Source: Chryseobacterium sp.
Lineage (GTDB): Bacteria; Bacteroidota; Bacteroidia; Flavobacteriales; Weeksellaceae
DNA: 63,625 bases
Assembly: GCA_031277615.1 (NCBI GenBank)
Contig: JAITMC010000014.1
Span: 1 to 63,625 of the forward strand
Reading direction: 5' to 3'
Shown: positions 1-63,625 of the stretch, piece by piece
How positions within the stretch are numbered: the first letter of the stretch is position 1
Layout: each line of letters starts with the position of its first letter
Program-made: the position numbers and the translations under genes
The notes under the pieces: generated by a model
Told to the model about the DNA's origin: nothing
Seen by the model: the letters and a program-made list of their open reading frames with translations, nothing else
The model's database searches: none

Positions 1-62
1 TCAAAGTATTCAACTAAAAATTCTGGAAGTAGTAATTTAAGAAGTTCGTGATCGCTTAACAT
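1..62 (-). CDS. ISAon1-type transposase N-terminal region, partial
   Basis: A minus-strand ORF starts at 62 and runs off the left edge of the window. It encodes about 20 residues, beginning MLSDHELLKLLLPEF. This opening, with its run of leucines followed by PEFLVEYF, resembles the small N-terminal protein of ISAon1-family insertion sequences of Bacteroidota. A -7-like box (TATCTTTG) lies just upstream of the start, inside the end of the neighbouring broken nuclease gene. The IS end probably lies within about 50 bp upstream. Only the first residues are visible, so the family call is a recognition from memory. Confidence 0.5.
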   Translation of the reverse strand, partial: MLSDHELLKLLLPEFLVEYF

Positions 63-65
63 AAT

Positions 66-1108
66 TCAAAGATACACCAACTTAACATTTCCCCCCAACT
101 TTTGAGACTGATCCGCTTTATTCCAATCTATATTTTTAGACTTTTCAAACAATTCATGCAATTTTTTCTGAAGTAATTTTTTATCCGGAAGCTGTGTTTT
201 GTATTCTGAAACCATCGTAGGGGAAAGCGATCTACTTAAAGCATACTCCACCACTTCGCTGTCTTTATCTTTGCAAAGCAATATTCCAATACTCGGATTT
301 TCATTGGAGTTTTTTACATCTCTATCTAATGCTTCAAGGTAAAAATTGAGTTGTCCTAAATGTTCCGGTTTAAATTTATCCGCTTTGAGTTCAAAAGCAA
401 CCAAACACTGCAATCCTCGATGATAGAATAATAAATCAACATAGAAATCACTATTTCCAACCTGCAATTTGTATTCTTCGCCAATGAAAAGAAAATCTTT
501 ACCTAATTCTTCTCTTTTTGAGAGAATAATGATAGGAAATGAAAAACTCTCACCAGTGTTGAGAGAATTACATCCCAATATTTCAAATACCTTTAAAGAC
601 AGTTATATATTTGACTTTCTAAACCTTTCTGAAACCCATAACGAAAGTGATTTACAAAAAGGATTAGTCAGGCAGTTGAGAAATTTTATTTTGGAGAAAT
701 TTGCCTTTCTAATTCTCTTTTGCTAAACCTTTCATCTATACATAATTTTAGATAGAACTCTTTTTCTTCATTAGTTTTTGCTCTCGAAAAAATTATCAGA
801 TTATTTGTCCAAGAAACTTCTCTCACCAGTGGTGAGAGTTTTGGAAAATCTTTATAAGTTTCATAAAACTGCTTCATTCTCCAAAGATTTTTATCTGAAA
901 AACCTTTTATTCCCGGTTCTGTTTTTTGAATATGACTAGCAAGTTCTTCAACTACAGATTTTCCCCATTCAGAATTCTCTACTTTGTTACTGATATATTC
1001 TCCAATATTCCAGTAGAGATTTATTAATTCTTTATTTACCAATCTCAAAGCATTATTTTGAGCTTGTTTTATTAAAGTAATAATTTGGTCAAATTGATTA
1101 ACTAACAT
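66..1108 (-). pseudogene. DUF1016/YhcG-type PDDEXK nuclease gene with an internal inversion
   Basis: The gene is read on the minus strand but split into three pieces. The N-terminal DUF1016 domain (about 136 residues, up to KRELERQI) runs from 1108 to about 698. The C-terminal PDDEXK nuclease part starts at LGKDFLFIG near 504 and runs to 66; it shows FYVDLLFYH and FELK, the Asp and Glu-x-Lys of the active site. The missing middle (SSLFERIM to RNFILE, about 63 residues) is present and intact but on the plus strand. Put back in order, the pieces give about 345 residues, the usual family length. As it stands neither strand encodes a complete protein. The last residues (GGNVKLVYL) look unlike the family and may come from the adjacent IS end. 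The family includes restriction-like and phage-defence nucleases; this copy's role is unknown. Confidence 0.8.
505..697 (+). other. inverted ~190 bp segment inside the DUF1016 gene
   Basis: Plus-strand codons from about 505 to 696 spell the central part of the DUF1016 family (FERIMIGNEKLSPVLREL, then FDFLNLSE, then RNFILE). The gene on either side is on the minus strand. The left join falls between LGKDF (minus) and NSSLFER (plus); the right join falls between RNFILE (plus) and ERQI (minus). Both are placed to within one or two bases because AATT/TAATT microhomology blurs them. The gene's own codons near the right join (AAAAGAGAATTA) are the near-complement of the segment's start (TAATTCTTCTCTTTT), which could have promoted the inversion. 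Confidence 0.8.
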
Positions 1109-1113
1109 AGTTT

Positions 1114-1729
1114 TTATTCAAAATTATAATCTGATTCTTTATCAAAATAATCTACATAACCTATTTGAGACATTCCTGGTCTCTCAATAAGTTTATATGA
1201 AATTTCTTCGCGCACATCTTCTATATTATCAATTTCATTATCTAAAAAAACTTTATGAAATTTAGGCATAATTTTTATTATCAAACTACCTGTATCCGTA
1301 AGTCCGAGATAATAATTTCCAATTTAATCTAACTTCAGAACCTTCTCCTACTTTTGGTTTAATATAAAAATTTCCGGAAGTAAAACTATCTCCTTGAACA
1401 AGTGTTTGATCTTTTGGAACAATAATCAAAGCCTTATTAGAATTTCTATATTCCTTAACATTATTTATGTAATTAGGATTATATAAAGAAATGATTGCTT
1501 TCCGCTCCAACTTTTTCAAAATCACCTTCAAATTCAAGTTCAATCTTATAGTCTTCAATTACCGATTGACCAGCATTTATAATTTGAAGTTTTAACCAGC
1601 AATTTTGCTCCCCATTTATATTTAAGATGAAGAGGGTGATTATTCAATTTTTTTCTCTTCAATTTTACAATGGGGAATTGTTTCAATATCCGTATACTTC
1701 TCCATAATCTGGTCAATCTTGTTTTTCAT
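1114..1729 (-). pseudogene. frameshifted gene of unknown function
   Basis: Minus-strand coding sequence starts at 1729 (MKNKIDQIMEKYTDI) and can be followed to a stop at 1114, but only by changing frame at least three times. Recognisable stretches in order are INGEQNCWLKLQIINAG, VIEDYKIELEFEGDFEKV, NKALIIVPKDQTLVQGD, FYIKPKVGEGSEVRLNWK, then LIIKIMPKFHKVF and the tail KESDYNFE. The stop lies 5 bp before the start of the DUF1016 gene, so the two probably formed an operon. I do not recognise the family. The frameshifts could be real decay or sequencing/assembly error near a contig edge. Confidence 0.6.
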
Positions 1730-1749
1730 TTATGGGTTAAAGTTCATAA

Positions 1750-1859
1750 TTATTTTCTGGCATACACCTTTTTTAATTCTGCGATGAGCTTTTCCAACCT
1801 TTTGCAAAAGAACAATTTTCTTTAAAATCTTCATAGCATTCTAAATCTGATTTTTTCAT
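1750..1859 (-). pseudogene. small frameshifted gene of unknown function
   Basis: A short minus-strand ORF starts at 1859 (MKKSDLECYEDFKE, then NCSFAK). One frame change near 1800 joins it to LEKLIAELKKVYARK and a stop at 1750. Without the shift it ends after 28 residues. It lies 20 bp upstream of the broken gene at 1114-1729 and on the same strand. The product would be about 35 residues and resembles no family I can name. Confidence 0.35.
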
Positions 1860-1950
1860 TTTGAGTTAAAAACTTAACTCGTGCAAGAATAAAATGTAAC
1901 AATACTATATTTAAAGTTGTCTTATTAAGTAGAACTCTAATTCCTTCGAA

Positions 1951-3462
1951 ATGAAAAAGCTACGCCTTATCCTGTTCCTTTCTTTATCGTTGAACGTTTT
2001 CGCACAAAACGTAAAAGATAAAATAAAATCATTTGAAAACGATCTGCTTAGCTGGGATAAATCGAAAGCCCAAAAGTGGACTTTAAAAGAAAGAATGTCT
2101 TTCTACAATATGAATGCGGTAAGTATTGCCGTTATCAAAGATTATAAAGTAGAGTGGGCAAAGGCCTACGGTTATGCCGATGTTGCTGAAAACAGACCGG
2201 CAACTACCCATACATTATTTCAGGCTGCATCTATCAGTAAGTCCATTAATAGTTTAGGACAATTAAAATTAGTGGAAGAAGGAAAATCAGACCTGGATCA
2301 TGACATTAATACTTATTTGAAAAGCTGGAAATTTCCGTATGATTCGGTGTCTAAAGGAATAAAAATATCGCTGGCAAATCTGTTAAGCCATAAAGCCGGC
2401 TTATCCGTTCACGGCTTTGGAGGCTATCAAAAAGGGAAAGAATTACCCACTACCATACAAATTCTTGATGGGCAGAAACCTGCCAACTCTCCAGCAGTAC
2501 GGTCTGTATTTGAGCCTAATCTTAAATTTCAGTATTCAGGCGGTGGAACCACTATCAGCCAATTGATTCTCGAAAACACTACGGAGGAAAAATACGAGAA
2601 TTATATGTTGCAAAACATTCTTTTACCCATGGGCATGAAAGAAAGTTCTTATAACCAGCCTCCTTCTCCGGATAAAGAAAAATTGCTGGCAACTGCTTAC
2701 AACAACGGAAAAGAGGTAAAAGGAAAATATCATATCTATCCCGAAAAAGCAGCAGCCGGTTTATGGACCAATCCCAGTGATTTGGCAAAATATATCATCG
2801 AAACCCAACTATCATTACTAGGTAAATCTAATAAGATTTTGTCCAAAGAAATGTCTGCTAAAAGAATAGATAATAATTTTGGGGTGTTTTTAATGGATTT
2901 TAAAGGCACGAAATATTTCGCACACGGTGGAAAAAATGAAGGATTTGTATGCTATTATATTGGAAGTGTTGAAGATGGAAACGGATTAGCAGTGATGACT
3001 AACGGCAATAATTTTAAACTGATAGAGGAAATACTTTTAAGCATTGCCAATCTGAACCAATGGAAAAACTATCCTATCGAACCTCAAAAAGAATCAATTG
3101 GCTTAACCATCAGAAAAGAATGCCTGAAAAATGTTGATAAAGGAATCGCATTATACAAAAACCTTAAAAAAAACAAGCCCAATGATTACAACTTCTCCAA
3201 CGAAAATGAATTGAATGAGCTTGGTTATGAATTTCTAAGAGATAACCAGTTAGACGCAGCGCTTAAGATTTTTGATTTAAATGTCAATGAATTCCCAAAA
3301 TCAGGAAACGCTTACGACAGTCGTGGTGAGGCTTATTTTAATAAAAAAGAATATGCATTATCAAAAAGTGATTACCAGAAATCATTAGAATTAGATCCAA
3401 GCAATACTAATGCGAAGGAAATGATTTTGAAAATCGACCAGATTTCTTCTATTAAAAAGTAA
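1951..3462 (+). CDS. secreted serine hydrolase (beta-lactamase-related) with C-terminal TPR
   Basis: The protein has 503 residues. A signal peptide covers about residues 1-18 (cleavage near VFA/QN), so it is exported. A class C beta-lactamase/penicillin-binding fold follows, with the SxxK nucleophile motif S94-I-S-K97, a YSGGG motif at 195 in the place of YxN, and HGG at 325 in the place of KTG. Such enzymes hydrolyse ester or amide bonds in peptides, beta-lactams or esters; the substrate cannot be read from sequence. Residues from about 415 form one or two TPR-like repeats (NAYDSRGEAYFNKKEYALSK), probably for protein contact. The gene stands alone, downstream of the decayed left edge. The start is supported by the signal peptide. 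The hydrolase fold is clear; calling it a resistance enzyme would be unsupported. Confidence 0.85.
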   Translation: MKKLRLILFLSLSLNVFAQNVKDKIKSFENDLLSWDKSKAQKWTLKERMSFYNMNAVSIAVIKDYKVEWAKAYGYADVAENRPATTHTLFQAASISKSINSLGQLKLVEEGKSDLDHDINTYLKSWKFPYDSVSKGIKISLANLLSHKAGLSVHGFGGYQKGKELPTTIQILDGQKPANSPAVRSVFEPNLKFQYSGGGTTISQLILENTTEEKYENYMLQNILLPMGMKESSYNQPPSPDKEKLLATAYNNGKEVKGKYHIYPEKAAAGLWTNPSDLAKYIIETQLSLLGKSNKILSKEMSAKRIDNNFGVFLMDFKGTKYFAHGGKNEGFVCYYIGSVEDGNGLAVMTNGNNFKLIEEILLSIANLNQWKNYPIEPQKESIGLTIRKECLKNVDKGIALYKNLKKNKPNDYNFSNENELNELGYEFLRDNQLDAALKIFDLNVNEFPKSGNAYDSRGEAYFNKKEYALSKSDYQKSLELDPSNTNAKEMILKIDQISSIKK

Positions 3463-3669
3463 ATTCCAGCAAGACCTACAAATAGGTAAGCACTTATAAA
3501 TAACCATTTTACCCCTTATTCAATTAACTGAAACGAGCTGAATCAGTTATAAAAAGTGTGAAAACGTGTCTGATCATTATATATTTAAAAATTGCAAAAA
3601 AATTCTTTAGATGAATCAGTCAATACTTAAACTGTTTTATCCTTATCAATTTTTTTAATTCAATATTTA

Positions 3670-3685
3670 ATCGTAATATTGCGAT
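3670..3685. promoter_or_regulatory. ArsR-type operator upstream of arsR
   Basis: ATCGTAATATTGCGAT is an imperfect 16-bp palindrome (one mismatched pair) 16 bp before the arsR start. Nearly the same sequence occurs again before the next gene at 4049. Size and position fit an ArsR dimer site giving autorepression. Confidence 0.6.
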
Positions 3686-3700
3686 ATAATTATTCTGATT

Positions 3701-4027
3701 ATGGGAGTAACAAAAACAGATCATTTTACAGATCAGCAAAACAGGATCGCTACCATGGCAAAGGCATTGGGGCATCCTGCAAGAATTGCCATTATTGAAC
3801 ACCTGCTGAAAGTAAATGCCTGCATCTGCGGAGACATTGTTAATGAACTTCCACTGGCACAGGCAACGGTTTCACAACATTTAAAAGAATTAAAGAATGC
3901 CGGTCTTATCAAAGGAAGTATTGAAGGGACCGCCATCTGCTACTGTATTGATGAAACGGCATTTGAAGTGCTGAGAGACTACTTCTCCAACATCATCCGG
4001 ACAACCTCAAATCAGAAATGTTGTTAA
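3701..4027 (+). CDS. arsR: ArsR/SmtB family transcriptional repressor
   Basis: This 108-residue winged-helix protein has the ArsR core. An N-terminal helix is followed by ALGHPARIAIIEHLL, then the recognition segment QATVSQHLKELKNAGLI (54-70) and a wing around GSIEGTAICYCID. Candidate thiol ligands for arsenite or another soft metal are C41 and C43 (NACICGDIV), C80 and C82, and the terminal pair C107-C108. Binding of the metal would release DNA. Matching palindromes before this gene (3670) and before the next one (4049) suggest it represses itself and its neighbour. Start: ATG at 3701. Confidence 0.85.
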   Translation: MGVTKTDHFTDQQNRIATMAKALGHPARIAIIEHLLKVNACICGDIVNELPLAQATVSQHLKELKNAGLIKGSIEGTAICYCIDETAFEVLRDYFSNIIRTTSNQKCC

Positions 4028-4048
4028 AGGTATTTTTTTAATTAATAT

Positions 4049-4064
4049 ATCGCAATATTGCATT
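4049..4064. promoter_or_regulatory. second ArsR-type operator, before the DUF6428 gene
   Basis: ATCGCAATATTGCATT matches the arsR operator at 3670 in its core (ATCG, C or T, AATATT). It lies 22 bp before the 4086 start and suggests the second gene has its own ArsR-controlled promoter. Confidence 0.5.
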
Positions 4065-4085
4065 TAACCAATAAATAAAAATATA

Positions 4086-4559
4086 ATGAAGCTATCTGAG
4101 ATCAAAGAAATCTTACCCGCATTAGAGCATGTAGAGTTCCAACTGGAGAATGGGACTTTTGTTCCTGAGCATTTCCATGTTACTGAAGTGGGAACTGTAA
4201 CAAAACATTTTATTGACTGTGGAGGAACGATCCGAAATGAAAAAGTGATTAATTTTCAATTGTGGAATGCCAATGACTTTGAACACAGGCTAAAACCGGG
4301 AAAACTTTTAGGCATCATTAAGTTATCCGAAGAAAAACTCGGTATCGAGGATGGTGAAATTGAAGTGGAATATCAGGAAACAACGATTGGAAAATACGAT
4401 TTAGAATTTAATGGAAAGACTTTTATCCTTAAAAACAAAACAACGGCCTGTTTGGCTGAGGACGCCTGTGGTATTCCTGTAGAAAAGCAAAAACGGAGCT
4501 TATCAGAACTTACTCCTGCTTCGGGTGGATGCTGTACTCCGAATTCCGGATGTTGTTAA
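4086..4559 (+). CDS. DUF6428-type protein with cysteine-rich tail
   Basis: This 157-residue protein is predicted to be cytoplasmic, with no signal peptide. Its body (EHFHVTEVGTVTKHFIDCGG, then INFQLW) matches my memory of the DUF6428 family found next to arsR in Bacteroidota arsenic clusters. The C-terminus ends GGCCTPNSGCC, two vicinal cysteine pairs well suited to binding As(III) or another soft metal. H101-region residues and the FHVTE histidine may also be ligands. It follows arsR by 58 bp, with its own operator-like site. No arsenate reductase or ACR3/ArsB pump follows, so a metal buffer or sensor role is plausible but unproven. Confidence 0.65.
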   Translation: MKLSEIKEILPALEHVEFQLENGTFVPEHFHVTEVGTVTKHFIDCGGTIRNEKVINFQLWNANDFEHRLKPGKLLGIIKLSEEKLGIEDGEIEVEYQETTIGKYDLEFNGKTFILKNKTTACLAEDACGIPVEKQKRSLSELTPASGGCCTPNSGCC

Positions 4560-4599
4560 AATGAATATAAAAACAGTATTTCTTTCAGAGAGATCGCAG

Positions 4600-4637
4600 A
4601 ACCTGGATTCTTATCGGATTCCAGGTTTTCTTTTTTC
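4600..4637 (+). terminator. intrinsic terminator after the arsR unit
   Basis: AACCTGGA pairs with TCCAGGTT around a 12-nt loop and is followed by a T-rich run. Confidence 0.75.
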
Positions 4638-4666
4638 AAATTATCATTTTTACTGAGGTTTAACTT

Positions 4667-4795
4667 TTACTTAATCACCTCACCAGCGCCTTCCGGCGAC
4701 GTCGTTGGTTTGGGATCTTCAGTATAAACTAACGTTCCTCCTTTAACCATTTTTAATTTTACTCTTTCAATTTTCTTGGTTTCTAGTGCTTTCAT
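4667..4795 (-). CDS. 42-residue peptide with double-glycine leader motif
   Basis: A short minus-strand ORF starts at 4795 and encodes a lysine-rich leader (MKALETKKIERVKLKMVKGG) followed by 22 residues, TLVYTEDPKP then TTSPEGAGEVIK. The LKMVKGG motif resembles the GG leader of bacteriocin-like prepeptides exported by C39-peptidase ABC transporters. A -7 box (TATTTTTG at 4812-4819) lies 17 bp upstream of the start, which supports expression. No transporter or modification enzyme is next to it, and the mature part has no cysteine. It could be an orphan GG-peptide or simply a small unknown protein. Confidence 0.5.
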   Translation of the reverse strand: MKALETKKIERVKLKMVKGGTLVYTEDPKPTTSPEGAGEVIK

Positions 4796-4910
4796 GCTCT
4801 GTTTTTATGATCAAAAATAAATAATATACCATCTAAAACACTCATTAACATTAAAAATATTTCATATTAGATCATTTTTTTAGATATTTTTACATTTCTA
4901 ATCTATTCAT

Positions 4911-5336
4911 ATGGAGATTCAGGCATTTTTCAAAGATTATTTCATCCGGAATAAATATACCATCCTTAACGAGGCAGACCAGTTACTGACGGTAAAACTA
5001 TTTTACGGATTATCTGCTGATCTGCTGTTTCATAACAATAATTTCGTTCTCAATTTTAATCTCTTCAGGAAAAATGCAATGGCCAATAAGTTAAACAAAA
5101 ATCTGGAGGGGAGTTTAAAGATTACAACCATAGCTTTATTCATCATCTATCTGCTGTTTAATTTTGATGAAATGCTGAATTTTGAAATAACCGTGAAACA
5201 GTTAAGCCTGTTTATCGTAGCTGCTATCATTTATATTTTATGGTTTCTGAACTATGTTATTGTCGTGGAAAGCTTTAAAATATTATCTTCAAATATTCTG
5301 CTCCTGTACAGAAACACTTATTCTGACAAAAGGTAA
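4911..5336 (+). CDS. hypothetical membrane protein, two TM helices
   Basis: This 141-residue protein is not recognised. The first 65 residues are soluble-looking, with a polar loop (FRKNAMANKLNKNLEG) that probably faces the cytoplasm. Two hydrophobic helices follow at about 71-85 (TTIALFIIYLLF) and 97-119 (LSLFIVAAIIYILWFLNYVIVV), with a short basic tail. It stands alone, divergent from the GG-peptide ORF. Start: ATG at 4911. Nothing around it indicates a function. Confidence 0.6.
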   Translation: MEIQAFFKDYFIRNKYTILNEADQLLTVKLFYGLSADLLFHNNNFVLNFNLFRKNAMANKLNKNLEGSLKITTIALFIIYLLFNFDEMLNFEITVKQLSLFIVAAIIYILWFLNYVIVVESFKILSSNILLLYRNTYSDKR

Positions 5337-5378
5337 ATCTTGATTTTCTGATTGTCTTTAAAATTAATGTCACCGTTT

Positions 5379-6098
5379 CTACGATACACTCACGCCGAAA
5401 AGATGCCCAACCAAAGCCGTGATTCCCATGGCAACAGTTCCCCAGAAACAAATCCTGAGAACAGCGGGACCTGTTTTTGAACCTCCTGTTTTTGCTGAAA
5501 CAGCACCGAGAACCATCAGAAAAACAATAGAAAACCCGTACTGGAAATAAACCATCTGTTTAATCGGTGCGAACAGTGAAACCATAAACGGCAGTAATGC
5601 CCCGACAGCAAAAGAAACGAAAGAGGCTCCGGCAGCATACAAAGGCTGTGCTTTGGTGATTTCATTGATTCCCAGCTCGTCTCTGGCATGGGCTTCCAAT
5701 GCATTATGCTCGGTAAGCTCCATCGCTACTTTCAGGGCTGTTTCCGGACTCACGCCTCTGCTTTCATAGATTTTGGCGAGTTCTTTAAGTTCAATTTCAG
5801 GCATTTCTTCAAGTTCTCTTTTCTCTCTGAGCAAATCTGCTTTTTCTGTATCTTCCTGGGAACTTACGGAAACATACTCACCGGCAGCCATAGACATTGC
5901 CCCGGCTATCATCCCGGCCAGAGCAGCAAGAATAATGGTATTGCGTTCGGGTTCTGCCGCAGCCACACCAATCACAATGCTGGTGGTAGACAGAAGCCCG
6001 TCATTAGCTCCCAAAACAGCAGCCCGCAGCCACCCTACCCTGTTGACGTAATGTTTTTCTAACTGATGATGCATACGAAGAATATTAAGCCTTATCAA
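5379..6098 (-). CDS. VIT1/CCC1-type iron/manganese transporter
   Basis: This 239-residue membrane protein belongs to the vacuolar iron transporter family. The signature LRAAVLGANDGLLSTTSIVIGVAAA region is at about 24-48, followed by a second helix (LAALAGMIAGAMSMAAGEYVSV). A charged, glutamate-rich cytoplasmic segment at about 85-140 corresponds to the metal-binding hinge of the family. Three further hydrophobic helices complete the protein. Members export Fe2+ or Mn2+ by proton antiport. The gene is monocistronic. The neighbouring genes give no extra information on the metal. Confidence 0.85.
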   Translation of the reverse strand: MIRLNILRMHHQLEKHYVNRVGWLRAAVLGANDGLLSTTSIVIGVAAAEPERNTIILAALAGMIAGAMSMAAGEYVSVSSQEDTEKADLLREKRELEEMPEIELKELAKIYESRGVSPETALKVAMELTEHNALEAHARDELGINEITKAQPLYAAGASFVSFAVGALLPFMVSLFAPIKQMVYFQYGFSIVFLMVLGAVSAKTGGSKTGPAVLRICFWGTVAMGITALVGHLFGVSVS

Positions 6099-6312
6099 AA
6101 ATAAGCAATCATCCTTCTGGAATCAATATAAATTAACCTGAGTATGGGTAAAATTTCTGATGGAGGCAGGTTTGGTGACGAAGATGAGAGATGAATATTT
6201 TGAAAGCTGTAAACGTAAATGTTTATCCGTTACTGCTTTATTCATTGAAGACTAATTGCCATCATTATAGCTAACAGGAGTTTCCCACATTCTTCTTCCA
6301 GCACTTTTGGTG

Positions 6313-7053
6313 CTATTGCGGATAAAACCTCATCTGTTCAAAAGTATAGTTCTGGTCTGTTCTTAAAAGGTCAATCAGCTGCTTCAATTCGGATTCTTCC
6401 CAGCTTTTCTGAAACATTTCATCATGAATCAGCAAGACAACATTATTTTTGGTGAAGGTTTTTCCGGAAGCACACCAACCTTTAACGGCATTATACATGG
6501 TTTCTACAGACTGGATCGGGGTTCCGTCTGCCGGCTGATGCTGCCATTCAACATCCCAGCCTACCACTTTGTACCCGAGCTTTGCCAGCTGATCGGCAGT
6601 TTGTATACCACTGGTTCCGTCATTTTTGCTTCTGCCATCCATACGCCACATATTTCTTCCGGGAAGCCTTACTATTTTATAAGGCAGTTTTAATAAGGTC
6701 TGATTGTACAGAATATCTTTCACCGACTGAGCCGGATCATTATAGAATGCTTCATAATGGTTGTTGGCATGGGTGTAGCTATGATTGTATTCATCAATAT
6801 AGGGATTCTGATCATAATATTTGGCATAAGTGTCCATCTGCCTGTTCTTAATAACATGCATTCCGACCATAAAAACACTAATCTTGATTTTTTCCTGCAA
6901 AACAATATCGTTAATATTTTCGCTGCCGTTCAAAGGCCCGTCGTCAAAAGTAAGATATACATAACATTTACCCTGAGAGGTTGTTTTTTCCTGGGAATAC
7001 AATGTTGTAAATGAGGTCAGAAACACCATGAGGAATATATTTATTTTACTCAT
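6313..7053 (-). CDS. secreted polysaccharide deacetylase family protein (NodB-like)
   Basis: The protein has 246 residues. A signal peptide covers about 1-20. The NodB fold shows motif 1 TFDDGP (catalytic base D37, metal ligand D38) and motif 2 HSYTH (H91, H95, metal ligands), then RLPGRNMW as motif 3. VVGWDVEW and LLIHDEMF fit motifs 4 and 5. These enzymes remove N- or O-acetyl groups from chitin-like or peptidoglycan glycans. Export suggests periplasmic or surface action. The substrate cannot be told from sequence. The gene stands alone, transcribed away from lgt. Confidence 0.85.
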   Translation of the reverse strand: MSKINIFLMVFLTSFTTLYSQEKTTSQGKCYVYLTFDDGPLNGSENINDIVLQEKIKISVFMVGMHVIKNRQMDTYAKYYDQNPYIDEYNHSYTHANNHYEAFYNDPAQSVKDILYNQTLLKLPYKIVRLPGRNMWRMDGRSKNDGTSGIQTADQLAKLGYKVVGWDVEWQHQPADGTPIQSVETMYNAVKGWCASGKTFTKNNVVLLIHDEMFQKSWEESELKQLIDLLRTDQNYTFEQMRFYPQ

Positions 7054-7226
7054 CCCGAATCATTTACTTACAAATATACTAAGTTCAAACATGAAAAATA
7101 AAGCCTGTTACCTGTTGAAGAAAATTTAAAGTATACCGCTGGGTACAGAGCCTTCACAATTGATCATCTGCACCATAAAAGTCTTCAGATTCAGACTTCT
7201 GTCATGCCCGAAAAAAAATATCTTTC

Positions 7227-7234
7227 TATCTTTG
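7227..7234 (+). promoter_or_regulatory. -7 box for lgt
   Basis: TATCTTTG matches the flavobacterial TAnnTTTG consensus, 25 bp before the lgt ATG. Confidence 0.55.
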
Positions 7235-7259
7235 CCTGAATTTTTTACAATTATCATCA

Positions 7260-8096
7260 ATGAATCTGCTGTACATTAACTGGGATATTGATCCCGAAAT
7301 CATCAATATATTCGGGTTTCCGTTGAAATATTACGGATTATTATTTTTCGCAGGACTTGTATTGTGCTACATGATCCTGAAGAAAATTTATAAAAAAGAA
7401 CATCTGAGCAATCAGGCTCATGAAGCGCTCTTTTCTTATGCGGTTATCGGAATTCTTGCGGGAGCACGATTAGGGCACTGCCTGTTTTATGATTTCGACT
7501 ACTATTCCCAGCATCCTCTGGAAATTATCCTTCCGATACAGAAGGGTCCGGACGGAGGCTACTTTTTTTCAGGATATGCAGGACTGGCAAGCCACGGCGG
7601 TGGAATCGGGCTGATCATTATGCTGCTGGTCTATGCCAAGAAGTTCTCAATTAAATTTATGAAAGTTCTGGATATCATTGCTATCGCCACTCCATTAGCA
7701 GGTGTTTTTATCCGGCTGGCGAACCTGATGAATTCTGAGATCATCGGAACTCCTTCCAATGCTCCCTGGGCATTTATTTTCCGGAGAGTGGATGATATTC
7801 CGAGGCATCCGGCCCAGCTTTACGAAGCCATTTCTTATCTGGTAATCTTCCTTTTGGTTTATCTGATTTACAGAAAAGGCATCTTTAAAGTAGGAAACGG
7901 GTTCTATTTCGGAATAAGTTCCCTGCTGATCTTTGTGATGCGTCTGCTGATTGAATTCATCAAAGTAGATCAGGTAAGCTTTGAACAGGGAATGAGCCTG
8001 AATATGGGCCAGCTTTTAAGTATTCCTTTTATTCTTCTGGGACTGTTCTTTATCATCAGAAGCATCATCAACAAAGATGAAGTGAAGGTTTCCTAG
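7260..8096 (+). CDS. lgt: prolipoprotein diacylglyceryl transferase
   Basis: This 278-residue inner-membrane enzyme moves a diacylglyceryl group from phosphatidylglycerol to the lipobox cysteine of prolipoproteins, the first step of lipoprotein maturation. It has about seven hydrophobic helices. The Lgt signature HGGGIG is at 112-117. The segment IRLANLMNSEIIG holds R152 and E160, which match the conserved residues of the lipid-binding site. The length is normal. It is monocistronic, with its own -7 box at 7227 and a strong terminator at 8116. Several lipoproteins in this window (efflux adaptor, efflux outer-membrane factor, unknown lipoproteins) would be its substrates. Confidence 0.93.
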   Translation: MNLLYINWDIDPEIINIFGFPLKYYGLLFFAGLVLCYMILKKIYKKEHLSNQAHEALFSYAVIGILAGARLGHCLFYDFDYYSQHPLEIILPIQKGPDGGYFFSGYAGLASHGGGIGLIIMLLVYAKKFSIKFMKVLDIIAIATPLAGVFIRLANLMNSEIIGTPSNAPWAFIFRRVDDIPRHPAQLYEAISYLVIFLLVYLIYRKGIFKVGNGFYFGISSLLIFVMRLLIEFIKVDQVSFEQGMSLNMGQLLSIPFILLGLFFIIRSIINKDEVKVS

Positions 8097-8115
8097 TCCC
8101 ATAAAAAAATACAAT

Positions 8116-8150
8116 AAAGCCTCCGGAACGATATTCCGGAGGCTTTTGTT
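8116..8150 (+). terminator. intrinsic terminator after lgt
   Basis: A 13-bp stem (AAGCCTCCGGAA pairing with TTCCGGAGGCTT) is followed by TTG and T residues. A second hairpin (GGCCTGA/TCAGGCC, about 8167-8192) follows. Confidence 0.85.
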
Positions 8151-8256
8151 TACCATCCTAAAAAACAGGCCTGAATCGTTATGAATCAGGCCAATCCGTA
8201 TTCCTCAATCGGAATACTCATTCATTTCCCACATTATATATTCTAATTATTACTGT

Positions 8257-8285
8257 TCTGGCATCTGGCATCTGGCATCTGGCAT
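8257..8285. repeat. four tandem copies of a 7-bp repeat
   Basis: TCTGGCA is repeated four times without interruption in the spacer after lgt. Such a run can change length by slippage. It lies outside any gene. Confidence 0.85.
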
Positions 8286-8352
8286 CAAAATTAACCATCT
8301 TACACAACCTCCGAAAAAAACATCTACCAAATGATCCTGCCGATCTACAAAA

Positions 8353-9057
8353 TTAAAATCTGATAAAAGGCTTATAGGTTCTGCCTATGGGAAGCTTCTT
8401 TCCATTTACCTGCATCATTACTGATGTTCTTGCCTCCACTTTCGGTTTGGAAACGATATAGGATTTATGAATCCTCGCGAATATTTTAGAGTCCAGGTTT
8501 TCTTCAATCCGGCTGATCGGCATTTTTACCGTAATGGTTCCGGTTTTTGTATGGATATGGATGTATTCCCGGAAGCTTTCAATGTAAAAAATATCATTAA
8601 AAATAATTTTGAGCTGTTTTTTTCCACTGCTGATAAAGATATGATCCTGTTCTGCTGCTTCCAGAAGGGCTTCTTCAGCATTCATCAGGTATTTGAACTT
8701 TTCAACGGCTTTTACGAACCGGTCATAGGGAACCGGCTTCATGAGATAATCAACGATATCAAGTTCATATCCTTCCACCGCATACTGATGGTAGGCCGTT
8801 GTAACGATAACCAGAGGTGGGTTTTTCAGTTTTTTCAATAGATCGAAGCCTTTTACAACCGGCAGGTGCAGGTCCAGAAACATCAGATCAATATCATGCC
8901 TGCTCAGCAGGTTTCCGGCGTAAACAGCGTCTGCACATTTCCCGATCAGATGGAGCTGTTCGTCTTTAGCCACAAAACTTTCGAGGATATCAGAGGCAAT
9001 CGGCTCATCTTCTACGATGATACAGTTGTATTTTTTAGAGATAGGTGCTGGTGTCAT
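8353..9057 (-). CDS. LytTR-family response regulator
   Basis: This 234-residue regulator has a receiver domain at about 8-125. The acidic pocket is at VEDEP (16-18) and the phospho-acceptor is D62 (MFLDLHLP). The LytTR DNA-binding domain follows at about 140-234, with the typical YIESFREYIHIHT and RIHKSYIV segments. It would bind direct repeats at target promoters when phosphorylated by the kinase encoded just upstream. Its ATG lies inside the kinase gene (23-bp overlap), so the two are translationally coupled. The target genes are not visible. Confidence 0.9.
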   Translation of the reverse strand: MTPAPISKKYNCIIVEDEPIASDILESFVAKDEQLHLIGKCADAVYAGNLLSRHDIDLMFLDLHLPVVKGFDLLKKLKNPPLVIVTTAYHQYAVEGYELDIVDYLMKPVPYDRFVKAVEKFKYLMNAEEALLEAAEQDHIFISSGKKQLKIIFNDIFYIESFREYIHIHTKTGTITVKMPISRIEENLDSKIFARIHKSYIVSKPKVEARTSVMMQVNGKKLPIGRTYKPFIRF

Positions 9058-10129
9058 TCAAATCAATGGTTAAGTGAACAATATAATGGTCTTTTTGATC
9101 TTCAACAGCCAGAATATGTTTCGGATAAAGCAGCTCAAGCTGTCTCCGGATATTTTTCAGGCCTATTTTAGTAGAGTTTCCGTGAGGTTTTTCCTCCTTT
9201 GAATTATCGATATGGTAATGAAGTATACCGTCTTTCAGCTGAATATCAATATGTATGAATTTCTTGCCGATACTTTCCGATACTCCGTGCTTAAAAGCAT
9301 TTTCCACAAACTGAATCAGGATAAGCGGGGAGATTTCGCGGGAAGGCTCATCTATATTTTCATTAAAATTCACTTCAAGATCATAGTGACGGATCTGCTG
9401 AATCTGAATAAAATCCCGGATATTTTCAACTTCTTTCTCCAGCGAAATGTATTTTTTCGCCGCTTCATAAATATTATACCTCATCACTTTGGAAAGCTGT
9501 AAAATAACTTCGGGGGTACCGTCTGCTTTTTTAAGGGCCATTCCATAAATATTATTTAAGGTATTGAACAGAAAATGAGGGTTGATCTGAGCTTTCAGCA
9601 TCGAGAGTTCCTGATCCAGCTTTTCTGTCTTCAATTGGGAAAGCTGTTCCTTGAGTACGTTTTTCTGCCTGGTGATTTCCACTCCGAAAACCAGTCCTGC
9701 CATAAAGATGAGGTCCATAAATGAATTAAAAGCCACTAATCCGTTGATGAATCCTGAAGGTTCTTTTCCATCCAGCGTTTCTGTAACTCCATATATATGC
9801 GGATAAATGATATAATGGGTGAAAAACCGGTGCCCCAATACTGCAAAAATGGTCACCAGAATATACAGAATGAGCTTTAAAAACCTGTTCAGGCCAGCTT
9901 TTTCGTACAGATATAATAATGCATAGGCAAACGGTACTTTCACCAAAAGGTAACCCAATTCCAGGACCAGGGTATTCTGGAGCCTGATCTGCCATCCGAA
10001 ACCGGGAAACTGATACCGGGACCAGTAAAAATCGAGGTAAACTTCCAGCGCATAATACAGGACCCAAAAGAGCAGATGTACATATAGTTTTGATGGTATA
10101 TCAGGTTTCAAACTGTAATGATTTATCAT
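9035..10129 (-). CDS. LytS-like sensor histidine kinase
   Basis: This 364-residue kinase has about four N-terminal membrane helices (15-155), a short coiled coil, and the His_kinase domain with H185 in LKAQINPHFLFNTLNN. An HATPase domain follows, with the N box FVENAFKHG. No periplasmic sensor domain is visible, so the membrane helices probably sense the signal. It is the partner of the LytTR regulator that overlaps its 3' end. A small DoxX-like gene lies 61 bp upstream on the same strand and may be cotranscribed. Confidence 0.9.
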   Translation of the reverse strand: MINHYSLKPDIPSKLYVHLLFWVLYYALEVYLDFYWSRYQFPGFGWQIRLQNTLVLELGYLLVKVPFAYALLYLYEKAGLNRFLKLILYILVTIFAVLGHRFFTHYIIYPHIYGVTETLDGKEPSGFINGLVAFNSFMDLIFMAGLVFGVEITRQKNVLKEQLSQLKTEKLDQELSMLKAQINPHFLFNTLNNIYGMALKKADGTPEVILQLSKVMRYNIYEAAKKYISLEKEVENIRDFIQIQQIRHYDLEVNFNENIDEPSREISPLILIQFVENAFKHGVSESIGKKFIHIDIQLKDGILHYHIDNSKEEKPHGNSTKIGLKNIRRQLELLYPKHILAVEDQKDHYIVHLTIDLNDTSTYL

Positions 10130-10190
10130 GCAAAATACTATCTTTCAGCGAGAAATAAAAATACTGCATCTATCAAAAGGAAGCATTGGT

Positions 10191-10583
10191 CTACCAACGG
10201 CTACCTTTCTTTTCAGGCTGATATCCGGAATACAACAGCTGCAGAAAACAGCAGATCAGTAAGACATTGAATTCAATTCCGTTGGTACCTCCTCCTACGA
10301 CAAACCAGCCATGCTGCCAGTGAACATAATAAATTCCGAAAATAAAGATCAATATATTACTGATGGCAACAGGCTTAATGCAAGCATCCACCCAGATCAG
10401 CGGTACAGAAATCAGATGGACCAGTTTTACCGCCCATGCCAGATACAGCCCGAAAGGACTGAAACCTATGGTATCTAAAAATAGGCGCCCAAAGTTACTG
10501 ACATCTCCGCTAAAGATAGAAATAACACTGTGCATCAGCAGGATTACCGAGAGACCACACCGGAGAAAGAAATACTTTTTCAT
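10191..10583 (-). CDS. DoxX-like small membrane protein
   Basis: The 130-residue protein has four hydrophobic helices (about 5-22, 45-65, 70-85 and 100-120). The segment YYVHWQHGWFVVGGGTNGIEF is the pattern seen near the third helix of DoxX-family proteins, where HGWF and the G/N/E positions are conserved. The family is linked to membrane redox or quinone-related functions, but this member's role is not known. It precedes the LytTR two-component pair on the same strand. Confidence 0.7.
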   Translation of the reverse strand: MKKYFFLRCGLSVILLMHSVISIFSGDVSNFGRLFLDTIGFSPFGLYLAWAVKLVHLISVPLIWVDACIKPVAISNILIFIFGIYYVHWQHGWFVVGGGTNGIEFNVLLICCFLQLLYSGYQPEKKGSRW

Positions 10584-10651
10584 GAAAGCAATTTAGAAAA
10601 CCCCTGAAAAAAGATGAAGCTAAAGCCTATCAATAGCCGGTAAGCGTATAT

Positions 10652-10684
10652 AAAAAATGGGCAGCCGAAAATTCAGCTACCCAT
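10652..10684 (-). terminator. intrinsic terminator after the SDR gene
   Basis: Read on the minus strand, ATGGG/CCCAT and GCT/AGC pair with one mismatch and are followed by six T residues. Confidence 0.65.
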
Positions 10685-10705
10685 TCTCCTTTTATTTCAA
10701 AAAAA

Positions 10706-11461
10706 CTATCTTGTGGTATATCCTCCATTGGCAAAAATAGTCTGTCCGGTGATCCACCATCCGTCAGTTACCAAAAATTCCACCAGCGGAGCAATATCTT
10801 TAATATCGGTAAGCCCACCCAGAGCCGAAGCCGATTTGTGGTACGCTACAGCATCATCGGTTTCCTGTCCGTAGAAGAAAGGGGTATCCATAGGTCCCGG
10901 AGCGACTGCCGTTACTGAAATTCCTCTGCTTCCGAATTCTTTGGAAGCGGCTCTTGTGAAATGTTCTACCGGTGCTTTGGCTCCTGCATAGGTAGAATAC
11001 AATCCTGTATAAGCAGCCAGAAGTGAAGTAACAATGGTACAGATTTTACCGTTATCGTTCAGTTTTTTACCGGCCTCCTGAAGGAAGAAGTAAGCGGATT
11101 TTGAATTGACTCCAAACATGGTATCATATTCCGATTCCGTTGTTTCTGTAAATGGCTTTTTAAGGACCATCCCTACTGTATTGATGGCAATATCCACTCC
11201 TCCGAACTGAGCAATCGCCTCATCAAAAAACCGGGTGATGTTCCCCACCTGGGTAAGGTCTCCCTGGAATAAAAATGCTTCAGCACCCAAAGCCTTTACT
11301 TCAGCCAGCGTTTTCTCGCTTTCTGCTCTTGAGCTTTCACTGTTGTAATGGATAGCCAGCTTTGCCCCTTTTGCGGCAAAATCCCTGCTTAACAATCCAC
11401 CTAAATTTTTGCCGCCTCCGGCAATTAATACTACTTTTCCTTTAACATCTTGTGTTGACAT
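10706..11461 (-). CDS. SDR family NAD(P)-dependent oxidoreductase
   Basis: This 251-residue protein has a classical Rossmann fold: nucleotide-binding GGGKNLGG at 15-22 and the catalytic set S146, Y158 and K162 (TYAGAK). It would oxidise an alcohol or reduce a ketone with NAD(P)H. IHYNSES after the second strand suggests a preference for NADP, as in many FabG-like SDRs. The substrate is unknown. I place the start at 11461 (MSTQDVKGK). The ORF stays open for 34 more codons upstream, but that extension is hydrophobic and unlike SDRs. A terminator follows at 10652. Confidence 0.85.
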   Translation of the reverse strand: MSTQDVKGKVVLIAGGGKNLGGLLSRDFAAKGAKLAIHYNSESSRAESEKTLAEVKALGAEAFLFQGDLTQVGNITRFFDEAIAQFGGVDIAINTVGMVLKKPFTETTESEYDTMFGVNSKSAYFFLQEAGKKLNDNGKICTIVTSLLAAYTGLYSTYAGAKAPVEHFTRAASKEFGSRGISVTAVAPGPMDTPFFYGQETDDAVAYHKSASALGGLTDIKDIAPLVEFLVTDGWWITGQTIFANGGYTTR

Positions 11462-11797
11462 CTTGTATCTGTTTTTAAATTTTAATAAAACAAAGATGAA
11501 AAATGAAAACGGATTGATCATGGTGAATTTTTCGGAAGCTGTATTAAATTCGGAAATCATCACCTGTTTTTACGATAAGGTATCAGAAATATTTACTTTT
11601 CTCAGCATTAAAAAAATCATTCCTATTTTGCTAAATGCCAAAAAGATAGATATTATTTTTTTACGTAAAACATACAAAACCAAGAATATTTTTCATCTAC
11701 AACTCCGGTATTTATAGATTTTAGGCATAACATTTGATACTAAAAAAAACATATTATATCAAACACCACTTCATTTTTATAATATATTATTTTCCAC

Positions 11798-11828
11798 AAT
11801 CCCCGGTAATCCGGGGATTTTCATTTGT
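11798..11828 (+). terminator. orphan terminator-like hairpin
   Basis: AATCCCCGG pairs with CCGGGGATT around four bases and is followed by TTCATTTG. No ORF ends near it on the plus strand. It may end an unannotated small RNA or be a remnant. Confidence 0.55.
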
Positions 11829-12135
11829 TTCCTGTTGAGAAAATATTTAAACAAAAAATGATCAGTTTCAAAAATCGGGAAAATCATATTTTAATTAATA
11901 ATCTGTTATATACATAAGCTGAAAACAGAGATTTTCATAAAACCGAACACACTTGATGTGAATAAAAATGAATCATGGAAATCTTTGAAAAAATTAATTT
12001 TAAGACAACCAATGATGTTTTAAAGGGGTAAGATACAGGAAAGTGTATGGTGATAGGACCCGGCTATATTTTGACCGGGAAAATATATTTTTGATAATCA
12101 AATATTTAAAACAGTGTCATTCATTTTATTATTCG

Positions 12136-12143
12136 TATATTTG
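12136..12143 (+). promoter_or_regulatory. -7 box and long leader of the cold-shock gene
   Basis: TATATTTG fits TAnnTTTG. The next good start codon is at 12409, giving a leader of about 260 nt. It contains a pyrimidine-rich stretch (12196-12216), as is common for cold-shock mRNAs regulated by structure. Confidence 0.5.
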
Positions 12144-12408
12144 TACAGATTAGTAAGCAGGAAACTGTCTTCGCTTTCTGTTGTAGTTTAAAATATTTCT
12201 TTTTTTCTTTCAGTTTTTGCTTTTTCAGCGGCTGCATTTTTAGCTTTTGATTCTTGTATTAATGATAGGATTTCAGAGTACCGGGACCGGCTGATCAGGC
12301 ATCTCAGGGCAATATACAAAAACGGAACATAAAGCTAACGACAGAGTGAACCACGTTCAGGCAGACTACAATATATTTAACCCAGAAACTAAATACTAAA
12401 AATAATTT

Positions 12409-12837
12409 ATGGCAGACTCTTTTTCTAAAAAAGAAAATTTTAAGAAAAAAATTCAAAAACAAAAAGAAAAAGCGCTAAGACGCGAAGAACGTAAAACGAA
12501 CAACAACAAAGGTAAAGAACTTGAAGACGTATTCATGTATGTAGATGAATTCGGAAGACTTACCTCTACCCCTCCATCAGAAAGACAGGAGGTGAACCTT
12601 GATGAAATCCAGCTGGGAGCTGCTCCTATCATTGAAGAAGATCCGCGTAAAACAGGGATCATTACCTTCCACAGTGAAAAAGGATATGGTTTCATCACTG
12701 AAGACAATACCAAAGAAAACATTTTCTTCCACAACAACAGCTGTGCAGAACCGGTAAAAAAAGGGAACAAGGTTTCTTTTGAGAAAGAGAAATCTCCAAA
12801 AGGATTTTCAGCCGTTAATATTCAGATTGTCAAATAA
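12409..12837 (+). CDS. cold-shock-domain protein with charged N-terminal extension
   Basis: This 142-residue protein carries a C-terminal cold-shock domain (about 80-142). RNP1-like KGYGFITED and RNP2-like NIFFHNNS are the aromatic RNA-binding strands. The first 80 residues are a lysine- and glutamate-rich extension (KKENFKKKIQKQKEKALRRE), then a linker with DVFMYVDEFGRL. This architecture recurs in Flavobacteriia and is longer than E. coli CspA (about 70 residues). It probably binds single-stranded RNA or DNA and acts as a chaperone. The long leader (from about 12150) suggests post-transcriptional control. A terminator follows at 12895. Confidence 0.88.
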   Translation: MADSFSKKENFKKKIQKQKEKALRREERKTNNNKGKELEDVFMYVDEFGRLTSTPPSERQEVNLDEIQLGAAPIIEEDPRKTGIITFHSEKGYGFITEDNTKENIFFHNNSCAEPVKKGNKVSFEKEKSPKGFSAVNIQIVK

Positions 12838-12894
12838 TCTTTTAATCAAAAACAGGCAGCCTTAATCAGGCGAATCCGTTTTTAATATAATACA

Positions 12895-12921
12895 GAAGCC
12901 ACCTTTTCAGGTGGCTTCTTG
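12895..12921 (+). terminator. intrinsic terminator after the cold-shock gene
   Basis: GAAGCCACCT pairs with AGGTGGCTTC around a 4-nt loop, followed by TT. It may work in both directions, because the efflux outer-membrane gene ends at 12942 on the other strand. Confidence 0.8.
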
Positions 12922-12941
12922 CATCGTAAAAAAAGTAAAAA

Positions 12942-14393
12942 TTAATCCAGCTTTCCGCCCAGTGCTTTAAACAGCAGGACGTTATTTCTGGTATTCTGGT
13001 GCTGAAACCGGAGCAGGTCCAGTTCGGCAGTCAGTTTGCTCTTCTGCGAGTTGATCAGCTCAAAATAATTGGCATAGCCCGTCAGATACAAATCGTTGGA
13101 AACCTCTACCCCACGGTCCAGAAAGCCTACTTCCTCAGATTTCAGCTGCAAAACTCTTTCATATATCTTCGTCTGCTTCAGAATCGACTGTAATTCATTG
13201 AAAGCTGTGGTAATACTTTTCTGATAATTCAGGAAAGCAATTTCCTGTTCTTTATTCGCCACATTGAATTCATGCTTCAGCTGTCCCTTATTGAAAACAG
13301 GAACCATCAGTCCACCCAACAGCTGCCCCGCCAATGAGGCAGGCTTGAAAAATGTTCCGGCGGAAAAGGCATTCAGCCCAAAACTTGCGCCAAGATCAAT
13401 CCTGGGATAAAAAGCTGCCCTTGCCGCTTTGGCATCTGCCTGTGAAGCTTCCAGCACATAGTAGTTGGCTGCCACATCCGGTCTTGAATGGATCACCCCT
13501 TCTATATTGATATCTTTGTTCAGGATCTCCATATTCGTCGGCATCAGGGCACTTCCTCTTTTTACATCTCCGCCATAGCTTCCCGTAAGTGTTGTAATTG
13601 CCTGTTCTACCGTTACAATCTCTACTTTGATATGCTCTATCTCGGCAAGCCAGTTGTTATTCTGAGCTTTAAACTGCTGTACGGCCAGCTCTGTAGCCTT
13701 TCCCACTTCTCTTTGTGCCAGAATGATTTCAAATGCTCTCTGTTGCAGTTTATAGTTTTTCTGATAAATAGCCAACCTGTTGTCCAGAGTAACCAGCTGA
13801 TAATAAAGGTTCGCAATATCTGTAAACAGTTCCACCTGAAGCAGGCGCAGTCCTTCCGTAGAAGCCAGATACTTTTTCTGGGCCGACAGTTTTTTGTTTT
13901 TAAGCTTGCCCCAGGCATCGATCTCCCAGCTGCTTCTGGCTCCCAGCCAGTAATTCGGGGTAAAATCACGGTTGATCTTCTGATCTTCTGTAATATTGGG
14001 AGAAAGATTGGTATCATAATTCCCGACACCTTCCATCGTGTACTTTCCGTAGCGGTCCCCAGACGCGGCGGCTCCAATTTCCAGAGAAGGAAGAAGGTCC
14101 ATTTTTGATCTTCTCAAAAAGCTGTTTGCAATTTCCACTCTCTGCCGGGCAATCTGAAAATCGGGATTAGCCTCCATTACTTTTTCAAAAAGTTCCTGTA
14201 GCTGAGGATCCGTAAAATAAGCTTTCAGATTGACCGGCTGAAACTTGTCCGGATCTGTATTATTTTCAATTCTGACCGCTTCATCCGGGAGAGTGCGGGC
14301 TTTTTTAATATCGGCAACATTCGGAACAGCACATGAAGTGAGTCCCAACACTGCTATTCCGTATAGTATAGGTTTATGATTAAATCTTTTCAT
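12942..14393 (-). CDS. RND efflux outer-membrane factor (TolC/OprM-like lipoprotein)
   Basis: The outer-membrane channel of a tripartite pump, 483 residues from the chosen start. A lipobox (VLGLTSC) ends the signal peptide near residue 21. Two repeats of the OEP domain follow, with long helices such as EIAFLNYQKSITTAFNELQ and the typical ARAAFYPRIDLGASFG segment. I chose the start at 14393 (MKRFNHKPILYG) because it begins the signal peptide and has a purine-rich AAAGAAAG just upstream. A start at 14420 is possible but adds a charged MRNLKIKRK. Either way it overlaps the end of the pump gene. Last gene of the efflux operon. Confidence 0.92.
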   Translation of the reverse strand: MKRFNHKPILYGIAVLGLTSCAVPNVADIKKARTLPDEAVRIENNTDPDKFQPVNLKAYFTDPQLQELFEKVMEANPDFQIARQRVEIANSFLRRSKMDLLPSLEIGAAASGDRYGKYTMEGVGNYDTNLSPNITEDQKINRDFTPNYWLGARSSWEIDAWGKLKNKKLSAQKKYLASTEGLRLLQVELFTDIANLYYQLVTLDNRLAIYQKNYKLQQRAFEIILAQREVGKATELAVQQFKAQNNNWLAEIEHIKVEIVTVEQAITTLTGSYGGDVKRGSALMPTNMEILNKDINIEGVIHSRPDVAANYYVLEASQADAKAARAAFYPRIDLGASFGLNAFSAGTFFKPASLAGQLLGGLMVPVFNKGQLKHEFNVANKEQEIAFLNYQKSITTAFNELQSILKQTKIYERVLQLKSEEVGFLDRGVEVSNDLYLTGYANYFELINSQKSKLTAELDLLRFQHQNTRNNVLLFKALGGKLD

Positions 14394-17300
14394 CTTTCTT
14401 TTTATTTTCAAGTTTCGCAAAGAATATATACAGCCCCGGAATGATTACCAGTCCGAAGATGGTTCCGATAAGCATTCCTCCTGCCGCAGCCGTACCAATG
14501 GAACGGTTTCCTACTGCACCGGCTCCTGAAGCGATGCATAACGGAATAAGTCCGGCAACAAAAGCAAAGGAAGTCATCAGGATAGGGCGTAAACGCTGTC
14601 TTGCTCCTTCAATCGCTGCGGGAACAATATCATAGCCTTCTTTATTTCTGGCTACGGCAAATTCCACGATCAGAATGGCATTTTTTGCTAAAAGTCCGAT
14701 CAGCATGACGAGGGCAACCTGTGCATAGATATTGTTATCAAGCCCGGTCAGCACCAATGCAATATAAGATCCGAAAATACCTGTCGGAAGGCTCAAAAGT
14801 ACCGGCATCGGAAGCAGGAAGCTTTCATATTGTGCAGCCAGCAGCAGGTAAACGAATAACAGGCAGATCATGAAAATATAGATGGTCTGATTTCCGGACA
14901 GGATCTCTTCTCTGGTCATCCCGGACCATTCGATATCAAAACCTCTCGGCAGGGTTTCTTTGGCTACCCTTTCCACTGCGGCAATAGCATCACCTGAACT
15001 GTAGCCGTCTGCCGGCTCCCCGTTGATCATCGCCGACATATACATATTATATCTCGTTAAAACCTCAGGTCCGTACACTTTTTCAATCGTAATGAACGTG
15101 GAAAAAGGCACCATTTCACCTTTGTCATTTTTCAGGTATAAATTCAGAATACTTTCCGGAGTGTCTCTGTGTTCCGGGCTTGCCTGAACCATTACTTTAT
15201 ACATCTGGCTGAAACGGATAAAGTTGGTAGCATAATACGATCCCAGCATCGTCTGTAAGGTAGACATTGCATTATCTACCGAGATTCCTTTTTTAGCCGC
15301 CATATCATAATCCATATTGATCATGTATTGCGGGAAAGTAGCATCAAAGCTGGTAAAGTTGTTCTGAAGTTCCGGTGCTTCATTCAGCTTTTTCACAAAA
15401 TCTTTGGTGATCTTATCGGTGTTTTCAATCGTTCCACCGGTTCTGTCCAGTAAACGGAGCTCAAAACCACTCGTATTTCCGAAGCCGGGAACTGTTGGTG
15501 GCGCAAAGATTTCAATCTGGGCATCGGCTATGTTTTTGGTTTTATCAGATAATTCTGCAATGAGGTCGTTTACGGAGATATTCCGTTCTTTCCAGTCTTT
15601 AAGATTGATCATTGCCATTCCGTAAGAGGAACCTGCAATTTCCGTTACAATGCTGTATCCGGCAAGGGTTGTTACGTTTTCTACCCCTTCAATTTTTTTG
15701 GCAATAACCGTTACTTCATCCAGAACCTTTTCTGTTCTTTCCACCGTGGCTCCCTGTGGCGTGGTTACACTTACATATACCATTCCCTGGTCTTCCATCG
15801 GGATAAATCCTGTAGGGAGAAACCTGCTGGTGACTCCGGTCAGAAGAATGAACAAAAACAGAAGTCCGAAAGTGACGACCGTCCTGGTTGCCAATTTTGA
15901 AAGAATGCCCACATACCGATCGGTTAATTTTTCAAAACCTTTATTAAAGCTATGGAAAAACCGGTCTATAACAGTTTTCTTTTTATCGTGGTTATGAGGT
16001 TTCAGAATAATAGCACATAACGCAGGCGTCAGCGTCAATGCATTGACTCCCGAAATAACAATACTTATCGCCAGGGTCAGTGAGAACTGGCGGTAAAATA
16101 CCCCCACCGGACCATCCAGGAAGGCTACGGGAATAAATACGGCAGACATCACAATGGTAATGGCCACAACGGCTCCTGCAATCTCTTTGGTGGCACTGAT
16201 TGTTGCTTCCAGAGGTTTCATTCCTTCTTCCATTTTCACATGAACCGCCTCGACGACGACGATGGCGTTATCCACCACAATCCCGATCGCAAGCACAAGT
16301 GCAAATAACGTCAACAGGTTTACCGAGAAATCCAGCATGCTCATAAATGCAAAAGTTCCTACCAAAGCAACCGGTACAGCCAGAACAGGAATCAGGGTGG
16401 AACGCCAGTCCTGAAGGAAGATAAATACCACAATTCCTACCAGGATAAATGCCTCGATCAGCGTTGTTAAGACCGCACTGATGGAAGCATCAAGGAATCT
16501 TGAAACATCATAGGCCATATTATATTCCATTCCGGGAGGAAAGGAAGTCCCTTTCAGCTCTTCCATTTTGGCTTTTACGCTTTCAATAACCTCGGAAGCA
16601 TTAGAACCGGGACGCTGCTTCATCATGATGGAGGCCGATGGTCTTCCGTCTGTTTTGGAAACCATTCCGTAGTTCATGGCCCCGAATTCTACTTTAGCAA
16701 TATCTTTAAGCTTCAGAATGGTTCCGTTGACATCCGATCGGATCGGAACTTCCTCGTATTGCTTGGGTTCAAAGAATTTCCCCTTATACTTAATAACATA
16801 CTGAAGCTGACTGGACGTTTTTCCGGAGGTTTCCCCTACTTTTCCGGGTGCTGCTGAAATATTCTGTTTCTGCAACGACCCGATTACTTCATCTGCTGAA
16901 ATATTGTAGGCCGCCATTTTCTGCGGATCCAGCCATACCCTCATGGAGTATTCCTTTTGCCCCATAATTTCGGCTCTTCCTACTCCATCAATACGTTTCA
17001 GCTCCTGGAGGACGTTAATATCCGTAAAATTGTAGATGAACTGCTCATCCTGGCTTGGATCCGTACTGGTAATATTGAGGTACATCAGCATGCTGTTCAC
17101 CTCTTTTTCAGTCGTTACTCCGGCCCGGATTACCTCTTCCGGAAGCTCATCCAGAATTGTGGTTACCCTGTTCTGGACGTTTACCGCCGCTACATCGGGA
17201 TCTGTTCCCACTTCAAAGAAAACCTGGATCAGGGTAAGCCCGTCGTTGGAGGTTACCGTAGACATATACGTCATGCCGGGAACCCCGTTGATGGCCCGCT

Positions 17301-17496
17301 CTAAAGGAAGGGCCACCGCATTGGCTGATACTTCGGCATTGGCTCCGGTATATTTAGCGGTTACGGTTACAGAAGGCGGTACAATATCAGGAAACTGCGT
17401 GATCGGCATTTTCAGCAATGCCATGATTCCCAGAAGTACAAAGACAATGGAAATCACCAACGAAAGAACCTTTCGTCTTATAAACATTTCTACCAT
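14380..17496 (-). CDS. RND multidrug efflux pump, HAE1 family (AcrB-like)
   Basis: The inner-membrane proton/drug antiporter, 1038 residues, normal length. It has 12 membrane helices and two large periplasmic loops. The proton-relay region of TM4 reads AIGIVVDNAIVVVEAV: the first acidic residue is kept and the second position is Asn. The TM10 lysine is present in LLAKNAILIVEF. The ends IRRKVLSLVISIVFVLLG and IIPGLYIFFAKLE are typical. It works with the adaptor (upstream gene, 24-bp gap) and the outer-membrane factor (overlapping downstream gene). Likely substrates are hydrophobic or amphiphilic drugs and bile-like compounds; this is inferred from family only. No regulator lies next to the operon. 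Confidence 0.95.
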   Translation of the reverse strand: MVEMFIRRKVLSLVISIVFVLLGIMALLKMPITQFPDIVPPSVTVTAKYTGANAEVSANAVALPLERAINGVPGMTYMSTVTSNDGLTLIQVFFEVGTDPDVAAVNVQNRVTTILDELPEEVIRAGVTTEKEVNSMLMYLNITSTDPSQDEQFIYNFTDINVLQELKRIDGVGRAEIMGQKEYSMRVWLDPQKMAAYNISADEVIGSLQKQNISAAPGKVGETSGKTSSQLQYVIKYKGKFFEPKQYEEVPIRSDVNGTILKLKDIAKVEFGAMNYGMVSKTDGRPSASIMMKQRPGSNASEVIESVKAKMEELKGTSFPPGMEYNMAYDVSRFLDASISAVLTTLIEAFILVGIVVFIFLQDWRSTLIPVLAVPVALVGTFAFMSMLDFSVNLLTLFALVLAIGIVVDNAIVVVEAVHVKMEEGMKPLEATISATKEIAGAVVAITIVMSAVFIPVAFLDGPVGVFYRQFSLTLAISIVISGVNALTLTPALCAIILKPHNHDKKKTVIDRFFHSFNKGFEKLTDRYVGILSKLATRTVVTFGLLFLFILLTGVTSRFLPTGFIPMEDQGMVYVSVTTPQGATVERTEKVLDEVTVIAKKIEGVENVTTLAGYSIVTEIAGSSYGMAMINLKDWKERNISVNDLIAELSDKTKNIADAQIEIFAPPTVPGFGNTSGFELRLLDRTGGTIENTDKITKDFVKKLNEAPELQNNFTSFDATFPQYMINMDYDMAAKKGISVDNAMSTLQTMLGSYYATNFIRFSQMYKVMVQASPEHRDTPESILNLYLKNDKGEMVPFSTFITIEKVYGPEVLTRYNMYMSAMINGEPADGYSSGDAIAAVERVAKETLPRGFDIEWSGMTREEILSGNQTIYIFMICLLFVYLLLAAQYESFLLPMPVLLSLPTGIFGSYIALVLTGLDNNIYAQVALVMLIGLLAKNAILIVEFAVARNKEGYDIVPAAIEGARQRLRPILMTSFAFVAGLIPLCIASGAGAVGNRSIGTAAAGGMLIGTIFGLVIIPGLYIFFAKLENKKKDEKI

Positions 17497-17520
17497 GGTA
17501 AGTTGATTTAAAGATGAAGG

Positions 17521-18609
17521 TTAATATTTCTTTCTGATTTTGATAAGGTCTCCGTCTTTTAAAGACTGTGTTCCTTCATAAATGATCAAGTCTCCTTTTT
17601 TAAGGCCGCTTTCCACCACATAGGAATCTCTCAGGGTGGTTCCGATTCTGATGCTGGTCATTTTCACTTTATTCTGTTTATCCACCACAAATACATAAGT
17701 TTTGTCCTGAATCGAGAATGTTGATTTCTGCGGAATCAGAATTGCATTGTTCTGCTGTTCAGAGATGATCAGCTTTCCTGAGGTACCGTGTTTGATCAGG
17801 CGGTCCGGATTCGGGAAAAGCACTTTATACCGGATGGAGCCTGTTGTTCTGTCGATCTCTCCTTCTGCTGTTTTTAAAGCACCGTTAAACTGATAGTTGA
17901 CCCCGTTCGGAAGGGTAAGCTCAATTTTCTGATGGTTTCCAATCTTATCATTGGCTAAAAGCTCAAAATATAAATTTTCAGGAATGGAAAAATAAGCATA
18001 GACTTCGTTCAGCTGTGAAAGGGTGGTCAGAAGAATTCCGTTTTCTACCAGACTTCCGTCTTTGTGGGGAATGACATCGATAACTCCGTCAAAAGGAGCT
18101 GTGATCTTTGTAAAGCTGATCTTCTGCAATACGGTCTTCCTTTCCGCATCGGCAAAGGCATATTTTGCTTTGGCCGATGAAAGCTTAGCTTTTACCATTT
18201 CCAGCTCATTGTTCGCGACAAATTTTTTAGCATGAAGACTCTGGATCTGTTTCAGCTCCACTTCTGCCATACGAACATCGGCATCAGCCTGCTTCAGGGC
18301 AGCATCTGCTTTCAGAAGCTCCATCTGCAGTTCTGCATCATTAATTTTAAATAAAGCCTGCCCCTGATGGACAAACTGTCCTTCATTGACATAGATATGC
18401 TGGATGATCCCGCCGATTCTGGAGCGGATATCTACATTTTTTTTAGCCTGGATATCGGTTACGAACTGGTTATTGACAAGGGTATCTTTTTCTTTGATTT
18501 CCAGAACGGGAACTTCCTTTTCTTTATTTCTGTTTTTTTTGTTGTCTTTACTGCATGACACAGCGAATAATATTGCAAGAATGCAAATTATTACGTTTTT
18601 AGAATACAT
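17521..18609 (-). CDS. RND efflux periplasmic adaptor (MFP/HlyD family lipoprotein)
   Basis: This 362-residue adaptor links the RND pump to the outer-membrane factor. The signal peptide ends in a lipobox (LFAVSC), so it is lipid-anchored. The order is barrel-sandwich hybrid strand (IRSRIGGIIQHIYVNEGQFVHQGQALFKI), alpha-hairpin coiled coil at about 90-150 (LLKADAALKQADADVRMAEVE), second half of the hybrid motif (ITAPFDGVIDVIPHKDGSLV), beta-barrel and membrane-proximal domain ending GDLIKIRKKY. It is the first clear gene of the efflux operon, followed by the pump after 24 bp. Confidence 0.93.
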   Translation of the reverse strand: MYSKNVIICILAILFAVSCSKDNKKNRNKEKEVPVLEIKEKDTLVNNQFVTDIQAKKNVDIRSRIGGIIQHIYVNEGQFVHQGQALFKINDAELQMELLKADAALKQADADVRMAEVELKQIQSLHAKKFVANNELEMVKAKLSSAKAKYAFADAERKTVLQKISFTKITAPFDGVIDVIPHKDGSLVENGILLTTLSQLNEVYAYFSIPENLYFELLANDKIGNHQKIELTLPNGVNYQFNGALKTAEGEIDRTTGSIRYKVLFPNPDRLIKHGTSGKLIISEQQNNAILIPQKSTFSIQDKTYVFVVDKQNKVKMTSIRIGTTLRDSYVVESGLKKGDLIIYEGTQSLKDGDLIKIRKKY

Positions 18610-18668
18610 CTTAAGGTGTTTAAGTTATAAAAATTTCGTTAAAATAAATTGGTTTTCAACAACTTAAA

Positions 18669-19001
18669 CTAGTACAACTGGAGGAGATGGAGAAACGATT
18701 TTACGCCACAAATGGATGAGACTGCAATATCCGGAAGAGTAATTTTTGAAGTGATCTTTTCAATTGCTGAAAAGTCTCCGGAAGCTTCATCAACCTTTCG
18801 GGCTACGTGTTTTACAATTTTGGAAACAGTGGACACGGCATGCGTATTCATATCCGTTTCTTCGTATACATCAAGAACGTGGATATTATTTACATGAGGA
18901 ATGCAGGGAATATTCCGCAAAGATTTTTCTGCCCATTTCGAATTGAAAAGGGTGAAAACCAACATGAAATAAAAAAAGATAAATGACTTCAGACCTGCCA
19001 T
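18669..19001 (-). CDS. hypothetical secreted or anchored protein upstream of the efflux operon
   Basis: This 110-residue ORF lies 59 bp upstream of the efflux adaptor, on the same strand, and may be the operon's first gene. Residues 5-21 are hydrophobic (KSFIFFYFMLVFTLF), compatible with a signal or anchor. The rest is soluble, with two cysteines, and resembles nothing I recognise. A -7-like box (TAATTTTG) lies about 45 bp upstream. Competing plus-strand ORFs in the same stretch look random. Moderate support only. Confidence 0.45.
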   Translation of the reverse strand: MAGLKSFIFFYFMLVFTLFNSKWAEKSLRNIPCIPHVNNIHVLDVYEETDMNTHAVSTVSKIVKHVARKVDEASGDFSAIEKITSKITLPDIAVSSICGVKSFLHLLQLY

Positions 19002-19044
19002 GTCAAAAAAGAATACTTAGTTTTAAGTAAAAACAATAGTTTCG

Positions 19045-19052
19045 CAAAATTA
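19045..19052 (-). promoter_or_regulatory. -7-like box of the efflux operon
   Basis: On the minus strand TAATTTTG fits TAnnTTTG, 44 bp before the 19001 start. An inverted repeat, CTTAAAC/GTTTAAG (about 19096-19125), lies further upstream and could be an operator. Confidence 0.4.
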
Positions 19053-19180
19053 TGGATTTTAGACGGAGTACAGGGTCTTTTAAATGTTAAAAAAACTTAA
19101 ACAATCGGGCTTTTTTAGTTTAAGCTTCGTTACTTAAATTAAAAAACTACTCTATATACGAAATTTGCAGATGTTTTTTT

Positions 19181-20590
19181 AACCACAACAGGAGACAAAA
19201 GATTTGGACACTTAAGTTATTTTTTAAGTTTAATGCATTACACATAGAAGTTCACTTGAGCTTAAAAAATCAAAGATTTTTTTGGACTTGAATATAAAAT
19301 CTGCTTCATCAGCTAAATCAGCGAGAGAAAAATATCCCTAAAGATCTGTGTCATCTGGGCAATCTGTGGGAAATTATTTTAACCATAAAAGGAGACAAGA
19401 GAACTTGACACTTAAGTTATTTTTTAAGTTTAATGCATTACACATAGAAGTTCACTTGAGCTTAAAAAATCAAAGATTTTTTTGGGGTTGAATATAAAAT
19501 CTGCTCTATCTGCAAAATCAGCGAGAGAAAAATATCCCTAAAGATCTGTGTCATCTGAGTGATCTGTGGGAAATATTTAACTACAAAAGATGACAAAAGA
19601 TTTTAACACTTAAGTTTTTTAAGTTTACTGCATTGCGCATAGAAGTTCACTTAAGCTTTTAAAAATCAAAGATTTTTTTGGGGTTGAATATAAAATCTGC
19701 TCTATCTGCAAAATCTGCGAGATAAAAATATCCATAAAGATCTGTGTCATTCGTGTATTTCTAAGACTTTCTAATCATATATGAGGTACAAAGATTTATT
19801 AAGAAGATGATATATAGAAGGCAGCAGGGAAAGTGGTTATGATTTTTTCCTCGCAACGATCGCCAAATTATAGTAATGGGATAATTTTTTCGATCGCAAA
19901 GGCACTTCGTTCAGCGAAGGTTGGATGTTTTCTTTATGCCTGAAAACTTAATTGCGTTCCTTGCTGAGTAAAACGCCATTGCGAACAAAAATTTCCGCAA
20001 TATCATTTAAACTAGCGGTCATAGCGTTAAAAACAGCAGTAATGAGAAATCTCAACGATTTTTATTGGTGAAATTTAAATCTGCTCTATCTGCAGAATCT
20101 GCGGGATAAAAATACCCATAAAGATCTGTGTCATCTGGGGAATCTGTGGGAAATTATTTTAACCACAAAAGGAGACAAAAGAATTTAACACTAGAGTTTT
20201 TTTAAGTTCAATACTTTGCGCATAGAAGTTCACATAAGTTAAAAATCAACGATTTTTATTGGGCTACTTAAGATCTGTGCCATCTGCATGATCCGCGAGA
20301 CCATAAAACCTGTGTCATCTGAGTGATCTGTGGGAAATTGTTTAACCACAACAGGAGATAAAAGAATTTGACACCGGAATTTTTTAAGTTTAATGCTTCA
20401 CGCATAGAAGTTCACATAAGTTAAAAAATCAAAGATTTTTATTGAGATACTTAAGATCTGCGCTATCTGCATGATCTGCGAGACTATAAAATCTGTGTCA
20501 TCTGAGTGATCTGTGGGAAATTGTTTTAACCACAACAGACACCATTCAATACTTTGTGCATAGAAAGTTCATAGAAATTCAAAAGAACCT
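19181..20590 (+). repeat. array of ~180-200 bp repeats in a gene-free region
   Basis: Five near-complete copies and a degraded sixth, all in the same orientation, begin at 19181, 19381, 19579, 20161, 20344 and 20528. Each starts with AACCACAAMAGGAGAC-like sequence. It continues with an inverted pair around ACTTAA/TTAAGT, then CATAGAAGTTCAC, a hairpin AAAAATC-AAA-GATTTTT, and ends with AAGATCTGTGTCATCTG and CTGTGGGAAAT. The first two copies (200 and 198 bp) are about 95% alike by eye; the last two full copies (183 and 184 bp) form a closer subfamily. Copy 3 is broken at about 19760 by ~300 bp of unrelated sequence. No ORF is conserved across units. Function unknown; the dyads suggest folded RNA or protein binding. 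Confidence 0.9.
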
Positions 20591-20686
20591 GCATGAACCG
20601 GAGAATCCCTAAGGCTATAAAAAAACATTGAAAGAATATGGTGACAGCAGCTGTTTTTTCATTAATTTTAATTAAGAAAAAAGACC

Positions 20687-21031
20687 ATGGCTTATAATAC
20701 CGAACTTGCCGACAGAGTGAGAGAATGGCTGGCTGCTGTAGATCATATTAACGTTGAAGAGAAAAAAATGTTCAGCGGTTTGGCATTTCTGGTCAATGGG
20801 AAAATGTGCATCAATATCAGTCATGATAACCTGATGTGCCGTTATGATCCGGAACTGCAGGATGAGGTTTCAGAAAAAGCAGGCTTTCTTCCCATGATCA
20901 TGAGAGGAAAGCAGCTTAAAGAGTATTGCTGTGTGGAGCCGGCCGGCTTTAAGAAACCGGAAGATTTTGAATATTGGATGAAGATCTGTCTTGAATACAA
21001 TCCCATCGCTAAGGCTTCAAAGAAAAAATAA
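20687..21031 (+). CDS. TfoX/Sxy N-terminal domain protein
   Basis: This 114-residue protein matches the stand-alone TfoX N-terminal domain: RVREWLAAVDHINVEEKKMFSGLAFLVNGKMCINIS, then MRGKQLKEYCCVEPAGF, and a tail with EYWMKICLEYNP. In Proteobacteria the full Sxy/TfoX protein co-activates competence genes. The short form is widespread in Bacteroidota, where its role is not established. The gene is monocistronic and sits between the repeat array and the RNA repair island, on the opposite strand to the latter. ATG at 20687 is preceded by the purine-rich AAGAAAAAAGA. Confidence 0.82.
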   Translation: MAYNTELADRVREWLAAVDHINVEEKKMFSGLAFLVNGKMCINISHDNLMCRYDPELQDEVSEKAGFLPMIMRGKQLKEYCCVEPAGFKKPEDFEYWMKICLEYNPIAKASKKK

Positions 21032-21032
21032 A

Positions 21033-21068
21033 ACCGGCCGCTTTTTAACCGGATCAATTGCCCGGTTT
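21033..21068. terminator. bidirectional terminator between the TfoX gene and the repair operon
   Basis: AACCGG pairs with CCGGTT around ATCAATTGC. T-rich sequence lies on the plus side, and an overlapping AACCGGCC stem with T-runs lies on the minus side. It separates two convergent genes. Confidence 0.65.
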
Positions 21069-21100
21069 TAAATCACTATTTCTGATTCTCCATACTTTAT

Positions 21101-22159
21101 TTATCGATACAACTGCTCTCTGATCTCAATTAAAATATCTGTTGTCTTTTCCAGATCCGGAAGGTCCGGAAGATCAGAGGTGGAATAATGATGTTCAATA
21201 GAAGAAATCAGGTTTTCTGCTTTCTGCATAACGCTCTCATAGGATTGGTTTCCGGCTTTGATATCCAGCAGTTCATCACGGTTGGTAACCCGGATTTCAA
21301 GTGTGCCGGTTTTAAATATTTGTTCACAGGACTGTAAAAGCCGGATGGTATGCATCATGTTTTTACTGTCATAATTCTTTCCGTGGATTTGGTTCACGTT
21401 ATAGCGGTCTTCATTGCGTTCAGCTACCCATTTCCAGTATTCCCTGTAGTCTTTACAGTAAACGGAGTAGGAATCTAAGTTGCAGTACAGATATGTGGCA
21501 GGAGTTTCATTTTTAGGAACGGATGATACCGAAACCTGATTGGCTTCTTCGTTTTGAATAATTCCTTTATATCCAAGGGTTTTCGTTTCATCATAAAATA
21601 AGCTATACATTCCTTTGGTATGGTCAATGTTTACCAGACCACAGTTTTCCTGCATTTTTTGATTCTCTGTAAGCCATTTTTTCAAGGGAACAGAACCCTG
21701 CCCTTTAAGGATAAAGCAGAAATCAAGGATCGATTTTCTCTCTTTTTCTATGGGATTTAAGATTTTTTTATTGAGTCCTTTTGCTTTTTTGATCTGCGAA
21801 ACGGCGTATCCGGCAAATGTATCTTTGCATAGCTTTGACAGGAAATCTTCAGGCTTCAGCAGATTCATCAGCGGGTTTTTATAGAGAACAGAATCTTCAG
21901 GACATGCCAGAATTTCCAGAATATTGGGATTGTTTTTCTGAAGCAGCTCTACAAATCTCCCGATTTCATAATAGGTAATGTCATTTGTTTCATTGGAAAT
22001 CTGCGGAATATAATTCAATCCGAAAAAATCGTTCTTCGGTACATAATATACGCCCCGGATGTCTGTATCCGAAGTTTCTGTAGCGAGGCCAAAGGCACGG
22101 CTCCCGGAGATGGTTTCAAGGAGAATGAGGTTTTTATTTTTAAGGTCCTGGATGGTCAT
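21101..22159 (-). CDS. PF10127-type (RlaP-like) nucleotidyltransferase
   Basis: This 352-residue protein has an N-terminal polymerase-beta-type nucleotidyltransferase core. It reads ISGSRAFGLATETSDTDIRGVYYVP, with G19-S20 holding the triphosphate and D31/D33 as metal ligands. The long C-terminal part is helical and fits the family of predicted nucleotidyltransferases found near RNA ligases. Such enzymes are predicted to add nucleotides or nucleotidyl groups to RNA ends or proteins; this has not been shown for this branch. It is the last gene of the operon that begins with the tRNA-like RNA and the TROVE gene. Its start overlaps the upstream ATPase stop by 4 bp (ATGA), so it is translationally coupled. 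Confidence 0.8.
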   Translation of the reverse strand: MTIQDLKNKNLILLETISGSRAFGLATETSDTDIRGVYYVPKNDFFGLNYIPQISNETNDITYYEIGRFVELLQKNNPNILEILACPEDSVLYKNPLMNLLKPEDFLSKLCKDTFAGYAVSQIKKAKGLNKKILNPIEKERKSILDFCFILKGQGSVPLKKWLTENQKMQENCGLVNIDHTKGMYSLFYDETKTLGYKGIIQNEEANQVSVSSVPKNETPATYLYCNLDSYSVYCKDYREYWKWVAERNEDRYNVNQIHGKNYDSKNMMHTIRLLQSCEQIFKTGTLEIRVTNRDELLDIKAGNQSYESVMQKAENLISSIEHHYSTSDLPDLPDLEKTTDILIEIREQLYR

Positions 22160-24399
22160 GATGATGTTTTTCTTTTAAGGATTTTTTGTTCAAAGAAAGT
22201 TCGTTGCTCTTTAGGAAGCTCATAAAGAGCAGAGTTGTTTTTATTAATGATTACTTCTCTGTAAAGAATAACGTATAATTCTAATATAGCCAGTTCAGGG
22301 ATTGTTTCTATGTACTTGGTTGTGAACGCTATTAAATACATCAGCTCATTGGCCTGAAGACGGTTTGAGTAGATCATGATATTGGTGATCCAGGTCGTCA
22401 GAATAACATCTATCTGGTCTGCCTGAATATCTTCTTCAATGGTGGCAGAAAGTAAAAAGAATATATTGAAATAAGGTCTTTGGGCTAAATTTCTGTAAAT
22501 TTCAATTCTTTCTTTCTGAGATAGCGATTTGACATAATTCAGATATTCAGTGGTAAATGTCTTTTCTTCTCCATTCCATAAATCAGAGATCAAATCCAGT
22601 ATCAGATATTTGTATTCATTAGGATAACTGCTGAATTCCAAACTAATGATATGATTCATCATCTGCTCTGATTCTGATTTTTTATTGTCTTCCAATAAAC
22701 TTTTTGCCATTACCAATCTTGCCATTACATATTCATGAGTCATTATTCCATGTTTTTTGTACATAGTTTCTGTTAATTGAATGGCTTGCTCTAATAGCGG
22801 ATAATTATCAGTAGTACAAAATAAATTGATCAGAGAATTGGCAAACCCTGTGTAGTAATTATATAGGCCTTTTGGATTAAAAAAGACAAAAGATTTTTTA
22901 GAAGGATTAATTTTCCGGAAATAATCGATGGCTTCTTTATATCGATGTGCGGTCTGTAAATAGATTGCAATGAGAAGATTCAGTTCGTCTTTATTTTCAG
23001 ACAGATTGGTAAAATAAACTTCTTCAGCTTTTTTGAAGTCTTCTCTGTGAATTAATTCTGCAAGTTCATTAAATATAGCATCCAGCTTTTCCTGTTTTAT
23101 ATTCAGTGCTTTTTTGATCGCTTCAATTTCATATTGAATATTTTTCTGATCTTGTTCATCACAGTGCTGCAGAAGTTCATTAAACTTTTTGCTCCTGTTG
23201 TCAAGCTCTTCAATATTGTAGTAATACGCCAGAAAATCAATAAATAAAGAGGTGATTCCTTCTTTATGTTCTCCGACTTCAATACTGATTCTGAGTAAAG
23301 GTTCGCTGATGTCATAAAACTTATTGCGCTTATCGGAAGGATCCGGGATGGCGTCAATCAGCTTTTTTTTAGAGAGTTCGCTCAGTTGCTTGCTTAGGGA
23401 TTTTTGCTCTATAAAACAGTTCCTGGAGATTTCTATCCCTTTCTGGGGACGGCGTGATAATGCAATGTACCGCAGGATTTTCTGCTGCTGGGGCGGAAGA
23501 TACCGGATATAGGTTTCATAATACGGCTTCAGATCATTGATGGTTTTAATGAAATTTTCCGATACTTTGGCCAGGGTGTCTGCTTTAAGGAAATGATAAA
23601 AAGTAACCAGCAGGCGGTGATTCCCTTTCACCAGATCAAAAATGGCCCGGACCTGTGGTTTTCCTTTCGTTTTTAAATGATTGATAAGGGGTTGGTCCTT
23701 CTCTATTTCAGCTAAAGAAAGTAAAAAAGAATAGGCTTCTTCAAATGATAAGCTTTTAAGATAATACAAGGTGAAAAATCCGTAAAACGGACGGTCTTCC
23801 CGGTCAAAATCATCACTGATAGACTGGCTGGTTGCAATAATATTAACATTGTCGTTTTCATAGAGCCATGCCCTTAATCTGCCCTGTTCTTCCTTGCCCA
23901 TCTGTTCCAGAATATCTCCGAAATTTTCAGCAAGAATAAGCAGAGGTCTTTCAGCTGTAAAGGTTCTGATGATATTTTCAAGGTAGCTTAATTGCCTGGA
24001 AGCTGTTGTATTCTGTAATATTTCCAGTTCTTTTTGCAGATAGGCATTATCTTTTTCATACCATTTAATAAAGGAATTCAGGACCCTCAGCAGAAAATCA
24101 AAAAAATTATCTATGCCATATTCTTCTTCAGCAAAATAGGCCGTCACAAGCTTTCTTTCTTTTACATAATGCTGTATCCTGGAGTGTAAAACGCTCATGA
24201 GATGGGTTTTTCCCATTCCCCGCTGTCCTATGATAAGCCAGAACTGGTTGTTGTTATTCCTGACAATTGCGTCAACCTTGTTTTCGAAAAAATCTGCAGC
24301 AGCAGCTCTTCCTGTAAGCAGCTGTTCCAGTATTTCAGGATTAACACTCTTTGCCCCGAATGATAGTACTGTATTTATGCCTTGTTTATTCTCCACCAT
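22156..24399 (-). CDS. P-loop ATPase with winged-helix region and TPR-like C-terminus
   Basis: This 747-residue protein starts with a STAND/archaeal-ATPase-like AAA module. Walker A is GQRGMGKTH at 58-66. A Walker-B-like strand is RPLLILAENFGDIL near 150, with the usual Asp replaced by Glu, and a sensor-1-like segment is NIIATSQS. A winged-helix-like segment follows at about 305-375 (ILRYIALSRRPQKG, then LSKQLSELSKKKLIDAIPD). The remaining half is helical and repeat-like (YKEAIDYFRKINPS). Such proteins act as ATP-driven switches or complex organisers. It overlaps the preceding ATPase gene by 25 bp and the following nucleotidyltransferase gene by 4 bp, so the three are almost certainly one functional group. 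I cannot name a specific family. Confidence 0.8.
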   Translation of the reverse strand: MVENKQGINTVLSFGAKSVNPEILEQLLTGRAAAADFFENKVDAIVRNNNNQFWLIIGQRGMGKTHLMSVLHSRIQHYVKERKLVTAYFAEEEYGIDNFFDFLLRVLNSFIKWYEKDNAYLQKELEILQNTTASRQLSYLENIIRTFTAERPLLILAENFGDILEQMGKEEQGRLRAWLYENDNVNIIATSQSISDDFDREDRPFYGFFTLYYLKSLSFEEAYSFLLSLAEIEKDQPLINHLKTKGKPQVRAIFDLVKGNHRLLVTFYHFLKADTLAKVSENFIKTINDLKPYYETYIRYLPPQQQKILRYIALSRRPQKGIEISRNCFIEQKSLSKQLSELSKKKLIDAIPDPSDKRNKFYDISEPLLRISIEVGEHKEGITSLFIDFLAYYYNIEELDNRSKKFNELLQHCDEQDQKNIQYEIEAIKKALNIKQEKLDAIFNELAELIHREDFKKAEEVYFTNLSENKDELNLLIAIYLQTAHRYKEAIDYFRKINPSKKSFVFFNPKGLYNYYTGFANSLINLFCTTDNYPLLEQAIQLTETMYKKHGIMTHEYVMARLVMAKSLLEDNKKSESEQMMNHIISLEFSSYPNEYKYLILDLISDLWNGEEKTFTTEYLNYVKSLSQKERIEIYRNLAQRPYFNIFFLLSATIEEDIQADQIDVILTTWITNIMIYSNRLQANELMYLIAFTTKYIETIPELAILELYVILYREVIINKNNSALYELPKEQRTFFEQKILKRKTSS

Positions 24400-25613
24400 T
24401 CTTTGAAAATTTTATATTTGAAACCGTATTTTCTCCCGTCATTATCCGCTGTTTTAATAAAATAATGATCCTCGGTCAGTATTTCCAGAATATCTTTAAT
24501 TTTTTCATCTTCAGCATCTATCTGTATAATAATTTCACCTTCTGAAACCGGATGATCCGCTCTGGAAATAAGTGAAAGGGTTTTGTCCATTAGTTTTGAG
24601 TCGTCTTTATAATAGATGACAAGACGTTCTGTGAGCTGTTTAAATGCCTTTTGATAGGAAGAATTATTTAAAATCAGATGATAGGATTTTTGTACGGACT
24701 CCTCATTTACTTCAAGATTGAATTCCGACTGGATAATAAGAAACAAATGAGCAATATAAAAAGGAAGTCCGTCACATAATTCATGGATCATCTTAAATAT
24801 TTCCGTCTTTTTCCCTGTATCAATCTTATATCCCGACAAAAGGTAACATTCCATTAAGAAAGAAGAATCTTCTTCCGAAAAAGGAACCACATTAAACTCT
24901 CTCATGTCGTTGGTAGGCTCTCCCGTATAATTTAATGTTCTTCTTAAGGTTTGTAGTATAACCTTAATGCCAATGGAACCGCAGTAAACAAATCTTAGGC
25001 CCTTGTTTTCCAATTCCTGCCTTCTTTCCCTGAGAATATCCAGAAACTCAATAACCTCTTTATGTCTTCCTGCCTGGTACCAATCCCACAGCATAATAGG
25101 TAATTCATCCAATATCAGAATAAGTTTACGGTTATCTTTCTGTAAATTTTCACCCACATTCTCCAGAGTATGAAAGAAGATTTTTTTCCAGTTTCTCTGA
25201 TATTCGGGCAGATTAACTGAAAACTCAGCCCCGTATACATCAACTTTGATAGAATTGACCAGCTTGGCTATAAATTCTCCGGTTTTCGACAGGTCTATGG
25301 CATACCATTTTTTAAAACTATTAAATTCCTGTATCAGTTTATCTATCACTTCACCCAGGTTTTGCTTTCCCTGCAATGAAATGTAAATGGCTCTGAAATT
25401 TTCTTTTTTGAATACTTCCGGAACCTTATTATGATTACACTGATAAGCCAGTTTTTTAAGAAGGAGAGTTTTACCCATTCTTCTCATTTCCTCAAGGGTG
25501 ATGCTTTGAACACTTAAAGCTTTGAGAATATTATAGATATCTTTTTCTCTGCCTATAATCTGCTCGTCTTTTAAAGTTCCTGTTGATGGAGTAAGTGAGA
25601 AATAATTTTTCAT
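24375..25613 (-). CDS. AAA ATPase (archaeal ATPase-like) with winged-helix C-terminus
   Basis: This 412-residue ATPase has the GREKDI entry motif at 21-26 and a Walker A ending RRMGKTLLL (K48, T49). The usual first glycine is replaced (EEMRRMGKT). Walker B is KLILILDELPIMLWDW, with D and E intact. The C-terminal region (LSLISRADHPVSEGEIII to YGFKYKIFKEWWRI) looks like a winged helix. This layout is that of the archaeal-type ATPases that combine nucleotide switching with nucleic-acid binding. A strong palindromic operator array lies just upstream (25640-25689). It overlaps the next ATPase gene by 25 bp. Confidence 0.82.
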   Translation of the reverse strand: MKNYFSLTPSTGTLKDEQIIGREKDIYNILKALSVQSITLEEMRRMGKTLLLKKLAYQCNHNKVPEVFKKENFRAIYISLQGKQNLGEVIDKLIQEFNSFKKWYAIDLSKTGEFIAKLVNSIKVDVYGAEFSVNLPEYQRNWKKIFFHTLENVGENLQKDNRKLILILDELPIMLWDWYQAGRHKEVIEFLDILRERRQELENKGLRFVYCGSIGIKVILQTLRRTLNYTGEPTNDMREFNVVPFSEEDSSFLMECYLLSGYKIDTGKKTEIFKMIHELCDGLPFYIAHLFLIIQSEFNLEVNEESVQKSYHLILNNSSYQKAFKQLTERLVIYYKDDSKLMDKTLSLISRADHPVSEGEIIIQIDAEDEKIKDILEILTEDHYFIKTADNDGRKYGFKYKIFKEWWRINKA

Positions 25614-25639
25614 GATATTGATGTTTGGTTTCTGAAAGG

Positions 25640-25689
25640 TACGATAAATTCATCGTACGACAAAATTATCGTACGATAATTTTGTCGTA
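25640..25689. promoter_or_regulatory. palindromic operator array upstream of the ATPase genes
   Basis: Positions 25656-25689 are a perfect 34-bp palindrome centred on CGTACG, with arms TACGACAAAATTAT. A second, shorter dyad (TACGAT at 25640-25645 with ATCGTA at 25652-25657) abuts it. TACGAY half-sites thus occur at 25640, 25656, 25672 and as complements at 25652, 25668 and 25684. The array lies 27-76 bp before the ATPase start at 25613, next to a -7-like TACCTTTC. It looks like cooperative binding sites for a repressor, giving the ATPase-nucleotidyltransferase genes a promoter of their own. Confidence 0.75.
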
Positions 25690-25722
25690 TAATTTTAAAA
25701 TAAAAATAGCATTGTAGATGAG

Positions 25723-25875
25723 CTATTCTTCTTTATTTTCCTTTTCAATGATTTTCACTTCACCATCAGCTATCTTCCTGATGATACTTGTGAAAACGAG
25801 GTTTCTCCCTTCCTGCCATATTCCATCAAGAAATATCAGACTGAAATATTTATATTCCGCATTGTTTTCTGCCAT
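25723..25875 (-). CDS. 50-residue ORF, possible C-terminal half of a frameshifted gene
   Basis: Starting at 25875, this ORF encodes MAENNAEYKYFSLIFLDG and then a segment rich in isoleucine and glutamate, ending KIIEKENKEE. Its start lies 26 bp inside the 3' end of the 94-residue ORF at 25850-26134. It is either a separate, coupled gene or the second half of one ~130-residue protein interrupted by a frame change in the AAAA run near 25866. I do not recognise it. It is placed between the primase-like gene and the ATPase operator. Confidence 0.5.
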   Translation of the reverse strand: MAENNAEYKYFSLIFLDGIWQEGRNLVFTSIIRKIADGEVKIIEKENKEE

Positions 25876-26134
25876 TAAAATTAATATGCAGTGTATCTCT
25901 TTCCTGAGCGGTATATTCAAAATCAAAGATGTTTTCTGTATTTAATTTTGACAGGATACTTTCCTCAGAGATCCCATTTTCAAAATCCAGGACAGGCACC
26001 ATAATTTTCCCTCGTCTTGTGGATTCCCTTGAACCTATATACCGGCTTAAAGTCCAGACATAAATGTTTTTTATTTCGTTAATATCACCTTCAATACAGG
26101 TACAGAATTTTATACTGTTATTGGATATACACAT
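25850..26134 (-). CDS. 94-residue hypothetical protein in the repair operon
   Basis: The ORF starts 9 bp after the primase-like gene's stop, so it is in the same operon. It encodes a soluble protein: IEGDINEIKNIYVWTLSRYIG, then STRRGKIMVPVLDFENG. No known motif is seen. The pattern of hydrophobic strands with KIMVPVLDF fits a small alpha/beta fold. Its end overlaps the following 50-residue ORF by 26 bp, which suggests translational coupling, a programmed frameshift or a disabling mutation. Confidence 0.55.
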   Translation of the reverse strand: MCISNNSIKFCTCIEGDINEIKNIYVWTLSRYIGSRESTRRGKIMVPVLDFENGISEESILSKLNTENIFDFEYTAQERDTLHINFNGRKQCGI

Positions 26135-26142
26135 AATAATGG

Positions 26143-26853
26143 TTAATCTAAAAAATAAGGTGAAAACTCAATCCCTTGGATACAGCCTGGTATGGGAAGC
26201 ACATTATCACCATTCATGGTTACTTCATATTCATCACAGGTCAGCTGTGAAATCTTCTGATACCAGCTTTTCTGATATTCCCGGTCAATATTTTCCGTTT
26301 TGATAAGACAGTGCAGGCCGCCATGGGTTTTAATAAAGGTAAGGCAATCTGCATTGATGGCTTTTTCTATATCGGATCTGAACCGGTTAACGGCAAGCTG
26401 ATGATCTTCAGTTCTGAAATCAATATCCAGATCAAAGAAAATTTTCCTTGTCGTTGAGGTTTGAATAAGGTTCAGCGACAGGGTATGGGCATTGATTGCC
26501 TGGTCGTGCCTGATCAGCCGCTCTGAAATTTCCCGCATCAGGAGCAGGGAAGCCTGATGAAGGTCCCGTGGGTTTGGGGTAATGTATACGGCAAGATTAT
26601 CCTGTGAAACATCAATGTTTCCGGATTCATAAAGTCCTAAAGGAAGTTCAAGCTGTCTGATCTTATGAAGCAGCATTTCTTTGGTTGCCGTAAAACGCTT
26701 TAACTGCGCTTTATCAGCTTTCAGACCTGTGTCCGGATTGTACTTTTTCCGGGCCAGAAGCTGTACGTAATATTGTTCGTTGGGTTTCAGATCCGGAAGC
26801 CATTCAATGAATTCCTTGAGTTTTTCTTCGTTATAGATGATTTTATAGTTCAC
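26143..26853 (-). CDS. archaeo-eukaryotic primase (AEP)-like protein
   Basis: I read this 236-residue protein as a divergent AEP/PrimPol-fold enzyme. The three expected signatures occur in order. FFDLDIDF places the metal ligands D141 and D143. IKTHGGLHCLI places the conserved His (H177 or H181). VLPIPGCIQG near 220 resembles the terminal PGT-like motif. VYITPNPRDLHQAS at about 90 also recalls PrimPol proteins. It is shorter than replicative primases and has no helicase or zinc domain. In this operon, 66 bp after the TROVE gene, a nucleotide-adding role in RNA end repair is a reasonable guess. The assignment rests on motifs only. Confidence 0.55.
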   Translation of the reverse strand: MNYKIIYNEEKLKEFIEWLPDLKPNEQYYVQLLARKKYNPDTGLKADKAQLKRFTATKEMLLHKIRQLELPLGLYESGNIDVSQDNLAVYITPNPRDLHQASLLLMREISERLIRHDQAINAHTLSLNLIQTSTTRKIFFDLDIDFRTEDHQLAVNRFRSDIEKAINADCLTFIKTHGGLHCLIKTENIDREYQKSWYQKISQLTCDEYEVTMNGDNVLPIPGCIQGIEFSPYFLD

Positions 26854-26919
26854 GAGTGTATTTTATTTCAGAGGTTTTTCAACAGTTAATATGCTTAGTT
26901 TAAAAAGCTCCGGAAAAGC

Positions 26920-28296
26920 TTAGTTTTCCAGAGCCTTAATATAATGAAATACTTTATCACTCCATCCATTGATCTCTGCGGTCCAGTTTCCGGTTTTTAT
27001 ACCGTGGGTATGGGTTGAGATATCAATAATATATGAATTTTTATAGGGTGAAGTATCCGGTTTTTTGCCAAGTCCGTGACAGGCATCAATATCCTGACTG
27101 TCGGAAATTACGACCAGTCTTTCTGCATCTCTGGCATATCCTTTTTCCTTCAGCCACTCACAGAGCTGATAGGTGAAGATACCGCCACCGCCTAATTCCT
27201 GGTAAATCTGCAGGAAGCTGTTGAAAAGTCCAAGACCTTTACCATTGCTCCACGCCATATGCTTTCCTTTTCTCTCGCCATCACTTCCGGCGGTGAATAT
27301 CAGGATCATATCTTCAAAAATATAGGAACCGGCTGCTGCCATGGCAAATGCGAGATCCATTCTTGAAAATTTAGCCTGGGAAGAAGTTACCTGTCCCATA
27401 CTCCCGGAAACATCAATCGCCAGGATCGTTGTTCCTTTTATCTTTTCCCGGGCAAAACAGTTCTTCATAGCTTCATCAATATCAGCCGTAAAATCCGGTG
27501 CATTTCTCTGGGCAGCCAGAAAATTCAATGGGGTAAGCCAGTTGCTGCTGACCTGTGAGATCGCTGTTCTTATAATCTGTCTTGAAACACCTGCTTCGGT
27601 CATATTTCTTAAGTTCCTCAGGATCGCCAGAGAACCCAGGCTTTTTTCACCGATCATTCTCTCAAACGTTTCTTTTTTATCAGCACCCTGAGACAAAGCC
27701 GTTTCCCATGTATTGGCGGGCTGTAAAGTATCTTCAATAAGAGCTTTCAGAGCCTGTTCATTTTGTACGGTGGGCTTCGGATGCACCAGATTCACAACGT
27801 CTACCAGAGAGAGTGCCAGGTTGCTTTTTTTATATTTGGCGATCTGGTATTCATCATAGTGATCAAAAGCTTTGGAAAGACCTTTTTTAATGGATTTAGA
27901 CATTTTATAGGAACCGTTTCTTGCTTTCAGCATCTGAAGCAGGTCCATCGTCATATCCGGTCGGTTGGCGATTTTGGCAATAGCATCCTTCACTGAAACT
28001 CTATGAATTTCATGAGCAAGAATCAGCAGCCATAGAGGAGTATGTCTCAGCTTCTGCTCAAAACGGCACTCCAGAGCCAGTTCAATGATCTGCTCTCCGT
28101 TTACTTTATAACACAGATCTTCAATCTGATTCATGATTTCATCAGCAGACTGGTAATAATCCGATTCAAAAAGCATATTGGCAAGAGTTACCCTTCTCAA
28201 CAGCTCATAATCGGAATATTTTCCTGCTGTATCGGTCAGTTTTCCGGCAATAATACCGGATTCAAATCCTGTTTTTCTCGTGTTAAATTTTGACAT
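26920..28296 (-). CDS. rsr: TROVE/Ro60 family protein (Rsr) with vWA domain
   Basis: This 458-residue protein has the TROVE ring of helical repeats (about 15-280) and a C-terminal vWA domain. The MIDAS metal site DVSGSMG begins at D295, with S297 and S299, and later ISDSQDIDA. TROVE proteins bind misfolded RNAs in the central hole and Y RNAs on the outside, working in RNA quality control. A tRNA-like RNA gene lies directly upstream (28395-28524), with a terminator-like hairpin between it and this start. That is the arrangement expected for an Rsr/Y-RNA pair. The downstream genes are primase-like, ATPase and nucleotidyltransferase genes on the same strand. Length is slightly below Ro60 (about 540). 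Confidence 0.92.
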   Translation of the reverse strand: MSKFNTRKTGFESGIIAGKLTDTAGKYSDYELLRRVTLANMLFESDYYQSADEIMNQIEDLCYKVNGEQIIELALECRFEQKLRHTPLWLLILAHEIHRVSVKDAIAKIANRPDMTMDLLQMLKARNGSYKMSKSIKKGLSKAFDHYDEYQIAKYKKSNLALSLVDVVNLVHPKPTVQNEQALKALIEDTLQPANTWETALSQGADKKETFERMIGEKSLGSLAILRNLRNMTEAGVSRQIIRTAISQVSSNWLTPLNFLAAQRNAPDFTADIDEAMKNCFAREKIKGTTILAIDVSGSMGQVTSSQAKFSRMDLAFAMAAAGSYIFEDMILIFTAGSDGERKGKHMAWSNGKGLGLFNSFLQIYQELGGGGIFTYQLCEWLKEKGYARDAERLVVISDSQDIDACHGLGKKPDTSPYKNSYIIDISTHTHGIKTGNWTAEINGWSDKVFHYIKALEN

Positions 28297-28318
28297 ACCA
28301 TTCGTTTTTTACATTCAT

Positions 28319-28390
28319 AAAAAAGAAGCGGTTAAACATTGATTAAGGTGTTTTTTTGGAATCGAAGTAACCTTAATCTCACACCGCTTC
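28319..28390 (-). terminator. long hairpin with T-run between the tRNA-like RNA and the TROVE gene
   Basis: On the minus strand GAAGCGGT pairs with ACCGCTTC (28383-28390 with 28325-28332). Inside it GATTAAGGT pairs with ACCTTAATC (28370-28378 with 28341-28349, using the plus-strand positions). Six T residues follow, ending 23 bp before the TROVE ATG. It can end the small RNA and let only part of transcription into the operon. It may also be part of the mature RNA, for example the Ro60-binding stem. Confidence 0.75.
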
Positions 28391-28394
28391 ATCA

Positions 28395-28524
28395 GGAAGG
28401 CCGGCCGGACTCGAACCGGCGACACACGGCTTACGAAGCGAAGTAACTTTATCATCACACCCATCAGGGTTAAAATTTAATAAAGCATATTACGTTGCTC
28501 TAACCAACTGAGCTACGGCCTCCC
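28395..28524 (-). ncRNA. tRNA-like RNA, candidate Y RNA, upstream of the TROVE gene
   Basis: On the minus strand the ends fold like a tRNA. A 7-bp acceptor stem pairs GAGGCCG (28522-28516) with CGGCCTT (28403-28397), extendable by two G-C pairs. TA follows, then a D arm GCTC-AGTTGGTTA-GAGC (28513-28497) and a T arm GCCGG-TTCGAGT-CCGGC (28420-28404). The anticodon arm is missing. In its place are 76 nt containing a bulged stem, GTAA..CTTTAT pairing with ATAAAG..TTAC, which encloses CCC-TGAT-GGG. No CCA is encoded. A tRNA shell with the anticodon arm replaced is what is known for bacterial YrlA-type Y RNAs, and the gene lies directly upstream of the TROVE gene. A degenerate or intron-containing tRNA is the alternative. 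Confidence 0.85.
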
Positions 28525-28535
28525 TTATTGATGAT

Positions 28536-28572
28536 GCAAAGTAAATACGGTAATGCGCAGTGTTTTTGCGTA
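28536..28572 (-). promoter_or_regulatory. repair-regulon promoter A (tRNA-like RNA/TROVE operon)
   Basis: On the minus strand: TACGCA (28572-28567), 7 bp, TGCGCA (28559-28554), 9 bp, TTACTTTGC (28544-28536). The tRNA-like RNA begins about 12 bp further on. The same order and exact spacing occur at 31651-31687 and 36164-36200. Confidence 0.85.
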
Positions 28573-28675
28573 GAATAAAATGTCTGAAATTTTTTTAAAA
28601 AAAATATCGATTTGGGTCAAAAGGTAGCCAACGCGGGGAAAGTAATTTTATGAATGTTAGCCGTTTAAAGAGCCG

Positions 28676-29332
28676 TCAACAGGGGAACCACCAATGCATA
28701 AAACAGATCCTGTTATTTTTGAAAAACAGGTTGAGATGGCCGTCTGAAATGCCTTCGCTGTCTTCTCTGAGCTGTATCACCTGGAATTTACCTTCTCCGT
28801 ATACGTCCAGCGTACCGATATTTCTTATAGCATTCGGAAAGATGGGTTTCAGATCGTTAATTGTGGTTTTGGCATCGATTTTAATGCCTTTATACAGGAT
28901 ATAGTTACCGTTGATAAACCTGAATTCATCCACTGCAACTTTGTCTTTGGTGTTTTCAAAACGGGAACCGTTTTTATAGAGATACTGATCATTCATATCC
29001 TTGCTTCCGTCAGGGTTTTCAAAAATATAAGTGCAGGGAGCTTCTTCAGACATCAGTTTGATGCTGTCTGCCTTTCCGAATATTTTTTCAAAATCAGTGA
29101 GGGAAAAGTATCTTTTCAGCTTACCGTTAAAGAGAATGTCATCCTCCGGCATAACTTCATTCAGGCTGTCTTTTTTAACCTCTGTTATTTGAGCAACGGG
29201 AGAGTCTGCTGAGTCGTTTTTAACCATTGTCTTTTGACCAGGATCGGCAGATGGACGCTCTTTTTTATTTTCCTCTTTTCCGGCACAGGACAGAAGCAGA
29301 ACAAAGATCCATAGAAGGGAAAGGTTTTTCAT
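28676..29332 (-). CDS. hypothetical lipoprotein
   Basis: A signal peptide with lipobox (FVLLLSC) starts at the internal methionine MKNLSLLWI (29332). The ORF could start five codons earlier, at 29347. The mature part begins with a lysine/glutamate-rich linker (GKEENKKERPSADPG) and then a soluble domain with DFEKIFGKADSIKLM, FENPDGSKDMNDQYLY and a cysteine-containing end (ICFMHWWFPC). I do not recognise the domain. It lies between two repair operons on the same strand but has no repair-type promoter, so its presence there may be incidental. Confidence 0.7.
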   Translation of the reverse strand: MKNLSLLWIFVLLLSCAGKEENKKERPSADPGQKTMVKNDSADSPVAQITEVKKDSLNEVMPEDDILFNGKLKRYFSLTDFEKIFGKADSIKLMSEEAPCTYIFENPDGSKDMNDQYLYKNGSRFENTKDKVAVDEFRFINGNYILYKGIKIDAKTTINDLKPIFPNAIRNIGTLDVYGEGKFQVIQLREDSEGISDGHLNLFFKNNRICFMHWWFPC

Positions 29333-29378
29333 CTTGATATTTTCCACTAAAATACAAAAGGGTGGGATAAAAAGAAAC

Positions 29379-29463
29379 CATTAAGAAAATGAAATCCGTT
29401 AAAATTATAATTACTGTTGTCACAGCATATTCATTCACTAAATCTCATTTCTTAATGGTTTTT
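29379..29463. repeat. inverted repeat at the end of the ATP-grasp operon
   Basis: AACCATTAAGAAAATGAAAT near 29379 is the near-complement of ATCTCATTTCTTAATGGTTT near 29443. The arms, about 20 bp with two mismatches, enclose about 45 bp. It lies just after the ATP-grasp stop (29464) and could form a terminating or stabilising hairpin. Confidence 0.55.
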
Positions 29464-30195
29464 CTAATGTTTAATACAGCTTTCAACGATTACGTCCAGG
29501 GCTTTTTCTGCATCACAAGCATATAAACCGGAACACCAGGCCGGATTGGCTTCAATAAGGGCCCAGCCTTTTCCTTTGATGATGCCAAAATCCAGGACAA
29601 CCGCTTTGGGAAGAGTGGAGGCGTACTGTCTGATGAACTTTTCAAAAAGTAGAAACATTTCCTGCTGTTCTGTTTCAGAAAGAGGATTGGTATCAAAACT
29701 GTTATTCCTCCAATAGGATGAATGGGTTTTTATTTCACCGTTCAATACAAAACATCGTACTTCAAGTGTCCATTCCACTACCTCCGAAACAAAGACGGTA
29801 CTTTCCGGGTCCACAGAGTCAAAACCTTTGATATCGGTTACTTTATCATAAACACCTGCTTTAAAGCTTTTAAAATCTGCACATTTAATAAAAATATTTT
29901 CCAGATCGGTAAAGTCTTTCAGCTTGCCGTAGGAAATTTTCCTTTTGGTAAATTCTTTTGAAATATGAGCCATCCAGTCGTCGTCCGGTTTGGTAAGCGT
30001 CAGCCCGCATTGTTCTGCAACGATTTCTGCATAGATATCTTCCCCATATACGGCAATGACATCGGCCCGGAATTCCTCCGGAACTTTCCATTGGTCATTA
30101 AACCGGTTCAGCTCATAAGGAGAGTTGAGGGATGCTTTTTTCAGATTGTTGCTGTCTTCCGTGTACATGGGAGAAAGCGCGATGATATTTTTCAT
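29464..30195 (-). CDS. ATP-grasp domain protein (R2K-clade-like)
   Basis: This 243-residue protein lacks a signal peptide. The second half fits a divergent ATP-grasp fold. VEWTLEVRCFVLNGEI holds the conserved Glu and Arg, VVLDFGIIKGKGWALIEANP the metal-binding Asp, Glu and Asn, followed by AWCSGLYACD. This pattern is that of the R2K clade (DUF4343-like). ATP-grasp enzymes join a carboxylate to an amine or thiol through an acyl-phosphate, and R2K members are predicted protein- or peptide-modifying enzymes. It is the third gene of the unit starting at 31635. A link to RNA repair is by association only. Confidence 0.75.
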   Translation of the reverse strand: MKNIIALSPMYTEDSNNLKKASLNSPYELNRFNDQWKVPEEFRADVIAVYGEDIYAEIVAEQCGLTLTKPDDDWMAHISKEFTKRKISYGKLKDFTDLENIFIKCADFKSFKAGVYDKVTDIKGFDSVDPESTVFVSEVVEWTLEVRCFVLNGEIKTHSSYWRNNSFDTNPLSETEQQEMFLLFEKFIRQYASTLPKAVVLDFGIIKGKGWALIEANPAWCSGLYACDAEKALDVIVESCIKH

Positions 30196-30215
30196 GGTAT
30201 TAAGTTTTCTGATTT

Positions 30216-30881
30216 TTAGTTTTTAATCTGTTCATAAGGGTTATTTTCTAAAATTCTTTCACTGACCATTCCATAATAATTCAGGATTTCATAGGTGATG
30301 GTAATGCCATTAATATCCAGATCTTCAGACATCCCGTGATAACCTCCTGCTCTGTATCCTTTTTTGTCGCTGGTCATGATCATATATTCGGCACCGCCGC
30401 AATCAGCATAAGTTTCGATGCCTATCATAAGGCAGTCCTGGTTTCTTTCCAGTTCTTCATAGCACTGATCGATGAAAGAAATATCCATATGCTCTGCTGC
30501 AAACCTGTTCTCTTTTAGGATGAATTCATAATGAGCTTCATCCAGAATTTCCTGCAGATGGTTATAATCAGCATGCTCACCATGAATTTCCGTATATCTT
30601 TTTACAGCATACAAAATAAATTCTTTGGTGTAAAATACTCTTTCATAAATCTCATTGTCCCACAAGCATCTGTACCTGAAATTGTTTTCTGATATCTTAT
30701 GCCGGGTAAAGAAATTAATATAAACATCAGGAACAATCAGCCCATATTCCTCTCTGAGATATGCACATCTTTCCATAAAAGGATGCGGTGGTATACGGTT
30801 ATCTTTTCCCGTCTGAATTCCAGATCCGGGATTTTTATTTTTCATTGATTTTTCTTTTTTAAACCGCCGAAACAGCTTCAT
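30216..30881 (-). CDS. hypothetical protein in the nucleotidyltransferase/ATP-grasp operon
   Basis: This 221-residue soluble protein starts 1 bp after the upstream nucleotidyltransferase stop and ends 20 bp before the ATP-grasp start. An alternative start at MKNKNPGSG (twelve codons in) has a better purine-rich site (AAAGAAAAATCA). Residues 33-60 are strongly patterned (PPHPFMERCAYLREEYGLIVPDVY). The middle is helical, and the C-terminal third has YADCGGAEYMIM, then GYHGMSEDLDINGITI. I do not recognise the family. The tight spacing argues for a shared function with its two neighbours. Confidence 0.7.
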   Translation of the reverse strand: MKLFRRFKKEKSMKNKNPGSGIQTGKDNRIPPHPFMERCAYLREEYGLIVPDVYINFFTRHKISENNFRYRCLWDNEIYERVFYTKEFILYAVKRYTEIHGEHADYNHLQEILDEAHYEFILKENRFAAEHMDISFIDQCYEELERNQDCLMIGIETYADCGGAEYMIMTSDKKGYRAGGYHGMSEDLDINGITITYEILNYYGMVSERILENNPYEQIKN

Positions 30882-30882
30882 T

Positions 30883-31647
<765 letters not shown>

Positions 31648-31650
31648 TCA

Positions 31651-31687
31651 GCAAAGTAAGGAGGTGAGTGCGTAATCTTTTTGCGTA
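31651..31687 (-). promoter_or_regulatory. repair-regulon promoter B (nucleotidyltransferase/ATP-grasp operon)
   Basis: On the minus strand: TACGCA (31687-31682), 7 bp, TACGCA (31674-31669), 9 bp, TTACTTTGC (31659-31651), then ATG at 31635. Same architecture as promoters A and C. Confidence 0.85.
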
Positions 31688-31719
31688 GAGAGGAAGGAGG
31701 GTGAAAAGGAGATGAATAA

Positions 31720-32811
<1,092 letters not shown>

Positions 32812-33594
32812 ATGAAAGCAGTAAAAAACGAACTGATCTATTTCGCAACAGCCGTAATGTTCTTTACAAGAATTCCGGTTCCGTTTTCCATTCCGTATTC
32901 CGGTGAAATTATGAACCGGTCGCAGAAATATTTTGCGTGGGTTGGTCTTTTGGTCGGTCTTATCAATGCGGGGGTCCTGTATCTTTCCTATCATATTTTT
33001 AACCTTGATATCGCCATTGTTCTGATGATGATCTCCAGCGTTCTGCTGACCGGAGCTTTTCATGAAGACGGCTTTACCGACGTATGTGACAGTTTCGGAG
33101 GCGGTTACGGAAAAGAAAAGATTCTTACGATCATGAAAGACAGCAGGGTGGGAGCCTATGGTGCTGTAGGAATTATTTTGTTGTTTGCTCTTAAGTTTTT
33201 CAGCATTAAAGCCCTGGGAAATATGGATCTGATTCCCACATTCAGCATTATTGTTCTGGCTCATACAGCAAGCCGTTTCATTGCCGGAACGATGATCTAT
33301 ACCCATAAGTATGTAACTGATATTGATGTCAGTAAATCGAAGCCTTTGGCCAATAAACCACTGAATGCTTCCTCTTTAGTTTTCAGTTTTCTGAGTGTGC
33401 TGGCTGCTTTTGCCCTGATCCCTGATCCGCGTCTTATAGCAGCTTTTGTGTTGGCATATATCGGAAAGATCTGCATGGGATGGTACTTTAAAAAGCATAT
33501 CGGAGGTTATACCGGTGATTGTCTCGGATCTGTACAGCAGGTGAGTGAAGTTTTGTTTTACCTGGGAACAATGATCGTATGGAAATTCATCTGA
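32812..33594 (+). CDS. cobS: adenosylcobinamide-GDP ribazoletransferase (cobalamin synthase)
   Basis: This 260-residue inner-membrane enzyme joins alpha-ribazole (phosphate) to adenosylcobinamide-GDP, a last step of cobalamin assembly. It has the CobS signature FHEDGFTDVCDSFGGGYGKEKILTIMKDSRVGAYG at about 83-117 (Asp-rich GDP/metal site). Membrane helices surround it (for example VGLLVGLINAGVLYLS). The terminal YTGDCLGSVQQVSEV is also typical. It is directly adjacent to cobT and overlaps cobC by 16 bp. Confidence 0.93.
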   Translation: MKAVKNELIYFATAVMFFTRIPVPFSIPYSGEIMNRSQKYFAWVGLLVGLINAGVLYLSYHIFNLDIAIVLMMISSVLLTGAFHEDGFTDVCDSFGGGYGKEKILTIMKDSRVGAYGAVGIILLFALKFFSIKALGNMDLIPTFSIIVLAHTASRFIAGTMIYTHKYVTDIDVSKSKPLANKPLNASSLVFSFLSVLAAFALIPDPRLIAAFVLAYIGKICMGWYFKKHIGGYTGDCLGSVQQVSEVLFYLGTMIVWKFI

Positions 33595-34133
33595 TCCGGC
33601 ATACCGAAGTGGAAAATCCGGACGGCCTGTGCTATGGATTTGCAGAAGTACCTTTAAGAAAAGGGTATCTCAAAGATTTTGAGGCTTTGACATGGGAAGA
33701 TTGTTTTGACTGTATTATTTCAAGCCCATCCAGACGTTGCACCCTTTTGGCAGAGTATTTTCAACAGCATTATACGACAGATGAAAGGCTGCGTGAAATG
33801 AATTTCGGAAGTTGGGAAATGAAACCGTGGACGGAAATCCCGGCAACGGAGATCAATCCCTGGTATGAGGATTTTATCAACGTAAAAGCTACAGGTGGTG
33901 AAAATCTTCTGGCCATGCAGTCGCGGGTATTAGACTTCTGGAATGAGCTTATCACAGCTGAAGAAAAACATAAAGTTCTTCTGATAACCCATGCCGGAGT
34001 AATACGCCTTATTCTCCAAACCGTTCTTCAGTTTCCTGTGGAAAATATATTTAACATCCAGATCGGTTATGGAAAAAGAACCGTTATAGAACTGAAAGAC
34101 GGATATCTTTCCGTAAAAAGCCTGAATCTGTAA
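33579..34133 (+). CDS. cobC: alpha-ribazole phosphatase-like histidine phosphatase
   Basis: This 184-residue member of the histidine phosphatase family has the catalytic LIRHTEVEN near the N-terminus (RHT in place of RHG), EMNFGSWE in the middle and the second histidine in LLITHAGVIR. In this operon it would dephosphorylate alpha-ribazole phosphate or cobalamin-5'-phosphate. The start lies within the cobS 3' end. No cobU (adenosylcobinamide kinase) is in the window, so the pathway must be completed elsewhere. A terminator follows. Confidence 0.88.
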   Translation: MEIHLIRHTEVENPDGLCYGFAEVPLRKGYLKDFEALTWEDCFDCIISSPSRRCTLLAEYFQQHYTTDERLREMNFGSWEMKPWTEIPATEINPWYEDFINVKATGGENLLAMQSRVLDFWNELITAEEKHKVLLITHAGVIRLILQTVLQFPVENIFNIQIGYGKRTVIELKDGYLSVKSLNL

Positions 34134-34148
34134 GATCTTAACCCATAA

Positions 34149-34182
34149 AAAAGAGGCTATCCATTTATGAAAGCCTCTTTTC
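34149..34182 (+). terminator. intrinsic terminator after cobC
   Basis: AAAGAGGCT pairs with AGCCTCTTT, flanked by A and T runs, so it may work in both directions. Confidence 0.8.
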
Positions 34183-34212
34183 AACAATTTTAAATTCTAA
34201 CTACTTGTGCGT

Positions 34213-34350
34213 TTAAGCCGTAATCTGCTTAGGTTTTTTTGTTTTATCTTCTTCCTTTTTATCCAATTTCTCAGATATTTTCTTTACGATATATTCTATA
34301 GCAATAGGAGCTATAATAGCAATAAGGGCTTTAAATATTCTTGATTTCAT
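34213..34350 (-). CDS. 45-residue small membrane-associated protein
   Basis: A minus-strand ORF starting at 34350 encodes a hydrophobic helix (ALIAIIAPIAIEYIVKK) followed by a strongly charged tail (EKLDKKEEDKTKKPKQ). This layout is that of small single-pass membrane proteins and fits coding sequence better than chance. It ends at 34213, next to the cobC terminator. I cannot name a family or function. Confidence 0.5.
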   Translation of the reverse strand: MKSRIFKALIAIIAPIAIEYIVKKISEKLDKKEEDKTKKPKQITA

Positions 34351-34489
34351 AGTGTTATTTTATAGATAGGTAAATACAATTTCCAAGCCATTTTAAAAAA
34401 TATGATGGGTTGGAATCAGGAAAAGTTGAATCTGGGATTAATTAATTTGCAATATATTACTTTGATTATCTGATATTTGTGAGTGTTTT

Positions 34490-34645
34490 TTTTCTCGCTG
34501 ATCACGCAGATCACGCAGATTTTAAATTTTACCCGGAAAATCTTTGAATTTTAATATTGAACTTCTATGCGTGAAGAATTAAACTTAAAAAACTCTAGTG
34601 TCAAATTCTTTTGTCTTCATCGAACCTTCGGTTTGTGGTCAAAAA
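34490..34645 (-). repeat. diverged inverted copy of the 19181-20590 repeat
   Basis: In reverse orientation this holds the elements of one unit: CTGTG-like end, GAACTTCTATGCGTGAA, AACTTAAAAAACTCTAGTG and TCAAATTCTTTTGTC, then TTGTGGTC. A small insertion (CATCGAACCTTCGG) interrupts the AACCACAA-end. It lies 3' of the WYL regulator gene. Confidence 0.75.
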
Positions 34646-34720
34646 ATTTATATTTCCTTTATAAAGTTGAACCGTTTAGAAAAATCTGTTCATTAGAGAT
34701 GGTTGCTTCAATTTCAGAAT

Positions 34721-35743
34721 TTACCCGTTTTCATCCGGAATCTCCAGGTTTTTATAATTTGTAAATCCCATTTTGAATTTCTCCTGCATTCTGAGTCTCA
34801 GCCTGCGTGGCTGATGAACAATCAGCGAGTCTCCAAAGCCCAGCAGCAGCCTTTCCAGTTCATAATTGATCTGAACACAGATTTTAAAAAGCGTTCCCTC
34901 CTCTGTTTCGCTGATGATCTCCTGACTTTTATGCAGAGGTTTTGTCTTTATATAAGGCGAATTGGAGGCGTCCACAAAAAAAATAATATTTCTGGGAGCC
35001 ATCGCATCTGAAACCGTTACCCCGACAATATCCTTGAAATACTCATCACCATCCAGATCTTTATCAATATAGGGAAGGTTTTCCTCATGACCTATTTTTT
35101 CCATTCTGTCCAGGGCAAGGTTATACATTTTGCCTTTGTGAAAACAAATCAGAAACCAGCGGTTGTTGAATTCCTTCAAAAGCTGCGGATGTACGATATA
35201 GCTGCTGGATTCCCTTGCTGTAAAACTGCGGTAAAGAATATTCAGTACTTTTTTGCCCGCAATACTTTCATAAAGAATATCGATGTGTTCCAGCCCTTTC
35301 AGCTGCTCATTTTTATCGAGATGGATAATCGATTTCTGGCTGGTGGAATGAATAGAGTCTTCCAGCTTCTGGATCACTCCGTTCATTTCCTTGAACATCG
35401 AAAAGTCTTTAAACTGCTTTAAGATCTGTATGGCATTGTTCATGGCTTTCAGGTCGCTTTCGTTCACGGAGATATTATGAATGCTGTATTCCGGATCGCT
35501 GTAGCGGTAATATTTCCGCTCATACACTTCAATGGGAGCTTCATATCCGAATTTTTCACTGCGCATATTCTGAAGATCAAGCTGAACGGTACGTCTGCTT
35601 ACATAAGATTCCTTACCCTCGAATTCAAAGAGGGCTTCAGAGCATTCATCAATAAGATCTTCTAACGTATATTTACGGTATTTGTTTTTTAAACATTTAT
35701 CCAGTGTTTTATAGCGGATCAGGGCGTTTTTATTGGATGACAT
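34721..35743 (-). CDS. WYL-domain transcriptional regulator
   Basis: This 340-residue protein has an N-terminal helix-turn-helix at about 8-60 (YTLEDLIDECSEAL, then YVSRRTVQLDLQNMRS). The WYL domain is at about 155-230 (HPQLLKEFNNRWFLICF, the W-F-L form of the signature) and a WCX extension at about 245-330. WYL proteins sense nucleic acid or nucleotide ligands and control DNA-damage, defence and RNA-repair genes. It lies 45 bp downstream of the HopJ-family gene on the same strand, in a unit divergent from the tRNA-like RNA and rtcB. It is the best candidate in the window for the protein binding the TRCGCA repeats, but this is inference. Confidence 0.88.
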   Translation of the reverse strand: MSSNKNALIRYKTLDKCLKNKYRKYTLEDLIDECSEALFEFEGKESYVSRRTVQLDLQNMRSEKFGYEAPIEVYERKYYRYSDPEYSIHNISVNESDLKAMNNAIQILKQFKDFSMFKEMNGVIQKLEDSIHSTSQKSIIHLDKNEQLKGLEHIDILYESIAGKKVLNILYRSFTARESSSYIVHPQLLKEFNNRWFLICFHKGKMYNLALDRMEKIGHEENLPYIDKDLDGDEYFKDIVGVTVSDAMAPRNIIFFVDASNSPYIKTKPLHKSQEIISETEEGTLFKICVQINYELERLLLGFGDSLIVHQPRRLRLRMQEKFKMGFTNYKNLEIPDENG

Positions 35744-35788
35744 GGTTTTTATGTTTTTTTTGAATGACAGTTAAAACTTATCCTGAAA

Positions 35789-36121
35789 TTACTTCTTCTT
35801 CAGAGCTTCTCCTTCAAAAATAATCCCTTCCCATCCGTATTTCATAAAATTTCTGATATTCTGATGATCAGTTCCTTCCGGATTTTTTAAGACATCTTCC
35901 CGGTAGAATTCTCCGAAAAGAGGCAGGGTGTGCTCTCCGGATAATCCCTGAAGTCTGGCAAAACTGAAAACCTTGCATGATCCATTGTTCTGTCCGGCCT
36001 CATTCATGGTATTTCCATTTTTAAATGCAGTGGGAGTAAATTCGTAATGCTCGTCGATATACGCGATCACTTCTTTGAACTGAATAGATTCAGGATTGTT
36101 TTTTACAGTTTCTGATAACAT
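35789..36121 (-). CDS. HopJ-family protein
   Basis: This 110-residue soluble protein matches the HopJ type III effector family: YEFTPTAFKNGNTMNEAGQN, NGSCKVFSFARLQGLS, then PEGTDHQNIRNFMKYGWEGI. Despite the name the family is widespread in free-living bacteria without type III secretion; none is visible here, and its function is unknown. It is divergent from the rtcB unit and shares the TRCGCA repeats in between. Its own -7 box (36139-36146) is 18 bp from the ATG. It probably heads the operon with the WYL regulator. Confidence 0.9.
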   Translation of the reverse strand: MLSETVKNNPESIQFKEVIAYIDEHYEFTPTAFKNGNTMNEAGQNNGSCKVFSFARLQGLSGEHTLPLFGEFYREDVLKNPEGTDHQNIRNFMKYGWEGIIFEGEALKKK

Positions 36122-36138
36122 ATATATTTATTTTGTGT

Positions 36139-36146
36139 CAAAAATA
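36139..36146 (-). promoter_or_regulatory. -7 box for the HopJ/WYL unit
   Basis: TATTTTTG on the minus strand fits TAnnTTTG. The TRCGCA pair of promoter C lies 17 bp upstream. Both hexamers there are the self-complementary TGCGCA, so one operator could serve both directions. Confidence 0.55.
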
Positions 36147-36163
36147 ATTAAATTTTTTTTATC

Positions 36164-36200
36164 TGCGCAGAATTATTGCGCACTTGTGTTGTTACTTTGC
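36164..36200 (+). promoter_or_regulatory. repair-regulon promoter C (tRNA-like RNA/rtcB unit)
   Basis: TGCGCA (36164-36169), 7 bp, TGCGCA (36177-36182), 9 bp, TTACTTTGC (36192-36200). The tRNA-like fold begins 12 bp downstream. Same order and spacing as promoters A and B. Confidence 0.85.
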
Positions 36201-36211
36201 AATATCAAAAT

Positions 36212-36402
36212 GACCTTGTAGCTTAAAAGGAAAAGCCTACGGAAAAATTTACGTATTCGTAGAGTTTGAGGATATTCCGGTTAGACCTGCGCGGACTAAT
36301 GGGTAGAGTTTACAGATGCACCGAAATTCTCGGGAAAGTAGGGAAGCGTATTTACAGCCTCAATGCCAATAGGGAATGTGAGTTCGAATCTCACCAGGGT
36401 TA
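36212..36402 (+). ncRNA. large tRNA-like RNA, candidate Y RNA, upstream of rtcB
   Basis: The ends form a tRNA-like shell. A 7-bp acceptor stem pairs GACCTTG (36212-36218) with CAGGGTT (36395-36401, two G-U pairs). TA follows, then a D arm GCTT-AAAAGGAA-AAGC (36221-36236) and a T arm GTGAG-TTCGAAT-CTCAC (36378-36394). Between D and T arms are 141 nt instead of about 22. They contain CTACG/CGTAG, a long-range stem TTGAGG/CCTCAA (36266-36271 with 36358-36363), a second D-like hairpin GACT-AATGGGTAG-AGTT and CCGA-AATTC-TCGG. No CCA is encoded and no anticodon arm can be drawn. It parallels the RNA upstream of the TROVE gene. No terminator separates it from rtcB, so the two may be cotranscribed and processed. 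Confidence 0.82.
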
Positions 36403-36487
36403 CATAGAAATTAATAAAAATGAATTGCAGCAGCTTAGTCTGAATGGGATAATGAAAATCAGAAAATGACGGCAGATAAGGCTCTGA

Positions 36488-37888
<1,401 letters not shown>

Positions 37889-37929
37889 GTTTACATAAGC
37901 CTTCGATTGATTAGGTTTTATTTTTTTTA

Positions 37930-37960
37930 AAAATATTGTGTTCAGTTCACAATATTTTCA
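37930..37960 (+). terminator. terminator-like inverted repeat after rtcB
   Basis: AAAATATTGTG pairs perfectly with CACAATATTTT around TTCAGTT. The 11-bp stem is flanked by A and T runs. Confidence 0.65.
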
Positions 37961-38007
37961 GATATTTATACAAACTATTTTTGAGGAGAATAATTTATTC
38001 GTCCTAT

Positions 38008-38040
38008 GTAGGCAGGCGCAACCCTGCCTACTTTATTTTC
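38008..38040. terminator. bidirectional terminator between rtcB and the DUF1501 gene
   Basis: GTAGGCAGG pairs with CCTGCCTAC around CGCAAC, followed by TTTATTTTC on the plus strand. Confidence 0.7.
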
Positions 38041-38048
38041 CTTATCCT

Positions 38049-39233
38049 TCAGACAAAATCATACACTCCGTTTTTCCAGCCTAAAACTTTGGAAGAATCA
38101 GCTTTAAGCCAGTTTTTCAGAATGGTGGCATATACTTTTCTGAAATCTTCGGTATAGATCAGATCGCCTTCATTCAGATGCTGAAGATCAGGGAGAGGAT
38201 TCAGAAGGCCTTTCTTTTTCAGTCCGCCGCTGATAAAAAACATCTGGTTGGCAGTTCCGTGATCGGTTCCGTTGCTGGCATTCTGAGCTACGCGGCGTCC
38301 GAATTCCGAGAAGGTCATCAGAAGAATATTGTTGAAGAGACCGTTACTTTTCATATCGGCTACAAAGGATTTTACGGCTTCATTGATGTCGCTGAACAGT
38401 TTTTTCTGTCTTTCATTCTGGTTCACATGGGTATCGAAGCTTCCCACGGAAAGATAATATACCTGGGTGTTGATGTCGGACTTAATGAGGGAAGCCACTG
38501 TTCGGAAATCTTTTCCGAGTTGTGAATTCGGATAGGTCTGGTCTGTTTTCCTGGCTTTGCTTTTTTCAAAAATATAATCTGCGTTATTGAGGGTTGAGCC
38601 TAGAGTCTGGTATAAATAAGAAACTGTTTCGTCTTCATGATGATGGTCGTACAGCGCTTTGAAATATTTTTCCTGGCTGGTCTGGTAAAGTCTTTTAGGA
38701 TCTTTGAAGGCGAAAGCTTTATTGTTTTCACCTTTCAGGGCAAGACTCAGCATATCATCCACTTCCAGGGCCTGGGTGGGATGTTCGCAGCGGTGGCATT
38801 CTTCATCAAGAAAGCGGCCGAGCCATCCGGTTTCCAGAAATTCATCGCTGCGGCTTGCGGAATGCCAGATATCCATGCTTCTGAAATGAGATTTATCCGG
38901 ATCGGGATAGCCCACATTATTCATCACCGAAAGCTCACCGTTATCATAAAGTTCTTTAAAATAGGAAAGAGCCGGATTGATTCCTGTTTCATCATTTAAC
39001 GGCAGCGAATCTTTAATCGCAATGTTGTTCCTTTCCCTGAAATAAATATCGTTCCTTACAGGAATAATCGTATTGAGTCCGTCATTTCCGCCTGTAAACT
39101 GAAGCACAACCAGAATTTTCTGATTCGGTTCCAGAGCTCCTTCCAGGGTCATAGCCTTTAAAAAATCAGGCATCATCAGTGAAGCTGCTGCCAGTGAACT
39201 TATTTTGAGGAATTCTCTTCTTTTGATTAACAT
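38049..39233 (-). CDS. DUF1501 domain protein, Tat-exported
   Basis: This 394-residue protein starts with a twin-arginine signal (KRREFLKISSLAAASLM). DUF1501 belongs to the sulfatase/alkaline-phosphatase-like fold. Segments seen are LVVLQFTGGNDGLNTIIPV, PALSYFKELYDNGELSVMNNVGYPDPDKSHF and LMTFSEFGRRVAQNASNGTDHGTANQMFF. The Asn-Asp and Asp-His residues resemble the fold's metal ligands. It pairs with the DUF1800 gene 32 bp upstream, an arrangement common across Bacteroidota and Planctomycetes. The function of the pair is not established; export suggests a role at the cell envelope. Confidence 0.9.
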   Translation of the reverse strand: MLIKRREFLKISSLAAASLMMPDFLKAMTLEGALEPNQKILVVLQFTGGNDGLNTIIPVRNDIYFRERNNIAIKDSLPLNDETGINPALSYFKELYDNGELSVMNNVGYPDPDKSHFRSMDIWHSASRSDEFLETGWLGRFLDEECHRCEHPTQALEVDDMLSLALKGENNKAFAFKDPKRLYQTSQEKYFKALYDHHHEDETVSYLYQTLGSTLNNADYIFEKSKARKTDQTYPNSQLGKDFRTVASLIKSDINTQVYYLSVGSFDTHVNQNERQKKLFSDINEAVKSFVADMKSNGLFNNILLMTFSEFGRRVAQNASNGTDHGTANQMFFISGGLKKKGLLNPLPDLQHLNEGDLIYTEDFRKVYATILKNWLKADSSKVLGWKNGVYDFV

Positions 39234-39265
39234 ACTTCTTGGTTTGGGTTAAACAGCCATTGATT

Positions 39266-40642
39266 TCACATTAACTGATACTCGGGTGTAGACATCAGAT
39301 TAATTACAGTCATTTTTATACTCTTATCTGAAAAGTTTTTTACAGAAGCCATGTCAAGGGTTCCGGCCTTCTGAATCAGATAATCCTCACAGTTTTTTCC
39401 GGCAAAAACCTTTTCCACCCGATCCCAGTCAATGGTAATATTGGGATTTTTAAAAGCTTTATTTAAAGCCGTTTCTCTGGATTTCATGCCCATATCAATA
39501 TCATCATCCTGCCGCGGACTGTACTCAAGAGGCCGGAGGCCGGACCAGATCTGAGGAACCTGAAGTCTGAGCATAAGCGTAGAGCTGTCGATCCATGATT
39601 TTCCATTGGGCCACCCGGATACATTCGGGGGATAAAGCAGCATCTGACCCAGAAGTTTCTGATAAACAATGAGGTTTTCCGGATTCTGAATGTGCATGGG
39701 AAGCATTCTCATCATCCCGGCCATCAGCTCAACAGGAGATTTTATCCTGTTTCCGATATTCTTCTGATCATAAAACCACGAACCTGAAAATATAGAATAC
39801 ATAAGTTTTTTAATATCATATCCGGAATTGTAGAAGTCACTGCTCAGCGTATCAATAATCGTGTTGTCCGGAATTTCATTCACAAAGAATGTATAGATCT
39901 TAGTAGTAATAAACTTTGCTGTTGCCTTCTGTTCGAGGATGATATTGAGAATATCTATACCCTTGAAGTTTCCGGTTTTTCCCAGAAATGTTTTGATTCC
40001 TTCATCATGAAGCTGTTTTCTCTCTTTAAAATTTCCTTCCTTGTCAAACCCCCATCCTGTAAATGCTCTGGCACCTTCCCGGATGTCCTGTTCCGTATAA
40101 TTTCCCCTGCCCGTGGTAAAAAGCTCCATGACTTCGCGGGCAAAGTTTTCATTGGGATGATCCTTTTTATTCTGCTGATTGTTGAGAAAACTCAGCATAG
40201 CCGGGGAGCTGCTCACTTCAAAGAGCAGATCTTTAAAATTTCCGAGCGCATTTCTCCGGATGGTGTTGAGGAGTTTTCTGTTGAATTCAGGATTATTCAC
40301 TCTTGATGCAAAATGCCCGTGCCAGAAGAAAGCCATTTTTTCCCGGAGCTGTTCATGGCTGTTCACCATTTTATCAAGAAAATTAAGGTTCAGTTCATTG
40401 TTCTGAGCTTTGGTGATCCTTTGTAACTCCTTTTTCTTTTCTTCAGGAGTTTTGGTATTCATATCGGCAGCAAAATCCGGATCAGGGGTGTCATACATTA
40501 CTTCTGTTAAGGATTCTTCTTTAAACAGTTCGTCAGTCAGTGCTTTAATGCTCTTATCTTTCAGGTCTCCGATCTGGTTGATCCCCATTCCGAAGCCTGC
40601 GCGCCATAAAAGATGCTTATGATGTAATAATGAATCAGCCAT
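39266..40642 (-). CDS. DUF1800 domain protein
   Basis: This 458-residue protein has the DUF1800 features HLLWRAGFGMGINQI, MAFFWHGHFAS, FAREVMELFTTGRGNYTEQDIREGARAFTGW and LYPPNVSGWPNGKSWIDSS. No clear signal peptide is present, unlike its partner, although DUF1800 proteins are usually found with exported DUF1501 proteins. The gene is upstream of and cotranscribed with the DUF1501 gene. No enzyme activity is known to me for the family. Confidence 0.9.
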   Translation of the reverse strand: MADSLLHHKHLLWRAGFGMGINQIGDLKDKSIKALTDELFKEESLTEVMYDTPDPDFAADMNTKTPEEKKKELQRITKAQNNELNLNFLDKMVNSHEQLREKMAFFWHGHFASRVNNPEFNRKLLNTIRRNALGNFKDLLFEVSSSPAMLSFLNNQQNKKDHPNENFAREVMELFTTGRGNYTEQDIREGARAFTGWGFDKEGNFKERKQLHDEGIKTFLGKTGNFKGIDILNIILEQKATAKFITTKIYTFFVNEIPDNTIIDTLSSDFYNSGYDIKKLMYSIFSGSWFYDQKNIGNRIKSPVELMAGMMRMLPMHIQNPENLIVYQKLLGQMLLYPPNVSGWPNGKSWIDSSTLMLRLQVPQIWSGLRPLEYSPRQDDDIDMGMKSRETALNKAFKNPNITIDWDRVEKVFAGKNCEDYLIQKAGTLDMASVKNFSDKSIKMTVINLMSTPEYQLM

Positions 40643-41004
40643 TCTGAAAGTTTATATTTTGATGTATTTGGTGTAATAAGGTTAAAATTATAACGGGTGA
40701 AAGCAGGAGATCGTATTTTAGAGGCAGTGGATAACTGTCAATTCTAAAAACACATTAAAATAAAACCATAGATCGTCCTGTTTTTTTATCATGAGGAATA
40801 AAATAATCTGATATTGTGAAATAAATTCTAATTTTTACTTTTTTAATCTCTATTCTTTAAACACTTATTTAATTTTTTAATATAATTTAACATATTGATA
40901 TTCATTGTATTGTATTCTGTTTGTGTGTTAAAATAGAAAGAAATACTTTCCTTGGCACGATTTTTACATCCTCTTGCTTAGTAAAATTTAAAAAAATTAG
41001 AGTT
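40643..41004. other. 362-bp spacer with a sigma-54-like promoter
   Basis: No gene is supported. At 40952-40968 TTGGCACGATTTTTACA resembles the -24/-12 sigma-54 promoter: TGGCACG is exact, and the -12 element is TTAC where TTGC is expected. It lies 37 bp before the beta-barrel protein start. Confidence 0.4.
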
Positions 41005-41568
41005 ATGAAAATGTTAAAACAAGCCATACTGTTAGCTGGAATTTTAACAGCAGGTATCGCAAGCGCACAGGACTCAAAGATGAATAATATGATCAAGGTT
41101 GGTGCGAATGCTGGTTTAGCAGTTCCTTCGGATAATTTATCTGCAGCTGCCGGGGTAGATGTATCGTATCAGAACCTTATTACTCCGGGATTCGGATTAG
41201 GTATTGCAACCGGATATACTCATTACTTTTCAAAAGATAACAACGGTTATAACAATAATGACGTAGGAGTAATTCCTGTAGGAGCTTTGGTAAGAATCTA
41301 TCCTAAACAGACAGGTTTCTATTTCGGAACCGACTTAGGGTACGGATTTTTGGTGGGCGACAAAAAAGTGGCTTCCAACTCTAATGTTGACAGAGCCAGC
41401 GGAGGTTTCTACATCAAGCCGGAGATCGGGTACCACAACAGAGACTGGAACTTCTTCGTGCAGTATCAGAAGGTTTTTGTAGGAGATAAAGGTGATCTTG
41501 CCGGACAGGACTATAATGTGGGGAACATCGGAGTAGGCTTCGGATACAATATTCCATTAGGAAAGTAG
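41005..41568 (+). CDS. outer-membrane beta-barrel protein
   Basis: This 187-residue protein begins with a signal peptide (MKMLKQAILLAGILTAGIAS, cleavage near SAQ/D). The mature part alternates polar and hydrophobic residues in strands (VGANAGLAVPSDNL, FGLGIATGYTHYF, FYFGTDLGYGFLVG) and ends GVGFGYNIPLGK, as 8-stranded OmpA/OprF-like barrels do. The upstream in-frame extension to 40921 would cover the promoter-like sequence, so I use ATG 41005. A terminator follows. Ligand or role unknown. Confidence 0.82.
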   Translation: MKMLKQAILLAGILTAGIASAQDSKMNNMIKVGANAGLAVPSDNLSAAAGVDVSYQNLITPGFGLGIATGYTHYFSKDNNGYNNNDVGVIPVGALVRIYPKQTGFYFGTDLGYGFLVGDKKVASNSNVDRASGGFYIKPEIGYHNRDWNFFVQYQKVFVGDKGDLAGQDYNVGNIGVGFGYNIPLGK

Positions 41569-41597
41569 TTAGATTTATATATAAACAATTATTAACC

Positions 41598-41628
41598 AAA
41601 CCTTTTCATTTTTGTGGAAAGGTTTTTT
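41598..41628 (+). terminator. intrinsic terminator after the barrel gene
   Basis: AAACCTTTTC pairs with GAAAGGTTT, followed by a run of T. Confidence 0.75.
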
Positions 41629-41659
41629 CCTTCCCTGCAGGATTTACGAAAACTATTAT

Positions 41660-41667
41660 TATATTTG
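41660..41667 (+). promoter_or_regulatory. -7 box for glucokinase
   Basis: TATATTTG fits TAnnTTTG and lies 15 bp before ATG 41683. It rules out the longer reading that starts at 41614. Confidence 0.6.
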
Positions 41668-41682
41668 ATAAAATTTGAGATT

Positions 41683-42732
41683 ATGATTTTAAATCCAAAA
41701 TTTCCGCTTTATTTACCAGGAGTAGAGAACAGTAACAATGATAATGTTTCTATCATTGGAGCCAGCCTCCGTGAAGATATGACCATCTTAGGCTATTTTG
41801 TTTCCAGTAACGGAGGTCTTGAGATAAAAATTCAGAATACGTATACCACAAAAGATTATGCCTCATTTTCCGAGATTCTGAAGAAATTTATTCAGGATAA
41901 CCAACTGGAAAATGTAAAACGTCTTGCAATGGCTGTACCGGGACCCGTAATTGACGGGAAAAGCAGGCCTGAAAGACTTGGCTGGGACCTGGATATTGAA
42001 GAATACACCAGAGATTTCGGCTTTGAAAAAGGAGATATGCTGAATGACCTTGAAGCTTCTGCCTATGGAATGGGACTTCTGGAAGACACCGACCTTGAAC
42101 CGATCTATACCAGCGGACATCTTGAAAAAGGAAATGTCGCTATTCTGGCCCCTGGAAACGGATTGGGGGAAGCCGGTTATTTCTTTGACGGAAAATACCT
42201 GAGACCTTTCGCTACGGAAGGAGGACATTCCGAGTTTTCACCAAGAACCAATGTGGAAGTGGAATTCTACCAGTTCCTGAATAATATTTATGGAATTGTA
42301 AGTTGGGAAAACGTACTTTCCAAGACCGGTCTTTTCAATATTTACCGATTCCTTAGAGACGTTAAAAGACATCCGGAACCGGAATGGCTGGCAGAGCGTC
42401 TGGCAGGAGGAAACTTCGTTCAGGAGCTTTATAAGGCTGCAGTAGAAGAAAATGTACTCATCTGCAGAATCGCTCTAGACACTTTCCTGGAATTCCTGGC
42501 AAGAGAAGCCAATAACCTTGCGCTGAAGCTTAAAGCCACCGGAGGACTTCTGATCTCAGGAGATATTCCGCAGACGGTAAGAGAATATATCGATAAAACG
42601 AAGTTTTACGAAAAATTCAAGATCAGTGATAAGATGGAAGGGTTACTTAAACATACCCCAATCTACCTCATCAAACAGAACCATACGGCATTAAAAGGAG
42701 CCGCGCTTTATACGGCTTACTATCAAAATTAA
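41683..42732 (+). CDS. glk: glucokinase
   Basis: This 349-residue enzyme phosphorylates glucose with ATP. It belongs to the glucokinase family (PF02685 type), with LAMAVPGPVIDGK, LNDLEASAYGMGLL, ILAPGNGLGEAGYFFDGKYLRPFATEGGHSEFSPR (substrate Glu and His) and GGLLISGDIPQTV near the end. The start at 41683 (MILNPKFPLYLPG) is fixed by the promoter at 41660. The gene is monocistronic, with a terminator at 42740. Confidence 0.9.
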   Translation: MILNPKFPLYLPGVENSNNDNVSIIGASLREDMTILGYFVSSNGGLEIKIQNTYTTKDYASFSEILKKFIQDNQLENVKRLAMAVPGPVIDGKSRPERLGWDLDIEEYTRDFGFEKGDMLNDLEASAYGMGLLEDTDLEPIYTSGHLEKGNVAILAPGNGLGEAGYFFDGKYLRPFATEGGHSEFSPRTNVEVEFYQFLNNIYGIVSWENVLSKTGLFNIYRFLRDVKRHPEPEWLAERLAGGNFVQELYKAAVEENVLICRIALDTFLEFLAREANNLALKLKATGGLLISGDIPQTVREYIDKTKFYEKFKISDKMEGLLKHTPIYLIKQNHTALKGAALYTAYYQN

Positions 42733-42739
42733 AATACAG

Positions 42740-42768
42740 AACTCCGGATCATTTCCGGAGTTTTTTTA
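42740..42768 (+). terminator. intrinsic terminator after glk
   Basis: AACTCCGGA pairs with TCCGGAGTT, followed by seven T. Confidence 0.85.
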
Positions 42769-42840
42769 TGGGATGATATTATTCATAAAAATAATCGGTC
42801 ATCTTGATATACATCAATGAAATCTATCGGATAAGTTAGC

Positions 42841-42848
42841 TACATTTG
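42841..42848 (+). promoter_or_regulatory. -7 box for the first YceI gene
   Basis: TACATTTG fits TAnnTTTG, 33 bp before the ATG. Confidence 0.55.
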
Positions 42849-42881
42849 TATCATTAAAATAAGTAAATAAACTTTATTCAA

Positions 42882-43448
42882 ATGAAAAAAATATTTTTGC
42901 TGGCAGTTTTAGCTGGTGGCTTAGCTTTCGGACAGTCTAAAAAGGTGGTAACTTCTGATATTCACTGGTGGGGATACAAAGTGGCGAAGTCTGAGGCAAG
43001 TTCTCATGACGGTACCATTAAAGTAAAATCAGGAGAAATGGTGATGAAAGGAAACCAACTGGTAGGAGGGAGCTTTGTTCTGGATATGAATTCCATCAAT
43101 GCCACTGATCTTTCAGGAGAATATCAGCAGAAACTGAACGGACACCTTAAGAACGGTGATTTCTTTGAGGTTGAAAAATTCCCTACAGCGAGTTTCAAAA
43201 TCACTTCAGTAAAGAAAAACAATGATAAATCATACAATTCACTGGTAACAGGAAATCTTACCGTAAAAGGAAAAACCAATGCAGTGAGCTTCCCTGCAAA
43301 TATTACGTACAGCAATGGAACTGTGAGTCTTCATTCAAAGAAATTCTCCTTCGACAGACAGAAATTTGATGTGGCGTACAAGTCTTCTATGCAGGATGTT
43401 TTTGTGAAAGATGATATTGATATGACCGTAAAGGTAACTGCTAAATAA
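42882..43448 (+). CDS. YceI family protein, copy 1
   Basis: This 188-residue protein has a signal peptide (cleavage near AFG/QS). The YceI lipocalin-like barrel begins SDIHWWGYKVAKSEASSHDGTI. Conserved segments are GSFVLDMNSINATDLSGEY, FFEVEKFPTASFKITSV and VTGNLTVKGKTNAVSFPANI. YceI proteins bind isoprenoid or other long hydrophobic molecules in the periplasm. The following gene encodes a paralogue about 45% alike by eye, and each gene has its own promoter and terminator. Ligand unknown. Confidence 0.9.
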   Translation: MKKIFLLAVLAGGLAFGQSKKVVTSDIHWWGYKVAKSEASSHDGTIKVKSGEMVMKGNQLVGGSFVLDMNSINATDLSGEYQQKLNGHLKNGDFFEVEKFPTASFKITSVKKNNDKSYNSLVTGNLTVKGKTNAVSFPANITYSNGTVSLHSKKFSFDRQKFDVAYKSSMQDVFVKDDIDMTVKVTAK

Positions 43449-43471
43449 TTTAATCAAAAAAAGATTGTTAA

Positions 43472-43505
43472 AAGTGTAGAAGTTCTACACTTTTTTTTAT
43501 TTTTG
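43472..43505 (+). terminator. terminator of YceI copy 1 overlapping the promoter of copy 2
   Basis: AAGTGTAGAA pairs with TTCTACACTT and is followed by a T-run. The last bases of that run are part of TATTTTTG (43498-43505), a TAnnTTTG box 21 bp before the next ATG. Confidence 0.75.
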
Positions 43506-43526
43506 TTGAATTGTAAATAAAAAAGA

Positions 43527-44156
43527 ATGAAAAGATTACTATTGTTTGCTATGGTGTGCGCGAGCATGTCATTTGTATTTGGGCAGAAGAAATTTGATAA
43601 GGTTTCAAAAGTGACTTCATCAGAGATCAGATGGTGGGGATATAAAGTTGTAAAGACCGAAGAATCTTCCCACTCAGGAACGGTAAAGCTGAAAAGCGGA
43701 AAATTCAATTTCGATAAAACAGTTCTTGTAGACGGAGAATTTATTATAGATATGAGAAGCATGATGGCGGGAGATGTATCTGAAGAAGATCAGATCAAAC
43801 TTACCAATGAGCTGAAAAGTACCAATTTCTTTGAAGTGAAAAAATTCCCGGTGGCTAAATTCCATCTGACGAAGATCATTCCTTTGGCCAACAGCCAGTA
43901 CAATTCAACGGTGTATGGGGACATCACGATTAAAGGGGTAAGAAAAACAATCACTTTCCCGGCCAATGTATATGTAACCCAGTTTACCGTAGTGATTGAA
44001 TCCGCTAAATTCTCATTGAACAGAAGAGATTTCAAAGTATTCTATCAGTCTTCACTGAAAGATTATTTCATCAAAAACGAAATGGATTTCCAGTTCAGAG
44101 TTTCTACAGAAAAACTGGATAACGAAAACAGAGTTCCTGTAAAAAAGAAAAAGTAA
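43527..44156 (+). CDS. YceI family protein, copy 2
   Basis: This 209-residue paralogue of the preceding gene product has a signal peptide (near VFG/QK) and the opening TSSEIRWWGYKVVKTEESSHSG. GEFIIDMRSMMAGDVSEED, FFEVKKFPVAKFHLTKI and YGDITIKGVRKTITFPANV keep the YceI pattern. It differs by a longer basic tail (NENRVPVKKKK). Independent transcription and the tail suggest it has diverged in use, but no ligand can be proposed. Confidence 0.9.
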   Translation: MKRLLLFAMVCASMSFVFGQKKFDKVSKVTSSEIRWWGYKVVKTEESSHSGTVKLKSGKFNFDKTVLVDGEFIIDMRSMMAGDVSEEDQIKLTNELKSTNFFEVKKFPVAKFHLTKIIPLANSQYNSTVYGDITIKGVRKTITFPANVYVTQFTVVIESAKFSLNRRDFKVFYQSSLKDYFIKNEMDFQFRVSTEKLDNENRVPVKKKK

Positions 44157-44188
44157 GCTTAAAAGAATAACGATTGATAATGCAAGAA

Positions 44189-44217
44189 AAGAGCGGTGTG
44201 ATACACTGCTCTTTTTT
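44189..44217 (+). terminator. intrinsic terminator after YceI copy 2
   Basis: AAGAGCGGTG pairs with CACTGCTCTT (one mismatch), followed by six T. Confidence 0.78.
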
Positions 44218-44355
44218 ATGGATTTATCCGTAGAACTTTACCATGATTCAGGGTGATAAAAGTCTCTGTATTTCAAAGGTCAGCGAAGCGGCTTTAATTC
44301 CTGTTTCCTTAGAATCAATGCACAGAATAGGAAGGTGTGAAACCGGATCTTTTTC

Positions 44356-44363
44356 TAAATTTG
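44356..44363 (+). promoter_or_regulatory. -7-like box upstream of the hydrolase gene
   Basis: TAAATTTG fits TAnnTTTG, 80 bp before ATG 44444. Confidence 0.4.
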
Positions 44364-44443
44364 TAATTCATAAAAAGTAATGGGTAATGATTTATCAATA
44401 GATTCATCATTATTTATTATCCTGTTTTTATTAAATTAGTACA

Positions 44444-45109
44444 ATGAAAATTTATATTGTAAGCGGGCTGGGAGCTGATTTTAAAGTATTGGAAAGGTTG
44501 GAGTTTCCCAGGCACTGTGAATTGGTTTTTATAGACTGGCTCATTCCTGAAAAAAATGAACCTTTCGGGTCCTATGTTCAAAGAATGGCAGAGAAAGTAG
44601 ATCCTTCCGAGCCTTTCTGCCTGTTGGGATATTCTTTTGGAGGAATTATGGTGCAGGAAATCAATAAGCTGAAGCCTGCCGAAAAAGTAGTTATTCTGGG
44701 AAGCATCAAATCCGATAAAGAAAAATCCAGATTCATCAGAACCGGGGAGATTACAAAAATCCCGAGGATATTGCCGGTAGGTCTGTTTAATGATAGAGCA
44801 GCAACGGTATATTCTGTGGTGAGAAAGCTTTTTGATCCTAAAAATCCTAAAATCCTGCAGTATTTCCGGGTGAGAGATCCTTACTACCTGAAATGGTCCG
44901 TAGAAAAGGTTTCAGAATGGAAATTCGAGGAAAATCCGGATGTGATCCAGATTCTGGGCGATAAGGATATTGTTTTTCCGATCCGCTATTCCAAACCTGA
45001 TTATGTCATCAAAGGCGGCACTCATTTGTTCCCTGCCACAAGATCCAAAGAAGTTTCCAAAATACTGAATCAGGTATTCAGTGAAGTGACAGAGAAGGAT
45101 TTTCATTAA
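44444..45109 (+). CDS. alpha/beta hydrolase
   Basis: This 221-residue cytoplasmic protein has the alpha/beta-hydrolase pattern. KIYIVSGLGADFKVLERL is followed by the nucleophile elbow LLGYSFGGIMVQE, with Ser in GYSFGG near residue 65. VIQILGDKDIVFP holds the acid and GGTHLFPATRS the histidine near the end. It lacks a large lid, so the substrate is probably small. It stands alone before the serine dehydratase gene. Confidence 0.82.
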   Translation: MKIYIVSGLGADFKVLERLEFPRHCELVFIDWLIPEKNEPFGSYVQRMAEKVDPSEPFCLLGYSFGGIMVQEINKLKPAEKVVILGSIKSDKEKSRFIRTGEITKIPRILPVGLFNDRAATVYSVVRKLFDPKNPKILQYFRVRDPYYLKWSVEKVSEWKFEENPDVIQILGDKDIVFPIRYSKPDYVIKGGTHLFPATRSKEVSKILNQVFSEVTEKDFH

Positions 45110-45188
45110 AACTTATCATCTGTTTTCAAAATCCTTATTTTATCCTTAATCGCTTTATATAAGATCAACTTTATTGGGATTTATCATG

Positions 45189-45196
45189 TATCTTTG
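45189..45196 (+). promoter_or_regulatory. -7 box for L-serine dehydratase
   Basis: TATCTTTG fits TAnnTTTG, 27 bp before ATG 45224. The alternative start at 45194 would lie inside it. Confidence 0.6.
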
Positions 45197-45223
45197 TTTT
45201 TCGAGGAAAATGAAGAATCATTT

Positions 45224-46645
45224 ATGGAATCAATATCGGTTTTTGAGATTATTAAAGTAGGGATAGGCCCGTCCAGTTCACATACGATGGGGCCATGGAA
45301 TGCCGCGTCTGCATTCATCAGGATTATAAAAAGAGAACGATCAATAGCTGAAGTGAAAGAAGTTTTTCTTGAATTCTTCGGTTCACTGGCCAAAACGGGA
45401 ATCGGGCACGGAACAGATATTGCCGGAATGCTGGGCCTGAATGGCGAAGATTTCAAGACCATCGATACTTCAAAAATTGATGAAAAAATAGACCACATCA
45501 AGACCACGCAAATCCTTAATCTGGGTGGTGAAAAAGAGATTCCGTTCATTTATGGTTACCACCTGGTTCTTAATATGCAGAAATCTCTTGATTTTCATCC
45601 GAACGGAATGATCTTCCGGGCGGTTTTTGAGGATGGCACCGAGCTTGTTCAGGATTTTTATTCCGTAGGCGGAGGTTTTATTGCCAGCCAGGAAAAGAAC
45701 TCAATCCAGAAGCATTGTGTGCGTACCCTGTATCCTTGCCATCACGGTTCGGATATCGTCAGATACTGTGAGAAGCTTGGGTTGAAAAGAATTTCCGACC
45801 TGATTTTCATTAATGAAGAAAGCTGGAGGCCGCAGGAGGAAACCAGACAGGAAGCTTTATACATCTGGCAGCAGATTAAAGAATGCATCTACAAAGGGGT
45901 GAATAAAGAAGGTATTCTCCCGGGCGGACTGAACGTAACGAGGAGAGCCGCAGGAATCAATAGAAAGCTTCTGGGTGAAGATAAGATCTACAAAAACCTT
46001 GATGAGTGGTTTAAACTGGTGGTAGATGCAGAAGAAAACTTCACCAACATCAATAAATGGATTGCCTGCTTTGCTCTGGCAGTAAATGAGGAAAACGCAA
46101 GCTTCGGAAGGATTATCACAGCGCCTACGAATGGTGCGAGTGGTGTTATTCCGGCGGTACTCATGTATTCGCAGGCATTTACCGACTTTATCAGCGAAGA
46201 TGATATCGTAAGATTTATCCTGGTTGCCGGGGAAATCGGAACCTTATTCAAAAAAAATGCAACAATCTCCGCTGCGATGGGAGGATGTCAGGCTGAAATC
46301 GGAGTTTCATCTGCGATGGCTGCCGCAGGACTTACCGAAATTTTAGGAGGAAGCGTAGGGCAGGTGCTGATGGCAGCAGAAATTGCCATGGAACACCACC
46401 TTGGATTAACCTGCGACCCGATCAAAGGGCTGGTACAGATTCCGTGTATCGAAAGAAATACTATGGGAGCTATCAAAGCGATCACTGCCGCAAATATTGC
46501 CCTTGAAAGCGATCCTACAAAAGCAAAAGTGACTCTGGATGAAGTGATTCAGACCATGTGGGAAACCGCTTTATCAATGAGCGACCGTTTTAAGGAAACT
46601 TCAGAAGGCGGATTAGCCATTGCGGTAAACGTTCCTGAGTGCTAA
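45224..46645 (+). CDS. sdaA: L-serine ammonia-lyase, iron-sulfur type
   Basis: This 473-residue enzyme converts L-serine to pyruvate and ammonia with a [4Fe-4S] cluster. It is a single-chain form with the beta domain first (IGPSSSHTMGPWNAASAF) and the alpha domain after about residue 190. FGRIITAPTNGASGVIPAVL, AAMGGCQAEIGVSSAMAAAG and LTCDPIKGLVQIPCIERN supply the cluster cysteines. The start at 45224 (MESISVFEI) follows the promoter. A terminator follows at 46668. Confidence 0.93.
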   Translation: MESISVFEIIKVGIGPSSSHTMGPWNAASAFIRIIKRERSIAEVKEVFLEFFGSLAKTGIGHGTDIAGMLGLNGEDFKTIDTSKIDEKIDHIKTTQILNLGGEKEIPFIYGYHLVLNMQKSLDFHPNGMIFRAVFEDGTELVQDFYSVGGGFIASQEKNSIQKHCVRTLYPCHHGSDIVRYCEKLGLKRISDLIFINEESWRPQEETRQEALYIWQQIKECIYKGVNKEGILPGGLNVTRRAAGINRKLLGEDKIYKNLDEWFKLVVDAEENFTNINKWIACFALAVNEENASFGRIITAPTNGASGVIPAVLMYSQAFTDFISEDDIVRFILVAGEIGTLFKKNATISAAMGGCQAEIGVSSAMAAAGLTEILGGSVGQVLMAAEIAMEHHLGLTCDPIKGLVQIPCIERNTMGAIKAITAANIALESDPTKAKVTLDEVIQTMWETALSMSDRFKETSEGGLAIAVNVPEC

Positions 46646-46667
46646 TAAAAATACTCTTTAAAATATA

Positions 46668-46697
46668 AAATCCTTAGACTAATCTAAGGATTTTTTG
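46668..46697 (+). terminator. intrinsic terminator after sdaA
   Basis: AAATCCTTAGA pairs perfectly with TCTAAGGATTT around CTAA, followed by T residues. Confidence 0.85.
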
Positions 46698-46806
46698 TTT
46701 GATTGCTTCCCGCAGGTCGCTCACAGATCTTATGGGGCTATCTTCTCACGCGGATTTCGCTGATGAAGCAGGTTTTTCTTCTTAATCCCGATGAAAACCA
46801 CAGATT

Positions 46807-47649
46807 TTATCTCAAAATTCCTCTGATCCTGTTGGCGTTGCTGATCAGTTCTTCAAGATATTCATAATTTTCTTTCTCCAGAGCGGATTTGAATTTTCTG
46901 AGCTGGGTAATATGCTCGTTCAGAACATCCAGAACATTTTCCTTATTCTGTTTAAAGATAGGAACCCACATTTCGGGATGTGATTTGGCAAGACGTACCG
47001 TACTGGAAAACCCTGAACTGGCAAGCTGAAAAATGGTTTCTTCTTCCCGTTCCTTTTCCAGCACGGTATTGGCCAGCGCATAAGAGGTAATGTGGGAAAT
47101 ATGGGAGATATATGCCGTATGGATGTCATGATCCTGCGCATCCATGTAGATCATATGCATATCCAACGCTTCTACTATTTTTTCAACGGTTTCCAGGGCA
47201 TCTTCTGCCGATTCTTCTTTATTGCAGATCACTCCGGCCTTTCCCGAAAAGCTTTCGGCAATGGCAGATTTGGGACCGTTGTTTTCAGTACCCCACATCG
47301 GGTGGAAGGCTACAAACCTGGACCGTTTCGGATGGCTTTTTACAGCATTTACAATTCCCGCTTTTGTGGAACCGGCATCCATTACGGTCTGGTGATCTCC
47401 GATAAGATCCAGAACCTCAGGCAGCAGCTTTCGGGCGGCATCTACCGGAATCGCCATGATGATAAGATCTGAATTTCTGACTCCCTCTTCCAGATCTGCT
47501 CCTGCATCAATGATCTTAAGGTCCAGCGCTTCACTGATGTGCTGCTGATTCTGATCAATCCCATAGATAAAACCGGCGATCCCTTTCTCTCTTAATTTCA
47601 GAGCCATTGAACCTCCAATCAGTCCTGCTCCGATAATACTTATTTTCAT
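46807..47649 (-). CDS. tyrA: prephenate dehydrogenase
   Basis: This 280-residue enzyme oxidises prephenate to 4-hydroxyphenylpyruvate for tyrosine synthesis. It has an N-terminal NAD-binding fold (SIIGAGLIGGSMALKLREKG), DLIIMAIPVDAARKLLPEV, DAGSTKAG and FVAFHPMWGTENNGPKSA. The helical dimer domain includes HDIHTAYISHISHITSYALA (catalytic and binding His). No chorismate mutase or ACT domain is attached. Immediately upstream are a leader ORF with three consecutive Tyr codons and a terminator hairpin (47671-47773), so expression is probably attenuated by tyrosine supply. Confidence 0.93.
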   Translation of the reverse strand: MKISIIGAGLIGGSMALKLREKGIAGFIYGIDQNQQHISEALDLKIIDAGADLEEGVRNSDLIIMAIPVDAARKLLPEVLDLIGDHQTVMDAGSTKAGIVNAVKSHPKRSRFVAFHPMWGTENNGPKSAIAESFSGKAGVICNKEESAEDALETVEKIVEALDMHMIYMDAQDHDIHTAYISHISHITSYALANTVLEKEREEETIFQLASSGFSSTVRLAKSHPEMWVPIFKQNKENVLDVLNEHITQLRKFKSALEKENYEYLEELISNANRIRGILR

Positions 47650-47670
47650 CTTTTCAATTTTTAAAATAAA

Positions 47671-47695
47671 AAAACCCCGTCAGGGACGAGGTTTT
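47671..47695 (-). terminator. attenuator terminator upstream of tyrA
   Basis: On the minus strand AAAACCTCGTC pairs with GACGGGGTTTT (one mismatch) and is followed by more T residues. It lies between the Tyr leader ORF and the tyrA start, 22 bp before the latter. Confidence 0.8.
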
Positions 47696-47716
47696 AAGTT
47701 ATATTCATAAGAATTC

Positions 47717-47773
47717 CTAGCCCAGATCTGAGGTTAAAATTCTATAATAATATGTTCCGTTGTTGAAATTCAC
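47717..47773 (-). CDS. Tyr-rich leader peptide of tyrA
   Basis: A minus-strand mini-ORF, 18 codons from a GTG at 47773, reads VNFNNGTYYYRILTSDLG and stops at 47717. Three consecutive TAT tyrosine codons lie at 47744-47752. A -7-like TACCTTCG is just upstream, so the leader may be translated from very near the RNA's 5' end. Ribosome stalling at the Tyr codons would change pairing in the following RNA and prevent the 47671-47695 terminator. This is classical attenuation of an aromatic amino acid gene. Confidence 0.75.
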   Translation of the reverse strand: MNFNNGTYYYRILTSDLG

Positions 47774-47815
47774 AGAGCGAAGGTATAAAATATTTTTCAA
47801 ATGCTGAATATTTTT

Positions 47816-48328
47816 TTATTTCTTCTTCAAAAGCATAGGGGTATTGTATTTCCAGTTCTTATCTGCCACAATTGTACTTTTGAGATAATATTTTCCTTCT
47901 TTTCTTAACAGGACGGCTAAAGTATCCATGGGAGGATGGGCATTCATTCCATCACCTTCAATTTCTTTGATAAATCGTATGGCTACCTGGTTCCGGTCAC
48001 CTTCAAGGCGGCACAGATCTGTAAAATAGGTTTTATAGCCAAGTCCGGAAAACAGGCAGCTGTCTTTTGTAATGATCAGATCATGATCAATAGACATTTC
48101 GGATAATTCATCCAGCTTACAGAAATCCACAGACACATTATATGCTCCCATCCAAAGCTCATTGAGAGAGGGTGCTGGTGCTTTTTCCCATTCTGTTTTC
48201 CGGGTAACCGAATCTTTATGGGAAACAGGTTCCGGGTTTTCATATTGCGCCGTCTGCAGATCTTTTTCCTGGTCTTTTTTACAGGATAGAATACTGATAA
48301 CAGACAGCAGGAAAAGTGTTTTTTTCAT
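47816..48328 (-). CDS. hypothetical lipoprotein
   Basis: This 170-residue protein has a short signal peptide ending in a lipobox (ISILSC) at residue 16, followed by a polar linker (KKDQEKDLQTAQYENPEP). The soluble part has LNELWMGAYNVSVDFCKLDE, ITKDSCLFSGLGYKTYF and DTLAVLLRKEGKYYLKS, a pattern of beta strands with two or three cysteines. I do not recognise a family. It sits upstream of tyrA on the same strand, separated by the attenuator region. Confidence 0.75.
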   Translation of the reverse strand: MKKTLFLLSVISILSCKKDQEKDLQTAQYENPEPVSHKDSVTRKTEWEKAPAPSLNELWMGAYNVSVDFCKLDELSEMSIDHDLIITKDSCLFSGLGYKTYFTDLCRLEGDRNQVAIRFIKEIEGDGMNAHPPMDTLAVLLRKEGKYYLKSTIVADKNWKYNTPMLLKKK

Positions 48329-48361
48329 TGCAGTTCAGAGGGAGCGCCATTCTTAAAAATA

Positions 48362-48555
48362 GATCATAGCGTTAAAAGCACCCGTAATGAGAGATCTAAG
48401 CACTACAGGAAAAGATTTTGACGCTTCATTTTTTTAAGTTGAAGACCCTGTGCATAAAAGTACACTAAAGTTCTTAAAAATCTGCGATTTTTTATTGGGA
48501 TCTGAACAGAAATCTGCATAATCTACGAGCTTAATACTATGCATAAGATCTGAAG
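48362..48555 (+). repeat. diverged copy of the interspersed repeats
   Basis: Two elements from the 19-20.5 kb region recur here in the same orientation and order. ATCATAGCGTTAAAA with GTAATGAGAGATCT matches 20018-20054. A decayed ~150-bp unit follows: AGGAAAAGATTTTGAC, TTTTTTAAGTTGAA, CATAAAAGTACAC, AAAAATCTGCGATTTTT and AAATCTGCATAATCTACGAG. Confidence 0.7.
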
Positions 48556-48612
48556 AAATTCTTCAATACAGATTCGTTCAGTATTCATAGGGCAATGATT
48601 CCGAAGTTTTAC

Positions 48613-48620
48613 TAGCTTTG
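48613..48620 (+). promoter_or_regulatory. -7 box upstream of the 48665 gene
   Basis: TAGCTTTG fits TAnnTTTG, 44 bp before the ATG. Confidence 0.5.
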
Positions 48621-48664
48621 CAGAAATCCATGCAGTTTTATCTGCACCGAATCACAGCAAAACT

Positions 48665-49312
48665 ATGAAAAACACTATTTTCTACGGATTATTGATAACA
48701 ATCGGGACTGTAAGCATGATGCAGGCAGGAGAATATACCGGAAGAAAATTACCGGAAGCATCCAGCCATTCAGATACGGTAAAAATTAAAGAAACCTTCA
48801 ATGAAAATGATCCTGAAACCGGTAATGAATCTGTAAAGGACCGTCTGAAACCTATCCGTACTAATTTCAAAAGAATCAATTCCATCAGGACATGGACAAC
48901 CGTGAAAAAGCGGGATATAGAAGGTGAATCTGCAGAAGGGGGAGAAGCTGTATTTTATGAGCAGAAAGGAAAACTGGAAAAAATTACTGCAAGGTTGTAT
49001 GGAGAAATGGGACAGCTGCTCACCGAATATTATCTCCTGAACGGAAAGCTTTCATTTGTTTTTGAAAAGCACTATGAGTATAACCGTCCGCTTTATTATA
49101 ATGAAAAGGTGATGAAAGAAAACAATGATACGGAAGCCTTTGACTTCAATCAATCAAAAATAACTGAAGACCGGTACTATTTTGAAAATGGAAAGCTTAT
49201 CCACATCATCAATAGCGAGGACTGCGGGGCTCCGTTCAGCAGAGACTATATTTCTGAAGAGCAGAAGAGGATCTCTGAGGAATATGGGAGGCTTTTGAAG
49301 TTAAAAAATTAA
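48665..49312 (+). CDS. hypothetical exported protein
   Basis: This 215-residue protein has a signal peptide (about 1-21, cleavage near MQA/GE). Then comes a polar stretch, and a soluble domain with INSIRTWTTVKKRDIEGES, AVFYEQKGKLEKITARLYGEMGQLLTEYY and YYFENGKLIHIINSED. The repeated pattern of aromatic-Glu-Asn-Gly-Lys turns recalls small beta-strand repeat proteins of Bacteroidota. I cannot assign a family. It is monocistronic, with its own -7 box. Confidence 0.7.
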   Translation: MKNTIFYGLLITIGTVSMMQAGEYTGRKLPEASSHSDTVKIKETFNENDPETGNESVKDRLKPIRTNFKRINSIRTWTTVKKRDIEGESAEGGEAVFYEQKGKLEKITARLYGEMGQLLTEYYLLNGKLSFVFEKHYEYNRPLYYNEKVMKENNDTEAFDFNQSKITEDRYYFENGKLIHIINSEDCGAPFSRDYISEEQKRISEEYGRLLKLKN

Positions 49313-49398
49313 TGTAACAATAAGGTTTTTTTACAGCATATTGCTCTTGGTTTGATAACTAAAAGCTGGTAAAAATTTACATTGTTATGTTCCTCAAG

Positions 49399-49932
49399 TC
49401 ATATTTTCTCAGCAAGCCTGATTCTTTCCTCTACTTCATGAATTCTCTTAAGCCAGTAATCAATTCCCTCCAGATTGCTCACTCCCTGCTTTCCGGCATC
49501 GGATTTTACGGATGACAGCTGGTGCCAGTTCCGCTGGTAGTCTTTTATGCGTTCTTCTTTGTTCTCCGGTTCTGTACGGTTTCTCCAGAATACCAGCGCT
49601 TTTTCGTAGCCGGTACGGATCTGTTTCAGGTAAGAAATAATATCTTCTTTATCGTTGGGGATATATCCGGGACCTGAGCAGCCACAGGAATGAAAAGCAA
49701 TTCCTACGGAATATAAACTGCGCAGATGCTGCCATTTTTTATCGTCATTTTTCGGAGGCGACTTAAAGTCTTTCCCCATATTGGCCATAAGCTCACCACA
49801 TTCCGGGCATCTGGCTTCCGAAGAGGTTTCTGAATCTCTGTCTACATCTTTCAGGAGACGGCGTTTAAAGGTTTTCTGACAGCTGAAGCAGGCATAATGC
49901 GGTTTATAGGCTGTCATGGCATATCGGCACAT
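49399..49932 (-). CDS. hypothetical zinc-ribbon protein
   Basis: This 177-residue protein has two Cys-x2-Cys knuckles: CFSC at about 15-18 and CPEC at about 43-46. Together they form a probable zinc ribbon (YACFSCQKTFKRRL, then ARCPECGELM). A HSCGCSGPGY segment follows at about 80. The C-terminal half is a charged helical region (KDYQRNWHQLSS, YWLKRIHEVEERIRLAEK), possibly a coiled coil. It is 7 bp downstream of the next listed gene (49940-50428) on the same strand, so the two form a unit. Function unknown. Confidence 0.75.
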   Translation of the reverse strand: MCRYAMTAYKPHYACFSCQKTFKRRLLKDVDRDSETSSEARCPECGELMANMGKDFKSPPKNDDKKWQHLRSLYSVGIAFHSCGCSGPGYIPNDKEDIISYLKQIRTGYEKALVFWRNRTEPENKEERIKDYQRNWHQLSSVKSDAGKQGVSNLEGIDYWLKRIHEVEERIRLAEKI

Positions 49933-49939
49933 TCTGATC

Positions 49940-50428
49940 TTATTTTTTGGGTGTTACATCTTCATGATAGCTGATTCCCATTATGCTGCTGGCACTTCTG
50001 GGATCATATACGGACCAGAGGTTTCCCCACGGAAAATTGAAGGTACAGCTGGGATAAGGAGTTTTGCTTTTCCGGGATGGAGGTCTTTCAAGGATTTTGG
50101 AAAGAAATTTATTATTCCGGTGAAATACCTGCATTTCTTTTTCTTCGGTCCATTCATCCCAGGTTCTGGCATCCGTTTTTTCCAGAGTATTCATTTGAAT
50201 ATGATCCAGGTGATTTCCTGAAAAGCAAAGATTGAAGCAGAGTTGGGAGCCTTCAACAGGGATGGCATTAAAGTAATACCAGAAATAGCCGGTTTTTACA
50301 TCCCGTCTATTCACGTAACAGGTTTTATAAAAGTCGGTTTGCTGCAAGTCTGCCAGCAGCATTCCCCTTTGCAGGAAGGTATTGAATGCTGCCAGCTCTA
50401 TAGTTCCGGTTTCAGTATTGATCAGCAT
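49940..50428 (-). CDS. hypothetical protein paired with the zinc-ribbon gene
   Basis: This 162-residue soluble protein has no signal peptide. MLINTETGTIELAAFNTFLQRG begins a domain with KTGYFWYYFNAIPVEGSQLCFNLCF and CTFNFPWGNLWSVYDPRSASS. A beta-rich fold with conserved tryptophans and an aspartate in DHIQM is seen. Proteins of this look often accompany polymorphic toxins as immunity-like proteins, but no toxin is adjacent and I would not assign that role. It is the first gene of the two-gene unit with the zinc-ribbon protein. Confidence 0.68.
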   Translation of the reverse strand: MLINTETGTIELAAFNTFLQRGMLLADLQQTDFYKTCYVNRRDVKTGYFWYYFNAIPVEGSQLCFNLCFSGNHLDHIQMNTLEKTDARTWDEWTEEKEMQVFHRNNKFLSKILERPPSRKSKTPYPSCTFNFPWGNLWSVYDPRSASSIMGISYHEDVTPKK

Positions 50429-50834
50429 ATATTATTTTGGAATGATAAATATAGCTGTTTTTAATGACAATGCTGAATTTGGAAGGATAATATGGGCTAA
50501 CAGACTGTTTTAAGAAGCTGTTTAAATTTTGTTAAGAAATTTTGATTTAAAAAATAATGCAAAGTTGATGAATAATTCCGTTTTATTTTAAGTGGGCAAA
50601 GTGATATGACTTTGTCGCTGATGAAGCGGTATGATTATCCATATGCTTCGACGAATCAACGGCGTTGATTCTATTTCTTTGCTTCCTGAAAATATGCATA
50701 ATAAAGCTAAAGCCTTTACGTCATAAAACAAGTCATCAGTACATTATTTTTTAATAAAAAATCCTTAAAAAATGTGATTTAAATAAAAATATGAATGGTA
50801 TACAAAAAATCAAATTTAGGAATTTAAATAAGCT
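50429..50834. other. 406-bp spacer with a structured segment (50596-50682)
   Basis: No gene is supported. Between 50596 and 50682 an outer stem GCAAAG/CTTTGC encloses GAAGC/GCTTC and the perfect 19-bp dyad GAATCAACGGCGTTGATTC (50653-50671). It may be a folded RNA or a protein site. Confidence 0.45.
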
Positions 50835-53123
50835 CTAAGGATTCGAAATAATAAGTGTTGAAGGAATATCCGACAGCCACAGACTTTTTGTGTCGATCAG
50901 GTTTTTCCAGCTTTTGCTGCTGATCAGCATGAGATCCTGTGCGTTCAGGAATTCTTTCTCGATCTTTTTTTCGTTGTATAAAGTGATATGATTCGGGGCT
51001 ACCTGTTCAATGCTTCTGATCAGTTCCTTTACTTCAATATTATTCCTGATCTGTCCGGCGGCATCCAGAATAATAACCTGGGAATTGTTATTGTTGATGA
51101 GTCTTTTGGCATATTCCAGCAGGTAAAAATCACTCAGATTAAAAATCGGAACAAATATTTTTTCCGCGGTTGTAAATTCTTTATCAACAAGGATTCCCAC
51201 AGGAATGGTTGCCTTCTCCAAAACCTGAAGGGTAAGATCGTCAAAAGGAGAGGTGTTGAAAATATTTCCTTTTCCTTTTACGGTGTTCAGTAATTTTTCC
51301 GGATTGATGATTTTAGTGGTAAATCCTAACAATCTTCCCAGTAAACTTCCTTCATACATAGATTTGCCAAGCATGATCAGAAGAAGATCGTAATTTCCTT
51401 TATTGGTAATATTGGTAAGATCACTTTCAACATCCGTGGAAGCTTTGAAAAGTGTTGTCACTTCAAGCTGCAGTTCCTGGGAAGTTTCAATGACGTTTTT
51501 AAACTGTTCCTGCTCAAAATTTTCTATATCGAAGGCGTGAAGTTCATCAACCGGAGCGATATTCATGGCAGTAACACTTTTGTTCCCGTTCATTTTATGT
51601 GTAAAGTTATCGGCAAGTTTCAATAGCTTGCTTCCTGCTTTTGCGGTTTCAAAAGAAAGGAGGACTCTGTATTTCGTGTCATTTTCTTCCTGCTCATCTT
51701 CTTCAATCATTGATTTTTTTCCTTTGAAAATATAGTTGATAAGATCCAGGCAAGGTCCCGTCATAAACGTTGTAAATAAAGCCATAATTACCAGCATGGC
51801 AAAAAGCTCAGGACCCAATACTCCTAAATCATAACCGATATTAAGAACAATCAGTTCCGTAAGACCACGGGTATTCATTAAAGCGCCTATGGTGAGGCTG
51901 TCTTTCCAGCTTATTCTCAAAAACCTTGCGGTGAGGGCACTGCCTACAAACTTTCCGGTAACTGCTGTTAAAATGATTAACCCTCCGATTTTCCAAAGAT
52001 GAGGATCATTCAATAATCCGATCTGAGTTCTTAATCCTGTAAATACAAAGAAAAGAGGTAATAATAAAACCAGGGCCACATCTTCTACTTTTTCTATGAA
52101 AAGATTTCTGAATTTAACGTTTTCCGGCATAATGGCCCCTGCCATGAATGCACCAAAGAGAGCGTGGATACCGATTACTTCTGTTGCATAAGAAGAGATG
52201 ATAAGGACTAAAAAGAATATGGCAACCAGTGATTTATTAATGAAGCCTTTCCCTTTCTGCGATTCTGCAATTCTGTTCAGGAATGGTCTCACCGCTTTTA
52301 TCATAATGAACACATACAGAACAGCCATTAAGATAACAAATAAAGAACCTGAAAAAGATCCTGCTTTTACCACAGCAATTACGGCTGCCAGGATACACCA
52401 TGCTGTAATATCATCTGCTGCTGCACAGGTGATCACTACGGTTCCTATTTTGGTTTTGTGAAGGTTACGCTCCTGAACGATTCTTGCAAGAACCGGAAAG
52501 GCCGTGATGCTCATGGCAATCGCTATAAATAAAGCAAATGAGCTGAACTGAATTCCTTCCGGTGCAAATTCCTTATAAATGAAATAAGAAAGACCTACTC
52601 CTAAGGCAAAAGGAAAAATAATACTTGCGTGGCTGATCACTACGGCATCGTGAGCTTTTTTTCTTAGAACACTCAGGTCAAGTTCCATTCCCACGATATA
52701 CATGAAAAGTATCAGCCCGATCTGGCTTAAAAACTGTAGATTGGGAAGAGATTCCTTAGGAAAGATAAAGGCAGAAAGTTCCGGGAAGTAAAGCCCGAAA
52801 AGGGAAGGTCCTAAAACAATACCGGCAATCATTTCACCAATTACGGAAGGCTGTTTCAGTTTTATGCAGATCCACCCGAAAAGTTTGGCAACCAGAATAA
52901 TGGTGACAATCTGGGCAAGAAGAAGTGCTAAAGGATGGTGAAGATTCGTCAGAAAAGAATCGGTAAAGTTTTCCCACATCGTAGTTCCCGTAGTGGTGTT
53001 GGGAGTAATGTTTTCCCCGGTTTCCAGTGTTTTCCCTTCAACAAAAAACCAGTACATCAGGCAGGAAAAGAAGGCAATGGTGCTGATGTAAAAGATAATA
53101 TTTTTGTATTTCCCCAAATTCAT
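50835..53123 (-). CDS. cation:proton antiporter (CPA2/KefB-like) with C-terminal stress-protein-like domain
   Basis: This 762-residue protein has one N-terminal helix, a linker, then a CPA2 transport domain of about 12 helices (70-460). GEMIAGIVLGPSLFGLYFPE, LDLSVLRKKAHDA, ALGVGLSYFIYKEF and the Asp-Asp-containing AAADDITAWCILAAV form the ion-binding core; GALMNTRGLTELIVLN is also typical. Residues from about 485 form a cytoplasmic region like two degenerate UspA modules. It would exchange Na+ or K+ for H+ across the inner membrane. It is monocistronic. Confidence 0.88.
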   Translation of the reverse strand: MNLGKYKNIIFYISTIAFFSCLMYWFFVEGKTLETGENITPNTTTGTTMWENFTDSFLTNLHHPLALLLAQIVTIILVAKLFGWICIKLKQPSVIGEMIAGIVLGPSLFGLYFPELSAFIFPKESLPNLQFLSQIGLILFMYIVGMELDLSVLRKKAHDAVVISHASIIFPFALGVGLSYFIYKEFAPEGIQFSSFALFIAIAMSITAFPVLARIVQERNLHKTKIGTVVITCAAADDITAWCILAAVIAVVKAGSFSGSLFVILMAVLYVFIMIKAVRPFLNRIAESQKGKGFINKSLVAIFFLVLIISSYATEVIGIHALFGAFMAGAIMPENVKFRNLFIEKVEDVALVLLLPLFFVFTGLRTQIGLLNDPHLWKIGGLIILTAVTGKFVGSALTARFLRISWKDSLTIGALMNTRGLTELIVLNIGYDLGVLGPELFAMLVIMALFTTFMTGPCLDLINYIFKGKKSMIEEDEQEENDTKYRVLLSFETAKAGSKLLKLADNFTHKMNGNKSVTAMNIAPVDELHAFDIENFEQEQFKNVIETSQELQLEVTTLFKASTDVESDLTNITNKGNYDLLLIMLGKSMYEGSLLGRLLGFTTKIINPEKLLNTVKGKGNIFNTSPFDDLTLQVLEKATIPVGILVDKEFTTAEKIFVPIFNLSDFYLLEYAKRLINNNNSQVIILDAAGQIRNNIEVKELIRSIEQVAPNHITLYNEKKIEKEFLNAQDLMLISSKSWKNLIDTKSLWLSDIPSTLIISNP

Positions 53124-53219
53124 AATTCCGATATTTAATGCAAAGTTGATAAGAATATAGTTATGTTAAATATTCTTTTTTTTAAAATGTAATGAATGTT
53201 CTAAAAAATGTAATAAAAT

Positions 53220-53609
53220 CTATCTGAAAGAATAGCCTACTCCGACTCCTGCTTTCCAGCGGCCATTCTGTTCAGCCGTTTTGGAATTATAATAAACTGG
53301 AATCTGCAAGGCTATCTTTTGGTAAACAATGGTAAGTCCGGCACCAAGAGTTGGCATGATGGCGCTGTTTTTGGTGCCCGGCGATCGGTCTTCTTTAATC
53401 CTGACTGAGGGAAGCATTCCTGCAATAAACTTCAGACTTTTCCGGGTCAGGCTGATATTCGGTCCCGTAAAATTGATAAATGCCCCTCCGTCTGCATATC
53501 CGGCCACGGCAGTTCCGTCGAAAAATGAAGCTTTGATCTTTTGATCAGTCCCCTGGGAAAAGCAGAGTCCGGATATGAGAATACCTGCTGCATACAAAAG
53601 GTGTTTCAT
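53220..53609 (-). CDS. hypothetical small outer-membrane-like protein
   Basis: This 129-residue protein has a signal peptide (MKHLLYAAGILISGLCFS, then QG). Glycine- and aromatic-rich strands follow, with the terminal RWKAGVGVGYSFR, a C-terminal Phe/Arg ending of beta-barrel style. At this length it could form at most a short barrel or part of a complex. No family is recognised. It lies between the antiporter and the second LytTR pair on the same strand but with clear gaps, so it is probably monocistronic. Confidence 0.7.
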   Translation of the reverse strand: MKHLLYAAGILISGLCFSQGTDQKIKASFFDGTAVAGYADGGAFINFTGPNISLTRKSLKFIAGMLPSVRIKEDRSPGTKNSAIMPTLGAGLTIVYQKIALQIPVYYNSKTAEQNGRWKAGVGVGYSFR

Positions 53610-53717
53610 TATAAAATCATTTAATCAAGGCAAAAATACAGCGGATAAACAATTCAGACAGGGGCGATGTAATGAAACTACCGGATTCTGCACCAAAACA
53701 CGGAACGTTTGAAAAAT

Positions 53718-54428
53718 CTATTTTCCAAATAACTCCATTAATGAATTTTTATAAGCTTCTCCGATTTGTAGTTTAAGAAAATGATCTCCTTCCGCAGGAA
53801 TGGTCGTAATTATTTCATTGGTGGAAAATACTTTGATAGAAGAGAGGGCGATGATCTCTTTTTTGTTCACCTGGGCAAAATCTTTAGCAGGAAGCATTTC
53901 CAGTAAAGTTTTAAAGCTGAGGTTTTTCAGGACAATATCCGTTCCGTCATTCAGGATGATATCTTTATCCCGGCTGTCGATTTCAGAGGTTTTAATATAA
54001 GCGATCTGCTCTGTGAAGATGATGGTTTTCCCGATATTGGTATTCCATTCTATAAAATCTTTTTTAGGAGGAACAGAAACCAGTTCTTTGGCCTTTTCAA
54101 AGGCCTGGATCAGCCGTTCTTTTTTTATAGGCTTCCTGACGTAGTCTACAACATTCAGGTCAAAAGCTTCTGCCGCGTATTCCTTGTAGGCTGTGGTAAA
54201 GATGATTTTTTTTGTGTCTGAGATCAGTTCGGCCACCTGAAGTCCGGTCATTCCCGGCATTTCAATATCGAGGATACAGAGATTGCAGTCGATGCTACCT
54301 ATTTCGTTTAAAAATATTTTAGGATCATTGAAGGCCTTTACTACTTCCACGTGATCAATCTGTTCACAGAGAAGCTTCAGATAGCTGATCGCCAGCAGCT
54401 CGTCATCAAGAATAACGCATTTTATCAT
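53718..54428 (-). CDS. LytTR-family response regulator, second copy
   Basis: This 236-residue regulator has a receiver domain with the acidic pair in ILDDE (8-10) and phospho-acceptor D54 (CILDIEMPGM). The LytTR DNA-binding domain is at about 145-236 (YIKTSEIDSRDKDIIL, then FAQVNKKEIIALS). It overlaps the upstream kinase gene by 23 bp, the same overlap as in the pair at 8353-10129. Its targets are unknown. Confidence 0.9.
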   Translation of the reverse strand: MIKCVILDDELLAISYLKLLCEQIDHVEVVKAFNDPKIFLNEIGSIDCNLCILDIEMPGMTGLQVAELISDTKKIIFTTAYKEYAAEAFDLNVVDYVRKPIKKERLIQAFEKAKELVSVPPKKDFIEWNTNIGKTIIFTEQIAYIKTSEIDSRDKDIILNDGTDIVLKNLSFKTLLEMLPAKDFAQVNKKEIIALSSIKVFSTNEIITTIPAEGDHFLKLQIGEAYKNSLMELFGK

Positions 54429-55176
54429 AAAATTCTCCCAGGTTTATTTTTAATTCGGCGGTGAAGATACCGTTTTTTGAACTTTTTTCAAGCTGATAAC
54501 AGTTGCTGTAAATCATTTTCAACCGCTGATCCAGAGACTGGCTGCCAAAGCCGCTCTTCTCTTTTTCCAGAATATTCTTCAGCGAGGCTTTATTGCTTAC
54601 TTTCATGGTAAACATACTGCTTTCCAGTTCCATATAAATGGAAATAAAAGAATCCTGTGCCAGAAAATCGGTGTGCTTAAAGGCATTTTCAATAAGATCT
54701 ACGGAAATCAGCGGGGCAAAAACTTTTTCCTCATACACCGCATCAGATTTATTGATCCTGGATTTGATCCTGAAATCAAACAGAGGATTGATTTTGATTT
54801 TATTGATTTCGATAAGACTGAGGGCAAAATTAAGTTCCTCTTTCGGGCTGACGAATTTGTTGTTGCTTTCGTATAAAATATAATCCAGAACATTGGCCAA
54901 CTTATCCAGCGACATATACGTCTGGTAGGCATGAGACTGTACGGAATTGAGAATGTTTTTAAACAGATGCGGATTCAGCTTGGTGCCGATGTGTTCCAGC
55001 TGTACCTCATTCAGCTTCTGCTCAATGAGTTTATTGGTTTCGGAAAGTCTTGTATTCCGCTGCCGGATCTTGCTGTTCTGGCTGAACAGATAAATACTCA
55101 CGGTCAGCAAAAAGAAAATGGCAAATACCCCAATGAATATCAGATAATCGTGAATCATGTAGTAATTGCCTCCCAT
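54406..55176 (-). CDS. LytS-like sensor histidine kinase, second copy
   Basis: This 256-residue kinase is short, with one N-terminal membrane helix (about 10-31), a coiled coil, then the His_kinase region. H70 lies in GTKLNPHLFKNILNSV. An HATPase domain follows, with VDLIENAFKHTDF and KSGFGSQSLDQRL. With a single helix and no sensor domain it may sense through another membrane protein. An alternative start six codons in (MIHDYLIF) is possible. It pairs with the overlapping response regulator. Confidence 0.87.
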   Translation of the reverse strand: MGGNYYMIHDYLIFIGVFAIFFLLTVSIYLFSQNSKIRQRNTRLSETNKLIEQKLNEVQLEHIGTKLNPHLFKNILNSVQSHAYQTYMSLDKLANVLDYILYESNNKFVSPKEELNFALSLIEINKIKINPLFDFRIKSRINKSDAVYEEKVFAPLISVDLIENAFKHTDFLAQDSFISIYMELESSMFTMKVSNKASLKNILEKEKSGFGSQSLDQRLKMIYSNCYQLEKSSKNGIFTAELKINLGEFYDKMRYS

Positions 55177-55281
55177 AGATCGTTATTTAGCTGTTGCAAA
55201 ATTAAAAAAGATCAGCGTACGTTCTGAAAGAATAAAGATGATTTTTTGGACCGGAAGTTAATTTCTGAAAGCCCGAATTCT

Positions 55282-55653
55282 TTATCTGAGCTTTTTCAGG
55301 CTGTTCAGTGTTGCGCTTTCTTCACACTTTTCAAAAGTGATCTCATATAGCGGATTTTTTTCAGGATATAGGAGTACATAATCCGGGCACGGTTTTTTCT
55401 GTGCGTGGCTTCTGTCAAAATCAATCTTTCCCTGCGTAATGAGGCTGTCTTTCACAAACTTTTCATCGATCTTATAAGTGCTCATTCCTGTTTTGAAGTC
55501 TTCAGAATACCTGAAATCTTTGGACAGGGTTTCTGCAATTACACGGCTGTTAGGCAGGTAACCGCTGCAGCTTGCTCCTTTTTTGTTGAGGATAAAAAAT
55601 ACGATAAGGAGCCCCGGAACAAGGCCTATTAAGTAGAATTTCAGTTTTTTCAT
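55282..55653 (-). CDS. hypothetical membrane-anchored protein next to ald
   Basis: This 123-residue protein has an N-terminal hydrophobic helix (FYLIGLVPGLLIVFFIL) that could be an anchor. The soluble part has YSEDFKTGMSTYKIDEKFVKD and QGKIDFDRSHAQKKPCPDYVLLYP. Two of its four cysteines flank the latter part. Its start codon overlaps the alanine dehydrogenase stop by 1 bp, so it is cotranscribed and coupled to it. I do not recognise the domain with certainty. Confidence 0.72.
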   Translation of the reverse strand: MKKLKFYLIGLVPGLLIVFFILNKKGASCSGYLPNSRVIAETLSKDFRYSEDFKTGMSTYKIDEKFVKDSLITQGKIDFDRSHAQKKPCPDYVLLYPEKNPLYEITFEKCEESATLNSLKKLR

Positions 55654-56846
55654 TAGAAAATTAAAAGATTGATATCATGGTAGGTCAGTCCGAAACGGTC
55701 GCAGATGATCTTTTTCGTGTGCCTTCCTTTATACATGTATAAGCTCTGCTTCATTTCATTTTTGCGGATCAGCATATTTTCAAAGCCGCCTTCTTCATCG
55801 TAATTCAGAATATAGGAAAGGAAGAAATTAGAAATGGCTTTTGTGGTGGTTCTCGGCATTCTTGAAGTAAGATTCGGAAGCCCGCAGTGGATCACCCCAT
55901 GTTTGATGATGTAAGGATCTTCCATGGTGGTAAGCTCGGAAGTTTCAATTACTTTACCGTTATCAATGGTAATATCAATGATTACGCTGCCCTTTTTCAT
56001 TTTCATGACCATATCTTCGGTAACGATAGGTGTCATATTCAGCCTTGGAAGAGCGCCGATCACCACATCTGCCCGTCTGAGACTTTTGCTGAGTTCTTTA
56101 GGATCAATGATTGAGGTAGGAACGCGGCTGTCTACAAGTGTGTGGAGCCTTCTCAGCTTGGAAAGAGAATTATCAAAAACCCTTACACTTGCACCTAGTC
56201 CGATCGCTGCTTTAGTGGCAAATTCACCTACAATTCCGGCTCCTAAAATAACCACTTCGGCAGGTCTTACTCCCGTGATTCCGCCCAGCATCAGGCCGTT
56301 TGAAAGCGCCAGCAGTTCCGATGCATATAAAATGGAAACCGTTCCTGCAATTTCGCCCACCAGCCTTACGAGGGCCAGCTGTTTGTATTCATCAACAATA
56401 AATTCAAAAGCAATGGCATTAATCTTTTTCTCTGCCAGTTTCAGGAAATAATCCTTATCTCTCAGATTGATCTGAAGTGCTGAAACCAGATACGTATTGG
56501 GCTTCATGTATTCAATTTCATCTTCAGTAGGAGGATTAACCTTTAAAATGAGATCCTGGCCGAATGCTTCCTTCGGATCATTGGTGATCCTGGCACCCGA
56601 TTCGGAATACTGGATATCTGTAAAAAAAGAGCCCTGTCCGGCACCGGATTCAACAATGATTTCGTGGCCGTGTTCTACCAATACCTGTACGGCATCCGGA
56701 GTAATGCAGGTTCTCCTTTCATTGAGGCAGGTTTCTTTAGGAATCCCGATACTGAACTGCTTTCCTTTCCTGATCACCTCAAGCTTTTCTTCTTTAGGCA
56801 TCAGCTCTTCTTCAGTGAAAGGAGTAAAAATATTTGTAGTACTCAT
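55653..56846 (-). CDS. ald: alanine dehydrogenase
   Basis: This 397-residue enzyme interconverts L-alanine and pyruvate with NAD. Segments seen are SIGIPKETCLNERRTCITPDAVQ (substrate Arg/Lys region), KVNPPTEDEIEYMK and the NAD-binding VILGAGIVGEFATKAAIGLGASVRVFDN. VIGALPRLNMTPIVTEDMV is also present. The N-terminal ~25 residues and the tail (YMYKGRHTKKIICDRFGL) are extra relative to short Ald proteins and are usual in Bacteroidota. It is in an operon with the small gene downstream. Confidence 0.9.
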   Translation of the reverse strand: MSTTNIFTPFTEEELMPKEEKLEVIRKGKQFSIGIPKETCLNERRTCITPDAVQVLVEHGHEIIVESGAGQGSFFTDIQYSESGARITNDPKEAFGQDLILKVNPPTEDEIEYMKPNTYLVSALQINLRDKDYFLKLAEKKINAIAFEFIVDEYKQLALVRLVGEIAGTVSILYASELLALSNGLMLGGITGVRPAEVVILGAGIVGEFATKAAIGLGASVRVFDNSLSKLRRLHTLVDSRVPTSIIDPKELSKSLRRADVVIGALPRLNMTPIVTEDMVMKMKKGSVIIDITIDNGKVIETSELTTMEDPYIIKHGVIHCGLPNLTSRMPRTTTKAISNFFLSYILNYDEEGGFENMLIRKNEMKQSLYMYKGRHTKKIICDRFGLTYHDINLLIF

Positions 56847-56915
56847 TTTAAATATAAATTAGGTCTTACAGATCGTTATTTTACCATTGAATTAGTAAGC
56901 AAAGATACATAATAT

Positions 56916-57323
56916 TTAATCGAATGTGATTTCTCTTTCGTCTCCCGTATTGATGATGCTCATTGTGTGGTAATTAAGCCCGTAGAGCTCCTCTTCATAC
57001 ACTTCCGGCCATTCTATGATGCACAGAAAAGCGTTATCCAGGTACTCTTCGATCCCGATATCATAGACTTCTTCAATATTTTTAAGGCGGTAAAGATCAA
57101 AATGGTATATCTTTCCTTTCGGGGTATTGTATTCATTCACGATGGAATAAGTGGGTGAATTCACCTCATCATTACTTCCCAGGCTTTTAAGCAGGAATTG
57201 AGTGAAGGTGGTTTTTCCTGCACCCAGGTTTCCTTTAAGCAAAAGGATGTTATGCTTTAATTCAGGAATAATACTGTTAACAATGATCTGCCAGTCTTCA
57301 AGGGTCTGTATGGTATAGTTCAT
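56916..57323 (-). CDS. tsaE: tRNA threonylcarbamoyladenosine ATPase TsaE
   Basis: This 135-residue ATPase is part of the complex that makes t6A37 on tRNAs reading ANN codons. Walker A is LLLKGNLGAGKTTFTQFLL. The family segments DEVNSPTYSIVNEYNT, YHFDLYRLKNIEEVYDIG and CIIEWPEVYEEEL follow. I use ATG 57323 (MNYTIQTLEDW); the open frame runs 30 codons further upstream, but that part is unlike the family. It stands between ald and the T9SS cargo gene. Confidence 0.92.
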   Translation of the reverse strand: MNYTIQTLEDWQIIVNSIIPELKHNILLLKGNLGAGKTTFTQFLLKSLGSNDEVNSPTYSIVNEYNTPKGKIYHFDLYRLKNIEEVYDIGIEEYLDNAFLCIIEWPEVYEEELYGLNYHTMSIINTGDEREITFD

Positions 57324-57413
57324 GATGCATTTAAATTTATAAAATATCAATAACAGGCTATTCCGGTCATCATATATCGGGGCAAATTTAATTCTAAATT
57401 GCAAGCAAAACAA

Positions 57414-57444
57414 AAACCGGCCTGAAAATACTCCAGACCGGTTT
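57414..57444 (-). terminator. terminator after the T9SS cargo gene
   Basis: AAACCGG pairs with CCGGTTT around 17 nt, followed by T residues on the minus strand. Confidence 0.65.
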
Positions 57445-57464
57445 CCCTATGAAATGTCACAAAA

Positions 57465-60434
57465 TTATTTTTTGATCACTTTATGGATTAAAGATTCCCC
57501 GTTATCCAGAATTATCTTCAGAATATACAGGCCTGACGCCGTTCCTTCCAGAGATATTTCCTGAACCTGACCGCCCTTCTTTACCAGCTGTCCGGAAAGC
57601 GTATACAGTTCAAAAGATTTTACTTTTTCCTTGGCATCGATTTTAATGTAAGAATCTGCCGGATTCGGGTAAATTTTTATTTTTTCTTTTACCGTTTCCA
57701 GGGTAGAAAGTGCATCTGCTGTCCTGATTTCAAAATTATCGAAAGAAAGATCATAGTCACCGGCTGTTCTGCTGGCATTGATTCTAACTTTCACAAACTG
57801 GTTCTGGTATGCAGCAAGGGAATAGGTTTTTTTGATGTAACCTCCAGTCCCTGCTTCATTATCAACGGTACCGATGGTGGTCCAGGATGTTCCGAAATCC
57901 GAAGAGATCTGAACTTCAAAATTTCCCCAGTCCGTTAATGGGGTATAAGGAGCATTGAAGTTACTCTGTTTGTAATAGAAGCTTAATTCATAATCAGCGG
58001 CATTCAAAGGTCCTACATTAATAGTGCTGAATGTTGCGGAAGGCGCACTGCTGAAAAGATTTTTATAAAGATTGGTGTTGGAAGCTCCGTTTCCTGTTGC
58101 TCCCCTGGTGGTTCCCAGAGAGAAAGACTGGGAGCCGCTTCCATAGCTCCATCCGGCCGGATAGCTTGAAGTCATGAACTCTTCTTTCCACGGAGCGGTG
58201 GCAGTAGGAATGGTGGTAAAGGAGACTGATTTCCACGGACTTTTTTCACCCGGAGAACAGATCCTTCTGATCCAGAAATAATATGTACCGTTTGAAAGTC
58301 CGGAAATATCTGTAGATGCTGTTCCTGAAGCAAGAGGAATAAAGGTGTTCGTTTCCGCCGGAGGAGTATTGAGTGTAGAAACGAAATATTCATATCCTGA
58401 AGCAGGCTCCTGGTTATTGGCATTCGTCCATGAAATATGAGCTCCGTTATAAGTTTCCGTACCTTTGGTTACGGTAGCCAGTTCCGGACAGGTAGGAACC
58501 GTTTCCCAGATCACATCATCCACATACATATAAGACCAGGTTCCTCCGTCTATTCTTCTTATTCCCAGGTGATTGGCGGATCCGGTGTAATTGTTCACAT
58601 AAACAATATATTCATCATAAGTGGTGGTAAGAGGCACGGTCTCAATGATTTCCAGTCCTGCAGAAGCCGTGTTTCCTGTTAAAGCAACAACCTGAAGCTG
58701 GGTATCTGCGGATGTTCTTTTGGCTTTGAAGCGCAACCTGTGTGTACCTGCGCTGATGTTTGTAAGCTCCGGACTTACAAGAATAATTTTTGTATCCTCA
58801 TCTGAAGTGGAAGCCCCGTTACCATAGAAACTTATGTTGTTCGGAGATGAATTGGCTTCTGTTGTGGTTACATTGATGGTTGGTGTAGAACTGTTGCTGG
58901 AAGTCAGAATTTTACTCCAGCAGTTAGGAATGGTATTTCCTGTTACTGTATCAAAATTTTCATAGAATGATGAAACGGGTGTACACGTGGTATAAATGCT
59001 GGATGGTGACGAATAAGAACTTTCACATTGCGAGGTCACACTTTTCCCTCTGATGAAATACTGTGTATTAGGCTGAAGTCCTGAAATATGGATGGAGAGG
59101 TCGGTACTATTCAAAGTAAAAGGAGATCCGGCCACCATAGTATTGAAATTAGTGTCAGAGGCTACTTCAATAACAGTATTTACGGGAAGAGCGTTCCCAT
59201 TTTCAGGAGCAGGCCAGCTGATGTCAAAAGAATCTGTTGCTGCATTGGAAGTCGTGATGCTGTTTACCGTGATCGGGCAGTTGGTTACAGAAGCCGTCAG
59301 AGGATTTTGTACATTGTATAAAGGTCCTCCTGTACAGTTAGAATTCACTGCATAAACTGTATAGGTATACTGGTTGTTTCCACGGATGCCATGGTTGTAG
59401 TTATTCTCGAAAGAAGTATTCGGTCCGTAATAAGCAACGTAGCTGTTGAGTGAAGTATTGTTTCCTGTGGTATAGGTTGTTCCGTTTACCGGAGCATTCG
59501 GAGTGCTTCCCTGCGGATTTCTGAGAACAAGATAGCGGTCAGCTGCCGGGGAAGCTGGAGTAAAGCTTCCGTTGATAATAATTCCGGAGTTGGTTAAAGC
59601 TAGGTTTGAAGGCTGTGAAGCCGGCTCTGTGCAGGCAGAAGGAGCAGTCCAGTTGAACGTTAAACCCTGTGAAGGAAGGAAATTATAGTTAGTGGCAATT
59701 CCTGCTGAGGAATAGGTTCCTGCTATCGTATTGTTCCAGTTGCTTCCTGCATTTCCCGAAGCTGTTCTGTTGATATAATCACTGCTCGTTGTTCCTCTTA
59801 ATCCCGTTTTGGCATTGGTCGCACTTGGACTTCCCTGGAAATTGAGACCATATACATATTGTATGCTTCCGTTCTCATGAAGCCGGGCCTGGAAATTCCA
59901 GTCGTGATGCGAAGAAGCCGTTGCCGGAAAGGAAGCATAAGGTCTGAAATGGCTCCATTGAACAACGAATTCACGGTTCGGAGCACTTCCTACCACTGCA
60001 TAATCTATTGATCCGGTCAGGTTATTGATGTTATAAAGAGATTCCAGATCAGCAGCCAGAGGAGAAATTACCCCTTCATATGATACTCCGGAACCGATAG
60101 GATCGGTGGATGATGTGGCTGTACTTCCGAAACTGATAAATCCGTTAGCGTGAACCTTTACAGAATTAAAGCTGTTTCCGTTAAAAGGGAAAGCAAAAGG
60201 AATAGCATTATCCAGAGTGTAGACATTATCGTCAAGTACTCCTGAACCTGTTGATGCTGTTGCCGTGGCAATATTGGTAGAACCGGACAAGGGAGTATAA
60301 GTCCCCTGATTCTGTGAAAATGAATAATAAGAAACCGTCTGTGCGTCCACTGCACTCCATCCTGAAAAGGCAAGAACCGCAATCATGCTGAACGGATTTC
60401 GTGATAACCGTTTAAAAAATTGAGTTGTAATCAT
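57465..60434 (-). CDS. secreted T9SS type A sorting-domain protein with fibronectin III repeats
   Basis: This 989-residue surface or secreted protein has a signal peptide (about 1-31, with a long basic n-region). A beta-sandwich region follows (FPFNGNSFNSVKVHANGFISFGS). Then come fibronectin-type III-like domains (ITTSNAATDSFDISWPAP, GLQPNTQYFIRGKSV; KGTETYNGAHISWTNAN, GLSNGTYYFWIRRIC) and two jelly-roll/MAM-like modules (SFYENFDTVTGNTIPNCW; WKEEFMTSSYPAGW). The C-terminal ~75 residues are the type A signal (KIYPNPADSYIKI, then YTLSGQLVKKG and ASGLYILKI). It would be exported by the type IX system and fixed to the surface. No catalytic domain is recognised. Confidence 0.9.
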   Translation of the reverse strand: MITTQFFKRLSRNPFSMIAVLAFSGWSAVDAQTVSYYSFSQNQGTYTPLSGSTNIATATASTGSGVLDDNVYTLDNAIPFAFPFNGNSFNSVKVHANGFISFGSTATSSTDPIGSGVSYEGVISPLAADLESLYNINNLTGSIDYAVVGSAPNREFVVQWSHFRPYASFPATASSHHDWNFQARLHENGSIQYVYGLNFQGSPSATNAKTGLRGTTSSDYINRTASGNAGSNWNNTIAGTYSSAGIATNYNFLPSQGLTFNWTAPSACTEPASQPSNLALTNSGIIINGSFTPASPAADRYLVLRNPQGSTPNAPVNGTTYTTGNNTSLNSYVAYYGPNTSFENNYNHGIRGNNQYTYTVYAVNSNCTGGPLYNVQNPLTASVTNCPITVNSITTSNAATDSFDISWPAPENGNALPVNTVIEVASDTNFNTMVAGSPFTLNSTDLSIHISGLQPNTQYFIRGKSVTSQCESSYSSPSSIYTTCTPVSSFYENFDTVTGNTIPNCWSKILTSSNSSTPTINVTTTEANSSPNNISFYGNGASTSDEDTKIILVSPELTNISAGTHRLRFKAKRTSADTQLQVVALTGNTASAGLEIIETVPLTTTYDEYIVYVNNYTGSANHLGIRRIDGGTWSYMYVDDVIWETVPTCPELATVTKGTETYNGAHISWTNANNQEPASGYEYFVSTLNTPPAETNTFIPLASGTASTDISGLSNGTYYFWIRRICSPGEKSPWKSVSFTTIPTATAPWKEEFMTSSYPAGWSYGSGSQSFSLGTTRGATGNGASNTNLYKNLFSSAPSATFSTINVGPLNAADYELSFYYKQSNFNAPYTPLTDWGNFEVQISSDFGTSWTTIGTVDNEAGTGGYIKKTYSLAAYQNQFVKVRINASRTAGDYDLSFDNFEIRTADALSTLETVKEKIKIYPNPADSYIKIDAKEKVKSFELYTLSGQLVKKGGQVQEISLEGTASGLYILKIILDNGESLIHKVIKK

Positions 60435-60563
60435 GCTTAGTGTTTATATTTTACCTCACAAACTTATTATTTTTAATTAGAATCAATATAAATAATGTTA
60501 ATGATTTAAATCATTCTTTTTTCTGAAGTTTTTTTCTTCCAACTAAATATTTAATTTTACACT

Positions 60564-62546
60564 ATGATTTCCAAGCAGACCATAGATAAAATTTTCTCAA
60601 CGATACGGGTAGAAGAGATAGTAGGAGAGTACGTTCAGTTGAAAAGAGCGGGGTCTAACTTCAAAGGGCTCAGTCCGTTTCATGATGAAAAGACGCCCAG
60701 CTTTGTTGTTTCTGCCAGTAAGCAGATCTGGAAGGATTTCTCTACCGGAAAAGGAGGGACGGCCATTTCTTTCCTGATGGAGATTGAAAACTTTACCTAC
60801 CCTGAAGCCCTCCGCCATGCAGCCAAAAAATACGGCATCGAGATTGAAGAAGATCAGCGTGAATTTTCGGAAGAAGCCAAAAACGCCCAGTCAGAACGTG
60901 ATCAGCTGTATAAAATCCATGAAGTGGCCAATACTTATTTTCAGGAAATCCTCTGGGACTCTGAGGAAGGAAAAAGTATAGGTCTCGCGTATTTCAGGGA
61001 GCGTGAACTGAAAGATGATACCATCCGGAAATTTCAGCTGGGGTATTCACCGGAGAAGAAAAATGCATTCACCGCTTATGCGCTGGAAAAAGGATATACC
61101 AAAGAAATACTGGAGAAATCAGGACTTTCGATATTTCCGGAAAATACGCCTGCAGGCGTAGACCGCTTCCGGGAAAGGGTTATTTTCCCGATTCACAGTT
61201 TTTCAGGAAGAGTTTTAGGATTTGGAGCCAGAATATTAAAGAACAACGTTAAAACTGCCAAATACCTCAACTCCCCGGAAACGGAAATTTATCACAAGTC
61301 CAACGTTCTTTACGGGCTTAACCAGAGTAAACAGGCTATTTCAAGGAAAAACGTCTGTCTTTTGGTAGAAGGGTATATGGATGTGATTGCACTTCATATG
61401 TCCGGGATCGAGAATGTGGTGGCCAGCTCCGGAACTTCGCTCACGACTGAGCAGATTAAGCTGATCAAAAGGCTTACGGAAAATGTAACCATTCTTTTCG
61501 ATGGTGATAATGCCGGAATCAAAGCCAGCTTCAGAAGTATCGATATGCTTCTGACGGAAGGAATGAACATCAGGGTTCTGCTGTTCCCTGAAGGAGATGA
61601 TCCCGATTCTTTTGCCAGAAAACATCCGCAGGAATATGTAGAAAAATTCATCGAAAATGAAGCGATGGACTTTATCGATTTCAAGGCGGAAATCCTGTTG
61701 AAAGATGCCGGAAATGATCCTATTAAAAAGGCAGAAGCCATCCGGAATATCGTAAAATCGGTGTCTTTTGTTCAGAATGCCCTGAAAAGAGAGGTTTATC
61801 TGAAAGAAGTTTCCAATAAATTCGGACTTTCGGAGCAGAGTCTCTTCAACGAGCTGGATGTTCAGAAACAGATTTCACAAAATCAGACCCAGCATGTTCA
61901 GCAGCAAAAGGAAAAGGCAACCCCCAAAATGGAGCTTGTACCTCCGGATGAGGAAAAAGGAGACCCTTTCCTGTATGATGTTCTTTTTATGGAGAATAAA
62001 CTGCTTGATCATATGCTGATGTTCGGAGATGTTGTTTTAAAAAGGAGAAACGAAAAAAACGAAGAATATCAGATTACCGTGATTGAGGAAATTCTTCATC
62101 ATTTTGAAGATGAGCAGTATGAATTTCTGGTAAAAAGCAATGAAATCATCATCAACCAGGTAAAAGAAGGCATTCAGAAAGACGAGCTGAGAAGCGGAAA
62201 CTTTTTTATCTCTTTTATGGATGAAGAGATTACCTCCAAAGTGGTAGACGCACTGATGCCGATGGATGATCTTGAAAACTGGGCTTCCCGGAATATTTAT
62301 CCTCCCAATTACGGCGATAAAATAGCGGAACAGGTAACAGGGGATGTTCTGCTTCACAAATACAGATATATCGATTATCTGATCAGGGAAACAGCACAGG
62401 AACTGGATCAGTTCAGCAATACCGACGAAACAAAATACTTCGAGCTCATTAAAAAAATCACTTTGCTGAAACAGGCTTCCATGAAATTAAGTGAAATTAT
62501 AGAATATTCTCCCATCAAAGGAATTTATGTAAGCCGTAAAAAATAA
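60564..62546 (+). CDS. dnaG: DNA primase
   Basis: This 660-residue primase makes RNA primers at the replication fork. The N-terminal zinc-ribbon domain keeps its frame (NFKGLSPFHDEKTPSFVVS, then KQIWKDFSTGKGG) but lacks the zinc ligands except H40: cysteines are replaced by S37, D58 and T61 or nearby residues. The catalytic core follows (YFRERELKDDTIRKFQLGYSP), then the Toprim motifs LLVEGYMDVIALHMSG and LFDGDNAGIKASFR. The C-terminal helicase-interaction region is longer than in E. coli (581 residues). The loss of zinc ligands is, from memory, shared by Flavobacteriia. ATG 60564. Confidence 0.92.
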   Translation: MISKQTIDKIFSTIRVEEIVGEYVQLKRAGSNFKGLSPFHDEKTPSFVVSASKQIWKDFSTGKGGTAISFLMEIENFTYPEALRHAAKKYGIEIEEDQREFSEEAKNAQSERDQLYKIHEVANTYFQEILWDSEEGKSIGLAYFRERELKDDTIRKFQLGYSPEKKNAFTAYALEKGYTKEILEKSGLSIFPENTPAGVDRFRERVIFPIHSFSGRVLGFGARILKNNVKTAKYLNSPETEIYHKSNVLYGLNQSKQAISRKNVCLLVEGYMDVIALHMSGIENVVASSGTSLTTEQIKLIKRLTENVTILFDGDNAGIKASFRSIDMLLTEGMNIRVLLFPEGDDPDSFARKHPQEYVEKFIENEAMDFIDFKAEILLKDAGNDPIKKAEAIRNIVKSVSFVQNALKREVYLKEVSNKFGLSEQSLFNELDVQKQISQNQTQHVQQQKEKATPKMELVPPDEEKGDPFLYDVLFMENKLLDHMLMFGDVVLKRRNEKNEEYQITVIEEILHHFEDEQYEFLVKSNEIIINQVKEGIQKDELRSGNFFISFMDEEITSKVVDALMPMDDLENWASRNIYPPNYGDKIAEQVTGDVLLHKYRYIDYLIRETAQELDQFSNTDETKYFELIKKITLLKQASMKLSEIIEYSPIKGIYVSRKK

Positions 62547-62665
62547 TCCTACAGACTTAAGAACAGAAAATTAAGTTTCTGTGACAAAAAGTCCTATAAA
62601 ATTTTAGGAATAAAAGTTGTAATTTAAACTTTGAAAAAATCAGTATAATAATACATAATAGAAAT

Positions 62666-63352
62666 ATGGACATTAAAAAAGAATTCAGAGATTTCTCTGT
62701 AAAACATTTAGGAAACAACGGTCTGGTTACCGATCAGTATATGGGAATGTATGGTCCTACCAATCTTACCCCTTACATCATGGAAGAAAGAAGATTAAAC
62801 GTTGCTCAAATGGACGTTTTCTCACGTTTGATGATGGACAGAATTATTTTCCTGGGAACAGGGATTGATGATCAGGTAGCCAATATCGTAACGGCACAGC
62901 TTTTATTCCTTGAAAGTGCAGACCCTTCAAAAGATATCCAGATCTATATCAATTCTCCGGGTGGCAGCGTTTATGCCGGGTTAGGAATTTATGATACGAT
63001 GCAGATCATCAAACCTGATGTAGCCACAATCTGTACGGGTATGGCTGCTTCAATGGGAGCTGTATTACTGGTTGCCGGAGAGAAAGGAAAACGTTCGGCT
63101 CTTAAGCACTCAAGAGTAATGATCCACCAGCCTTCAGGAGGGGCACAGGGGGTGGCTTCCGATATGGAAATCAACCTTAGAGAGATGTTGAAATTAAAGC
63201 AGGAGCTTTATGAGATTATCGGCCACCACTCAGGACAAACTTATGAGTGGGTAGAAAAATCTTCCGACAGAGATTACTGGATGACTTCTGAAGAAGCTAA
63301 AGGTTATGGTATGGTAGACGAGGTTTTACAGAGATCTACAGAGAAAAAATAA
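62666..63352 (+). CDS. clpP: ATP-dependent Clp protease proteolytic subunit
   Basis: This 228-residue serine peptidase forms the 14-mer barrel used with ClpX or ClpA/C. The catalytic triad is S129 (TGMAASMGAVLL), H154 (RVMIHQPSGG) and D203 (SDRDYWMT). The N-terminal ~35 residues (MDIKKEFRDFSVKHLGNNGL) are longer than in E. coli. INSPGGSVYAGLGIYDTM and LFLESADPSKDIQIYI are family signatures. Clp partners are not in the window. It is monocistronic, with a terminator at 63374. Confidence 0.95.
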   Translation: MDIKKEFRDFSVKHLGNNGLVTDQYMGMYGPTNLTPYIMEERRLNVAQMDVFSRLMMDRIIFLGTGIDDQVANIVTAQLLFLESADPSKDIQIYINSPGGSVYAGLGIYDTMQIIKPDVATICTGMAASMGAVLLVAGEKGKRSALKHSRVMIHQPSGGAQGVASDMEINLREMLKLKQELYEIIGHHSGQTYEWVEKSSDRDYWMTSEEAKGYGMVDEVLQRSTEKK

Positions 63353-63373
63353 TGTGTTCTTTAGAATGAATGA

Positions 63374-63400
63374 AAACGCACCGATCAGGTGCGTTTTTTT
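63374..63400 (+). terminator. intrinsic terminator after clpP
   Basis: AAACGCACC pairs with GGTGCGTTT, followed by more T residues. Confidence 0.88.
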
Positions 63401-63625
63401 TGTTATATACTTTTGATTAGTAGTGTTTTGTGGGCGTATTTAAACCTCGTATGTTTGTTTAATGATATAAGAACTACAAAAAAAAGAAGAACTTTGTTAT
63501 TATCATAAAAAGAGTAACGGGATATGAGAGTAAATTATAAACCAAGATAACCTTAAGTATATCGTCTGTTAGAGTTCTATTCATATCCTTTTTAATAATC
63601 CTGAATTAGTATTTAAGAAATAAAC
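63401..63625. other. AT-rich end of window, no feature seen
   Basis: No ORF of note, hairpin or repeat is recognisable in these 225 bp. Confidence 0.5.

Follow-up and report, generated by a model that had tools for sequence, protein, structure and literature searches.

Which regulator reads the promoters in front of the RNA-repair genes of this Chryseobacterium sp. locus, and what DNA element does it recognise? The window, the whole stretch of 63,625 nt analysed here, carries three promoters for which the first-pass annotation had claimed one layout: two TRCGCA hexamers separated by 7 bp, followed after 9 bp by the box TTACTTTGC, with the hexamers occupying the place of a -33 element. A pattern scan of the window recovered all three sites at the claimed positions and strands, with 0 mismatches each (Table 1). 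The claimed anatomy was borne out in both the exact spacing to the -7 box and the lack of a TTG, which was looked for at the sites at the usual -33 distance from that box.

Table 1. Sites, genes and RNAs of the locus, with positions in the window
Feature	Position	Strand	Description
Site 1	28536..28572	-	TACGCA-N7-TGCGCA, 9 bp, -7 box TTACTTTGC; 0 mismatches; promoter of tRNA-like RNA/TROVE operon
Site 2	31651..31687	-	TACGCA-N7-TACGCA, 9 bp, TTACTTTGC; 0 mismatches; promoter of RlaP/221-aa/R2K genes
Site 3	36164..36200	+	TGCGCA-N7-TGCGCA, 9 bp, TTACTTTGC; 0 mismatches; promoter of tRNA-like RNA/rtcB unit
Genes after TROVE	21101..26853	-	236 aa, 94 aa, two ATPase-like (412, 747 aa), RlaP-like nucleotidyltransferase (352 aa)
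TROVE-domain (Ro60-like) protein, 458 aa	26920..28296	-	Pfam TROVE 2.9e-12
tRNA-like RNA between site 1 and TROVE gene	28396..28522	-	Rfam tRNA RF00005, 43 bits, cut-off 29; fold z -3.27
R2K ATP-grasp protein	29464-30195	-	Downstream of RlaP; Pfam R2K_2 8.1e-33
221-aa protein	30216-30881	-	Downstream of RlaP; no Pfam match
RlaP, RNA-repair nucleotidyltransferase, 250 aa	30883..31635	-	Pfam RlaP 7e-68
WYL-domain regulator, 340 aa	34721..35743	-	Predicted winged HTH, three-helix part, WYL, WCX; proposed binder of the sites
HopJ-family gene	35789..36121	-	Pfam HopJ 7e-50; between WYL gene and site 3, on WYL-gene strand
tRNA-like RNA, ~195 nt, between site 3 and rtcB	36210..36405	+	Read by eye, limits approximate; fold z -1.92
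rtcB, RNA ligase, 459 aa	36509..37888	+	Pfam RtcB 1.4e-34

Architecture of the element and its units

The full pattern, present three times in the real window, occurs in 0 of 100 dinucleotide-preserving shuffles. Scanning the whole genome (4,822,611 bases, 46 contigs, 98.4% complete) with ≤3 mismatches allowed revealed 4 matches, every one with 0 mismatches, and 1 match of a reversed-pattern control. The fourth copy lies upstream of a tRNA-like sequence and a slipin gene. The dyad core TRCGCA-N7-TGCGYA alone is found at 3 places in the genome, all among the 4 pattern sites, the remaining one being site 2 with its second hexamer TACGCA. By base composition, with GC set to 0.36 (0.39 in the window), a genome should contain ~5e-6 copies of the full pattern and 0.9 of the dyad.

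With the -7 box placed at -12 to -5, the dyad spans ~-40 to -22 and is centred at ~-31, the place of a -33 element. TTACTTTGC differs by one mismatch from the -7 consensus TAnnTTTG and is also compatible with the TAnnTTGY box of F. psychrophilum, both as given in the portions of the sources available to us. The annotation had read the hexamers as direct repeats with a 13-bp period, a reading that variation among relatives does not support: variants of the second hexamer mostly take the form TGC(G/A)(C/T)A, and an inverted repeat of 6+7+6 bp is therefore preferred, fitting better than direct repeats over 117 distinct sites (Jensen-Shannon 0.18 versus 0.49). Outside the family, the symmetry reaches further outward, with ACTRCGCA...TGCGYAGT in the majority. 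The gap from dyad to box is 9 in 127/127 dyads followed by TTACTTTG, a statistic biased because most of these regions were picked by that very spacing.

Two of the three units begin with a tRNA-like RNA. In the RNA preceding TROVE, a long insert replaces the anticodon arm; its Rfam match is to tRNA, not YrlA, and it is not called by ARAGORN. The RNA preceding rtcB has no Rfam match and no ARAGORN call, "tRNA-like" being a reading by eye, and the fourth genome unit scores 32 bits against Rfam YrlA, below the cut-off of 69. TROVE and the same-strand genes downstream probably form one operon, judging from the sequence; these include the RlaP-like gene (21101-22159; Pfam RlaP 6.8e-24) and the two ATPase-like proteins, each with a weak ATPase_2 match.

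Spread across the genus, family and phylum

The scan of related Chryseobacterium genomes that the annotation had proposed returned the pattern in 59/59 genomes at ≤2 mismatches and the reversed control in 0/59; the control is likewise absent from 197 family genomes. The idea that genus genomes without an exact rtcB site lack the element was rejected, a variant with 1-2 mismatches lying upstream of rtcB in all 20 examined. Confinement to the genus was also rejected by matches outside it. Of 137 Weeksellaceae sites selected by the motif, 50 have rtcB as next known gene, 34 TROVE, 24 RlaP, 13 slipin and 1 an exoribonuclease, with other next genes at 15; three of these 15 unexplained sites (L173, L175 and L176) repeat dyads that lie before RlaP, seen from the opposite strand. 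These neighbours uphold the earlier claim that the three promoters make up one RNA-repair regulon, which almost certainly lies behind them.

The wider contig scan yielded at least 118 stretches, of which the species list is a sample. Among the matches listed, Mucilaginibacter, Fulvivirga, Saprospiraceae and Prevotellaceae also carry the element, and the downstream genes outside the family encode other RtcB types, Hen1-Pnkp or a T4-type RNA ligase. The element thus precedes non-homologous genes, in a single genome as well as between members of the phylum, and the bases between its conserved parts vary. In 15 other families of the order, the motif was found at ≤1 mismatch in 0/247 genomes, and the spread is therefore patchy. 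Two further matches, L259 (Pseudomonas) and L332, resemble chance matches and were set aside.

The first set comprised 72 places, 69 of which were analysed together; two of the other three (L318 and L319, both before TROVE) were added later. From the family scan, 37 places beyond the genus were retrieved, together with six genomes belonging to it, and the small loci L096-L118 were left out of the gene analysis. L227, titled Flavobacteriaceae, was counted with Weeksellaceae, its TROVE being 86% like theirs. Four loci (L189, L263, L271 and L300) were "none" in the automatic gene assignment and were counted as RtcB from separate evidence, and L184 was assigned to Hen1-Pnkp by eye, from its likeness to L238.

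A WYL protein as candidate regulator

The 340-aa protein matches Pfam WYL (1.2e-9, 38.4 bits versus a cut-off of 21.8) and WCX (3.4e-8, 34.2 bits versus 23.9), with no Pfam match for an HTH. The helices and wing strands are present in its model, to which full-length chains of DriD and BrxR can be aligned starting at residue 1-6; the model is moderate, with a mean pLDDT of 79.4, a pTM of 0.51 and residues 111-146 mostly below 50. Its best match among the PDB chains compared is DriD, at an identity of only 14-17%, and a profile match to DriD 8tp8 covers residues 212-332 only (E 1.7e-5). The HopJ gene is a common neighbour of the WYL gene within the genus; as a system partner it was rejected, since none of the 36 loci listed from outside the family has it beside the WYL gene.

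Outside the genus, rtcB carries a site in 27/27 genomes in which the WYL gene of the window has a close orthologue, kinship being uncorrected and "close" meaning E < 1e-130, a limit chosen after the list was seen. The five rtcB genomes there without one have 0 full sites (dyad only in 1, neither in 4), so that a motif following rtcB rather than the WYL gene is not supported. Among the matches listed outside the family, a WYL gene starts ≤600 nt away in 14/36 loci, none lies in the 8-kb stretch in 17/36, and Mucilaginibacter accounts for 8 of the 13 divergent cases. The co-occurrence and the adjacency agree with the annotation's choice of the WYL gene as the most likely regulator, and its product very probably controls the RNA-repair regulon. 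The exact motif also occurs without a close WYL orthologue in G070, G099, G194 and G205. G205 is 73% complete, and G099 carries a WYL gene (29%) next to a weak site.

In the mechanism that we propose from sequence and analogy, a homodimeric WYL factor, often encoded beside the element in relatives, would bind the dyad and anchor RNA polymerase at promoters weak without it, in the manner of Caulobacter DriD. Such anchoring would make the WYL protein an activator, which we consider likely. In the most tentative step, the WYL domain may sense a nucleic-acid product of RNA damage, such as the end left by tRNA cleavage, or single strands, with RNA and DNA evenly balanced as the ligand. The signal would then induce ligation and end repair, slipin, and RNA quality control through TROVE and the tRNA-like RNAs. 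Taken whole, a DriD-like WYL dimer on the dyad over -33 quite probably activates the RNA-repair regulon.

Known systems and competing readings

DriD, the WYL activator of the DNA-damage response in Caulobacter crescentus, shares the winged HTH/WYL/WCX layout. The portion of the preprint available to us (PMC12340889) gives the consensus ATACGAC-N7-GTCGTAT, whose register TACG-N11-CGTA is matched here by TRCG-N11-CGYA, and describes DriD sites that overlap the -35 region, where the box is poor, at a fixed spacing from the -10 box. The element here is alike in combining a constant site-box distance, in a set largely selected by that spacing, with a poor -33 box. DriD differs in its targets (DNA-damage rather than RNA-repair genes) and its hexamer (TACGAC rather than TRCGCA), and the promoter box here is that of Bacteroidota. 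PafBC, a mycobacterial WYL activator, is further removed: it is a heterodimer, contacts sigma domain 4, shows no binding to its promoter DNA alone and uses one -26 motif instead of a dyad.

A WYL protein on the dyad could instead act as a repressor, blocking RNA polymerase over the -33 region until a ligand releases it, which we consider unlikely. The accessible parts of the sources describe repressors encoded by WYL genes beside promoters, BrxR and CapW, as homodimers on palindromes of 19-25 bp, like the dyad proposed here, and BrxR contacts a G:C pair ±6 from the axis, a contact that the invariant G of the present element would permit. Those repressors, however, act on phage-defence genes, and BrxR has a 5-bp gap between longer half-sites.

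It is considerably less probable that the dyad belongs to another regulator, encoded elsewhere, the WYL gene being a neighbour by synteny accident or merely one more target. The HopJ gene separating the WYL gene from the site in the genus, and the listed loci outside the family without a WYL gene in the stretch, point that way, but divergent adjacency recurs with another RtcB type, Hen1-Pnkp (L238) or a T4-type ligase (L282), Desertivirga has two sites with a WYL gene of its own at each (L238 and L331), and the register is common to the element and the DriD site. Equally improbable is an alternative sigma factor reading TTACTTTGC as the TAnnTTGY (SM5) box of F. psychrophilum, with the dyad merely accessory. 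TACTTTGC matches TAnnTTGY as given in the part of the source consulted, and TTTG is followed by C or T in 151/153 sites; yet TAACTTTG at some sites matches the housekeeping box, with A at that base in 5/153. A 19-bp dyad is not something a sigma factor recognises, the element tracks the WYL orthologue between genomes, and the SM5 genes listed in that part of the source concern LPS, amino-acid scavenging and gliding. A chance pattern, or conserved mobile or orthologous leader DNA without a regulatory role, has almost no standing: common ancestry of one genus's orthologous promoters means that their similarity alone is not independent evidence, but the shuffles, the reversed control, the varying intervening bases and the non-homologous genes behind the element all speak against it.

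For a DriD-like WYL activator of RNA repair, the functional counterpart would be RtcR, and the annotation's contrast with sigma-54 control in E. coli rests on the literature. In the portion of PMC7790460 at hand, RtcR, a CARF-AAA+ activator of sigma-54, controls the rtcBA and rsr-yrlBA-rtcBA operons of E. coli and Salmonella; there as here, the regulator gene adjoins rtcB divergently, rtcB goes with a Ro60-like protein and tRNA-like Y RNAs, and a response to RNA damage is presumed. Here, by contrast, the candidate regulator is a WYL protein, Pfam finding WYL and WCX only and no CARF-AAA+ in the gene adjoining rtcB; rtcB, TROVE, RlaP and slipin form separate units under one site, and the promoters have a -7-type box, -24/-12 being the layout of sigma-54 promoters. 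TrcR of Anabaena, from what is available of PMC10272220, places rtcB, slipin and a tRNA array under one regulator, a set echoed here by slipin, tRNA-like RNAs and rtcB; it differs in being a repressor of the ribbon-helix-helix family, and its 8-bp motif, close to the -10 box, is unlike the dyad when compared by reading.

Like the annotation, which knew of no description of the motif, we found none in the literature searched, a search that left out the most relevant review, 10.1093/nar/gkw722. As far as the source portions seen extend, the control of bacterial RNA repair known so far comprises RtcR with sigma-54 in Proteobacteria and TrcR for a similar gene set in cyanobacteria. A third solution appears here, patchy over Bacteroidota, with an exact DNA element searchable in any genome. 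It provides a candidate regulator, a candidate mechanism in DriD-like activation and a promoter-based route to further RNA-repair genes, and makes testable whether damaged RNA is sensed by a WYL domain. We lean slightly towards a broader reading, in which many Bacteroidota would have one RNA-damage response: a DriD-like WYL activator, the counterpart of RtcR, would sense broken RNA (e.g. cleaved tRNA ends) and, via one promoter element, drive whichever repair system is present, be it one of two RtcB types, Hen1-Pnkp or a T4-type ligase. RlaP, TROVE and its tRNA-like RNAs, slipin and several uncharacterised families would be driven along with it, and these families would be new RNA-repair parts. 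A ~750-aa family in L199, L255, L273 and L166 was grouped by eye, and the likeness of L330 to L255 was computed, at 65%.

Distribution of the element and its target genes

The element, TRCGCA-N7-hexamer followed after 9 bp by a -7-like box, is genuine and specific, and it recurs widely in the promoters of RNA-repair genes. The three copies described in the first-pass annotation, upstream of genes for TROVE (a Ro60-like protein), the nucleotidyltransferase RlaP, and RtcB, were recovered at its coordinates and strands with 0 mismatches, and 0/100 dinucleotide-preserving shuffles contained a match. A whole-genome pattern search revealed four sites in the genome of origin (G000), all exact although up to three mismatches were permitted, with one match for the reversed control; the dyad core alone (TRCGCA-N7-TGCGYA) occurs there at three places, every one among the four sites. 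The fourth site lies 704 nt upstream of a 365-aa ORF belonging to a slipin cluster, one member of which matches Pfam Band_7 (1.1e-26). The intervening stretch is tRNA-like (33.8 bits, cut-off 29) and scores 32 bits against YrlA, below the cut-off of 69.

Coordinates of the sites and neighboring features
Feature	Position	Strand	Remark
Site, TROVE	28536-28572	minus	exact
Site, RlaP	31651-31687	minus	exact
Site, rtcB	36164-36200	plus	exact
Fourth site	G000:C39:2120-2156	minus	exact pattern match
WYL gene	34721-35743	minus	340 aa
HopJ-family gene (PF08888)	35789-36121		between WYL gene and site
tRNA-like RNA before TROVE	28396-28522	minus	between site and gene
tRNA-like RNA before rtcB	about 36210-36405	plus	between site and gene
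tRNA-like RNA before slipin	L004 1226-1343	minus	between site and gene

The proposed scan of related Chryseobacterium genomes bore out the pattern, which is present with ≤2 mismatches in 59/59 (control 0) and with a relaxed -7 box in 45/59 (control 0/59). All 20 genus genomes examined that lack an exact rtcB site carry a 1-2-mismatch variant upstream of rtcB; 19 of them have TGCGTA, TGCACA, or TGCATA as second hexamer, and one has AACGCA as the first. The exact pattern occurs in 68/197 genomes and 10/33 genera of Weeksellaceae (control 0). Across the order, with ≤1 mismatch, 36/296 genomes are positive, all within the 49 Weeksellaceae genomes; the 247 genomes from 15 other families yielded none.

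The target at each of 137 Weeksellaceae sites, in loci chosen by motif, was taken as the first same-strand gene with a match ≤1.7 kb from the site: rtcB (50), TROVE (33 by script; 34 counting the 436-aa TROVE of locus L038), RlaP (24), slipin (13), an exoribonuclease family matching RNase_T and Rv2179c-like (1), two small uncharacterized families (2 each), and none (12, L038 among them). A wider contig scan added at least 87 Weeksellaceae sites, from genomes that may overlap with the first set; those listed precede TROVE (34; 35 with locus L209), rtcB (25), slipin (16), RlaP (2), R2K (1), and two uncharacterized families (1 each), with no room at three and no target at four, including L209.

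The RNAs preceding TROVE gave long tRNA matches again in L048, L078, and L145, and tRNA-like RNAs of this kind may be Y-RNA-like partners of TROVE. Two families without a Pfam match, one of 584 aa (downstream of rtcB in L045 and other loci) and one of about 750 aa (L166, L199, L255, L273, L330), turn up repeatedly next to rtcB or behind this element and may represent new components of RNA repair.

Anatomy of the element

Across a set of 117 distinct sites, TACGCA and TGCGCA predominate at the first hexamer, TGCGCA and TGCGTA at the second. The hexamers had been read as direct repeats; the halves agree better as an inverted repeat (Jensen-Shannon 0.18 vs. 0.49), and the spacer between them, AAAA(C/G)A, is not symmetric. 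In most of 33 sites from outside the family the symmetry is lengthened by flanking A, C and G, T, and the G and C 6 bp from the dyad axis are invariant across 153 sites. With the -7 box assigned to -12 to -5, as published, the dyad would span about -40 to -22, and the transcription start predicted from sequence would coincide with an A found in 142/153 sites.

The bases after the box, positions +1 to +5 (e.g., 36200-36210), are also conserved, TTTGCATCATCAA-like, exceeding what the box needs. L049 and L089 hold an extra site inside the TROVE region (TGCGTA-N7-TGCGCA, ATAACTTTG) with a housekeeping-like -7 box, followed by a 177-218-aa family (c13). Sites with the spacer AAAAAGAA precede a 300-aa family without a Pfam match in three genomes (L056 2631-3533, L044, L081).

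Co-occurrence with the WYL gene

The WYL protein is very probably the regulator of the element, and regulation by activation is probable. Both the WYL gene and rtcB are present in 59/59 genus genomes; G228, a genus member without RtcB, also lacks WYL and an exact site. Among 147 genomes outside the genus, with close WYL orthologs defined by a limit chosen afterward (E < 1e-130), 24 carry both exact motif and ortholog, 4 the motif only, 4 WYL only, and 115 neither (Fisher test, 1.6e-19). A variant site is present at rtcB in three of the four WYL-only genomes; the fourth, which has no RtcB, carries its variant in front of a different gene, identified from the same site in L275. Of 32 RtcB genomes outside the genus, all 27 with a close ortholog have the site before rtcB. 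Among the five without, G112 has the dyad with an altered -7 box, and in the other four a search of 0.65-1.8 kb gave no match with ≤5 mismatches. Because these genomes are related, both comparisons overstate independence.

In many genus members a HopJ-family gene separates the WYL gene from the site. In L122, L132, L149, L151, L157, L158, and L159 the divergent start of a large helicase-like gene lies ~45 nt upstream of the site at rtcB, and in L154 it lies 430 nt upstream; one element might therefore serve two directions.

Loci outside Weeksellaceae

At least 36 loci were assigned to other groups by record title, those listed comprising Mucilaginibacter, Solitalea, Desertivirga, Fulvivirga, Emticicia, Saprospiraceae, Lewinella, Prevotellaceae, Muribaculaceae, Duncaniella, Dysgonomonas, Porphyromonadaceae, other MAGs, and one Pseudomonas. 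RNA-repair arrangements follow the site in 25 of the 36 listed: rtcB in 19 (15 by script, plus L189, L263, L271, and L300), TROVE in two, Hen1 with Pnkp in two (L238, Hen1_L 1.2e-109 and PNKP_ligase 1.2e-177; L184, called by eye), a T4-type RNA ligase in one (L282, 3.4e-18), and slipin then rtcB in one (L289). Of the others, three precede the ~750-aa family (rtcB comes next in L255), one precedes a 310-aa family, one (L248) the WYL gene itself, and six other genes (L193, L213, L223, L250, L259, L280). A WYL gene starts ≤600 nt from the site in 14 of these 36 loci, divergently in 13 (8 of them Mucilaginibacter), and lies elsewhere in the stretch in five more; Desertivirga has two sites, each with a separate divergent WYL gene. 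Five whole genomes from these groups contain nine sites with ≤2 mismatches (control 0), seven preceding rtcB, Hen1, T4-type ligase, or slipin, one unexplained, and one before the ~750-aa family.
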